A program made the translations under genes and the position numbers. Under the pieces are notes generated by a model. It ran no database searches and was not told where the DNA came from. It saw only the letters and a list, made by a program, of their open reading frames with translations. This document shows, piece after piece, positions 1-32,676 of a DNA stretch of 32,676 nucleotides. Position 1 is the stretch's first letter. Each line of letters opens with the position of its first letter. The stretch lies in NCBI GenBank assembly GCA_024655925.1, contig JANLFS010000024.1, positions 1-32,676 on the forward strand. Direction: 5' to 3'. This DNA comes from Bacillota bacterium. Its GTDB lineage: Bacteria > Bacillota > DTU025 > JANLFS01.

Positions 1-659
1 TTCATGCGATGTTCGATCACCACGACCGTGATGCCCATGTCCCTGACCTTGAAGATCAGTTGAACCAGGCGGTCGATCTCGCCTCCGGACATGCCTGCGG
101 CAGGCTCGTCCAGCAGAAGCAGGGTGGGCTCGGTGGCAAGTGCTCTGGCGATCTCAAGCAGGCGCCTTTGGCCATATGGCAGGCTGGGCGCGAGGATGTC
201 CTCGCGGCCCGAAAGCCCAACGAGGTCCAGAAGGCTCCTGCACTTATCGATGTTTGCCCGCTCTTCGGCGCAAGCAGCGCGAGTCCGAACCACCGAGGGG
301 AAGAACCCAGCTCGGGTCCTGCAATACCTGCCGGCCATGACGTGGTCAAGCACGCTCAGCGTGTTGAACAGCCTGAGGTTCTGGAAAGTACGGGTGATCC
401 CCGAGCGCGCAATACGCGCTCGCGACAGACCGGCGATCTCCTCGCCCATGAATCGAACAGACCCCGCGGTGGGCTTGTAGACTCCTGTGATCACGTTGAT
501 GCAGGTGGTCTTGCCGGAACCGTTCGGCCCTATGATCGCGCATATCTGGCCCTGCCCGACTTCGAAGGAGAGATCATCTAGCGCTCTCACCCCTCCGAAA
601 TGCCTGGACAAGTTGGACACCTGAAGAACAGCAGCCACGGCGTTTCGCCCTTCTGTCAT
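1..659 (-). CDS. livG: Branched-chain amino acid-type ABC transporter ATP-binding protein LivG (partial, C-terminus outside window)
   Basis: First ATPase of a Liv/HAAT-type ABC importer; hydrolyses ATP at the inner face of the membrane to drive LivH/LivM. The reverse-strand reading frame runs off the window edge after about 219 codons; the family length is about 250-260. Visible motifs: Walker A GPNGSGKTT, Q-loop region TFQNLRLF, signature region LPYGQRRLLEIARAL (most LivG proteins have LSYGQ, here Pro replaces Ser), Walker B LLLLDEPAAGMS, then VVVIEHRM, where LivG usually has EHDM. The ATG at 659-657 overlaps the livM stop as ATGA, which fixes the start and implies translational coupling. 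It is the fifth gene of the minus-strand M20-livKHMG operon; livF probably follows outside the window. Confidence 0.95.
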   Translation of the reverse strand, partial: MTEGRNAVAAVLQVSNLSRHFGGVRALDDLSFEVGQGQICAIIGPNGSGKTTCINVITGVYKPTAGSVRFMGEEIAGLSRARIARSGITRTFQNLRLFNTLSVLDHVMAGRYCRTRAGFFPSVVRTRAACAEERANIDKCRSLLDLVGLSGREDILAPSLPYGQRRLLEIARALATEPTLLLLDEPAAGMSGGEIDRLVQLIFKVRDMGITVVVIEHRM

Positions 660-1633
660 CGAGTTGACGCCGCCTTCCCCGCCCGTGGGAGCCTCACCAG
701 GACCCAGTAATAGGCGTTTCGCAGGGCCATCACGAGGCCTCCGGGTTGATAGATCAGAGTAATCAAAATGAGAATTGCATAAACCGTTAGATATTTTTCT
801 CGCATAAACCTGAGAAGCTCGGTCAAGGTTGTGAGAAGGCTGGCGCCCAGAACTGACCCTGGGACGGAACTCAGCCCGCCGACAACGAGCATGCACATGA
901 ACAGAGAGTTGTAGTCGAAGGTGTAGATCTCGGGGCTTATGAACCGCTGGAAGCTCGCAAACAGCGACCCTGCGACCCCGGTGTACACCCCGCACATCAC
1001 GAAGGCCAGGAGCTTAGTTCTGAGGGGATCTATTCCCAACATCTCCCCGGCGAGCTCATCGTCGCGAACCACCTTGAACGCCCGCCCGAACCTGGAATCC
1101 TCTATCAACACGGCAAAGACTACCAGGGCCAGCGCGATGACTAAGGCCATGTAGTAGAACTCGACATTGGTGTCGATGGCATGCCCAGCAATGACAGGCC
1201 TCGGAATGCCCATTACTCCCCATACCCCGTTGGTCAGGGAGGTCCAGTTCTTCAGAACGTCCCCCACAACGATGATGAAGCCGAGGGACATCAGGGCTAG
1301 GTAAAATCCGCGGAGCTTCAATGTTGGAAGTCCGAGGACAAACGCCAACGCGGCAGTCGTGAGGACCGTAACCGGGACAGCCTGCCAGAAAGTCAGTCCG
1401 GCCTTGGTAGTGAGAAGTGCCGTCGCATAACACCCGACCGCGAAGAACCCCACTGTGCCGAGGAAGACCTGCCCCGCAAAACCCAGGACGAAATTGAGGG
1501 CCATTACGAGGACGATGTTGACCGTCATGTTGTTCAGAACGAATGTGACGTAGGGATCGTTGAGGACGATCGGCGCCACGAACAAGACGATGAAGAGCAG
1601 CGCCAGAAGCGCATTCCTATCTTTCTTGGGCAT
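656..1633 (-). CDS. livM: Branched-chain amino acid-type ABC transporter permease LivM
   Basis: Inner-membrane permease of the HAAT-type importer, 325 residues, normal for LivM. The protein is almost entirely hydrophobic segments. It has the family blocks MALNFVLGFAGQVFLGTVGFFAVGCYATALL near the N-terminus, the LRGFYLALMSLGF region, and the ATPase-contacting loop around FKVVRDDELAGEMLGIDPLRTKL in the middle third. Start is ATG preceded by a GGGGGTGA ribosome binding site. The gap from livH is 14 bases and the stop overlaps the livG start, so the genes are co-transcribed. Pairs with LivH as a heterodimeric channel; substrate not predictable from the permease. Confidence 0.95.
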   Translation of the reverse strand: MPKKDRNALLALLFIVLFVAPIVLNDPYVTFVLNNMTVNIVLVMALNFVLGFAGQVFLGTVGFFAVGCYATALLTTKAGLTFWQAVPVTVLTTAALAFVLGLPTLKLRGFYLALMSLGFIIVVGDVLKNWTSLTNGVWGVMGIPRPVIAGHAIDTNVEFYYMALVIALALVVFAVLIEDSRFGRAFKVVRDDELAGEMLGIDPLRTKLLAFVMCGVYTGVAGSLFASFQRFISPEIYTFDYNSLFMCMLVVGGLSSVPGSVLGASLLTTLTELLRFMREKYLTVYAILILITLIYQPGGLVMALRNAYYWVLVRLPRAGKAASTR

Positions 1634-1647
1634 TGCATCACCCCCGC

Positions 1648-2526
1648 TTAAAGGCCGCTCTGCTCTCTTCGCTTGCCGAAGAGTCCTTCGGGGCGAAAGA
1701 GGAGGAAACCAATTATCACGATATATACAATGGCTTCCTTGTAGAGCGAAGAGATGTAGCTCGCTCCGAAAATCTCGCAGACTCCGAGGATCAAACCTCC
1801 CGCAAAGGCCCCGGCCAGTTCTCCAAAAGACCCCACTATGCAGGCGCCGAACCCTTTGAACCCCAGGGCGGAGAGGCTTGGAGCGATCACGAAAATCGGG
1901 GCAATCATCATGCCAGCTATTCCACCCAAGATTGAGCTGTAGGCGAAGGTCATGGAGACCGCGAGATCGGCGTCGATGCCCATGAGTGATGCCGTGTCCT
2001 TGTCCTGCGCGACTGCCCTAAGCACCTTTCCCAGAGTGGTCCGCTTGAACAGATATGTCTGCACTCCCAGGAGGAGCAGGGTAACCACAATGATGAAAAT
2101 GCTCTGATAAGGTATTGACACGGAGCTCAGCTTCATCAGCCCCTGCCCGAACGGGCCGACGGTCCCCTGGGGGTACGGCCCCCACACAATGAGTGCCAGG
2201 TTCCCGAGGAGCATGCCCAGGGCGACCAGACTCACAAGGACCGTCCGTATGTGCGCACGCTTGAGAGGCCGGTAGAAGAGCCACTCGCACACCATTCCAA
2301 AGGCGGCCATGACCACGATCAAGCTGACGAAGGCAAGCAGGAAGGGTAGCTTCATGACGTTTGTGAAGGTCACGCCGAAAACGAACGCGCCGACCATGAC
2401 GAAGCTGCCCTGGGCCAGGTTGACGAGACCAACCGCGTTCCAGATGAAGCTGTACCCCAGGGCTATGAGCCCATAGGCACAGCCAAGCGCGAGGCCGTTT
2501 ATAAGCTGCTGTATGACAATACTCAT
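1648..2526 (-). CDS. livH: Branched-chain amino acid-type ABC transporter permease LivH
   Basis: Second permease of the minus-strand Liv cluster, 292 residues, typical for LivH. The N-terminus (QQLINGLALGCAYGLIALG) and the block VGLVNLAQGSFVMVGAF match the family's conserved start. The cytoplasmic coupling loop TTLGKVLRAVAQDKDTASLMGID is clear, followed by FGELAGAFAGGLILGVCE. The ATG at 2526 has an AAAGGAG ribosome binding site about 11 bases upstream. It lies downstream of a GC-rich hairpin that separates it from livK, and 14 bases upstream of livM. Confidence 0.95.
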   Translation of the reverse strand: MSIVIQQLINGLALGCAYGLIALGYSFIWNAVGLVNLAQGSFVMVGAFVFGVTFTNVMKLPFLLAFVSLIVVMAAFGMVCEWLFYRPLKRAHIRTVLVSLVALGMLLGNLALIVWGPYPQGTVGPFGQGLMKLSSVSIPYQSIFIIVVTLLLLGVQTYLFKRTTLGKVLRAVAQDKDTASLMGIDADLAVSMTFAYSSILGGIAGMMIAPIFVIAPSLSALGFKGFGACIVGSFGELAGAFAGGLILGVCEIFGASYISSLYKEAIVYIVIIGFLLFRPEGLFGKRREQSGL

Positions 2527-2556
2527 GCGTTCCGAGTCTCCTTTGCGGAGTATCGG

Positions 2557-2594
2557 GGGCGGGGCAGGGCACCAGCCGGCTGCCCTCCCCGCCC
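2557..2594 (-). other. GC-rich intercistronic hairpin between livK and livH
   Basis: The two arms (2557-2570 and 2582-2594) pair over 13 base pairs with one bulged base and a loop of about 11 bases. On the minus (transcribed) strand no U-run follows, so it is not a typical intrinsic terminator. A stem at this place commonly protects the 3' end of the upstream substrate-binding-protein message, giving more LivK than permease; that role is inference. The plus-strand Liv cluster has a hairpin at the equivalent place (8353-8412). Confidence 0.6.
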
Positions 2595-2634
2595 TGAACT
2601 GTCGCGTGGGTTTGCCCTCAGAGACGTCGGGACG

Positions 2635-3762
2635 TTAGCCCCTTACTCTCTGGATCACCTCGTGTTTACCGTTGTTGATCTTGACCAGGAGAAGCTCCTG
2701 AACTGTCTCGCCGTTCGGGGCGACATCGTAGGTAAGCCCAGTCGCGCCCTTGAAGCCTTTGATCGTCATGAAGGCGTCGCGAACCTTGGCGTGGTCGGTC
2801 GAACCCGCGATCCGGATGGCCTCGGCGAGCATGTAGACTGCATCGTAAGCTAGTGGGTCGAAGAAGTCGTATGGAGGAACACCATACTTCTTCTTGTGGT
2901 TTGCGATGAATTGCTGCACTTTGGGATCGGGATTGTCTTCAGTGAACGTGACAACTGCGTAGGTTCCGTCAGCAGCGGGCCCGGCCACGTCCATGAAAGG
3001 CTTGGTTGCGCCGACGCTGCTCATGAAGATCTCCACCTCAGGGCAGAGCTGCCGCGCCTGGCGGACCAGGATGCCAAGGTCAGGCAAGCCGGAGAAAATG
3101 GCCATGGCTTGGGCACCCGACCTCTTGATGTTCAGGAGCTGGCTTGAGAAGTCTTTGTCCTGCGGGTTGTGGGCAACAGTGGCCACAGGAGTTATCCCTT
3201 TTGCCTTGAGTGCTGCGACCAGGTTGTCCTTTCCGCCGACACCGTACTGCTCGCTCATGAAGAACACAGCAATCTTGTTGTAGCCTTTGACATCGACCAT
3301 ATAGTTCGCGAGGACGCTGGATGTCAGCTGGTCAGGTTCGCGAACCCGCACGATCCAGGGATTTCCGAGTTCCGTAAGACGCGTGGCACTGCCCATGGCG
3401 ATCTCGAGTATCTTGGCGTCCCTCACCATCCCCTCGATGCCCAGCACAACGGTGCTGGCGTGGCAGCCGAGAAGCGCGTCGACCTTGCTCCCGAAGATAA
3501 GCTTCTGAGCAGCGGTGCGGCCTATTGCTGCATTGCCTTCCGTGTCCTGCCAGTCGATCTGGAATGTCACTCCGTTCACTCCGCCGGCCGCGTTTATCTC
3601 CTCGATGGCGAGGCCTGCCCCGCTCACCATGGACTGGCCGTACCCCGATTGAAGAGACGCCAGGCCACCGATTTTGAAGACCTTAGGGGCTCGGGCTCCC
3701 CCGCCTGCGGACATTGCGAGGAGGAGCATTGCCAGCACTGATGCGACTACCAACTTCTTCAA
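2635..3762 (-). CDS. livK: Branched-chain amino acid-type ABC transporter substrate-binding protein LivK
   Basis: Secreted solute receptor of the HAAT family (Peripla_BP_6 fold), about 375 residues. An upstream in-frame extension to 3837 is possible, but the TTG at 3762-3760 has AAGGAGGGG just upstream (about 3771-3779) and starts a good signal peptide: LKK, a hydrophobic core LVVASVLAMLLLAMS, then GGGARA-PK. There is no lipobox cysteine. Mature protein begins KIGGLASLQSGYGQSMVSGAGLAIEEINAAGGVNG, the classic start of this family, with the conserved TEGNAA and LLGCHASTVV regions. It follows the M20 amidohydrolase with a 90-base gap and precedes livHMG. The ligand is unknown; the neighbouring amidohydrolase and racemase suggest an amide or amino-acid-like compound. 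Confidence 0.93.
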   Translation of the reverse strand: MKKLVVASVLAMLLLAMSAGGGARAPKVFKIGGLASLQSGYGQSMVSGAGLAIEEINAAGGVNGVTFQIDWQDTEGNAAIGRTAAQKLIFGSKVDALLGCHASTVVLGIEGMVRDAKILEIAMGSATRLTELGNPWIVRVREPDQLTSSVLANYMVDVKGYNKIAVFFMSEQYGVGGKDNLVAALKAKGITPVATVAHNPQDKDFSSQLLNIKRSGAQAMAIFSGLPDLGILVRQARQLCPEVEIFMSSVGATKPFMDVAGPAADGTYAVVTFTEDNPDPKVQQFIANHKKKYGVPPYDFFDPLAYDAVYMLAEAIRIAGSTDHAKVRDAFMTIKGFKGATGLTYDVAPNGETVQELLLVKINNGKHEVIQRVRG

Positions 3763-3852
3763 GGTTGTTCCCCTCCTTATGAAGGATTGTTCAGCGAGAA
3801 TCGATGAGAGATCTACCCACGTCCGGACTCCACGCATTCCCCCTCCACGAAG

Positions 3853-5013
3853 TCAGTACTGAAGCGCTTCGAGCGCCACCTCCGCGAGAACCCTGGCTCC
3901 GGTTTCCAGGACCTCCTCGGGAACCAGGAACTTCGGGTGGTGAAGGGGCACGCGCTCGCCAGAGAGCGGCGCCGCCCCAAGCCAGATGAGTATGCCTGGC
4001 ACGAGCCGGGCGAAATAGGCGAAATCCTCCCCAACCATGGAAGGAGAACTGACCTCGACCACGTCCCCCGCGCCGACCACACGGGAGCACGCCCGACGTG
4101 CGATAAGGACCATATCCTCGTGGTTCACCACAGGAGGGTAACCGCGGGAGTAGGTGACCTCCGCGGCGACCCCAGTCGCCTGTGCGAGGGCCAAGGCACG
4201 CGCCCGGATCTGAGCCTCGATGCGATCCCTCGTGGATTCTGTAACCGTGCGCACGGTGCCTACGATCTCGGCCGTCTCCGCAACGATGTTGAAGGCTGTC
4301 CCGGACACGAGCCGGCCCACGCTCACGATGGCCGGTTCCAGAGGGTCTATCTTCCGCGACACGATCTGCTGGAGCCCGTTCACGAACTCGCACGCTGCCA
4401 CCAGGGCGTCCACGGCATTGTGAGGAGTGGCTGCATGCCCCCCTCTGCCGGTGAGGACCACGGTGAACTGGTCCATCGCGGCCGTCACCGGGCCGCGCTT
4501 GATCCCCACCTGCCCAACGGGAAGATCCGGGTTGACGTGCATCCCAATTACCCGATCCACCTTGGGGCAGTCCATAACTCCTTCGCGGATCATGGGATCT
4601 GCCCCGCCCGGATACTCCTCGGCGGGTTGGAAAATGAGCTTGACTCGCCCGTGAAGCCGGCCTGCACGCGCCTCCTCCGAAAGAAGCATTGCTGCCCCCA
4701 ACAGCATCGCCATGTGGGTATCGTGCCCACATGCATGCATCACCCCGGGGGTGAGAGATGCCCACTCGACTCCGGTGGCCTCGGCAACGGGGAGGGCGTC
4801 CATGTCGGACCGAAGCGCCACGGTCGGGCCTGCGGAGTCACCTTCTACAACCGCAACTACACCTGTTCCGGCAACCCCGGTTCTAACCGGGAGGTCGAGG
4901 TCTCGGAGGAAGCCGGCCACGTAGCTAGAAGTCCTGGTCTCATTGAAAGCTGTCTCGGCCAGCTGGTGCAAGTTCTTGCGCGCCTGGATTATCGCAGCCG
5001 TTATCTGAGTCAA
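3853..5013 (-). CDS. M20 family amidohydrolase (N-acyl amino acid / hippurate hydrolase-like)
   Basis: Cytoplasmic zinc- or manganese-dependent amidohydrolase of the M20D group, which cleaves N-acyl or N-aryl amino acids. 386 residues, normal length. Visible dinuclear-metal motif HACGHD (residues 93-98), the catalytic/metal pair EE in QPAEEYPGGA (132-133), MHV (His159) and a late HHPKF. The dimerisation-domain block GRGGHAATPHNAVDA is present. The N-terminus (ARKNLHQLAETAFNETRTSSYVAGFL) matches the family. The start is TTG at 5013-5011 with AGGGG roughly 10 bases upstream; there is no better in-frame start. It is the first gene of the minus-strand operon and is read away from the racemase gene. 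Probably deacylates the compound imported by the adjacent LivKHMG. Confidence 0.92.
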   Translation of the reverse strand: MTQITAAIIQARKNLHQLAETAFNETRTSSYVAGFLRDLDLPVRTGVAGTGVVAVVEGDSAGPTVALRSDMDALPVAEATGVEWASLTPGVMHACGHDTHMAMLLGAAMLLSEEARAGRLHGRVKLIFQPAEEYPGGADPMIREGVMDCPKVDRVIGMHVNPDLPVGQVGIKRGPVTAAMDQFTVVLTGRGGHAATPHNAVDALVAACEFVNGLQQIVSRKIDPLEPAIVSVGRLVSGTAFNIVAETAEIVGTVRTVTESTRDRIEAQIRARALALAQATGVAAEVTYSRGYPPVVNHEDMVLIARRACSRVVGAGDVVEVSSPSMVGEDFAYFARLVPGILIWLGAAPLSGERVPLHHPKFLVPEEVLETGARVLAEVALEALQY

Positions 5014-5078
5014 ACCGCATCGCCCCTATCCAACATGCCGCCCCGTTTTCTTTGATTCTACCCAGAGCCCATTGCGCC

Positions 5079-5128
5079 TTTGTGGCATCCCACAAAAAGG
5101 CTCGTCCCGATTCTGTGGTGCGACACAG
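5079..5128. promoter_or_regulatory. Two TGTG-N6-CACA inverted repeats in the divergent control region
   Basis: Between the divergent operons (gap 5014-5218) lie two dyads of the same form. The first is TTTGTGG-N4-CCACAAA (5079-5096), a perfect 7-bp inverted repeat. The second is CTGTG-N6-CACAG (5113-5128). Both reduce to TGTG-N6-CACA, and their centres are 33 bases apart, about three helical turns. A weaker third copy, TGTG-N6-TACA, begins at 5157. A TAGAAT (-10-like) for the minus-strand operon sits at 5060-5055, which places the first dyad near its -35 position. They look like operators for a shared regulator, perhaps the PucR protein at 12621-14351; the assignment is inference. Confidence 0.5.
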
Positions 5129-5218
5129 CAGGCCGAGAGAACTCAGAGTTGAAATATGTGTAACACTACAACATCTCTTAATGCAGTGACGCTATTCAAG
5201 ATTCACTGGAGGCGATTC

Positions 5219-5887
5219 GTGCACGTGCAACCGCGGATTCTTGGGCTTCTGCACACTACAAGGCTTGTAATCGACTTGGTGCACGGCGAGGTCCAACGTG
5301 AACTGCCAGAGGTCCGCCTTGTGCATGTGTTGGATGAGACTCTACTTATCCAGTTCGCCAGAGTTGGGGGAGTGAACGCAGAAGTAAGAAGGAAGGTAGT
5401 CTCAATGGCCCGCTCCCTTGAGGAGGCGGGTGCCGGGGCGATCCTGGTTACGTGTTCGAGCCTGGGGAACGTGGTCTACGAAGCGCGAAACTTCGTGGAG
5501 ATTCCAGTCATGAAGGTCGACGAACCCATGGTGGAAGAGGCTGTCGCCCGTGGCGGTACCGTGGGGGTCCTTGCGACGTCCATCTCGGCCTTGCGTGGAA
5601 CGGGCGAACTCATAGAGGTGGTGGCGGGGAGGGCTGGCCGCACTCGGAAGGTGGAAGTCTGTGATTTCCTGTGCGCTGATGCAGCCAAGCGCTTGGAGGA
5701 AGGGAGGGATGAGTTCGAACGCTACCTGGCCAGGGAGGCGCTGAAGGCGTCACGCGAGGTAGATATCCTGGTGGTCTCCCAGCTTTCTATGACCGGACTC
5801 ACCAGATGGCTTCCGGACGAATGCTCGAACGTACTTACTGCCCTGCCATACGCGGTCAACAGACTCAAGCCGCTCATGGGACAATAG
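5219..5887 (+). CDS. Aspartate/glutamate racemase family protein
   Basis: Cofactor-independent Asp/Glu/hydantoin racemase fold, about 222 residues. An in-frame ATG exists at 5156, but GTG 5219 has GGAGG at 5208-5212 with 6-base spacing and gives the right N-terminus (QPRILGLLHTTRLV). The first catalytic cysteine is clear in VTCSSLG (Cys79). The second cysteine of the canonical pair is absent: the matching position reads VVSQLSM (Gln188). Family members with this Q-S-M motif occur, so it may be a racemase variant or a decarboxylase/isomerase-like relative rather than a classical two-base racemase. It leads the plus-strand operon and is followed 40 bases later by an M20 amidohydrolase, suggesting it interconverts stereoisomers of the imported compound or its product. 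Confidence 0.82.
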   Translation: MHVQPRILGLLHTTRLVIDLVHGEVQRELPEVRLVHVLDETLLIQFARVGGVNAEVRRKVVSMARSLEEAGAGAILVTCSSLGNVVYEARNFVEIPVMKVDEPMVEEAVARGGTVGVLATSISALRGTGELIEVVAGRAGRTRKVEVCDFLCADAAKRLEEGRDEFERYLAREALKASREVDILVVSQLSMTGLTRWLPDECSNVLTALPYAVNRLKPLMGQ

Positions 5888-5927
5888 ACGCAGCAAGGAG
5901 CAACTTGTGGAGGGTACTTGATTCATA

Positions 5928-7151
5928 ATGAGCACTGCACCCATCATAGACTTACAGATTCTGAGGTCTCGCGCCCTTTCCGAAGCCGAGTCCAAGAGAG
6001 CGCTCGTGCGGGAGATCGGTGATACGCTGCACACGAACCCCGAGGTGGCATTCGAGGAACACAAGTCGTCGGAGTATCTCGCGGAAGTCCTCGAGTCATC
6101 AGGGTTTGAAGTATCGAGACGCTACTGCGGTTTGCCCACTAGCTTCAAGGCTTGGGCCTCGGGAGAGGGCCCAGGTCCCACACTAGCTCTCATAGCGGAG
6201 TACGACGCGCTTCCTGTGGTAGGTCACGGCTGCGGCCACAACCTGATAGCCGCGGCTGCCGTAGTGGCGGCTGTCGCCCTCAAGCCTCTTCTCCCTGAGG
6301 TAGCTGGCCAACTCGTGCTCATTGGTGCCCCGGCTGAAGAGTCCGGCGGCGGCAAGGCGCTCCTGGTCGAAAGAGGCGGCTTCGATGGGGTGGATGCAGC
6401 GATGATCGTTCACCCCAGCCATCAGTCTTTTGTGAGGCTTCGAAGCCTCGCGTGGGAGCCGGTGCGGATTAGTTTCCGGGGTAAGTCCTCTCACGCCTCT
6501 GCGAGTCCCGAGAAAGGGATCAACGCACTCAACGCACTCATTGAGACTTTCAATTCCATAAACGCCCTTCGCCAGCACGTCACCTCGGATGTAAGGATCC
6601 ACGGAGTGATCACACACGGCGGTGAGGCACCCAATGTGGTTCCCGCGCTGGCCACTGCTGATTTCCTGATCAGAGCGGCCACCGTCAGCTACTTGAAGGA
6701 GGTCGTGGAGAAGGTGAAGCGGTGCGCAGAAGGGGCTGCGCTGGCAACTGGCGCCACACTTGAGTTCGAGATTACGGGTCCGACATACGCACCGATGAAG
6801 AGCAATCCGCCTCTTGAGGAGGCATATGCCCGGAACATGAACACTGTGGGCCTGTGCGGCAGAATCGAGGAGCGCACTGGGGGTCTGGGATCGACAGACG
6901 TGGGGAATGTGAGCCAGGTGGTGCCCACAGTCCATCCATTCTTCAGCATCAGCAGCACGCCGATTGCGTCCCACAGCATCGAATTCGCCCAGGCAGCAGC
7001 ATCGGACTTCGCATACGACCAGACGCTGCGCGTTGCGGAGGCGATGGCATTGACCTGTGTGGACCTGTGGTGCGATGCCGATTTACTTGCCCGGGTTAAG
7101 GAAGCGTTTGCCAGAGGAGGGGATGACCGGACCGGATATGCCTGTCGATAG
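5928..7151 (+). CDS. M20 family amidohydrolase (AbgB / PM20D2-like)
   Basis: Second M20 peptidase-family amidohydrolase in the window, 407 residues, but of a different subgroup from the minus-strand one. It shows EYDALPVVGHGCGHN (His100, Cys102, His104), APAEESGGGK (Glu137, Glu138), the dimerisation block RGKSSHASASPEKGINALNA and the C-terminal STDVGNVSQVVP. These features are typical of aminobenzoyl-glutamate utilisation protein B and PM20D2-like dipeptidases/amidohydrolases. Cytoplasmic, metal-dependent hydrolysis of an amide bond is expected; substrate unknown. It lies between the racemase-like gene and the second livK, so it probably processes what that transporter brings in. Start ATG at 5928; upstream GGAGGG lies about 15 bases away, so spacing is long. 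Confidence 0.9.
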   Translation: MSTAPIIDLQILRSRALSEAESKRALVREIGDTLHTNPEVAFEEHKSSEYLAEVLESSGFEVSRRYCGLPTSFKAWASGEGPGPTLALIAEYDALPVVGHGCGHNLIAAAAVVAAVALKPLLPEVAGQLVLIGAPAEESGGGKALLVERGGFDGVDAAMIVHPSHQSFVRLRSLAWEPVRISFRGKSSHASASPEKGINALNALIETFNSINALRQHVTSDVRIHGVITHGGEAPNVVPALATADFLIRAATVSYLKEVVEKVKRCAEGAALATGATLEFEITGPTYAPMKSNPPLEEAYARNMNTVGLCGRIEERTGGLGSTDVGNVSQVVPTVHPFFSISSTPIASHSIEFAQAAASDFAYDQTLRVAEAMALTCVDLWCDADLLARVKEAFARGGDDRTGYACR

Positions 7152-7208
7152 CCAGCGTGTCAAGTGTCAAGAGAAGAAGCAAACATCTGGGAAAGGAGAG
7201 CAGGAAAC

Positions 7209-8333
7209 ATGGTTAGAAGAATGTGCGCTATGATTCTGGGCTGTCTACTCATCCTGGGCATGGTCGGAACGGCCGGATTCGCCGCTCCCAAGACGGTCAA
7301 GATAGGTGTCATATGTCCGGTGACGGGACCCTCGTCCACTTTCGGAACGGGAGTCAAGGATGCAATCGCCATCGCTGAGGACAAGCTCAAGGCGTCAGGC
7401 GGTATCAACGGCATGCAGGTCGAGTTCATTGTGCTCGACGATAGGGCGAACCCTGCAGAGGCGGTCGCCGCGGCCGAACGCCTCATCCACCGTGAGGGCG
7501 TGTCCGTCCTTCTGGTTCCCGTCATGAGCTCGGTGGTTCTCGCTGTCATGGAGGTGGCCGAGGCCAACCAGATCCCCCTCGTGACATCAGGCGCCACTGC
7601 AGAGAGCATCACTCAGAAAGGGTACAAGTACATCTTCAGAACCTGCGCCACAAACGCTACGCAGGCGTCCACCATGGTGCCTTACGTCATGGAGCGGTTC
7701 AGCCCCAAGACTGCCGCAATCATCTACGAGAACAGCGACTACGGTGTCAGCCTCAAGGACAACACCACTGCAGCCCTCAACGCCGCAGGTGTGAAGGTCG
7801 TCGGTACAGAGCACTATATGCGCGAATCAGTCGACTTCAGGACTCAGCTCACAAAGCTGAGGGCTCAGAAACCCGATGTGCTGTTCATGGCCTCCATCAC
7901 CGCCGAAGCGGTCCAGATCATGCGGCAGCGCAAGGAACTTGGCTGGAACGATGTCAAGCTGGTGGCGTTCAACGGCATAGGCGCGGACACCGTCCAGCTC
8001 GCCGGAGACGCGGCTGAAGGCCTCCTCTTCATCAGTGGGTTCGAGGCCAACCTGCCGGACCCCGTCGTCCAGGGGTTCGCCAGCGACTGGCAGAAGAAGT
8101 ACAACAAGCCCATCAACCCGACTGGTGCCGCCGCCTACAACGCAATACTGGTCATCCTGGACTCCATCGGAAGGGGCGGATCGACCCCGAAGGGCATCCG
8201 GGACGCCATCGCGGCGACCAAAGGATTCCACGGGATGGGTGTAGAGATCTCCTTTAGCCCGAGTGGGCAGGCCGAGTCATCCTGGATCGTGATCGAGGTG
8301 GTCAAAGGGGAGCGGGTCATCCGCAAGTGGTAA
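7209..8333 (+). CDS. livK: Branched-chain amino acid-type ABC transporter substrate-binding protein LivK (second copy)
   Basis: Secreted receptor of the second Liv-type importer, about 374 residues. ATG 7209 is preferred over an upstream in-frame start at 7164 because AAGGAG lies at 7193-7198 and the protein then starts with a proper signal peptide (MVRRMCAMILGCLLILGMVGTAGFAA-PK). Cysteines occur in the signal sequence, but no lipobox is placed before the cleavage point. The mature start KTVKIGVICPVTGPSSTFGTGVKDAI and the block GGINGMQVEFIVLDDRANPAEAVAAAERLI are classic for the family. It is clearly diverged from the minus-strand LivK, so ligand specificities may differ. It is followed by a terminator-like hairpin, then livHMGF. 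Confidence 0.94.
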   Translation: MVRRMCAMILGCLLILGMVGTAGFAAPKTVKIGVICPVTGPSSTFGTGVKDAIAIAEDKLKASGGINGMQVEFIVLDDRANPAEAVAAAERLIHREGVSVLLVPVMSSVVLAVMEVAEANQIPLVTSGATAESITQKGYKYIFRTCATNATQASTMVPYVMERFSPKTAAIIYENSDYGVSLKDNTTAALNAAGVKVVGTEHYMRESVDFRTQLTKLRAQKPDVLFMASITAEAVQIMRQRKELGWNDVKLVAFNGIGADTVQLAGDAAEGLLFISGFEANLPDPVVQGFASDWQKKYNKPINPTGAAAYNAILVILDSIGRGGSTPKGIRDAIAATKGFHGMGVEISFSPSGQAESSWIVIEVVKGERVIRKW

Positions 8334-8352
8334 TGCTAGCTGGGTAGTGTCC

Positions 8353-8412
8353 CTCGCGCCCAGGCGGGCGCCGGCACGAATCAAGTTGCCCGCCTGGGTG
8401 CGAGTCCTTTTC
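8353..8412 (+). terminator. Terminator-like hairpin between livK and livH (probable attenuator)
   Basis: A 17-bp stem (8353-8369 with 8388-8404, one G-U pair) closes an 18-base loop and is followed by TCCTTTTC. This has the form of an intrinsic terminator inside the operon, 19 bases after the livK stop and ahead of livH. Partial read-through would give high LivK and lower LivHMGF, as is common for solute-receptor operons; that effect is inference. Confidence 0.7.
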
Positions 8413-8430
8413 GTTGGGGGGTGACAGGCT

Positions 8431-9300
8431 TTGATCGTGGTCCTGCTGCAGCAGATCGTCAATGGGTTGATCATAGGAGGCATCTACTCGCTGACCGCGG
8501 CGGGGGTGGCCCTCACATACGGGGTCTTGCAGGTGCTCAACCTGTCGCAGGGTGACATGTACATGGTGGGTGCGTATATCGCCCTGGCGCTCGTAGTTGG
8601 GCCCAAACTCCCTTACGGCCTGGCGGTAGTCGCCGCGTTTCTGGGAATAGCCCTGATAGGGCTGGTCACGGAGCGGGTGGCCCTCAGGCCGGTCAGGCGA
8701 AGCGGCACCATATACGCGTACATCACGACATTCGCAGTCTCGTTCATCCTGCAGAATGTCGCGATCCTCGTATGGACCGCCGACCCAAGGCTCTTCCCTA
8801 CCAGGTACACGTCGGTCACGCTGTCCGTGGGCGGCGTGAGCTTCACTCTGCAGCAACTGATAGTCTTCATAGCGTGTTGGGCGATTATCGGCGCCTTGTA
8901 CTACTTGCTCAGGTTCACCAAAATGGGCCTTGCCATCAGATCAGTGTCGCAGAGCATAGACACTGCGAGCCTGATGGGGATTCCGGTGAACCGCACGATC
9001 TCCCTGACATTCGCGCTTGCGACCGGGCTTGCGGGTGTCGCAGGGGCCCTGATCGGCCCGAGCCTTCTGGTCTACCCGGCCATGGGCTCGCTTACTGGGA
9101 TGAAGATATATGCGGTGATTCTCATGGGTGGGCTGGGCAATGTGTTCGGGGCCACTATGGCGGGATTTCTCTTGGGCGCCATCGAGGGAGTGTGTGCCGC
9201 TTTCGTGGGGTCAACTTTCCGCGACGTGCTGCCGTTCGTGGCCATCATCGCCATTCTTCTATACAAACCGAGCGGTCTCTTCACGCGGTCAACCAGTTAG
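8431..9300 (+). CDS. livH: Branched-chain amino acid-type ABC transporter permease LivH (second copy)
   Basis: Inner-membrane permease, 289 residues, with the family N-terminus QQIVNGLIIGGIYSLTAAG and the conserved VLNLSQGDMYMVGAYIAL. The coupling loop TKMGLAIRSVSQSIDTASLMGIPVNRT and the later GGLGNVFGATMAGFLLGAIEG are in their usual places. Start is TTG 8431 preceded by a GGGGGGTGA ribosome binding site. The stop lies 18 bases before livM. Forms the channel with the LivM product. Confidence 0.94.
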   Translation: MIVVLLQQIVNGLIIGGIYSLTAAGVALTYGVLQVLNLSQGDMYMVGAYIALALVVGPKLPYGLAVVAAFLGIALIGLVTERVALRPVRRSGTIYAYITTFAVSFILQNVAILVWTADPRLFPTRYTSVTLSVGGVSFTLQQLIVFIACWAIIGALYYLLRFTKMGLAIRSVSQSIDTASLMGIPVNRTISLTFALATGLAGVAGALIGPSLLVYPAMGSLTGMKIYAVILMGGLGNVFGATMAGFLLGAIEGVCAAFVGSTFRDVLPFVAIIAILLYKPSGLFTRSTS

Positions 9301-9318
9301 AGACAGGAGTGCAAGCTG

Positions 9319-10329
9319 ATGGAACAGGCGCGTGCAAAACGGTCATTTCCTCGGGTGGGAGTCGCGCTTCTTATCCTTGTGCTCCTTTTCGTCCCGAGGG
9401 TAGTGTCTAACCCCTACTCGCTGCACATCCTCATAGCTTCTGGCCTTGCCGTGATCCTGGCGTCCAGCTTCAACCTGGTTACCGGGTTCACGGGGCAGCC
9501 AGTGTTCGGGATGGCGGCATTCTATGCTGTGGGAGCATATACCTCTGCTCTGCTTGCGATCAAGTTCAAGTTGGCTTTCTGGGTGACTCTCCCCATTGCC
9601 GGACTGGTCGCTGCGGTCCTGGGAGTGGTGATCGGCCTTCCAAGTCTCCGCCTGAAGAAGTTTTTCCTGGCAATCACCACGATCGCTTTCGGCGAGGTGG
9701 TGCGCCTGACCCTCCTCAACTGGGTTGGAGTCACCCGCGGTCCGATGGGGGTTACGGGAATACCAGCACCCGCACCGATCTGGCTTCCCATCATCGGGCG
9801 GGTCGTGTTCAACAACAAGGTGAACTACTACTACCTGATGCTGGGCCTGGTGGTGTTCGTCGTGGCGTGCATATCCAGCATCATGAACTCCCCCGTGGGC
9901 CGGGCTTTCCTTGCCACACGTGATGACGAAGATGCCGCCCAGACGTGCGGGATTGACACGAGGTTCTACAAGATCCTGTCGTTCACATTGGCCGCGGGGT
10001 TCACCGGGATGGCCGGGGCTTTCTATGCCCACTATTTCCGGTACATCAGCCCCAACAGCTTCGGATTCACGGAGTCGGCCATGGCGGTTACCACTGCCCT
10101 CGTGGGGGGCCTGCGGACCATAGCCGGGCCGATCGTGGGTGGGGTTCTCCTCACCGCAGTGCCCGAGTTCCTTCGCTCCCTCGCTGACTACCGGCTGATC
10201 ATCTACGGCGGGACTCTTCTTCTGACCCTCGCGTTCTGGCCCAACGGGATCGTCGGGGGTATAACGAGCACTGTGAGCCGGATGCAGGAGCGGGCATCCT
10301 CCCGCGCGATAGGGGGGAAAGCACGATGA
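9319..10329 (+). CDS. livM: Branched-chain amino acid-type ABC transporter permease LivM (second copy)
   Basis: Inner-membrane permease, 336 residues. Family blocks: ASSFNLVTGFTGQPVFGMAAFYAVGAYTSALL, LPSLRLKKFFLAITTIAFGEVV, the coupling loop GRAFLATRDDEDAAQTCGIDTRFYKIL, and GGLRTIAGPIVGGVLL. LivM usually reads GQ.SLGHAAF where this has GQPVFGMAAF. The ATG at 9319 follows a CAGGAG site. The stop codon overlaps the livG ATG, implying coupled translation. Confidence 0.94.
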   Translation: MEQARAKRSFPRVGVALLILVLLFVPRVVSNPYSLHILIASGLAVILASSFNLVTGFTGQPVFGMAAFYAVGAYTSALLAIKFKLAFWVTLPIAGLVAAVLGVVIGLPSLRLKKFFLAITTIAFGEVVRLTLLNWVGVTRGPMGVTGIPAPAPIWLPIIGRVVFNNKVNYYYLMLGLVVFVVACISSIMNSPVGRAFLATRDDEDAAQTCGIDTRFYKILSFTLAAGFTGMAGAFYAHYFRYISPNSFGFTESAMAVTTALVGGLRTIAGPIVGGVLLTAVPEFLRSLADYRLIIYGGTLLLTLAFWPNGIVGGITSTVSRMQERASSRAIGGKAR

Positions 10330-11090
10330 GTCTTCTGGAAACGACTGCAGTGTCCAAACGATTCGGCGGGCTCACTGCCGTGAACGAGGTCGACCTCAAG
10401 CTTGGGCAGAACGAGATCCTGGCGGTCATCGGCCCGAACGGGGCCGGGAAGACCACCTTCTTCAACTGCATCACGGGAGTGCTCCCAGTGACGTCAGGCA
10501 AAGTCATGTTCGATGGGATGGACATCACTGACGAGAAGCCGTGGACCATTGCGAGACTGGGAATATCCCGCACTTACCAGAACATCAGGCTCTTCGGCAA
10601 GGCGACCGTCCTCGACAATGTGAGAATAGGACACCACAAGCACATCAGGTCGGGATTCTGGGCCTCGCTTCTCAAGACTCCTGCCATGAGGGCTGAAGAA
10701 CGGGCCATAACAGAAAGGTGCCGGGAGATCCTGGAGTTTGTCGGCCTTACGCACAACCTGACAGACCTGGCGGAGAACCTCTCCTACGGCGACCAAAGGC
10801 GCCTCGAAATTGCCCGGGTCCTTGCGATGAAGCCCAAAGTCGTGCTGCTCGATGAGCCCACTGCGGGGATGAACCCTGATGAGACCTTGAGGACTTGTGC
10901 ATTGATAGAGTCCATCAGGGACATGGGCGTCAGCATCCTCATAATCGAGCACGACATGAACGTGGTCATGGGCATATCCGACAGGATTGTCGTGCTGAAC
11001 TACGGGGCCAAGATCGCCGAAGGCACCCCTGAGGAGATCAGAGGCAACGAACAGGTCATCGAAGCCTACCTCGGGAAGGAGGGCGAGTGA
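10326..11090 (+). CDS. livG: Branched-chain amino acid-type ABC transporter ATP-binding protein LivG (second copy)
   Basis: First ATPase of the importer, 254 residues, full length. Walker A GPNGAGKTT (residues 36-44), Q-loop TYQNIRLF (83-90), signature NLSYGDQRRLEIAR (151-164; LivG typically has SYGQQ), Walker B VVLLDEPTAGMN, H-loop IIEHDMNVVMGISDRIVVLNYG, and the LivG-type ending GNEQVIEAYLG. ATG overlaps the livM stop (ATGA) and its own stop overlaps the livF start. The minus-strand LivG in this window is a separate, diverged copy. Confidence 0.96.
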   Translation: MSLLETTAVSKRFGGLTAVNEVDLKLGQNEILAVIGPNGAGKTTFFNCITGVLPVTSGKVMFDGMDITDEKPWTIARLGISRTYQNIRLFGKATVLDNVRIGHHKHIRSGFWASLLKTPAMRAEERAITERCREILEFVGLTHNLTDLAENLSYGDQRRLEIARVLAMKPKVVLLDEPTAGMNPDETLRTCALIESIRDMGVSILIIEHDMNVVMGISDRIVVLNYGAKIAEGTPEEIRGNEQVIEAYLGKEGE

Positions 11091-11845
11091 TGCTCAAGCT
11101 TTCCAACGTGGAGGTTCACTACGGGAACATCCGCGCCCTCAAAGACGTGAGCCTCGAGGTCCACGAGGGTGAGATCGTCTGCTTGCTGGGCAGCAACGGG
11201 GCTGGAAAGACCACAACCCTCAGGTGTATCTCCGGCCTGCTAAGACCGTCCAGGGGGGAAGTGATCTTCCAGGGCAAGCGCATCAGCGGCATAAGCCCCG
11301 ACAGGATTGTGGCGATGGGTGTCGCCCATACCCCTGAGGGAAGAGCGATCTTCCCACAGTTCACCGTGTACGAGAACCTTCTCGCCGGCGCTTACCTCAG
11401 AAATGATAGGAGCGGTATCCAACAGGACGTAGAGAGGATGTTCAACAAATTCCCTAGGCTGGGAGAGCGCAGGGCGCAGCTTGGAGGAAGCCTGTCAGGT
11501 GGAGAGCAGCAGATGTTGGCCATCGCCAGGACTATGATGTCCAGGCCCAAGCTGATCCTCCTGGATGAGCCGTCCATGGGGCTTGCGCCGGTGTTGGTGA
11601 ACGAGGTCTTCGAGATGATCCGGGATCTTCACAGCGAGGGCACCACCGTTCTCCTGGTGGAGCAGAACGCCAGAAAGGCATTGGCCGTTGCAGACAGAGG
11701 CTACTTACTGGAGACCGGGCGCATAACCCTTGCTGACACCGCACAAAAGCTTCTCGCCGATAAGAGAATGATCGAAGGCTACCTGGGCGGGTCGGGGTAC
11801 CGGCGAAAGGCTGCTGCCACAAAAGGGAGTGACCGGGCAAGTTGA
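11090..11845 (+). CDS. livF: Branched-chain amino acid-type ABC transporter ATP-binding protein LivF
   Basis: Second ATPase of the importer, about 251 residues. ATG 11090 overlaps the livG stop (TGATG) and has AAGGAGGG at 11076-11083 with 6-base spacing; the GTG three bases earlier would be too close. Walker A GSNGAGKTT (from residue 34), LivF-type HTPEGRAIFPQFTVYENL, signature LSGGEQ (135-140), Walker B LILLDEPSMGLAP, and LLVEQNARKALAVADRGYLLETG are all typical. The C-terminus runs longer than usual with a basic tail after EGYLGGSG. The stop overlaps the TTG start of the next gene. Confidence 0.96.
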   Translation: MLKLSNVEVHYGNIRALKDVSLEVHEGEIVCLLGSNGAGKTTTLRCISGLLRPSRGEVIFQGKRISGISPDRIVAMGVAHTPEGRAIFPQFTVYENLLAGAYLRNDRSGIQQDVERMFNKFPRLGERRAQLGGSLSGGEQQMLAIARTMMSRPKLILLDEPSMGLAPVLVNEVFEMIRDLHSEGTTVLLVEQNARKALAVADRGYLLETGRITLADTAQKLLADKRMIEGYLGGSGYRRKAAATKGSDRAS

Positions 11846-12663
11846 AACTGGCATACATGGTTGCCACGCCGGACATAATCAGCCGCCGGGCGCTTGGGTA
11901 CCACGGCGATCTCGAGGCGTCGGTCAACCTGCTCCGTGCTCTGGCCTATGACGGCATAGAACCCACCATGGCCAACCCTGATGTTCTCGACCGCGACTGG
12001 GTTTATGAGGTTCTCCGACGATCGGGGTTGGATGTGCCATTGATCTGCACAGGTGAAGTCTGGGGGCAGGAGGGCCTGGGCCTAGTGGACCCGGATCCAG
12101 AGACCCGCACCCGGGCCCTCGACCGGATCAGGGCGATCATCAGATTCGCTGCCCCCCTTGGGGCGGCCGTGAATATCGGGAGATCTCGCGGCAGGTATGT
12201 CGAGGGTGTGCCAGCTGAGAAAACGGAGCAGTGGGCCGAGGAAGCGTTCCGGGCATTGGCCGACTACGCCCAGGATCTTGGGGTCACTATAGTCCTAGAG
12301 CCCATAGCGGCCCATGTCTGCAATCTCATAAACTCCACCCAGGACGGAATCGAGTGGGTCCGTAGGGTGGACCGTCCGAATTTCCGGCTGATGCTTGATG
12401 TCTACCACATGAACATCGAGGACGCCACGCCGATCGAGGAGAGCATCGAGGCCGCCGCACCCTACATCACCTACGTGCACCTCTGTGAGACGAATCGCAA
12501 ACCCCCGGGGTGGGGGCACATGGATTTCGCCAAGGTCATCTCCGCCCTGCGGGCGGCAGGGTACGATGGGTATGTCTCCGCCGAGGTGTTTAACTTCCCA
12601 ACGCAGGAAGAAGCAATCCGTCAGTCTGCAGCGGTCCTCCGCCCGCTGGTGTCGGCGGGCTGA
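11842..12663 (+). CDS. Sugar phosphate isomerase/epimerase family protein (xylose isomerase-like TIM barrel)
   Basis: AP-endonuclease-2/xylose-isomerase-like TIM barrel, 273 residues. Family members include hydroxypyruvate isomerase, ketose 3-epimerases and inosose dehydratases. The expected metal ligands are visible in order: Glu in IVLEPIA, Asp in LMLDVYHMN, His in THVHL/GHMDF region and Glu in VSAEVF near the end. Start is TTG 11842, overlapping the livF stop by three bases; no other in-frame start gives the MKLAYMVATPDI beginning. It is the last gene of the plus-strand Liv operon, so it may act on the carbon skeleton of the imported compound. The 3' end overlaps the convergent pucR gene by 43 bases. 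Exact reaction unknown. Confidence 0.85.
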   Translation: MKLAYMVATPDIISRRALGYHGDLEASVNLLRALAYDGIEPTMANPDVLDRDWVYEVLRRSGLDVPLICTGEVWGQEGLGLVDPDPETRTRALDRIRAIIRFAAPLGAAVNIGRSRGRYVEGVPAEKTEQWAEEAFRALADYAQDLGVTIVLEPIAAHVCNLINSTQDGIEWVRRVDRPNFRLMLDVYHMNIEDATPIEESIEAAAPYITYVHLCETNRKPPGWGHMDFAKVISALRAAGYDGYVSAEVFNFPTQEEAIRQSAAVLRPLVSAG

Positions 12664-14351
12664 TCTGAGGCGAACACCGTGTGCAACTTCAGGCCCGCCC
12701 AGAGGTTCAACAGCGTCTCCCCGGAGAAGATGTCCACTCCGATGAGTTCACCCACCTTGCGCAGGCGGTACCTGAGCGTGTTCTCATGGATGTAGAGCTT
12801 CGCAGCGGCTGCTGATGCATTCATGTTGCACTGAAAGAAGGCGTCCAGCGTCCCCAAGAGGTCTGTTCCGTGGCGGGCGTCGTAATCCGCGAGCGGCGCA
12901 ATCCACTCCGTGTGGAACTTGCGCTGCTCGTTTGTCCTGTTGTGGCCGCAGAGAACACGGAATATGCCAAGATCATTGTAGTGAGTCACGCGGCCGGGGC
13001 CGAAGACCTTGCGCCCGAGTGCCATGGCCTCTGTGGACTCCCGGTAGGCCCTGGGAAGTGTCCCCAGATCCTCGGCGACCCGGCTTATCCCGAGAGAGAC
13101 CGTGAGCGGGCTCAACCTCTTTGCTGCCTCGGCCCTGATCGCCTCCGCCATGGTTCTTGCCATATTGTCGGATACTTGAGGCTCGGCGCCAGGCTCAACG
13201 GGCAAGAGAAGGATTATGCTATCACTTCGGTCTGCTCCGAGCAGCCTCTTGCCACTTATGGCCTGGGTGGAGTTGAGGATCCTCAAGAACCGGTCTTTGA
13301 GCACTCTCATCGCATGGTCGTCGTAGTTGGACGTCTCGACGTAGTATCTCTCGAACCCGTCGATGTCCGCGACCATGACCACGTGCGGCTTGGTGAGGTC
13401 CCAGTCGAAGGCTTCCCCCCGCCTTATCATAGCCTGTCGGCATTCAAAGTTGCCCATCACCAGGTCCTCAATGAAGCTGTTCCGAAACCGCCTTTCCACT
13501 TCCTCGCTGGCCATCCTCTGCATGGTATCGAGGGCACAGACCGTTGCGGCCTGCTCCACCGCCATCAGGTCCGTCTCCGGCAGGGGGTCTGGGCCACCGA
13601 ACACTACAACGTACCCGTAGGTACTGTTCCTGATCATGACAGGGGCGAGGATGACGTCTCCGCTCCTCCTCACATCACCTGAGATCTCGAATCCCGCCGG
13701 CCTCCCCTCCGCCCAGGCAGCCGCCAGGACATGTGGGCTGATTTCAGGAGCTCCGGCGCAGGCAGGTCCGCCATCTGTGTGGGGTGAGTAGACTGCGAGG
13801 CGGTGAAACGTCTTGTCTGTTATCATGACCGGCCGGTTGACCAGGCAGGCCAGGTCCTGGGCTATGTCATCCAGGCTGCGCCCATCGAGAACAAGCCTGA
13901 TGAACCTTCGGTGAACCTCGCGGGATCGCTCCAACACAGTGATCTGCCTGTCCAGTACTTCGTTGAGGATTGGGTTTATCACGTCTACCCATGCGACCGC
14001 ATAGGGGAGCTCTATCAACGGCATGGACAAGAGATTCGCCTGCTCGATCATGACCTCCGGTATCCTGTCCAGGAAGCGTCTGGGCTTGATCCCCAGGGCC
14101 GAGACACCCAACCGGTTCAGATTGGGCAGAAGCTTCTCCTGCAGGGACTCATCGTTCCTGAGAAAGTAAGCCGTGGTCAGGATGAACTCATGGCCCTTGA
14201 TCCACTGGTCCCCTCCGGGAGCGTCCATGACTGTGACGTAATGGACCGGCCTGTCCAGTCCGTCTGCGCCCCCCATCACCCGGGCACCTTTGAGGCATGG
14301 AAGCTCGAGCGCGTCGCGCACTCGGAAACTGGTGGACGTTTCGTTCGTCAT
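12621..14351 (-). CDS. PucR family transcriptional regulator
   Basis: Cytoplasmic DNA-binding regulator, about 576 residues, normal for the PucR/CdaR group. Domains in order: N-terminal PucR domain (about 10-130; RVRDALELPCLKGARVMGGADGLDRPVHYVTVMDAPG and GHEFILTTAYFL are diagnostic), a central GAF-like/GGDEF-like region (about 150-480), and a C-terminal PucR helix-turn-helix (about 510-565; AFFQCNMNASAAAAKLYIHENTLRYRLRKV). The ATG at 14351 is chosen over one at 14390 because GGAGGT lies 9 bases upstream. PucR proteins activate purine, allantoin or amino-acid catabolism in response to a metabolite. Its place next to two Liv/amidohydrolase operons suggests it controls them. It is transcribed convergently with the isomerase gene. 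Confidence 0.93.
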   Translation of the reverse strand: MTNETSTSFRVRDALELPCLKGARVMGGADGLDRPVHYVTVMDAPGGDQWIKGHEFILTTAYFLRNDESLQEKLLPNLNRLGVSALGIKPRRFLDRIPEVMIEQANLLSMPLIELPYAVAWVDVINPILNEVLDRQITVLERSREVHRRFIRLVLDGRSLDDIAQDLACLVNRPVMITDKTFHRLAVYSPHTDGGPACAGAPEISPHVLAAAWAEGRPAGFEISGDVRRSGDVILAPVMIRNSTYGYVVVFGGPDPLPETDLMAVEQAATVCALDTMQRMASEEVERRFRNSFIEDLVMGNFECRQAMIRRGEAFDWDLTKPHVVMVADIDGFERYYVETSNYDDHAMRVLKDRFLRILNSTQAISGKRLLGADRSDSIILLLPVEPGAEPQVSDNMARTMAEAIRAEAAKRLSPLTVSLGISRVAEDLGTLPRAYRESTEAMALGRKVFGPGRVTHYNDLGIFRVLCGHNRTNEQRKFHTEWIAPLADYDARHGTDLLGTLDAFFQCNMNASAAAAKLYIHENTLRYRLRKVGELIGVDIFSGETLLNLWAGLKLHTVFASDQPADTSGRRTAAD

Positions 14352-14477
14352 GATGCAGCGACCTCCAAGAGGACTTTCGGGTATATTCACGAAGGCCCGG
14401 CCCCATACCTCCTTTCGTCCGCCCGGGTTGCCTGGAATTTCACCTACATGACTGGGAGAAAGGTGATGGTGGCAAGT

Positions 14478-14509
14478 TGCGCTTGACCTGACGCAGGTGG
14501 TAATATAGA
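14478..14509 (+). promoter_or_regulatory. Probable promoter of the tup-moe-moa operon
   Basis: Two overlapping readings exist: TTGCGC (14478-14483) with 17 bases to TAATAT (14501-14506), or TTGACC (14483-14488) with 15 bases to TATAGA (14504-14509). Either places the transcription start about 40 bases before the riboswitch. Neither is a perfect match to the housekeeping consensus. Confidence 0.5.
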
Positions 14510-14557
14510 TCTAGCGCGGGACACAGGCCCGCGCCTGGAACCTCAAGGTCTATGCAG

Positions 14558-14688
14558 GCTCTCCGAGCCGGTCTTCCTAATGAGCGATCCGTCACGGATA
14601 GCTCGATGGGGGCCGGCCGTGCCCGGGCGCAGCCCGGGTGAGGGTGCCGCGGGAAACCGCCGCACCTCCCATGTTTGGAAAGGAGAGC
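14558..14688 (+). promoter_or_regulatory. Molybdenum/tungsten cofactor (Moco/Tuco) riboswitch
   Basis: An aptamer of the Moco RNA motif family. A closing stem pairs GCTCTCC (14558-14564) with GGAGAGC (14682-14688), a perfect 7 bp. Conserved blocks are visible: CTCCGAGCCGG (14561-14571), a GAAA-capped hairpin at 14644-14665 (tetraloop 14653-14656), CCTCCCA (14665-14671) and TTTGGAAAGGAG (14674-14685). The interior holds further hairpins, including GAGC/GCTC with ATCCG/CGGAT and a CCCGGG palindrome. It precedes tungstate-type transport and cofactor synthesis genes, as expected. Whether it reads Moco or the tungsten form cannot be settled by eye. Confidence 0.88.
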
Positions 14689-14708
14689 GGACCACCCCGC
14701 GACTGTTC

Positions 14709-14749
14709 GCGCCAGGGTTGCCGCTCGTCCGGCCCTGGTGCTTTCTTTT
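14709..14749 (+). terminator. Riboswitch expression-platform terminator
   Basis: A 9-bp stem (14709-14717 with 14733-14741, one G-U pair) is followed by TTTCTTTT. It sits 20 bases after the aptamer and 20 bases before the tupB start. A small CGCGA/TCGCG hairpin at 14698-14711 overlaps its 5' arm and could act as a competing fold. This suggests ligand-controlled transcription termination; the direction of control is inferred (cofactor probably turns the operon off). Confidence 0.75.
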
Positions 14750-14769
14750 CATCTGGGACGGTGGTCGAA

Positions 14770-15435
14770 ATGGACGCATCCCTCATCGTTGATGCCACGG
14801 CTCTATCGCTCAAGGTCTCGGTTGGGGCCACTGCTCTCGCTGCCCTCGTGGGCGTTCCTGCAGGCAGTTGGCTGGCGCTCGGTTCGTTTCGAGGTCAGGG
14901 CAGTTTGCGCTCTCTAGTCTGGGGGCTCACAGGCCTCCCACCGGTCGTTGCTGGGCTCCTCGTCTATTTGCTGCTGTCTCGGAGCGGCCCTTTGGGATCA
15001 TTGGGGCTCCTGTATACTCCCAAAGCGATGCTCGCCGCTCAGTTTGTCCTGGTAACACCGGTAATTGTTGCCCTGACGGATTCCGCGGTACGCTCGGTCC
15101 CAGCTGCAGCGTCCGAGGCCGCAAGGGCCCTGGGCGCGACAGAATACCAGGTAAGGACGGCGTTGCTCAAGGAAGCGAGAGGTGGGGCGCTGGCTGCAGT
15201 CATGACCGGACTCGGGCGCGCGCTCGCGGAGGTCGGAGCAGTGATGCTCGTAGGTGGGAACATCCTGGGCCGGACCAGAGTGCTCACCACCGCGATTCTT
15301 CTCGAGACCAGGCAGGGGAACTTCGGCAACGCCTTGGCCCTGGGGGCCATCCTGGTATCCCTCTCCGTGCTTGTCAACGCCACGGCGCGAGCCATGTCTG
15401 CAGGATTTGCACGATGGGAGGCGGGATCAAGGTGA
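14770..15435 (+). CDS. tupB: Tungstate-type ABC transporter permease TupB
   Basis: Inner-membrane permease of the tungstate/molybdate (TupB) subgroup, about 221 residues, the usual short length. Hydrophobic segments fill the protein. The EAA coupling loop (EAARALGATEYQVRTALLKEARG) and the characteristic LGRALAEVGAVMLVGGNILGRTRVLTTAILLETRQGNFGNALALG block identify TupB closely. The frame is open upstream to 14638, but that part overlaps the riboswitch and terminator. ATG 14770 is chosen (weak GGGACGG 8 bases upstream); GTG 14761 is an alternative. The stop overlaps the tupC start. No TupA receptor gene is next to it, unusual because TupA normally precedes TupB. Confidence 0.9.
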   Translation: MDASLIVDATALSLKVSVGATALAALVGVPAGSWLALGSFRGQGSLRSLVWGLTGLPPVVAGLLVYLLLSRSGPLGSLGLLYTPKAMLAAQFVLVTPVIVALTDSAVRSVPAAASEAARALGATEYQVRTALLKEARGGALAAVMTGLGRALAEVGAVMLVGGNILGRTRVLTTAILLETRQGNFGNALALGAILVSLSVLVNATARAMSAGFARWEAGSR

Positions 15436-16160
15436 CGGCAGCCCCCAGCGGGTGGGTGTTCAGAGGCACGCGGGTCTCGCGGGACGGTGAAGTCCACTTG
15501 GATGTGCCGGACTTGCGCATATCCGGCCAGGGCGTGACCTGCGTGATAGGACCTAACGGGGCGGGGAAGACGACACTCTTACGCCTGCTTGCAGCTGTGA
15601 TCGCCCCCACGGCCGGACAGATCTGGTGGAACGGCTCCGATATCTGGTCGGACGGCGACCGGGGCGCACACGCAGTCAGGCGGCGGGTGGGGTACGTGCC
15701 CCAGAGACCCTACATGTTCTCAGGTTCTGTCCTGTCGAATGTCGCCTACGGGCTGAGGCTCCGGGGCATGACCGAGCGTGAAGCGCGAGCCCGGGCGCGT
15801 GAGGCTGTGGATTGGGCGGGCATCGCACACCTCCAGGATAGGCCCGCGTCAAAGCTATCGGGCGGGGAGGTGCAACGGGTGGCCCTGGCGCGCGCCACGG
15901 TACTGGAGCCTGAGGCCTTCTTGTTGGACGAGCCCACATCCAGCCTCGATCCTGGGGCGCAGGCCTTCGTGGGGGAGACTGTCAGGTCCCTTGCTCGCAG
16001 GGGAGTCCCGGTGGTTCTTGTCAGCCACGACCTCAGGTTCGCAAGGGAAGTCGGGGATGCCGTGATCGCACTCCAGGGTGGTCGGGTGGCTGCGTCTGGT
16101 CCCTGGGACGATGTTCTCAGGACGTTGGTTGGAGGGTGGTGGAGGCCGTGGAGTTCATGA
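15432..16160 (+). CDS. tupC: Tungstate-type ABC transporter ATP-binding protein TupC
   Basis: ATPase partner of TupB, about 242 residues. Walker A GPNGAGKTT (from residue 40), Q-loop YVPQRPYMFSGSVLSNVAYGLRLRG (typical of TupC), signature LSGGEVQRVALARA (143-156), Walker B FLLDEPTSSLDP, H-loop VLVSHDLRFAREVGDAVIALQGG. No C-terminal TOBE domain, unlike ModC. GTG 15432 overlaps the tupB stop and has GGAGG at 15417-15421; ATG 15414 is an in-frame alternative that would overlap tupB further. Its stop overlaps the moeA ATG as ATGA. Confidence 0.92.
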   Translation: MTAAPSGWVFRGTRVSRDGEVHLDVPDLRISGQGVTCVIGPNGAGKTTLLRLLAAVIAPTAGQIWWNGSDIWSDGDRGAHAVRRRVGYVPQRPYMFSGSVLSNVAYGLRLRGMTEREARARAREAVDWAGIAHLQDRPASKLSGGEVQRVALARATVLEPEAFLLDEPTSSLDPGAQAFVGETVRSLARRGVPVVLVSHDLRFAREVGDAVIALQGGRVAASGPWDDVLRTLVGGWWRPWSS

Positions 16161-17392
16161 CCCTCACTCCGAGGGAACGCGCACAGGAGATCCTTGCGCG
16201 ATCGATGGAGCATGCCCGCGCAGGCTTGCGGCCTGTCGTGGAGGAACTGCCCGCCCGGTCGAGTCTCGGGCGAGTCCTTGCCTGCGATCTGCTATCCCCG
16301 GTGGATGTTCCGGCGTTCAGACGGTCCACGGTGGACGGGTTCGCAGTAAGGGCGCGAGAGACTTTCGGGGCTTCCGCTGGGTCGCCTGCCTACTTCGATC
16401 TCTCCCGCGAGATCCGGGTCGGCACCTGCCCTGGCGAACCTTTGGGGCCGGGATGCGCAGCACCGATCGCCACCGGCGCCATGCTGCCAGAGGATTCCGA
16501 TGCCGTGGTCATGGTTGAGAACACCCAGGTTCTCGCGGGATCCATAGTCGCACTGGAACGCCCCGTTGCTCCTTCGGAGAATGTCGTGGGGGTGGGGGAT
16601 GACATGAGGCAGGGTGCCGTCATGCTTGAGGCTGGCAGGGAGATCAGACCCCAGGACATCGGCTTAATTGCAGCGGTGGGGGATCCAGAGCAAGTCGCTG
16701 TGACTGTCTTCGCCCGGCCGCGCGTGGGAATCATCTCTTCCGGGGACGAGCTGGTGGCGGGCAGCGATGTGCCTGGGCCTGGGCAGGTCAGGGACATCAA
16801 CTCGCACTCCATCGCGGCGTCTGTGGAGAGATGCGGCGGGGTCCCTGTAGGCTTCGGACTTGTTCGCGACACACGCGATGCTCTCTTTGCCGTGCTTCGC
16901 CAGGCTCTCGATTCCTGCGATGCCGTAATCCTCTCCGGGGGCAGTTCGGTCGGGGGTCGGGACTACACTGCGGACGCGATAGCATCTCTGGGCGAGCCAG
17001 GCATCCTCGTGCACGGAGTGGCCATCAAACCCGGCAAGCCTACAGTCCTGGCGATTGCCGGCCACAAGCCGGCCTTCGGGCTTCCAGGCCACCCGGTATC
17101 TGCCTTGGTAGCCTTCGAGCTCTTCGTCAGGCCCGCACTGGAACTCCTTGCCGGATTACGTAATCCCAGGAGGCGCCCGACTGCCCGCGCTGTCTTGGCT
17201 GAGAATATCCCGTCGGAACCTGGGCGGGAGGATTACGTATTCGTCAGGCTAGACGAGGCAGGGGTTGCGCACGTGGTTCACGGCCGGTCCGCGATGATCT
17301 CCATGCTGGCGCAGGCGGACGGGTGGGTGGTGGTCCGCGAGACCGACCGCGGCATAGAAGCTGGTTCCGATGTGGAAGTGGTGTTGATCTGA
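16157..17392 (+). CDS. moeA: Molybdopterin molybdenumtransferase MoeA
   Basis: Inserts molybdate or tungstate into adenylylated molybdopterin, the last cofactor step. About 411 residues, normal for MoeA. Visible: PAFRRSTVDGFAVRA (the conserved DG.AV block), APIATGAMLPEDSDAVVMVE, REIRPQDIGLIAAVG, the central MoCF-binding core with ISSGDELV, GQVRDINSHS, LSGGSSVGGRDYT, HGVAIKPGKPTVLA and LPGHPVSALVAFELFV, and a small C-terminal domain. ATG 16157 overlaps the tupC stop (ATGA); GTG codons 21 bases upstream are possible. It is the first of two tandem moeA-type genes. In tungstate users the two copies may handle Mo and W separately; that is inference here. Confidence 0.94.
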   Translation: MTLTPRERAQEILARSMEHARAGLRPVVEELPARSSLGRVLACDLLSPVDVPAFRRSTVDGFAVRARETFGASAGSPAYFDLSREIRVGTCPGEPLGPGCAAPIATGAMLPEDSDAVVMVENTQVLAGSIVALERPVAPSENVVGVGDDMRQGAVMLEAGREIRPQDIGLIAAVGDPEQVAVTVFARPRVGIISSGDELVAGSDVPGPGQVRDINSHSIAASVERCGGVPVGFGLVRDTRDALFAVLRQALDSCDAVILSGGSSVGGRDYTADAIASLGEPGILVHGVAIKPGKPTVLAIAGHKPAFGLPGHPVSALVAFELFVRPALELLAGLRNPRRRPTARAVLAENIPSEPGREDYVFVRLDEAGVAHVVHGRSAMISMLAQADGWVVVRETDRGIEAGSDVEVVLI

Positions 17393-17435
17393 TTCGGGCA
17401 GCGGCGAGGCTGCGAGAGATGGAGGATCCGGCAAC

Positions 17436-19442
17436 ATGTCATCCATGAGACCGAGGAAAGACTTCTACCTGAGTGAAACGCCTCTCGAGAAGGCGAGATC
17501 AGTCTTCCTTTCGAGGTTCCTTGAGCTCAAAACCTCGGTTGAGGTGGTGGACGTGCGGGACGCCCGGGGCCGGGTGACTGCCGAACCGGTGTACGCCACC
17601 TCATCCTCGCCTCATTACAACGCGGCTGCCATGGACGGGCTTGCAGTGAGGGCAAGGGATACCTATGCGGCTTCAGACGCCTTTCCTCTCACAATCGAAA
17701 TCGGGGCATTCGCGCGCTACGTGGACACCGGGGAACATCTGCCCGCCGGACTCGACGCCGTGATCATGCTCGAGGACCTCCGGGAGGCCGGGGAGGACCG
17801 CGTGGTCATCACCAAACCCGCCACCCCATGGCAGCACGTGAGGGTCATCGGCGAGGACATCGTGGTGAGGGAGATGATCCTTCCTGAGGGCCACCAGATC
17901 CGTCCGGTCGACATTGCCGCGATGTTCGCCGGTGGGGTGTTCAGAGTGGCAGTCCGCAGGCGGCCGAGGATAACCGTGATACCTACCGGCACTGAGCTTG
18001 TGCCTCCCGACGCCCCGCGGGCGCCGGGACAGGTAGTGGAGTTCAACTCGCATATGCTGCGTGAGACCTTCATCGAATGGGGCGCAGATGCCAGATCCTT
18101 GGGGATTGTCCCCGACGACCCTGAAGCCATCAACAAGGCGATATCCAGTGCGGCCTCTGTCTCAGACATCGTAGTGGTGAATGCGGGTTCCTCGGCCGGG
18201 TCCAGGGACCATACCGCGCGGGTCGTGAGCGAACTTGGGGAGGTTCTCATCCATGGAGTGGCTATCAAGCCTGGAAAGCCGGTGATCCTTGGGGTTGTGG
18301 ACGGAGTCCCCACGGTGGGCCTTCCCGGGTACCCCGTGTCCGCGCTCCTCGCCGCCGAGCTCTTCGTGATGCCGCTCATCAGGGCGATGCTCGGGCTTGC
18401 CCCACTTGAGAGAGATACTGCCGAGGCGACTCTCATCAAACAGGTATATTCTGAGACAGGAGCCGTGGAGTTCGTCCGGGTTCGTCTTGGGAATGTGAGT
18501 GGAAGACTCGTTGCGGCTCCAATGGGCCGCGGAGCGGGTCTGATCACGTCGATGACACGGTCAGACGGTATCGTCGTTGTGCCTGCCGAGAGACAGGGAC
18601 TCGAGGCCGGCTCTCAGGTCAGGGTCATCTTGAGCCGAAGCAAGCAGGAGATTGATTCCGCAATCATGGCCACAGGCAGCCACGATCTTGCCCTGGACGT
18701 GCTCGGGACCTACCTCAGGCGGTTCTTCCCGGGAACTTCCCTCAACTCGGCGCATGTGGGCAGCCTGGGGGGCCTCGCCGCAGTCGTCCGGGGAGAGACC
18801 CACATTGCCGGGACCCACCTTCTGGACGAAGCGTCGCACGAGTACAACTGGCCATATGTGGAACGCTTGACAGCTGGGACAGAGGTTCGCGTTTGCCTTG
18901 TGAACCTGGTGGGCCGGGCACAGGGCATTATGGTCGCTCCGGGGAACCCGAAGGCAATACAGTCGATTCGGGACCTTGCCTCCCCGGGAATCAGGTTCGT
19001 CAACCGGCAGCGGGGGGCGGGCACGCGTGTGCTATTTGACCAGAAATTGCGGGAGCTTGGAATCTCTCCGTCAAGTATTGAAGGGTATTCCCGAGAGGAG
19101 TATACGCATATGGCGGTGGCGTCAGCGATCGCGTCGGGCGTGGCTGACGCAGGCATGGGGATCTATGCCGCGGCCCAGGCTCTGGGGTTGGACTTCGTAT
19201 GGGTTGCCGATGAGAGGTACGACCTTGCCGTGCGAGAGGACCTTCTGAATACGGAGCCCATCCAGAAGGTTCTGTTCGTCCTCTCCTCACCGGAGTTCCG
19301 CGAGGCCGTCCGCGCGCTGGGCGGGTACGACGTCAGTACGATGGGGACTTTCGCCAGCCGCCATCGATGCGGAGTCTCCCGAGAGAACCCAGATGACCGA
19401 GGAATACAGGGCGAGGAGAAGGGGTGGCGGCAATGCCCCTGA
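17436..19442 (+). CDS. MoeA fused to a periplasmic-binding-protein-like domain
   Basis: 668-residue two-part protein. Residues 1 to about 405 are a second MoeA (AAAMDGLAVRARDT, GQVVEFNSHMLRE, NAGSSAGSRDHT, HGVAIKPGKPVILG, LPGYPVSALLAAELFV). In this copy the usual GDE motif reads PTGTELV. From about residue 411 follows a PBP-like domain (MATGSHDLALDVLGTYLRR, GETHIAGTHLLDEASHEYN, VNRQRGAGTRVLFDQKL, VASAIASGVADAGMGIYAAAQALGLDFV), the fold used by ModE/TupA-like oxyanion sensors but cytoplasmic here because no signal peptide exists. This fusion is a known architecture; the PBP part is thought to bind the oxyanion or a cofactor precursor. Start ATG 17436 has GGAGGA 9 bases upstream. The 3' end overlaps moaA. 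Confidence 0.92.
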   Translation: MSSMRPRKDFYLSETPLEKARSVFLSRFLELKTSVEVVDVRDARGRVTAEPVYATSSSPHYNAAAMDGLAVRARDTYAASDAFPLTIEIGAFARYVDTGEHLPAGLDAVIMLEDLREAGEDRVVITKPATPWQHVRVIGEDIVVREMILPEGHQIRPVDIAAMFAGGVFRVAVRRRPRITVIPTGTELVPPDAPRAPGQVVEFNSHMLRETFIEWGADARSLGIVPDDPEAINKAISSAASVSDIVVVNAGSSAGSRDHTARVVSELGEVLIHGVAIKPGKPVILGVVDGVPTVGLPGYPVSALLAAELFVMPLIRAMLGLAPLERDTAEATLIKQVYSETGAVEFVRVRLGNVSGRLVAAPMGRGAGLITSMTRSDGIVVVPAERQGLEAGSQVRVILSRSKQEIDSAIMATGSHDLALDVLGTYLRRFFPGTSLNSAHVGSLGGLAAVVRGETHIAGTHLLDEASHEYNWPYVERLTAGTEVRVCLVNLVGRAQGIMVAPGNPKAIQSIRDLASPGIRFVNRQRGAGTRVLFDQKLRELGISPSSIEGYSREEYTHMAVASAIASGVADAGMGIYAAAQALGLDFVWVADERYDLAVREDLLNTEPIQKVLFVLSSPEFREAVRALGGYDVSTMGTFASRHRCGVSRENPDDRGIQGEEKGWRQCP

Positions 19443-20479
19443 TTGACTCTTTTGGAAGGCGGATCGAGTACCTGCGCATGTCTGTGACGGACAAATGTGA
19501 CCTCAGGTGCGTCTACTGCATGCCTCCATCAGGCGTCGCCCTGAGGAGTCACGATGAAGTCTTGAGAAATGAGGAATTCGCGCGAGTTGCCAGAGTTGCA
19601 GTGGGCCTCGGCATTACGAAGATCAGGGTCACTGGCGGGGAGCCGCTCGTCAGGCGAGGCATAGTGGACCTCGTGCGGGAGATTGCTGCGATCCCTGGCC
19701 TCCGCGACCTGGCAATGACCACAAATGGGCAGAGGCTGGATGTGCTCGCCGGGGATCTGGTCCGGGCCGGGCTCAGGCGGGTCAACGTGAGCCTGGATTC
19801 GATGCGGCCCGATACCTACTCCAACATAACCCGGGGAGGGGATCTCGCCCGGGTGATTTCCGGCATAGCCGCGGCTGAACGCTCAGAGCTTGTACCCATA
19901 CGGCTCAACGTGGTAGTGCTGGGAGGCGTGAACGACGGGGAGATCGAGGATTTCGCCAGGTTGACCTTTGCCAAGCCGTGGGACGTCCGGTTCATAGAGG
20001 CCATGCCATTCGCCGGCAGGCTCCGCCAAGTCGAGAGTAGGCACGTTCCCATAGCGGAGGTCCGCGCGCGCGTAGCCGCCCTTGCCAGGCACGGTCTCGA
20101 GAGACTCCCCACACCGGGCGGGGAGAACTCCTCCGACTGGCAATGGCCAGGTGGCCACGGGGGTCTATCAATGGGTCCTGCTGACTATGCAAGACTGCCC
20201 GGAGCCGTCGGTAGAGTAGGGTTCATCGGGTATTCCGGGCACGAGGAAGGTTTCTGCTCCATGTGCAACCGCCTCCGGATCACCTGCGACGGCAAGGTCA
20301 GGCCATGTCTCGTCGAGCGTAGATCCGTGGACTTGAGAGGACCCTTGCGTGGTGGCGCGTCCGACGAAGAGCTGGCTGAGGTAATCGTGTCGGCTGTTCG
20401 GGCGAAACCCGCGGGAAGAAACGTGACGCCCGGCGGACACGCAGAGGTGGCGGACTCAATGAACCAGGTAGGAGGTTAG
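19433..20479 (+). CDS. moaA: GTP 3',8-cyclase MoaA (radical SAM)
   Basis: First step of molybdopterin synthesis: converts GTP to 3',8-cyclo-GTP using S-adenosylmethionine and two 4Fe-4S clusters. About 348 residues. N-terminal cluster motif CDLRCVYC (Cys22, Cys26, Cys29), the SAM-binding VTGGEPL, and the C-terminal cluster CSMC...C (Cys275, Cys278, Cys292; spacing CX2CX13C). It ends in Gly-Gly (MNQVGG), the tail needed for activity in MoaA. Start is uncertain: ATG 19433, or GTG 19424, which has AGGAG 5 bases upstream; the difference is three residues. Overlaps the preceding MoeA-PBP gene, so translation is coupled. moaC follows after 55 bases. Confidence 0.95.
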   Translation: MPLIDSFGRRIEYLRMSVTDKCDLRCVYCMPPSGVALRSHDEVLRNEEFARVARVAVGLGITKIRVTGGEPLVRRGIVDLVREIAAIPGLRDLAMTTNGQRLDVLAGDLVRAGLRRVNVSLDSMRPDTYSNITRGGDLARVISGIAAAERSELVPIRLNVVVLGGVNDGEIEDFARLTFAKPWDVRFIEAMPFAGRLRQVESRHVPIAEVRARVAALARHGLERLPTPGGENSSDWQWPGGHGGLSMGPADYARLPGAVGRVGFIGYSGHEEGFCSMCNRLRITCDGKVRPCLVERRSVDLRGPLRGGASDEELAEVIVSAVRAKPAGRNVTPGGHAEVADSMNQVGG

Positions 20480-20534
20480 CTGGCTCGGGCAGGATGGATG
20501 GGCGGGAAACCGCAAGACGGGGGAGGCGGTAGGT

Positions 20535-21032
20535 TTGGGAGATCTCACTCACGTAGATGAGCGCGGGCAGGTCAGAATGGTGGACGTGGGGCTCAAGCAG
20601 GAGACCCGGAGGATTGCGGTGGCATCAGGCCGAATCCAGATGAGACCCGAGACCCTCAGGTTGATCATGGAAGGCAAGGCGCCGAAGGGAGACGTGTTCG
20701 CAACGGCCCGGATCGCCGCGATCACAGGCACCAAGCTCACCCCATTCATCGTTCCCCTATGTCACAGCATCGGCGTGACAGGGGTGGAGGTGGAGTTGAC
20801 ACCCTGCTCCGAGGGCGGCCAGGCGTTTGTGTTCTGTCAGGTGTCGGTCTCAACTGTGGGACGGACGGGGGCTGAGATGGAGGCAATGGCGGGTGTGGCT
20901 TCAAGTCTTCTCGCGATCTACGACATGTGCAAGGCGGTCGACCGGGGGATGGAGATAACCGATGTGCGACTGGAACTGAAGGACGGCGGGAAAAGCGGGC
21001 GATTTGATCGGAAGCTGGAGGCCGAAAGGTAG
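20535..21032 (+). CDS. moaC: Cyclic pyranopterin monophosphate synthase MoaC
   Basis: Second step of molybdopterin synthesis: converts 3',8-cyclo-GTP to cyclic pyranopterin monophosphate, working with MoaA. 165 residues, normal length. Motifs: MVDVGLKQETRRIAVASG, KGDVFATARIAAI (Lys51), VPLCHSIG (His77), GRTGAEMEAMAGV, AIYDMCKAVD (Asp130, Lys133) and LELKDGGKSGRF at the end. These match the catalytic residues known from the E. coli enzyme. TTG 20535 is the start, with GGAGG 8 bases upstream. The stop is immediately followed by the GTG of the next gene. Confidence 0.96.
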   Translation: MGDLTHVDERGQVRMVDVGLKQETRRIAVASGRIQMRPETLRLIMEGKAPKGDVFATARIAAITGTKLTPFIVPLCHSIGVTGVEVELTPCSEGGQAFVFCQVSVSTVGRTGAEMEAMAGVASSLLAIYDMCKAVDRGMEITDVRLELKDGGKSGRFDRKLEAER

Positions 21033-21998
21033 GTGAGTGCGGTGGCGTTTGTAGCTGCAGTCTCGGTAAGCAAGGAGAAAGGGACGCAAAAGGAGAACGT
21101 GCCCGAGGCAGTGCTAAGGGCGGGTTATGGGATCGAAGGAGATGCTCATGCGGGGGACTGGCCGAGGCAGGTCAGCTTGCTCGCGGAGGAGAGCATAGGT
21201 AAGATGCGCGACCTGGGGCTGGACCTACACCCCGGCGACTTCGCGGAGAACATCACAACTGCAGGTATAGACCTGACGGCTCTGCCGGTGGGAGCGAAGC
21301 TCACTGTGCACCCGCGAGGCGAAACCAGCTTGACCTCAGTCGCGTCATCGATCTTGCTCGAGCTTACGCAGATAGGCAAGGAGTGCCATAGAGGCTGCGC
21401 GGTCTTCCAGCGCGTGGGGGACTGTGTCATGCCGAGGGAAGGCGTGTTCACGCGGGTTCTCCGCGGTGGTTCCATCAGGCCGGGCTACGAAATCGAGGCC
21501 GGGCACTTCGGGTTCGGGCTCGTAACCGCAAGTGACAAAGGGTCCAGGAGGGAGCGGGAGGATCTTTCGGGGCAGGCTGCCCGTGAGTTGCTTGCTGCCT
21601 CCGGGATCATCCTCTGCGACTACGCTGTGGTCCCGGATGAACGGGAGACGATCCGGACTGTCCTCGAGCGAATGTGCTCTCTCGGCCTGGACCTTGTGGT
21701 CACCACCGGTGGGACAGGGATGGGGCCGAGAGACGTAACACCTGACGCCACGGGGGACGTGATCGACCGTGAAGTCCCAGGTATTCCCGAAGCCATGCGC
21801 ACTGCGGGAATGCGTGAGACTCCAAGAGCCATGCTGTCCCGGGCCAGAGCTGGCACGCGCGGGCGCACCCTCGTCATCAACCTGCCCGGCAGTCCCAGGG
21901 GCGTAAGGGAGTCCCTGGGCGCGATCCTGCCCGCGCTCGCACATGGCCTCGAGATCCTGACAGGCCGTTCCGGAGAGTGCGGACGGGAGGGTAGATAG
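21033..21998 (+). CDS. MOSC domain fused to MogA/MoaB molybdopterin adenylyltransferase
   Basis: Two-domain protein, 321 residues. Residues 1 to about 155 are a MOSC domain (GIEGDAHAG, VSLLAEESI, GDFAENITTAGID, IGKECHRGCAVF, MPREGVFTRVL), the cofactor- or sulfur-carrier fold with its conserved cysteine (Cys118). Residues about 160-315 are a MogA/MoaB domain (VTASDKGSRREREDLSG, TTGGTGMGPRDVTPDAT from 224, INLPGSPRGVRESLGAILPALAHGLEIL) that adenylylates molybdopterin before MoeA acts. GTG 21033 follows the moaC stop directly and has GGAGG 10 bases upstream; GTG 21042 is an in-frame alternative. Last recognised gene of the cofactor operon. Confidence 0.93.
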   Translation: MSAVAFVAAVSVSKEKGTQKENVPEAVLRAGYGIEGDAHAGDWPRQVSLLAEESIGKMRDLGLDLHPGDFAENITTAGIDLTALPVGAKLTVHPRGETSLTSVASSILLELTQIGKECHRGCAVFQRVGDCVMPREGVFTRVLRGGSIRPGYEIEAGHFGFGLVTASDKGSRREREDLSGQAARELLAASGIILCDYAVVPDERETIRTVLERMCSLGLDLVVTTGGTGMGPRDVTPDATGDVIDREVPGIPEAMRTAGMRETPRAMLSRARAGTRGRTLVINLPGSPRGVRESLGAILPALAHGLEILTGRSGECGREGR

Positions 21999-22087
21999 GC
22001 GCCGCGAGCCGACGAGCCTATGAGGAACCAAGACATGCGGCGGAGATGGCCTGATGAGAACGGCGGAGACTTGTCTCGCTAAGGCAG

Positions 22088-23932
22088 GTGGAGGCGGTGG
22101 ACCGTTGCAGCCGTGTTTTGTGGAAACCGCGCATCTTTCGGGCCCTGGCAGCCGTGGCTGTTGTTGCGATGTGGGCTCTCGGCCTCTTGGCCCCATTCGA
22201 TCGCTCCTTTCATACCTGGCTTTCCGGGGCTTTCGCACATTCTCCTGATCCCGGAGTGGCCCTAGTTGTTGTGGACGATCGAGCGCTGGCAGCTGTAGGG
22301 CGTTGGCCGTGGCCACGGTCTGCGTTGGCCCAGCTGATTGCCAGGATCTCAGAAGGCCGCCCCGCGGCCATCGGGCTCGACATCATCCTCTCAGAACCTG
22401 ATGGCACCCATGATGAGTCTCTAGCCCAGGCGGTTCAGGCAGCTGGAGACGTGGTGCTACCTGTGCACGTTGAAACGAAGAACTTGCCGGTAGGAGCAGC
22501 TTGGTACGCGACTGCTCAAGCCCCGAAAGCTCCGTCAGGGCCAGTCGGCTCCGCAGCAGCCGGCCTTGGCCATGTCGTTGCTGTTCCAGACTCCGACGGT
22601 GTTCTTCGGCGGGTTCCGGGTTTCGTAAGTGCCGGCGGCACATTCGTCCCCGGTTTCGCCGTGGAAGTCGCCCGTGTTGCGCTTGGTCTCGCCCCGGCTG
22701 ACATCAGGTTTGTGCCAGGGTCTCACATATCTCTCGGGCGGATACAGATTCCGCTCGATTCCTCTTCCAGCCTGCTGCCGGAGTTCCCAAGACCTCCGGC
22801 GGCGTCTCAGATCTCAGCTGCGGACGTTCTCGGCTCGACGCTGGATCCGGCCGTCTTCTTCGCGGAGAAGATTGTGCTCGTTGGAGCGACAGCCCCGGGA
22901 CTTGGTGACCGACACCACACCGCATCCTCCAGGTATGGCGACCCCATACCCGGAGTCCTGGTGCAGGCGGCCGCGGTTCAGTCCATCCTGAAGGGGCGGT
23001 GTGCGCGGGCAGCGTCCCCATGGATCCTGTTCGCCGTGGGACTGGCGACCTGGATCCCTCTCAACCTGCTCTCTCAGGCCCGCCGGGCCTCACACCTCGG
23101 CTGGTCGGCGGTGGGCCACGCGGGGGTAGCACTCACCGCGGCCTTCCTGGCGGGCTGGCTGTCGGTACGGCACGCCCTGACGATTGGGCCCTCGGTGGTA
23201 GTGTTCGCGGCGGCAGCCTCATTCACGGTGGAAGCGGCTCAAAGAGCAGCACAATCAGATTCCCTCCGGATCGCGCTCTCCCGCTACGTGGGTATGGTTC
23301 CCGGCGCCGGGCAGAGGCACAGGCTACCACAAGCCGCCGCTGTGATGTTCGCAGACCTTCGAGGCTTCAGCCGTGCTTCGGCCGACTTGGACCCCGCCCT
23401 CGCCGCGGATCTGGCCAACGCCTATCTGGGTGCTATGGCTCGGGCGGTCATGGAGGCCGGCGGGGTCGTGGACAAGTTCCCCGGGGACGCGGTCCTCGCG
23501 GTGTTCGAGAGTGGAGGGCGCGACGCCATGATCCGGGCAGTCAAGGCTGCGCGGAAGGTGAGAGAGGCAGTCGCGGCGGTCTCCCGGCCACACGAGTCTG
23601 CCTCGTCCGGTGGGCCGATGGGTGTGGGTGTAGGGATCGCATACGGGCCGGTACTCCGTGCGGAACTGGGCACCACCAGTCGCGCGGATTTGACCGTCGT
23701 CGGCTCCACAGTGAACGTGGCGAAGGCCCTAGAGGATGCTGCAGGTCCCGGACAGATTCTTCTCGGGCTGCCCGCGTTGAAGTCCCGGGCCGGCCCGGGT
23801 GACGGCGTGGGTTCTTTCTCCTGCCCGGGAGTTTCGCAGAGCGGTCCCGGGTCCGATGTGGGTGCCTACCGTTCTCACGGACCTGTCCCCAAGGTGGACA
23901 GTGACCGCTGGGTAGTGCTGGAGATAGTGTGA
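22088..23932 (+). CDS. CHASE2-domain class III adenylate cyclase
   Basis: Membrane sensor-cyclase, about 614 residues. An N-terminal membrane segment (about 18-36) leads into an extracytoplasmic CHASE2 domain (about 50-305; VALVVVDDRALAAVGRWPWPRSALAQLI and GLDIILSEPD are typical), then about three membrane segments (312-328, 342-360, 366-380) and a cytoplasmic class III cyclase domain (about 415-570). Metal-binding aspartates are Asp423 (FADLRGFSRA) and Asp467 (KFPGDAVLAVF). Lys463 and Thr536 fit the adenine-selecting pair of class IIIb enzymes. Asn543 is present, but the transition-state arginine four residues later is Ala547 (VNVAKALE). Start is uncertain: GTG 22088 or GTG 22097. Same direction as the moa operon (89-base gap) and as fecR and crp downstream. 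Probably makes cAMP from ATP in response to an outside signal. Confidence 0.88.
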   Translation: MEAVDRCSRVLWKPRIFRALAAVAVVAMWALGLLAPFDRSFHTWLSGAFAHSPDPGVALVVVDDRALAAVGRWPWPRSALAQLIARISEGRPAAIGLDIILSEPDGTHDESLAQAVQAAGDVVLPVHVETKNLPVGAAWYATAQAPKAPSGPVGSAAAGLGHVVAVPDSDGVLRRVPGFVSAGGTFVPGFAVEVARVALGLAPADIRFVPGSHISLGRIQIPLDSSSSLLPEFPRPPAASQISAADVLGSTLDPAVFFAEKIVLVGATAPGLGDRHHTASSRYGDPIPGVLVQAAAVQSILKGRCARAASPWILFAVGLATWIPLNLLSQARRASHLGWSAVGHAGVALTAAFLAGWLSVRHALTIGPSVVVFAAAASFTVEAAQRAAQSDSLRIALSRYVGMVPGAGQRHRLPQAAAVMFADLRGFSRASADLDPALAADLANAYLGAMARAVMEAGGVVDKFPGDAVLAVFESGGRDAMIRAVKAARKVREAVAAVSRPHESASSGGPMGVGVGIAYGPVLRAELGTTSRADLTVVGSTVNVAKALEDAAGPGQILLGLPALKSRAGPGDGVGSFSCPGVSQSGPGSDVGAYRSHGPVPKVDSDRWVVLEIV

Positions 23933-23943
23933 TGCCGGTCACA
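23928..23943 (+). promoter_or_regulatory. Perfect CRP-type operator (TGTGA-N6-TCACA)
   Basis: The sequence TGTGATGCCGGTCACA is an exact match to the CRP half-site consensus. It overlaps the stop codon of the cyclase gene. Downstream, an extended -10 TGATATGGT ends at 23970; the start point it predicts (23977) puts the operator centre at -41.5, the class II activator position. The neighbouring CRP-family protein has the matching recognition helix. Binding is inferred. Confidence 0.75.
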
Positions 23944-23961
23944 GTCGGCTCGTCAGCCTTC

Positions 23962-23970
23962 TGATATGGT
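23962..23970 (+). promoter_or_regulatory. Extended -10 element ahead of fecR-crp
   Basis: TGATATGGT has the TGn extension and 4 of 6 matches to the -10 consensus. No good -35 is seen, as expected for a CRP-dependent promoter. TAAGAT at 23972-23977 is an alternative -10, but it would put the operator at an off-phase -48.5. Confidence 0.45.
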
Positions 23971-23988
23971 GTAAGATAGGGTACGGTC

Positions 23989-24768
23989 ATGTCCTGGACA
24001 ATGGGGGCGTTCGCGTTGCGATTACGCCTGAGGGCTGGTCTCTCACGGGTGGCTGTAATTGGGCTCATATGTCTCTCGGCGGCTGCTCTTGTCTTCGTGT
24101 CGCAGGCATCTTCGGGGAGTGTCTGCTCCGTCGCCCGGGTGTGGGGGGAGGCCTGGCTCCGCGGGCCCGGGGGCACGGACCCTTCACTGTGGAACAGGTT
24201 GGAGGCCGGCATGCTGCTGGAGCCGGGCACCGCCATCCGGACTGGACAGGGAGCCGGAGCTGTGTTGGTCTTTGCCTGTGGGAGCGTTGTCAGGCTGTCC
24301 GAGATGACCGAGACGATGGTGGGCCGTGCTGGAGTGTCGGCCTCGCCCAGCCAGGCACTCTCGTCAGAGCCGTCGGCAGGCGCCTCTTCCCGCGGACCCG
24401 TCACTCAAGGCATTTCGGTATTTGTCGGCAGTGTGTGGTTGGAGATAATGAAACGGCAGGTCGGGATGACGTCGTTCGAAGTCGAGACCCCTTCGGCTAC
24501 GATCGCAGTGAGAGGGACGTCCTTTGGTGTCTGGGTGGGGGAGGACGGGACCACGCAGGTGTGGGTAGAATCAGGGCTTGTGGAGGTCTTCAACGACGCG
24601 GGATCAGTGATGGTGGGGCCCGGCAAGTCCGCCTTTGTGAGGAAAGGTGAGGGGCCCAGGCCGGACGGCGTGCCGGGGCGCGGAGCGGGCCAGGACAAAG
24701 AACACCCGGGAAAGGGTGTCAAGGATGATGGCGGAAAAGGCAAGAGCAACGGAAACGCGCCGAAGTGA
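23989..24768 (+). CDS. FecR-domain membrane-anchored protein
   Basis: 259 residues. An N-terminal membrane segment or signal anchor (about 19-40) is followed by a FecR domain (about 50-215): VWGEAWLRGPGGT, LEAGMLLEPGTAIRTGQGAGAVLVFACGSVVRLSE, and VETPSATIAVRGTSFGVWV are characteristic. A middle stretch is rich in Ser, Ala and Pro. The last 40 residues are a low-complexity Gly/Lys/Asp/Pro tail (GKGVKDDGGKGKSNGNAPK). FecR domains sit outside the cytoplasm and take part in signal sensing or surface assembly. Start ATG 23989 has only a weak ribosome site (ATAGGG); ATG 24001 is possible. It lies just after a perfect CRP box and overlaps the crp-like gene, so it may act with the cyclase or be a CRP output. 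Confidence 0.85.
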   Translation: MSWTMGAFALRLRLRAGLSRVAVIGLICLSAAALVFVSQASSGSVCSVARVWGEAWLRGPGGTDPSLWNRLEAGMLLEPGTAIRTGQGAGAVLVFACGSVVRLSEMTETMVGRAGVSASPSQALSSEPSAGASSRGPVTQGISVFVGSVWLEIMKRQVGMTSFEVETPSATIAVRGTSFGVWVGEDGTTQVWVESGLVEVFNDAGSVMVGPGKSAFVRKGEGPRPDGVPGRGAGQDKEHPGKGVKDDGGKGKSNGNAPK

Positions 24769-25450
24769 CAGGGTGCAGCCAAGCACGGCGCTCTGCGCGT
24801 GCCCCCTCTTCTCGGGACTGGAACGGGAGGCTCTGGCCGATTTGACTCGGGGTGCTTTGGAGTTGAGACCCCGTCGCGGGCAGATGATCTTCTGCCAGGG
24901 TGAAGCCAGTCGGGAACTCTACGCTGTCCTGGATGGACATGTCAGGATCTTCCGGACATCCCCTGAAGGGGCGGAGAAGACTCTGGCGATTCTGGAAGAA
25001 GGGGATGTGTTCGGAGAGCTATCGGCCGTGGATGGGCTTCCGAGGTCCGCGACTGCCCAGGCTGTCACGGACTGTCGACTGGTGTCGATAAGCCCGGCGG
25101 CCTTGATGGAGTGTGTCGCCCGCGTGCCGGGGTTTGCCCAAAACCTCCTGACGCGGCTGGCGACGATGCTCAGGGAGACTGACGAAGCCGTCGACCTTCT
25201 TGCCTTCACCAGCGCCAGAGGGCGTGTTGCCTCGGCGCTCTTGCGCCACGCTTCCGCATCCGGTGTGCCATCTGATTCACCGACCCCGAGCGGACTGACC
25301 CAGTCCGACATAGCGGCGATAGCGTCCACGACCCGGGAGACGGTCAACCGTGTGCTTGGACAGCTCGTAGACGCGGGAGCCATCTCCATATCCGGCAGGC
25401 GGTACATTGTGCTCGACAGACGCCTGCTGGAGGAGATGGCTTCATCGTGA
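24725..25450 (+). CDS. Crp/Fnr family transcriptional regulator, CRP-like
   Basis: About 241 residues with the CRP layout: cyclic-nucleotide-binding domain (about 28-140), dimer helix (about 141-165) and winged helix-turn-helix (about 165-235). The binding cassette reads GDVFGELSAVDGLPRSAT; the Glu in GEL (98) and Arg107-Ser108 match the cAMP contacts of E. coli CRP. The recognition helix TTRETVNRVLGQL (R204, E205, R209) matches the R-E-x-x-x-R of E. coli CRP that reads TGTGA. There is no FNR-type N-terminal cysteine cluster, though three Cys occur near the start. ATG 24725 is chosen (AAGG just upstream), overlapping fecR by 44 bases; GTG 24773 is an alternative. Likely the effector of the cAMP made by the upstream cyclase. 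Confidence 0.9.
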   Translation: MMAEKARATETRRSDRVQPSTALCACPLFSGLEREALADLTRGALELRPRRGQMIFCQGEASRELYAVLDGHVRIFRTSPEGAEKTLAILEEGDVFGELSAVDGLPRSATAQAVTDCRLVSISPAALMECVARVPGFAQNLLTRLATMLRETDEAVDLLAFTSARGRVASALLRHASASGVPSDSPTPSGLTQSDIAAIASTTRETVNRVLGQLVDAGAISISGRRYIVLDRRLLEEMASS

Positions 25451-25473
25451 CTCCTCAACCTACGGTCCGAGGG

Positions 25474-26280
25474 CTACTTCCCTGGCTTGCCTTTGACTTT
25501 GTCCTTACCCTCCCCTGATGGGCCGGGCTCACCCGAACCTCCGCCAGTGTCGGATTGACCCCGGCCGCTGCCCTTCGGCCCAGCATCGCCGGCCTTGCCA
25601 GTGTCAGACTCGTGATCGGGCTTACCAGCGGGGTGGTCCGGTTTTCCGGTCTGAGCGCGGATCTCGTTCCATGATCTCTGCTCCGACCTCAGTCTGAGTG
25701 CGAGACGGAGAGCGTCCGAGTCCCCGGATGCCCCGACCAGGATAGCTGCCACCAGCATCTCCCTGTGTGTGACCTTGAACTGTTCCCGCAGGCGTGCCTG
25801 GACTGCTGTGGGCAGCCCGCACGTGGCCGCTGCCAGGTCCGAGCACGCCGCCTCGGCAAGCTCCTCGTCTCTCGCTTTCCCGTGCAGACTCCTGCGGCTG
25901 ACCACAGCGGAGATCGCCTGCCCGAGGTTTCGTTCTTGCAGGCCCAGCGACATGGCCAATTCGCCCCACCCGGTGCCGTCTGCGGCCACGGCCAGCACGT
26001 CGGCATACGGTGTCGCGGTCTGGGACGCAATCACCGCCGCGATTACCAGTTCCCCGATGCCCCAACCTGAATCGAAGAAGGCCGTGAGCTCTTCCACGGT
26101 GAGACCGAGATCTGGGAACGCCTCCGCGACCCGCTGCAACAGAATGGGGTGTTCGAGCTGTTCGTCCGCCTGTGCGCTGGTGGCGCTCGGGTCCAGGGTG
26201 GCGCCCGTCGCGTACACCCGTGCTGGGGCGGCCAGGACCACTGCCAGCAGCACCAGCGAAGCGAGCTTGCACAGTCTCAT
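25474..26280 (-). CDS. Secreted two-repeat protein with Gly/Lys-rich tail, function unknown
   Basis: 268 residues, not recognised as a named family. A clear signal peptide (MRLCKLASLVLLAVVLAAPARVYA) implies export. The body has two similar units: about 63-113 (FFDSGWGIGELVIAAVI ... GTGWGELAMSLG) and about 163-211 (QFKVTHREMLVAAILV ... QRSWNEIRAQTG), each ending in a W-x-E-(L/I) step. The last 58 residues are low-complexity, rich in Gly, Lys, Asp and Pro and ending KGKPGK, much like the FecR protein's tail. The ATG at 26280 has GGAGG 9 bases upstream, so the longer frame to 26439 is rejected. It converges on the crp gene, 23 bases between stops. A CRP-like box and a TACACT -10 precede it. It may share a job with the FecR protein at the cell surface. 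Confidence 0.75.
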   Translation of the reverse strand: MRLCKLASLVLLAVVLAAPARVYATGATLDPSATSAQADEQLEHPILLQRVAEAFPDLGLTVEELTAFFDSGWGIGELVIAAVIASQTATPYADVLAVAADGTGWGELAMSLGLQERNLGQAISAVVSRRSLHGKARDEELAEAACSDLAAATCGLPTAVQARLREQFKVTHREMLVAAILVGASGDSDALRLALRLRSEQRSWNEIRAQTGKPDHPAGKPDHESDTGKAGDAGPKGSGRGQSDTGGGSGEPGPSGEGKDKVKGKPGK

Positions 26281-26331
26281 CTTACCTCGCCTCCATGATA
26301 ATGGACTGCCCGCAACTGGGGCCTCAATCCC

Positions 26332-26374
26332 AGTGTAGTCCCTGGCCTGTTCGCAGACAGTGATGCCCATCACA
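26332..26374 (-). promoter_or_regulatory. CRP-like operator and -10 element for the secreted repeat protein
   Basis: On the minus strand TGTGA-TGGGCA-TCACT lies at 26374-26359, 9 of 10 matches to the CRP consensus. A TACACT hexamer at 26337-26332 predicts a start near 26325, putting the operator centre at -41.5, the same as for fecR-crp. The predicted leader is about 44 bases and contains the GGAGG site. Regulation is inferred. Confidence 0.6.
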
Positions 26375-26386
26375 CACCTGGTCGAG

Positions 26387-27241
26387 TCAAATGTCGAGGT
26401 AACTTTCAAGATCCCTGAGCGCAGGAACCATGTCGGCAACTAGGCTCTGAATGTCGCTGCCTTCAAGCCCGAGAGCCGCCAAAGCTCCGGTGGAAAGCCG
26501 GTAACGCAGGCCGTCCCCACCGACTCCCACCCCCATCATGAGGCATACCGCGTCCGCGATGTGAACCGCGCACGCATGTAAGCGTCCATCCGAATCGGCC
26601 TGCTCCGGGTCATGATGATGCCTGATGGCTTCCACAAGCACCTGGGGCAGGTTCCACTTGAGCGCGACCTGTTCTCCGACCAGCGCATGGTCGAAGCCGA
26701 GTACGGCTGATTCCGCCTCATTCCAGGCCGCTTTGGACGTTGAGACTGCCTCGAGGATTTCCTCATATGCACTCCGGACATGCTGGTGCAGGATGACCTT
26801 ACCAACATCATGGAGCAGGCCGGCTGTGAAGAACTCCTCGCCGAGAGGAGAGCGAGCCCTCGCGGCAAGCTTCCTGGAGCACACAGCTGCAGCAAGAGAG
26901 TGCCTCCAAAGCCCGAGTCCCTCTAGGGAGTACCCGCCCAGCTTGCGCCGGAGCAGGTCGCCAGAGGCTATGATGAGCACCTGAGAACGGATGGCAGCAA
27001 GCCCCAGTCGCACGACGGCCTCTCTGACGGTAGTTGTTCTCCGAGCGAAACCGTAGAATGGCGAGTTGGACAGACGGAGAAGTCTCGCGGTGATGGCCTG
27101 GTCGGACGAGATGGCGTCGGCGATATCAGAGATGTCTGAGTCGATGTCTTCAGTCAGCTGGATCACCCTGGTTGCGATGGCCGGCAGAGGCTTCAGATCC
27201 TCCACCGCTTCAACGAGCTGTGTGAGGGAGAGTTGTTTCAT
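26387..27241 (-). CDS. HDOD domain protein
   Basis: 284 residues, nearly all HDOD domain (about 10-215). The HD-like core is visible: LPAIATRVIQLTEDIDSDISDIADAISSDQAITARLLRLSNSPFYGF, TVREAVVRLGLAAIRSQVLI, EEFFTAGLLHDVGKVILHQH, and LGFDHALVGEQVALKWNLPQVLVEAIRHHHDPEQA. HDOD proteins are cytoplasmic signalling or regulatory proteins; many lack catalytic activity. Here the LLHDVGK motif is kept, so hydrolase activity cannot be ruled out. The ATG at 27241 has GGAGG 7 bases upstream. It follows the GNAT gene after 14 bases, so the two are probably co-transcribed. Role unknown. Confidence 0.92.
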   Translation of the reverse strand: MKQLSLTQLVEAVEDLKPLPAIATRVIQLTEDIDSDISDIADAISSDQAITARLLRLSNSPFYGFARRTTTVREAVVRLGLAAIRSQVLIIASGDLLRRKLGGYSLEGLGLWRHSLAAAVCSRKLAARARSPLGEEFFTAGLLHDVGKVILHQHVRSAYEEILEAVSTSKAAWNEAESAVLGFDHALVGEQVALKWNLPQVLVEAIRHHHDPEQADSDGRLHACAVHIADAVCLMMGVGVGGDGLRYRLSTGALAALGLEGSDIQSLVADMVPALRDLESYLDI

Positions 27242-27255
27242 AACGGGACCTCCGA

Positions 27256-27936
27256 TCAGTCTCTCACAGATCTATCATCGGCCGGCCCGCCCAAGGTGTT
27301 TACTGTTGCCGAATCCGCGCTGAGCCTTGCCTCCATCATGAGCCACTCGCCTTGGCTGTCGAAAGACCTGCCGACTTCCTGGAAACCAAGAGACGAATAG
27401 ACTCGCCTGGCTGGGATGTTCCAGGGGCGCACCTCAAGCTTCACGACCGGCGCACCCTGGGTGCGCAGGAGTTGGAGCGCGGCTGCCGTTAGAGCGCGCC
27501 CGATGCCACGTCCTTGCGATTCCGGATCCACGGCCACGGAAAGTATCTGAGCGTGGCGCCCGGCCAGTTGCCGCAGGGAAGACCCGGCGAAGAGGATCTT
27601 GTTCCCGATGAGCTTCAGGACCTTGAAGATTGAAAGACGGTAGGCGCCGCACAGCCATTTTCGCGCCCAGACCAGGAGGTGACCGCGGAGGAGGGCCCGG
27701 GCCCACAGCATTGAGATCGTGCGGGGTGCGACCACATACCCAGAGATCCGGCCGGACTCCTCCCACACCAGGAAATTGTCAGGGAGCTCGCCCGCAAGGA
27801 ACCTGAAGATGTCGCGGAGCCCTTCGTCCGGGGGATCGATCCCTCCGTAGACATGGGCTACTGACTCTGGAAACGCCTTTCGGAAAATGAGCGCGACAGC
27901 CGGGACATCGTCGGCGCGGACAGGGCGCACGGCCAC
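27256..27936 (-). CDS. GNAT family N-acetyltransferase
   Basis: 226 residues. The acetyl-CoA-binding motif QGRGIGRALTAAALQLL (A motif, Q/R-x-x-G-x-G/A) is clear, preceded by ILSVAVDPES and followed by LEVRPWNIPARRVYSSLGFQEVGR, a standard GNAT C-terminal half. The N-terminal half (VRPVRADDVPAVALIFRKAFPES) is also typical, with a longer hydrophobic middle insert (about 70-120, LLRGHLLVWARKWLCGAYRL) that may be membrane-associated. GTG 27936 has GGAGGT 9 bases upstream. It is three bases after the deacetylase stop and 14 before the HDOD gene. Acceptor substrate unknown. Confidence 0.9.
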   Translation of the reverse strand: MAVRPVRADDVPAVALIFRKAFPESVAHVYGGIDPPDEGLRDIFRFLAGELPDNFLVWEESGRISGYVVAPRTISMLWARALLRGHLLVWARKWLCGAYRLSIFKVLKLIGNKILFAGSSLRQLAGRHAQILSVAVDPESQGRGIGRALTAAALQLLRTQGAPVVKLEVRPWNIPARRVYSSLGFQEVGRSFDSQGEWLMMEARLSADSATVNTLGGPADDRSVRD

Positions 27937-27939
27937 GTG

Positions 27940-29253
27940 TCACTCACCTCCGTTCAAGTCTGCGTCGTGCCCGGTCAATCCGGAGATCAGAATCAAGTCG
28001 GAGAGAGTAACAAAGGAGAACCCTCTTTGCCTGAGGTTTGCGATCAGGCGTGGGAGCGCCGACACGGTATTGGTCCGGTCCCCACCCTGGCTAGATACGA
28101 GGCTTCCCCCATCGTGGAAGAGTATGACGTCTCCGTTCCGTACGATTCTGGTGAGACGTTGGACCATGCTGGCCTCGGTCACCTCCGCCCAATCGCGGGA
28201 GCTCACACTCCACAGCGCGAGGGTGTATCTTCTCTCACGGAGCATCTCCACAAGCCTGCTGTCGTAAAGCCCTCGGGGAGGCCGGAAAAGCGTTGGCCTC
28301 ACTCCGGTTGCCGCTTCTATGGCTTTTTCAGCTTCATCGATTTCGTGCTGCATCGGACCGGCCGGGAGCCCAAACATGTTCCGGTGGGTGTGTGTATGGT
28401 TCCCGACCTCATGCCCGGCGTCGACGATACGCCTGGCAATGTCTGGGTACTTGAGCACTTCCGAGCCTATGAGGAAGAACGTCGCCGGCACCTCTTCGTC
28501 GCAGAGAATGTCGAGGATCGGGATGGTGTACTCCGGGTTGGGCCCGTCGTCGAATGTGAGCGCCACCAGGCGGAACTCGTCGCTGCCACGTCTGAAAATC
28601 TCAACCTGCAAGCCAAATCCCTTGTACACGTACCGGTTGAAGAAGAACAGGGCAAGCAGCGACATGAGAACTACGCCCACCGCGACCCTGGCCATCACAG
28701 CGCGGAAGATGGCCAGGCGCCGAAGGCCGGGAGTCTCGGCCTCACGCGGTGGGAGCCCCGGGAGCACCTTGTAGATGGCTATGAGCGAGAGGACCACCGC
28801 GAATACCAGATGTAGGTCGAAACGTTCGAAATACCACACAAGCGGAGGGTAGAGCAGCGCTCCCACGAAAGTGGGGACCAGCATGGATGCACCTCGCTGA
28901 GGCCGCAATACCCGGCTGGTCAGAAAGGCAACGGCACCGCTCAGGAAAGCGGCGAGAGGGGAAACTAAGGTTCCCGCGCCGATCGCGGCTGGGACTACAA
29001 GCCCGGCTCGGTTGGGGCGCATGAACGACCACGATGCTCCGATTACCACCGCGAGGCCTGCGACCACGGTCGAGATCGGCGTTCCTATGAACGTCCGCGC
29101 TGCGGCCTCGGCCAACAGGCCGCGGAGCACGGGCGAAAGCCACGGATGCCTCGACCCAAGGTGGGACGCAAAAGCGGGTAGCGGGAGCCCAGGCGCTGCT
29201 CCGATGATGTAGGCAACTGCTGAGAGCACAAGGTAGGAGTCAAGGCGCAGCAA
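27940..29253 (-). CDS. PlsY-like membrane domain fused to a polysaccharide deacetylase (NodB) domain
   Basis: 437 residues. Residues 1-205 are strongly hydrophobic with about six membrane segments and resemble PlsY glycerol-3-phosphate acyltransferase in layout (AYIIGAAPGLP, VVIGASWSFMRPNRAG, VFAVVLSLIAIYKVLPG). The conserved PlsY glycines (GSGN, GGKG) are not kept, so activity is doubtful. Residues 228-430 are a NodB deacetylase with all motifs: TFDDGP (233-238), NHTHTH (285-290), FRPPRG (323-328), SSRDW and ILFHDGG (377-383). These supply the catalytic Asp and the metal-binding Asp-His-His, so it should be active on an N-acetylated glycan, probably outside the membrane. TTG 29253 has GGGAGGT 7 bases upstream. 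Confidence 0.88.
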   Translation of the reverse strand: MLRLDSYLVLSAVAYIIGAAPGLPLPAFASHLGSRHPWLSPVLRGLLAEAAARTFIGTPISTVVAGLAVVIGASWSFMRPNRAGLVVPAAIGAGTLVSPLAAFLSGAVAFLTSRVLRPQRGASMLVPTFVGALLYPPLVWYFERFDLHLVFAVVLSLIAIYKVLPGLPPREAETPGLRRLAIFRAVMARVAVGVVLMSLLALFFFNRYVYKGFGLQVEIFRRGSDEFRLVALTFDDGPNPEYTIPILDILCDEEVPATFFLIGSEVLKYPDIARRIVDAGHEVGNHTHTHRNMFGLPAGPMQHEIDEAEKAIEAATGVRPTLFRPPRGLYDSRLVEMLRERRYTLALWSVSSRDWAEVTEASMVQRLTRIVRNGDVILFHDGGSLVSSQGGDRTNTVSALPRLIANLRQRGFSFVTLSDLILISGLTGHDADLNGGE

Positions 29254-29298
29254 CTGTCCGACCTCCCGTCAATCCGTTGCCATCTGGTCGCGCCGAGC

Positions 29299-30141
29299 TC
29301 AGTCTGGCCTGCGCTCATCGCCTCGCGTCCCGTACGGGATCGGTATGTACTGGACTGAAGGCCGCCTGGACGGAGGCTGAGGGTAGAGCTCCATGAGCTC
29401 ATAGATCTCCGCTGGCATCTCGTTGCACGCGGAAAGCCCCATGCTCCGAAGCTCGTCGCAAGTTATTGGGTAGTCGTGGGTCCATCTCCCGCTGGACAAC
29501 GCCTCCGCTACCTGAGTAGCCTGGTCTTCTGGCATCTTATCCCGGAGAATCTCCAAAACAAGGTCACGGACCTGCCTCACGGCCTTCTCTGCCACATCAG
29601 CAAGGATCAATGTCTGGTCGTCCACGTCTGCGATGGGCTTGCGCGCGACGGCGTTCAGAATCGACACTGCCGGGTAGCTGCCTATCTGCGGATCGACAGG
29701 ACCTAGCACCGCGTTGGAGTCCATCACTATCTCGTCGGCGGAAAGGGCGAGAAGGGTGCCTCCCGACATCGCATAGTGAGGGACGAACACAGTCACTTTT
29801 GCAGGATGCTTACGTATTGCCCTCGCAATCTGCTCAGACGCGAGCACCAGGCCGCCGGGGGTATGGAGTACGATGTCTATGGGCACATCGTCGTCGGTCA
29901 TCCTGATCGCCCGAAGGATCTGCTCAGAGTCCTCGATGTTGATGCTTCTCGCGAAAGTGATGCCGAGCAAGCTCATGGACTCCTGACGATGGATCAACGT
30001 TATGACCCTCGAGTTGCGCTTGCGCTCTATTCGCTGAATGAGCCGGTACCTGGAGAGGTCCCGGTTTCTCTGCGAGAGCATGGGGAAGAAACTCCAGAAG
30101 ATCACGAGGATCCAGATAACATCCAGAATCGATACTCTCAT
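29299..30141 (-). CDS. SDH-type ClpP-fold membrane serine protease
   Basis: 280 residues, serine dehydrogenase proteinase (SDH_protease) family. One N-terminal membrane segment (about 5-22) anchors a ClpP/crotonase-fold domain that faces the cytoplasm. Visible: IDIVLHTPGGLVLASEQIARAI, the nucleophile Ser126 in PHYAMSGGT, ALSADEIVMDSNAVLGPVDPQIGSYPAVSIL. The family is related to SppA and to membrane proteases linked to membrane quality control; its substrates are poorly known. The ATG at 30141 has AAAGGGGG about 7 bases upstream, and a good promoter (TTGTGG-N17-TATAAT) lies at 30208-30180. The deacetylase gene starts 45 bases after its stop. Confidence 0.9.
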   Translation of the reverse strand: MRVSILDVIWILVIFWSFFPMLSQRNRDLSRYRLIQRIERKRNSRVITLIHRQESMSLLGITFARSINIEDSEQILRAIRMTDDDVPIDIVLHTPGGLVLASEQIARAIRKHPAKVTVFVPHYAMSGGTLLALSADEIVMDSNAVLGPVDPQIGSYPAVSILNAVARKPIADVDDQTLILADVAEKAVRQVRDLVLEILRDKMPEDQATQVAEALSSGRWTHDYPITCDELRSMGLSACNEMPAEIYELMELYPQPPSRRPSVQYIPIPYGTRGDERRPD

Positions 30142-30179
30142 GCCTGTCCCCCTTTCCGGGCCGCAGCACGGCTAAGTCC

Positions 30180-30208
30180 ATTATAAATTGTCCCCGGCTA
30201 CGCCACAA
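30180..30208 (-). promoter_or_regulatory. Promoter of the SDH protease operon
   Basis: On the minus strand TTGTGG (30208-30203), a 17-base spacer and a perfect TATAAT (30185-30180). Predicted start near 30173, about 32 bases before the ATG. It probably drives the protease, deacetylase, GNAT and HDOD genes. Confidence 0.7.
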
Positions 30209-30238
30209 CAGCGGCGGCTGGGGTGTAGATGGCAATGA

Positions 30239-30272
30239 ACAGGGCCCGCGTCGCCGGAGGCGCGGGTCCTGT
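30239..30272 (-). terminator. Possible terminator of the LysM-GH18 gene
   Basis: A stem of 12 positions with one mismatch (30239-30250 with 30261-30272) lies 29 bases past the stop. Only a weak T-run (TTCATT) follows on the minus strand, so termination efficiency is doubtful. Confidence 0.4.
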
Positions 30273-30300
30273 CGGAGAAACGCAACGCGGAGGATAGACC

Positions 30301-31377
30301 TCAACACCACGTCCCAGCCCGCGCCGATACTGCCAGGAGATCCGACGGGCCGGTGCCCAACCGCCAGATTGCGATCTTTCTGATGCCGAACTCCTCTAGC
30401 AGGACGATCTTAGCCGCTAGCGAGGAAGAGTCCTCAAACCACACAGTATGCGTCTGTCCAGACCTGTCGGAGTACTGGAACCACTGACACCCGCTTTCGG
30501 CATCTCTCACGACCCGAGCCCCGGTTCCCCGGGCCAGATACTCCGCCTCGTTGCATGACAGGAAGACTGCAGGTCCCCGCGGGCCCCAGTCGAGCCCGTA
30601 GGCTCCCAAAGCTACCACGATCTTGGACCGGTCCAAGATGTCCATCATCCGGGCCACTGTATCCCTGAGCCATCCGAGTGGAGTGGACGGCCCCTCGAAA
30701 TGCAGTGACCCTTTTTCGAAGCCTTCCACCATGACGAGGTCGGCGCAATCCCCAAGAGAAGGGACGTCGAACCCACCGTCCAGGGATCCAAACGGCAGGT
30801 ACACCGCCACAGTGTAGTACGGTGACATTCGCCTCAACCGCGTGGCTACTTCCCGTACAAGGCAGGTGTAAGCGTCAGCGTGCCGCGGGGCGAGGGCCTG
30901 GAAATCGAGGACCACCCCATCTAGGGCATTTGTGGCTACCGCATCCACTACTTCTGAAGCAAGCACGGTCCGACGGTTCTGATCCAGAAGACAGTGGTCG
31001 AGAGAACCGGTAGAGTAAACAGACTCAGACTGGTTGGACACGCCCGCCAGGACTCTTGTCCGGTAGGCTCTGAGAGTCTGCACCGAGGGATCGACTGTGC
31101 CCCGGAGGAGCGAGCCGTCCGGGCGCACCCTGAGAAAGGTGTAGACTATCTCCGAAAACGCCTCTGGGCTGCTGAGTGCTTCGGGAAGCCCCTCATGGGC
31201 GGCGTAATCCGGCACAATCCCAATCAGTCTTGTTCTGCGCGGGATGTGAAGGACCTGACCCGGAACGACCGTGTCGGGGTCGGCTATGGAGTTCGCGAGG
31301 GCGATGGATCGGTAGTCGAGACCGAATTTCTGGGCGATCAGCCACAGAGTGTCGCCGTCTCTGACCGTATAGTGCAC
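30301..31377 (-). CDS. LysM domain-GH18 domain protein (spore cortex/coat YaaH-like)
   Basis: About 358 residues. N-terminal LysM (1-46, VHYTVRDGDTLWLIAQKFGLDYRSIALANSI ... VPGQVLHIP) binds peptidoglycan; residues about 51-355 form a GH18 chitinase-like barrel close to spore YaaH/SleL-type N-acetylglucosaminidases. The family active-site motif DG-x-x-x-D-x-E reads LDGVVLDFQ (153-160): Asp158 is kept but the acid-base Glu is Gln160, so hydrolysis is probably lost or changed. No signal peptide, as in many spore-coat proteins. GTG 31377 is chosen (AGGAGG 8 bases upstream); GTG 31383 is only 2 bases from that site. The minus strand has an AC...CATA pattern 45 bases upstream resembling a sigma-K promoter, which is weak evidence. 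Confidence 0.87.
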   Translation of the reverse strand: MHYTVRDGDTLWLIAQKFGLDYRSIALANSIADPDTVVPGQVLHIPRRTRLIGIVPDYAAHEGLPEALSSPEAFSEIVYTFLRVRPDGSLLRGTVDPSVQTLRAYRTRVLAGVSNQSESVYSTGSLDHCLLDQNRRTVLASEVVDAVATNALDGVVLDFQALAPRHADAYTCLVREVATRLRRMSPYYTVAVYLPFGSLDGGFDVPSLGDCADLVMVEGFEKGSLHFEGPSTPLGWLRDTVARMMDILDRSKIVVALGAYGLDWGPRGPAVFLSCNEAEYLARGTGARVVRDAESGCQWFQYSDRSGQTHTVWFEDSSSLAAKIVLLEEFGIRKIAIWRLGTGPSDLLAVSARAGTWC

Positions 31378-31491
31378 ATGCACCGCCTCCTCTGGGTGCA
31401 AACGACCGCTGCGGTACAGACTATGCTTGCGGCACGCAGAACGTTCCACAGGGGGCGCTTTGTCGGCTACTCGCCTTGACCTGAAAGGACG

Positions 31492-32232
31492 CTACAGAAG
31501 ATAGGAAAGAAGAAGACCGGCCAACACCCCAAAGACGATCCCGAAGGTGCCTGAGTGTCCCACGGCGAATTCCTGGGCATCGGGGATCAGTTCGTCCCCG
31601 GTTATGAAAACCATGGCGCCGCCGGCGAACCCAAGGGAGACGGAGAGTACTGCGGGTGAGACGGCTCCTGCCACTGCACCGACCAGGGCGCCCACAGCCA
31701 TCGGCAGCCCCGCGAGGGCGCCGAAAGCGAAGATCCGAGCTCCCCCAAGCCTGGCAGCACACATTGGCGCTCCCATGGCCATCCCCTCCGGCATGTTGTG
31801 AAGAGCTATGGTGAAAGCCACCGAGAACCCCAGGGAGGACCCATGCGCGTAGCTTGCCCCTATGGCCAGACCTTCGGGCAAGTTGTGCATGGCGATTCCT
31901 ATCCCGGTGAGGACCCCTGCGCGTATGAAGCGAGCGCTCTCACAATCCTCGGAGACTATGTGAACATGGGGGGTGATCAAGTCGACAAGGCCGATCGCTC
32001 CGACGCCCAATATGAACCCGGCAAATGCGTAGATCAGCCCGCCGATTTCCACCGCCTCGGGGACCAGCTCAGTGAAGACGACTGACAGCATAACCCCGCC
32101 GGCGAGACCCATAAGAACAGAGAGCATGCGCCTGCTTGGAACGCCAAGGGTTGCTGTGAGTGCGGCTCCCGCCCCTGTGCCTAGCACGCCGGCGGCGAGG
32201 CCTACGAGAGTTGCATGAAGTACAGGCTGCAA
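31492..32232 (-). CDS. ZIP family metal transporter
   Basis: Inner-membrane divalent-metal permease (zinc, iron or manganese), about 246 residues, of the GufA/ZupT-type group. Eight hydrophobic segments are expected. The metal-binding motifs HNLPEG (TM4) and HNMPEG (TM5) are both present, with a short His-poor loop [11 protein letters not shown] before TM4. GITMD-type ending [16 protein letters not shown] also fits. TTG 32232 is chosen: AAAGGGG lies 7 bases upstream and the predicted transcription start (32252) falls after the alternative GTG 32253. Promoter at 32287-32259 overlaps a 12-bp palindrome that could be a metal-regulator operator. Divergent from coaX. Metal specificity not determinable. 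Confidence 0.92.
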
Positions 32233-32258
32233 GGGCACACCCCTTTCTTCCACACAGT

Positions 32259-32287
32259 ATTCTAAGCTGCCGGGACAGGCCTGTCAA
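32259..32287 (-). promoter_or_regulatory. Promoter of the ZIP transporter gene with embedded palindrome
   Basis: On the minus strand a perfect TTGACA (32287-32282), 17-base spacer and TAGAAT (32264-32259). The 12-bp perfect palindrome GACAGGCCTGTC (32274-32285) overlaps the -35 and spacer, a classic place for a repressor. Predicted start 32252. Confidence 0.78.
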
Positions 32288-32300
32288 AGCTCTGCCCGTG

Positions 32301-32309
32301 TGCTATAAT
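32301..32309 (+). promoter_or_regulatory. Extended -10 promoter of coaX
   Basis: TGCTATAAT is a perfect extended -10 (TGn plus TATAAT). No strong -35 is seen. The predicted start (about 32316) is roughly 15 bases before the ATG, so the leader holds only the GGGGTG ribosome site. Confidence 0.7.
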
Positions 32310-32330
32310 TATCGCTGGGGTGCTGATTTG

Positions 32331-32676
32331 ATGATATTGGCATTGGACGTTGGGAACACGAATATTGTGGTCGGAGTCTACAAAGGCCCCGAACTCCTTG
32401 CGGACTTCCGGATTGCCACGGACCGGCAAAAGACGGCGGACGAGTACGGCATGCTCCTCCTCCAACTCCTCGCTTTCCGCGGAATACCCAAAGATGAAAT
32501 AAGAGGCGTGATAATGTCGTCAGTCGTTCCCCCCGTGATCGCGACGTTCGAGAGGATGACGGAGAAGTACTTTGGGTGCCGCCCAATAAACGTAGAACCC
32601 GGAATCAAGACGGGGATAATCATCAGGTACGAGAACCCCAAGGAAATCGGGGCAGACAGGATCGTAAATGCCGTCG
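32331..32676 (+). CDS. coaX: Type III pantothenate kinase CoaX (partial, 3' end outside window)
   Basis: Phosphorylates pantothenate, the first step of coenzyme A synthesis; type III enzymes are not inhibited by CoA. The first 115 codons are present out of about 255. The ASKHA-fold phosphate loop [15 protein letters not shown] opens the protein; [41 protein letters not shown], and the [15 protein letters not shown] block are family hallmarks. ATG 32331 follows GGGGTG with 8-base spacing; TTG 32328 is also in frame. It is divergently transcribed from the ZIP gene with a 98-base gap. Confidence 0.95.

Follow-up and report, generated by a model that had tools for sequence, protein, structure and literature searches.

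CHASE2 sensors are often found in company with lone FecR proteins. In Sinorhizobium meliloti, the clr-cyaD1-smc02177-smc02178 locus holds a CRP-type gene, a CHASE2 cyclase gene, a FecR gene, and a gene for a secreted protein side by side, and the FecR and secreted genes are induced by Clr, cAMP, and CHASE2 cyclases (PMC5498481). Clusters in Campylobacterota combine a CHASE2 cyclase with a phosphodiesterase, a FecR protein, and a TPR protein, and are described without a CRP gene or an operator (PMC9239204), while the BiofilmReg operon of Burkholderia joins a FecR-LysM protein to a CHASE2 histidine kinase (PMC5192318), its output being a two-component system rather than a cyclase and a CRP.

The locus considered here lies in a window of 32,676 nucleotides, i.e., the whole stretch of DNA analyzed, from a member of the Bacillota. 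It shares with S. meliloti the four kinds of genes side by side, with the Campylobacterota clusters a CHASE2 cyclase grouped with FecR and helical-repeat proteins (PMC9239204), and with the Burkholderia operon a FecR protein beside a CHASE2 sensor. The statement in a sequence-only reading of this DNA that no named system with such an arrangement is known is therefore not supported, since the S. meliloti locus has the same parts and the Campylobacterota clusters are similar. The features are:

22088..23932, plus strand: gene for a CHASE2-class III nucleotide cyclase of 614 aa, a membrane sensor with its cyclase domain in the cytoplasm
22148..23053, plus strand: CHASE2 extracellular sensor domain (profile match at residues 21-322, E 2.5e-54)
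23333..23764, plus strand: class III cyclase catalytic domain, Guanylate_cyc (residues 416-559, E 1.5e-07)
23726..23728, plus strand: Ala codon replacing the transition-state Arg of other class III cyclases (N543-VAK-A547)
23928..23943, plus strand: CRP box A, perfect TGTGA-N6-TCACA, TGTGATGCCGGTCACA
23965..23970, plus strand: extended -10 hexamer TATGGT, preceded by TGA, 21 nt past box A
23989..24768, plus strand: gene for a FecR-domain protein (FecR match E 9.3e-11)
24647..25450, plus strand: CRP-type regulator gene (cNMP_binding E 9.4e-24; HTH_Crp_2 E 2.5e-16)
25474..26280, minus strand: fourth module gene, encoding a secreted helical protein, convergent with crp
26359..26374, minus strand: CRP box B, minus-strand sequence TGTGATGGGCATCACT, ahead of the fourth gene
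26332..26337, minus strand: -10 hexamer TACACT, 21 nt past box B

The order CHASE2 class III cyclase, perfect box, fecR, CRP-type gene is real, as had been claimed, and profile searches find the domains at the genes assigned to them. The CHASE2 domain (PF05226) lies between membrane segments, which were judged from sequence only. The fecR product consists of an N-terminal membrane anchor or signal, a single FecR domain, and a charged tail; it has only the FecR domain in common with the FecI/FecR anti-sigma regulators, and its neighbors are the cyclase, the CRP, and the secreted protein genes, not an ECF sigma factor or a TonB receptor. The crp reading frame opens at GTG 24647, with ATG 24728, which overlaps fecR, as the likely start.

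Regarding S. meliloti, the likeness extends to the clustering of the four genes, with the FecR and secreted genes predicted to lie behind boxes for the local CRP, and there are also clear differences. The Clr box is TGTTN8AACA, unlike the TGTGA-N6-TCACA of the window; the locus has one such box, in the gap between the FecR gene and smc02178, and no match ahead of clr within the 11.5 kb examined. Clr receives its input from many cyclases (28 class III genes), and an annotated phosphodiesterase is nearby. The secreted protein is of the Sel1 type in S. meliloti and of the GWGxGE type in the window; the two have no sequence family in common, both being secreted and helical by prediction or annotation. 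The best reading is that of a variant of a known signaling module, with predicted positive autoregulation of the CRP: it resembles the rhizobial locus and appears to add a built-in self-amplifying loop.

Box A is the sole perfect site within the window, and the stop codon of the cyclase gene (TGA, 23930-23932) sits inside it. The hexamer TATGGT starts 21 nt past the box, which places the predicted transcription start at about 23977, leaves a predicted fecR leader of only ∼12 nt, and bears out the proposed operator center at -41.5, i.e., the geometry of a class II CRP promoter; box B has the same gap of 21. Another close known system is that of the class II cAMP-CRP promoters and CRP autoregulation in Escherichia coli, which shares with the window the operator, the recognition-helix residues, and the center at -41.5. 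The box alone is weak evidence because the 3.2-Mb genome has seven perfect sites versus three for a reversed control, and the six other than box A are mostly intragenic. When a box and a -10 hexamer at gap 21 are required, with up to one mismatch, there are four matches in the genome: box A, the only exact one, the promoter upstream of the gene at 25474-26280, and two outside the locus with a mismatched -10. Because the genome's other perfect boxes all lack an intact -10 at gap 21, we claim no class II regulon beyond the locus. In E. coli, CRP regulates globally; in this genome just two intact class II promoters are predicted, both in this locus. Together with the presence of a single CRP (the one PF00027 protein of the genome) and a single class III cyclase (one PF00211 match), this supports the earlier view of a putative self-contained circuit.

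The comparative tests strongly back the promoter prediction. The order cyclase-fecR-crp recurs with box A in several families of the phylum, and the box, with up to one mismatch, is found in the cyclase-fecR gap of 12 of 16 loci, where ∼0.3 (0.27) would be expected; the density is 12 in 5,070 bp of gaps versus 12 in 222,288 bp elsewhere, a 44-fold difference. A NANNNT hexamer lies exactly 21 bases past the box in 11 of these 12. Among the 20 boxes counted, NANNNT occurs at gap 21 in 19 (background 0.037) and TANNNT in 12 (background 0.004), and there is almost no -10 signal at other gaps; this count leaves out the boxes past crp in L084 (11155), L135 (7673), and L136 (8634), and a one-mismatch box in L142, where the cyclase adjoins a weak crp match with no fecR. 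The boxes past crp in L135 and L136 have no NANNNT at gap 21. If one box A is taken per genus, all seven have the hexamer (P ∼9e-11, under independence). At this threshold, the cyclase-fecR gap is without a box in four loci that do have the gene order (L083, L084, L140, and L153). Genome-wide, both class II matches in G004, the single ones in G008 and G011, and two of the three in G009 fall in the module; in G008 an IS-like gene takes the place of the upstream region. The conservation of the box in orthologous loci, set as a check by the earlier reading, is thus confirmed: in most relatives carrying the gene set, the predicted switch is conserved with its spacing exact to the base, and base-exact promoter predictions are now available for many genomes.

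The fourth gene and box B had been overlooked in the sequence-only reading. The encoded protein has a signal peptide, MRLCKLASLVLLAVVLA, an α-helical "GWGxGE" domain, and a Gly/Lys-rich tail; it matches no family in Pfam or NCBIfam, a search of plasmids gave no match, and its predicted structure, with confident helices only at residues 41-130, has no significant PDB match. In each of the six order-level loci tested, the gap between box B and the -10 hexamer is 21. In addition, in six module-carrying genomes the fourth gene is unlinked, and all six promoters have a box (five perfect, one with one mismatch) and TANNNT at gap 21, which raises the NANNNT count at this gap to 25 of 26 sites. In three genomes of the same family with no orthologue of the cyclase or the CRP, the fourth gene has neither box nor spacing, and in some genomes with CRP relatives (G012, G304, G325, and G281) the unlinked gene has no box. 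The module yields a new family of secreted proteins, and the promoter of this family goes along with the CRP even where the gene lies elsewhere.

Probably, then, the locus is best explained as a self-amplifying, one-component signaling module. A signal from outside would act on the CHASE2 domain and thereby alter what the cyclase domain produces, most likely cyclic AMP. The cell's sole CRP would bind box A and activate the fecR-crp operon in class II fashion, giving more CRP (positive feedback) and a FecR surface protein, and, by binding box B, would switch on the secreted helical protein; both steps are strongly supported by sequence. Once the nucleotide exceeded a threshold, the loop would raise CRP sharply and two extracytoplasmic proteins would be exported. 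No box, with up to one mismatch, lies upstream of the cyclase gene, and therefore the predicted feedback acts on the CRP and not on the cyclase, so that the signal would still gate the switch. The module names the likely target genes of one CHASE2 sensor. Its compact circuit, comprising a single sensor, a single regulator, and two promoters, is well suited to tests of bistable autoregulation by cAMP-CRP, which is usually studied in global regulators.

Other explanations can be weighed against this module. The box might serve another regulator of the CRP/FNR type, or be a repressor site, the adjoining CRP being incidental; CRP sites can repress, and similar palindromes are read by several FNR-type proteins. 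This is very unlikely, however, because the genome encodes no second PF00027 protein, a center at -41.5 is the geometry of activation, and the site accompanies the CRP across genomes. That a palindrome arose by chance where the cyclase gene ends is scarcely credible: the surplus of perfect sites over the control means that one such site is not rare, but the position and spacing are kept in many loci and recur at the six unlinked promoters. The comparative data already contradict this candidate.

More serious, although still unlikely, is the possibility that the promoter circuit is as described and its ligand is not cAMP made here, with the cyclase domain inactive or forming another product, the CRP working ligand-free or with another ligand, and CHASE2 signaling by a different route or decaying as a sensor. 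The window cyclase has NVAKA in place of NxxxR, the catalytic Arg being replaced by Ala as in two relatives (L079 and L080), whereas the 28 other aligned cyclases retain it; in the same two relatives the purine pair is partly lost, its Lys being Gly or Arg. Four order-level relatives have Asp at the CRP position equivalent to Glu72, and some CRP-family proteins, such as DdrI (PMC11253593), need no cAMP to bind DNA. On the other hand, the window cyclase keeps both metal-binding Asp residues (FADLRG and FPGDAV) and the adenine-specifying Lys and Asp (VDKF and ADLTVVG), and a Lys that adjoins the lost Arg position could substitute for it. The claimed cAMP-contact residues (GEL and PRSAT) and recognition helix (RETVNR) are indeed present in the CRP, along with LRETDE, which has the Thr127 equivalent; unlike DdrI, it keeps GEL, RS, and this Thr, so that Glu72, Arg82, Ser83, and Thr127 all have equivalents next to a CRP-type winged helix, with Asp at the Ser128 position. 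R-E-x-x-x-R in the recognition helix and R82/S83 are conserved. The CRPs recovered in a scan of named genomes were all distant, 31-36% at best.

Of the earlier interpretation, the predicted promoter and the self-contained circuit are supported, and cAMP synthesis by this cyclase is in doubt. The claimed adenylyl cyclase has the CHASE2 sensor, the class III domain, and the metal-binding Asp; with the catalytic Arg absent, which had been overlooked, its synthesis of cAMP is unproven, and given NVAKA it is not classed as a proven adenylyl cyclase. A class IV (CYTH) cyclase as another source of cAMP is not found in the genome, and a literature check on cyclases lacking this Arg yielded no usable finding. 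The missing residue offers a clear test of what a class III cyclase can do without it.

A wider reading, which we regard as rather doubtful, is that of a phylum-wide self-amplifying cyclic-nucleotide switch dedicated to a tiny surface output, whose nucleotide chemistry has changed in the order of the window and may use a nucleotide other than cAMP. The output in that reading is the FecR protein and the secreted helical proteins of the new GWGxGE family, and the changed chemistry refers to a cyclase that has lost its catalytic Arg and a CRP whose ligand pocket is drifting.

The cyclase, a perfect CRP box, fecR and crp lie in the order that the sequence-only reading proposed, as gene and domain reading of the window confirms, and a fourth gene, encoding a secreted protein, completes the module:

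22088–23932, + strand: CHASE2 class III cyclase gene, 614 aa
23928–23943, + strand: box A, perfect CRP box, TGTGATGCCGGTCACA
23965–23970, + strand: −10 hexamer TATGGT, beginning 21 nt past box A
23989–24768, + strand: FecR-domain gene
ending at 25450, + strand: CRP-type gene
25474–26280, − strand: fourth gene, ATG at 26280, convergent with crp

With this hexamer, the centre of box A is at −41.5 relative to the predicted start at 23977, in agreement with the earlier placement. In five lineages, operator and cyclase stop codon coincide, the TGTGA half-site of box A supplying the TGA (window 23928–23943; L079 7329; L080 3141; L137 7684; L154 7056). Molybdenum cofactor genes (16136–21998; two MoeA-type, MoaA, MoaC, MOSC/MoCF) immediately precede the cyclase, and those that were searched for gave no match next to the module in the neighbourhoods read from relatives.

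Relatives were sought in 61 genomes and then in 399 of the phylum, and their gene neighbourhoods were read. The cyclase adjoins fecR in 16 loci, with crp next in 15, and in 12 of the 16 the gap between the two genes holds a perfect or one-mismatch box, where about 0.27 would be expected from the density elsewhere within the same loci, a 44-fold excess. The box is thus conserved in orthologous loci, as the sequence-only reading had anticipated. It is absent in L083, L084, L140 and L153 despite the gene order, and in G008, where a UPF0236 (IS-type) ORF lies directly upstream of fecR (L081 48–1475) and a separate contig carries the cyclase. Among 20 boxes, from these gaps and after crp, a −10 hexamer begins 21 nt past the box (gap 21, the class II spacing) as NANNNT in 19 and as TANNNT in 12, and other gaps have almost none; the exception is L082, with TAAACT at gap 20. 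When one box A per genus is counted, the gap 21 hexamer is found in 7/7 (P about 9e-11), a fairer figure given that P values presuppose independent sites and related genomes are not independent.

The product of the fourth gene combines a signal peptide and a Gly/Lys-rich tail with a helical domain in which the GWGxGE motif is repeated. AlphaFold predicts confident helices for residues 41–130 and the remainder with low confidence; fold comparison gave no match, and the Pfam and NCBIfam searches no family. The gene occupies the equivalent place in five relatives (G009, G004, G008, G011 and G002), and upstream of all six copies, the window's among them, lies a box followed at precisely gap 21 by TANNNT (TACACT, TAGACT, TACTAT, TATCAT, TAAACT, TACGAT), the box of G002 carrying two mismatches. 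The G002 locus (L092 1773–2954) has apparently decayed, although misassembly is possible: crp is reduced to a 109-aa frame and neither cyclase nor fecR was matched there, while the secreted gene and its box, with TACGAT at gap 21, are retained. The window's genome has a second, weak homologue of the domain (contig C8, 51270–51467; E 4.6e-5). In other families, crp is followed by a gene, likewise close to a box, for a different secreted protein, which carries a signal peptide together with a low-complexity stretch and a small region that looks helical (oriented coordinates: L135 7808–8596; L136 8965–9771; L143 9195–9740; L083 11829–12599), as if this slot were filled by different exported proteins across families.

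A profile of the GWGxGE domain was used to find homologues elsewhere in other genomes. In six genomes of a single genus that carry cyclase-fecR-crp (G187, G059, G211, G385, G132, G097) the homologue is unlinked, yet every copy is preceded by a box, perfect in five cases and with a single mismatch in the sixth, followed by a correctly oriented TANNNT at gap 21. In G235, G345 and G366, which belong to a different genus of the same family, the homologue has no upstream box, and neither cyclase nor CRP orthologue was found in them, G235 having one weak CRP match at 24 percent identity. Since the box is present in 6/6 genomes with the module and in none of the three without a CRP orthologue, it tracks CRP, not gene position. 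The link is not universal, because homologues in G012, G304, G325 and G281 lack such a box though CRP relatives are present.

Within the window's genome (97.6 percent complete) the predicted circuit is closed and, as first proposed, self-contained: one cNMP-binding-domain protein (the CRP) and one class III cyclase were found, and no CYTH protein. The CRP retains the equivalents of E. coli CRP Glu72, Arg82, Ser83 and Thr127 and has the recognition helix RETVNR; its top-scoring solved relatives are the CRP/FNR-family regulators 3d0s and 3i54. In the CRPs of four order-level relatives, the Glu72 equivalent is Asp.

The proposed synthesis of cAMP is in doubt. The window's cyclase retains both metal Asp residues and the Lys/Asp purine pair, but the arginine of NxxxR, which stabilises the transition state, is Ala (NVAKA), so that the enzyme may not make cAMP. 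The same replacement occurs in L079 and L080, where the purine-pair Lys is Gly or Arg, whereas 28/28 other aligned cyclases, S. meliloti CyaD1 among them, keep the Arg. The DNA-level circuit is independent of the missing Arg; the identity of the ligand depends on it.

The claim that no named system has this arrangement is not supported, since S. meliloti likewise clusters clr, cyaD1 (CHASE2), smc02177 (FecR) and smc02178 (secreted). There, Clr with cAMP activates both smc02177 and smc02178 (PMC5498481), and a single Clr box, TGTTTCCCGCGGAACA, lies in their common intergenic region. Campylobacterota have clusters of CHASE2 cyclase, FecR, TPR and phosphodiesterase (PMC9239204), and Burkholderia an operon of FecR and a CHASE2 kinase (PMC5192318). 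Judged from sequence, the following is new: crp lies within its own putative target operon, with a class II geometry fixed across the phylum; the predicted regulon is very small; secreted proteins of the GWGxGE family form a predicted second output; and the cyclase site is altered.

Overall, the original observation holds in gene order, predicted operators, spacing and conservation, while its interpretation is supported in part only. An outside signal would act through CHASE2 and a nucleotide on CRP, which would induce fecR-crp and the secreted gene and so increase its own level. The region upstream of the cyclase has no box even when one mismatch is allowed, and therefore the loop would act on the receiver, not the sensor. 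Because the FecR and smc02178 proteins of S. meliloti are dispensable for signal perception (PMC5498481), the FecR and GWGxGE proteins are more likely outputs than sensor parts.

A perfect box by itself is not rare, with seven in the 3.2-Mb genome versus three in a reversed control. With at most one mismatch, box plus 21 nt plus TANNNT has four matches genome-wide: box A is the sole exact one, the second lies in the same locus upstream of 25474–26280, and the two outside it have a mismatched −10. A further perfect box, with TGAGAT at gap 21, sits between two genes resembling hydrogenase or NuoE-type subunits (L004 1501–1516, contig C52 of the same genome) and is a possible additional target.

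Follow-up and report, generated by a model that had tools for sequence, protein, structure and literature searches.

A conserved CRP-type site ahead of an exported repeat protein as the likely output of a small cyclase-CRP circuit

The window analyzed here (the whole stretch of 32,676 nucleotides) carries a cyclase gene, a fecR gene and a crp gene in a row, with a convergent gene for an exported protein beside them. Perfect or near-perfect CRP-type boxes lie ahead of fecR-crp and ahead of the exported-protein gene. The question is whether the second box is a promoter element that extends the crp circuit to an exported protein, as the first-pass annotation had proposed, or a chance palindrome. 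The features concerned are as follows.

22088..23932, plus strand: class III nucleotide cyclase with a CHASE2 domain; the genome has no other Guanylate_cyc match
23928..23943, plus strand: perfect CRP-type box TGTGATGCCGGTCACA of the fecR-crp promoter, 10/10, including the cyclase stop codon (23930-23932)
23965..23970, plus strand: -10 hexamer TATGGT of the fecR-crp promoter, 21 nt after box TGTGATGCCGGTCACA
23989..24768, plus strand: FecR-domain protein with a hydrophobic N-terminus (domain search)
24725..25450, plus strand: Crp/Fnr-family regulator, start codon uncertain, overlapping the end of fecR
25474..26280, minus strand: exported helical-repeat protein of 268 aa with a signal peptide and a K/G/P-rich tail, in no Pfam or NCBIfam family
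26332..26337, minus strand: -10 hexamer TACACT of the exported-protein promoter, 21 nt after box TGTGATGGGCATCACT, predicted start at about 26325
26359..26374, minus strand (read from 26374 to 26359): CRP-type box TGTGATGGGCATCACT of the exported-protein promoter, 9/10, centered at about -41.5 and kept in relatives

The box alone is weak evidence. When up to two mismatches were allowed, the window contained 16 boxes versus 11.6 expected, and with no more than one mismatch, the 3.21-Mb genome contained 69 boxes and the reversed control gave 41. About 44 of the 51 genomic boxes inspected were inside open reading frames as drawn by a simple ORF caller. A wealth of equally good boxes in coding DNA had been named in advance as the result that would speak against the site; this was indeed found for the box by itself, but not for the box combined with promoter spacing. 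The composite TGTGA-N6-TCAC-N22-TANNNT, in which N22 counted from TCAC equals a gap of 21 nt from the full box, had exactly two exact matches in the genome, the TGTGATGGGCATCACT and TGTGATGCCGGTCACA promoters, and none in the reversed control. Two boxes of equal geometry this close to crp are hard to ascribe to chance, as the first-pass annotation had argued. Across 120 relatives, the exact composite occurred about 115 times (a table summed by hand) and 16 times when the control was searched, which suggests that the motif serves as a functional kind of promoter in this phylum. Further 9/10 boxes were considered as targets and set aside, as the exact 21-nt TANNNT spacing was absent from each. 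These were intergenic boxes at a RidA-like gene (C34) and at a DUF1848 gene (C60), and the box TGTGATTGCCGTCACC between purA and its upstream gene (C25:6098; L097, about 1500-1590).

For the exported-protein promoter, the 9/10 match of the box, its position and the TACACT hexamer 21 nt after it were all confirmed. Assuming the usual spacing from TACACT, transcription would start at about 26325, which places the center of TGTGATGGGCATCACT at -41.5. The fixed gap of 21 nt between box and -10 hexamer fits this class II placement relative to the predicted start. A -35 element was searched for at both the exported-protein and the fecR-crp promoters, with no match at either. Between TACACT and the exported-protein ATG at 26280 lies the purine-rich GGAGGCGAGG (minus strand). 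An HDOD-domain gene (26387-27241) is located directly upstream of TGTGATGGGCATCACT on the same strand, with its stop codon about 13 nt away. At the other promoter, the TGA stop codon of the cyclase is itself the TGA of the TGTGA half-site, in the window as well as in relatives G004 and G009. A further claim, that the two boxes resemble each other in their cores, carries no weight, because the plus strand had been used for both boxes although the promoters are oppositely oriented, and because the central bases vary freely. A common core of TGTGATGGGCATCACT and TGTGATGCCGGTCACA was rejected, with positions 7 to 10 free to vary among relatives.

The promoter was then compared across relatives, for which boxes near the gene were chosen by hand with up to two mismatches permitted. 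The gene order cyclase, fecR, crp and convergent exported-protein gene was kept in the genomes of the same order. The box with its 21-nt gap was found ahead of the exported-protein orthologues in the window and in G002, G004, G008, G009, G011, G059, G097, G036 and G078, although the box of G002 was weaker than those of G004, G008, G009 and G011. In G059, G097 and G036, the exported-protein gene and crp are on different contigs, and here the box was perfect and followed at a gap of 21 nt by TAATAT, TATCAT and CATGAT, respectively; in G078, the box matches at 9/10 and the hexamer is TATCCT. Retention of the box where the gene is unlinked to crp means that its conservation is not passive linkage. 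TANNNT stood at a gap of 21 nt in 12 of 14 boxes, fecR sites included, whereas every other gap from 8 to 35 nt scored three or fewer. The box on the fecR side was present in the window, G004, G009, G059, G097 and G078; its spacing to the -10 hexamer was good in the first three and loose in the other three.

The exported protein also tracked the regulator. Of 61 genomes, 8 gave a match to CRP under 1e-30, and all of these encode the exported protein, compared with 2 of the 53 others, although five of the eight come from one order and are not independent. In G002, the crp match covers only about 83 residues and lacks the helix-turn-helix, the box has decayed to 8/10, and the exported protein is kept; a CHASE2 cyclase was looked for in this genome and not found. 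The G002 crp remnant (L179, 1926-2231), which is without the DNA-binding domain, adjoins the exported-protein gene. The exported protein is present in G023, where no close crp, no cyclase and no box were found, while G012 has both crp and the exported protein and showed no box within about 270 bp upstream. Immediately after its crp, G012 encodes another exported protein, one rich in Gly, and this gene is preceded by a box, a 21-nt gap and TATAAT (L078, 506-1429), which gives the impression of an exchanged target.

The regulator is a member of the Crp/Fnr family, with matches to PF00027 (cNMP-binding, 7.8e-24) and PF13545 (Crp-type HTH, 2.1e-16). It is the only Crp/Fnr-type protein in the genome, being the sole full HTH_Crp_2 match; the partial matches elsewhere are probably other winged helices. 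The sequence RETxxR is known to read TGTGA in CRP. The recognition helix of the window protein is RETVNR, and RETxxR was invariant in 10 orthologues, so the protein has the RE..R helix of CRP proper, and the boxes read TGTGA-N6-TCACA. In the nucleotide-binding domain, GEL...PRSA is kept, and the RSA of the phosphate cassette was invariant in the same number of CRP orthologues. At the C-helix positions that we take to correspond to T127 and S128 in the E. coli numbering, the threonine is kept and the serine is replaced by Asp. With NF008732, the NCBIfam equivalog model of the E. coli-type global CRP, the protein scored 80 bits, below the curated cut-off of 266. Its closest solved structure is that of Mycobacterium tuberculosis CRP (PDB 3d0s and 3i54).

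For the exported protein, no family or solved relative was found in Pfam, NCBIfam or PDB. Its orthologues share a conserved core with GWGE motifs. The label of repeat protein was correct, as the two halves of the protein align with each other in G059 (z 8.3) and G012 (z 7.1) and faintly in the window (z 2.2). An AlphaFold model of the single protein was mostly helical with a mean pLDDT of 50, a quality too low for a fold search. Tails rich in K, G, P and D are found at the C-terminal ends of both the exported protein and FecR.

Taken together, these comparisons indicate that TGTGATGGGCATCACT is an evolutionarily conserved CRP-type site, through which the sole CRP-type regulator very probably switches on the exported repeat protein. 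That TGTGATGGGCATCACT is a functionless chance palindrome is hardly credible: 9/10 boxes do number about 69 per genome, mostly within ORFs, but the composite occurs only twice, both times at the crp locus, and the box stands at the same place in about nine other genomes. It is also improbable, though less so, that the regulator represses or merely modulates at this site. A box beside a -10 hexamer could in principle block polymerase as well, but the fixed 21-nt spacing and the absent -35 both fit class II activation, and one would expect a site used for repression to shift its position. We therefore favor, with high confidence, the reading of TGTGATGGGCATCACT as the site from which CRP activates a class II promoter within a small autoregulated cyclase-CRP circuit.

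The ligand of the regulator deserves more caution. At its catalytic end (23700-23760), the window cyclase reads NVAKALE where class III enzymes have NxAxRLE, so that the Asn is kept and the Arg replaced. Relatives of the same order share NxAKALE, and the canonical arginine is present in more distant cyclases. The window cyclase keeps the purine-selecting Lys, for which two relatives have R or G. The canonical class III adenylate cyclase set of Asn, Arg and Lys is incomplete in the window protein, and the NxAKALE of this order, together with the R or G in place of Lys, makes cAMP production doubtful. Judged from these residues, cAMP formation by the cyclase is the least supported step of the proposed mechanism. 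A possible but less likely reading is thus that site and regulator are as proposed and that the neighboring cyclase does not supply cAMP as the ligand, because this enzyme is degenerate or makes another nucleotide, or because the CRP works ligand-free; the Asp at the S128-equivalent position would agree with this. However, the cyclase retains both metal-binding Asp residues and the catalytic Asn, its operon linkage to crp is conserved, the E...RS cassette is retained in CRP, and a Guanylate_cyc profile search found no second such protein in the genome.

The activator reading can be put together as a circuit. The cyclic nucleotide produced by the membrane cyclase, whose CHASE2 sensor faces outward, would probably be cAMP. 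Having bound it, the only CRP-type protein would then occupy the two boxes. At both promoters, CRP may take the place of the missing -35 element and bring RNA polymerase to a -10 that is itself weak. The TGTGATGCCGGTCACA box would drive fecR-crp, resulting in positive autoregulation, and the TGTGATGGGCATCACT box would drive the exported repeat protein, which perhaps binds the wall or feeds back on the CHASE2 sensor. The proposal that the crp circuit reaches an exported protein is supported by the conservation of box and spacing, also in genomes where the genes are unlinked, and by the single Crp/Fnr protein of the genome. Since the output consists mainly of exported or envelope proteins, a small dedicated surface-sensing circuit is suggested rather than a global catabolite regulon. 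A bolder version is speculative and, in our view, rather unlikely as a whole: a closed surface-sensing loop widespread in the phylum, in which a private CRP, supplied by a CHASE2 cyclase whose active site is non-canonical and whose product is possibly a nucleotide other than cAMP, controls hardly anything but itself and an unnamed exported helical-repeat family that binds the envelope and feeds back on CHASE2.

CRP proteins are usually seen as global regulators, and that of Mycobacterium tuberculosis has many targets. The latter shares the RETVN recognition helix with the window protein, but its promoter set differs. A literature search on CRP regulons in Firmicutes found nothing close. The window offers a circuit of one cyclase and one receptor, legible from sequence and provided with a defined promoter code. 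This circuit is kept in several families of a single phylum, and it leads to an exported protein family unnamed in the libraries searched (Pfam and NCBIfam). In class II promoters, CAP is centered at -41.5 (PMC7192510). The E. coli class II promoters of the gal type (PMC7192510) match those of the window in TGTGA-N6-TCACA, the center at -41.5 (predicted for the window), a poor or absent -35 and the RE..R helix, whereas E. coli CRP is global and the window genome has two exact composite sites.

As reported previously, a four-gene cluster in Campylobacterota encodes a CHASE2 cyclase, a phosphodiesterase, FecR and a TPR protein (PMC9239204); it shares the CHASE2 cyclase and the FecR-domain envelope protein with the window, but has the phosphodiesterase and TPR protein instead of CRP and the exported repeat protein. 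In Burkholderia, a CHASE2 kinase occurs with FecR (PMC5192318). The nearest known system is the Sinorhizobium meliloti cascade CyaD1/CyaD2/CyaK - Clr - SMc02177 (FecR)/SMc02178, in which Clr binds directly to the promoter of the unknown gene SMc02178 (PMC5498481, PMC13001267). It has in common with the window the CHASE2 adenylate cyclases, a CRP-family regulator beside cyaD1, a FecR-domain target and an unknown target encoded next to it; the window, too, encodes the CHASE2 cyclase, the regulator of the CRP family and the FecR target side by side. The proposed window circuit works like CyaD1-Clr-SMc02177/SMc02178, though its exported protein comes from an unnamed family. However, the Clr box is TGTT-N8-AACA (PMC5498481) and not the TGTGA-N6-TCACA of the window type, and because of this difference in DNA motif we do not claim membership in the Sinorhizobium lineage. 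In addition, Clr controls many genes, including those for motility and polysaccharide. That such a likeness to the CHASE2-Clr-FecR cascade of Sinorhizobium is seen in a lineage unrelated to it suggests a recurring signaling module made up of a CHASE2 cyclase, FecR and exported proteins under CRP control.
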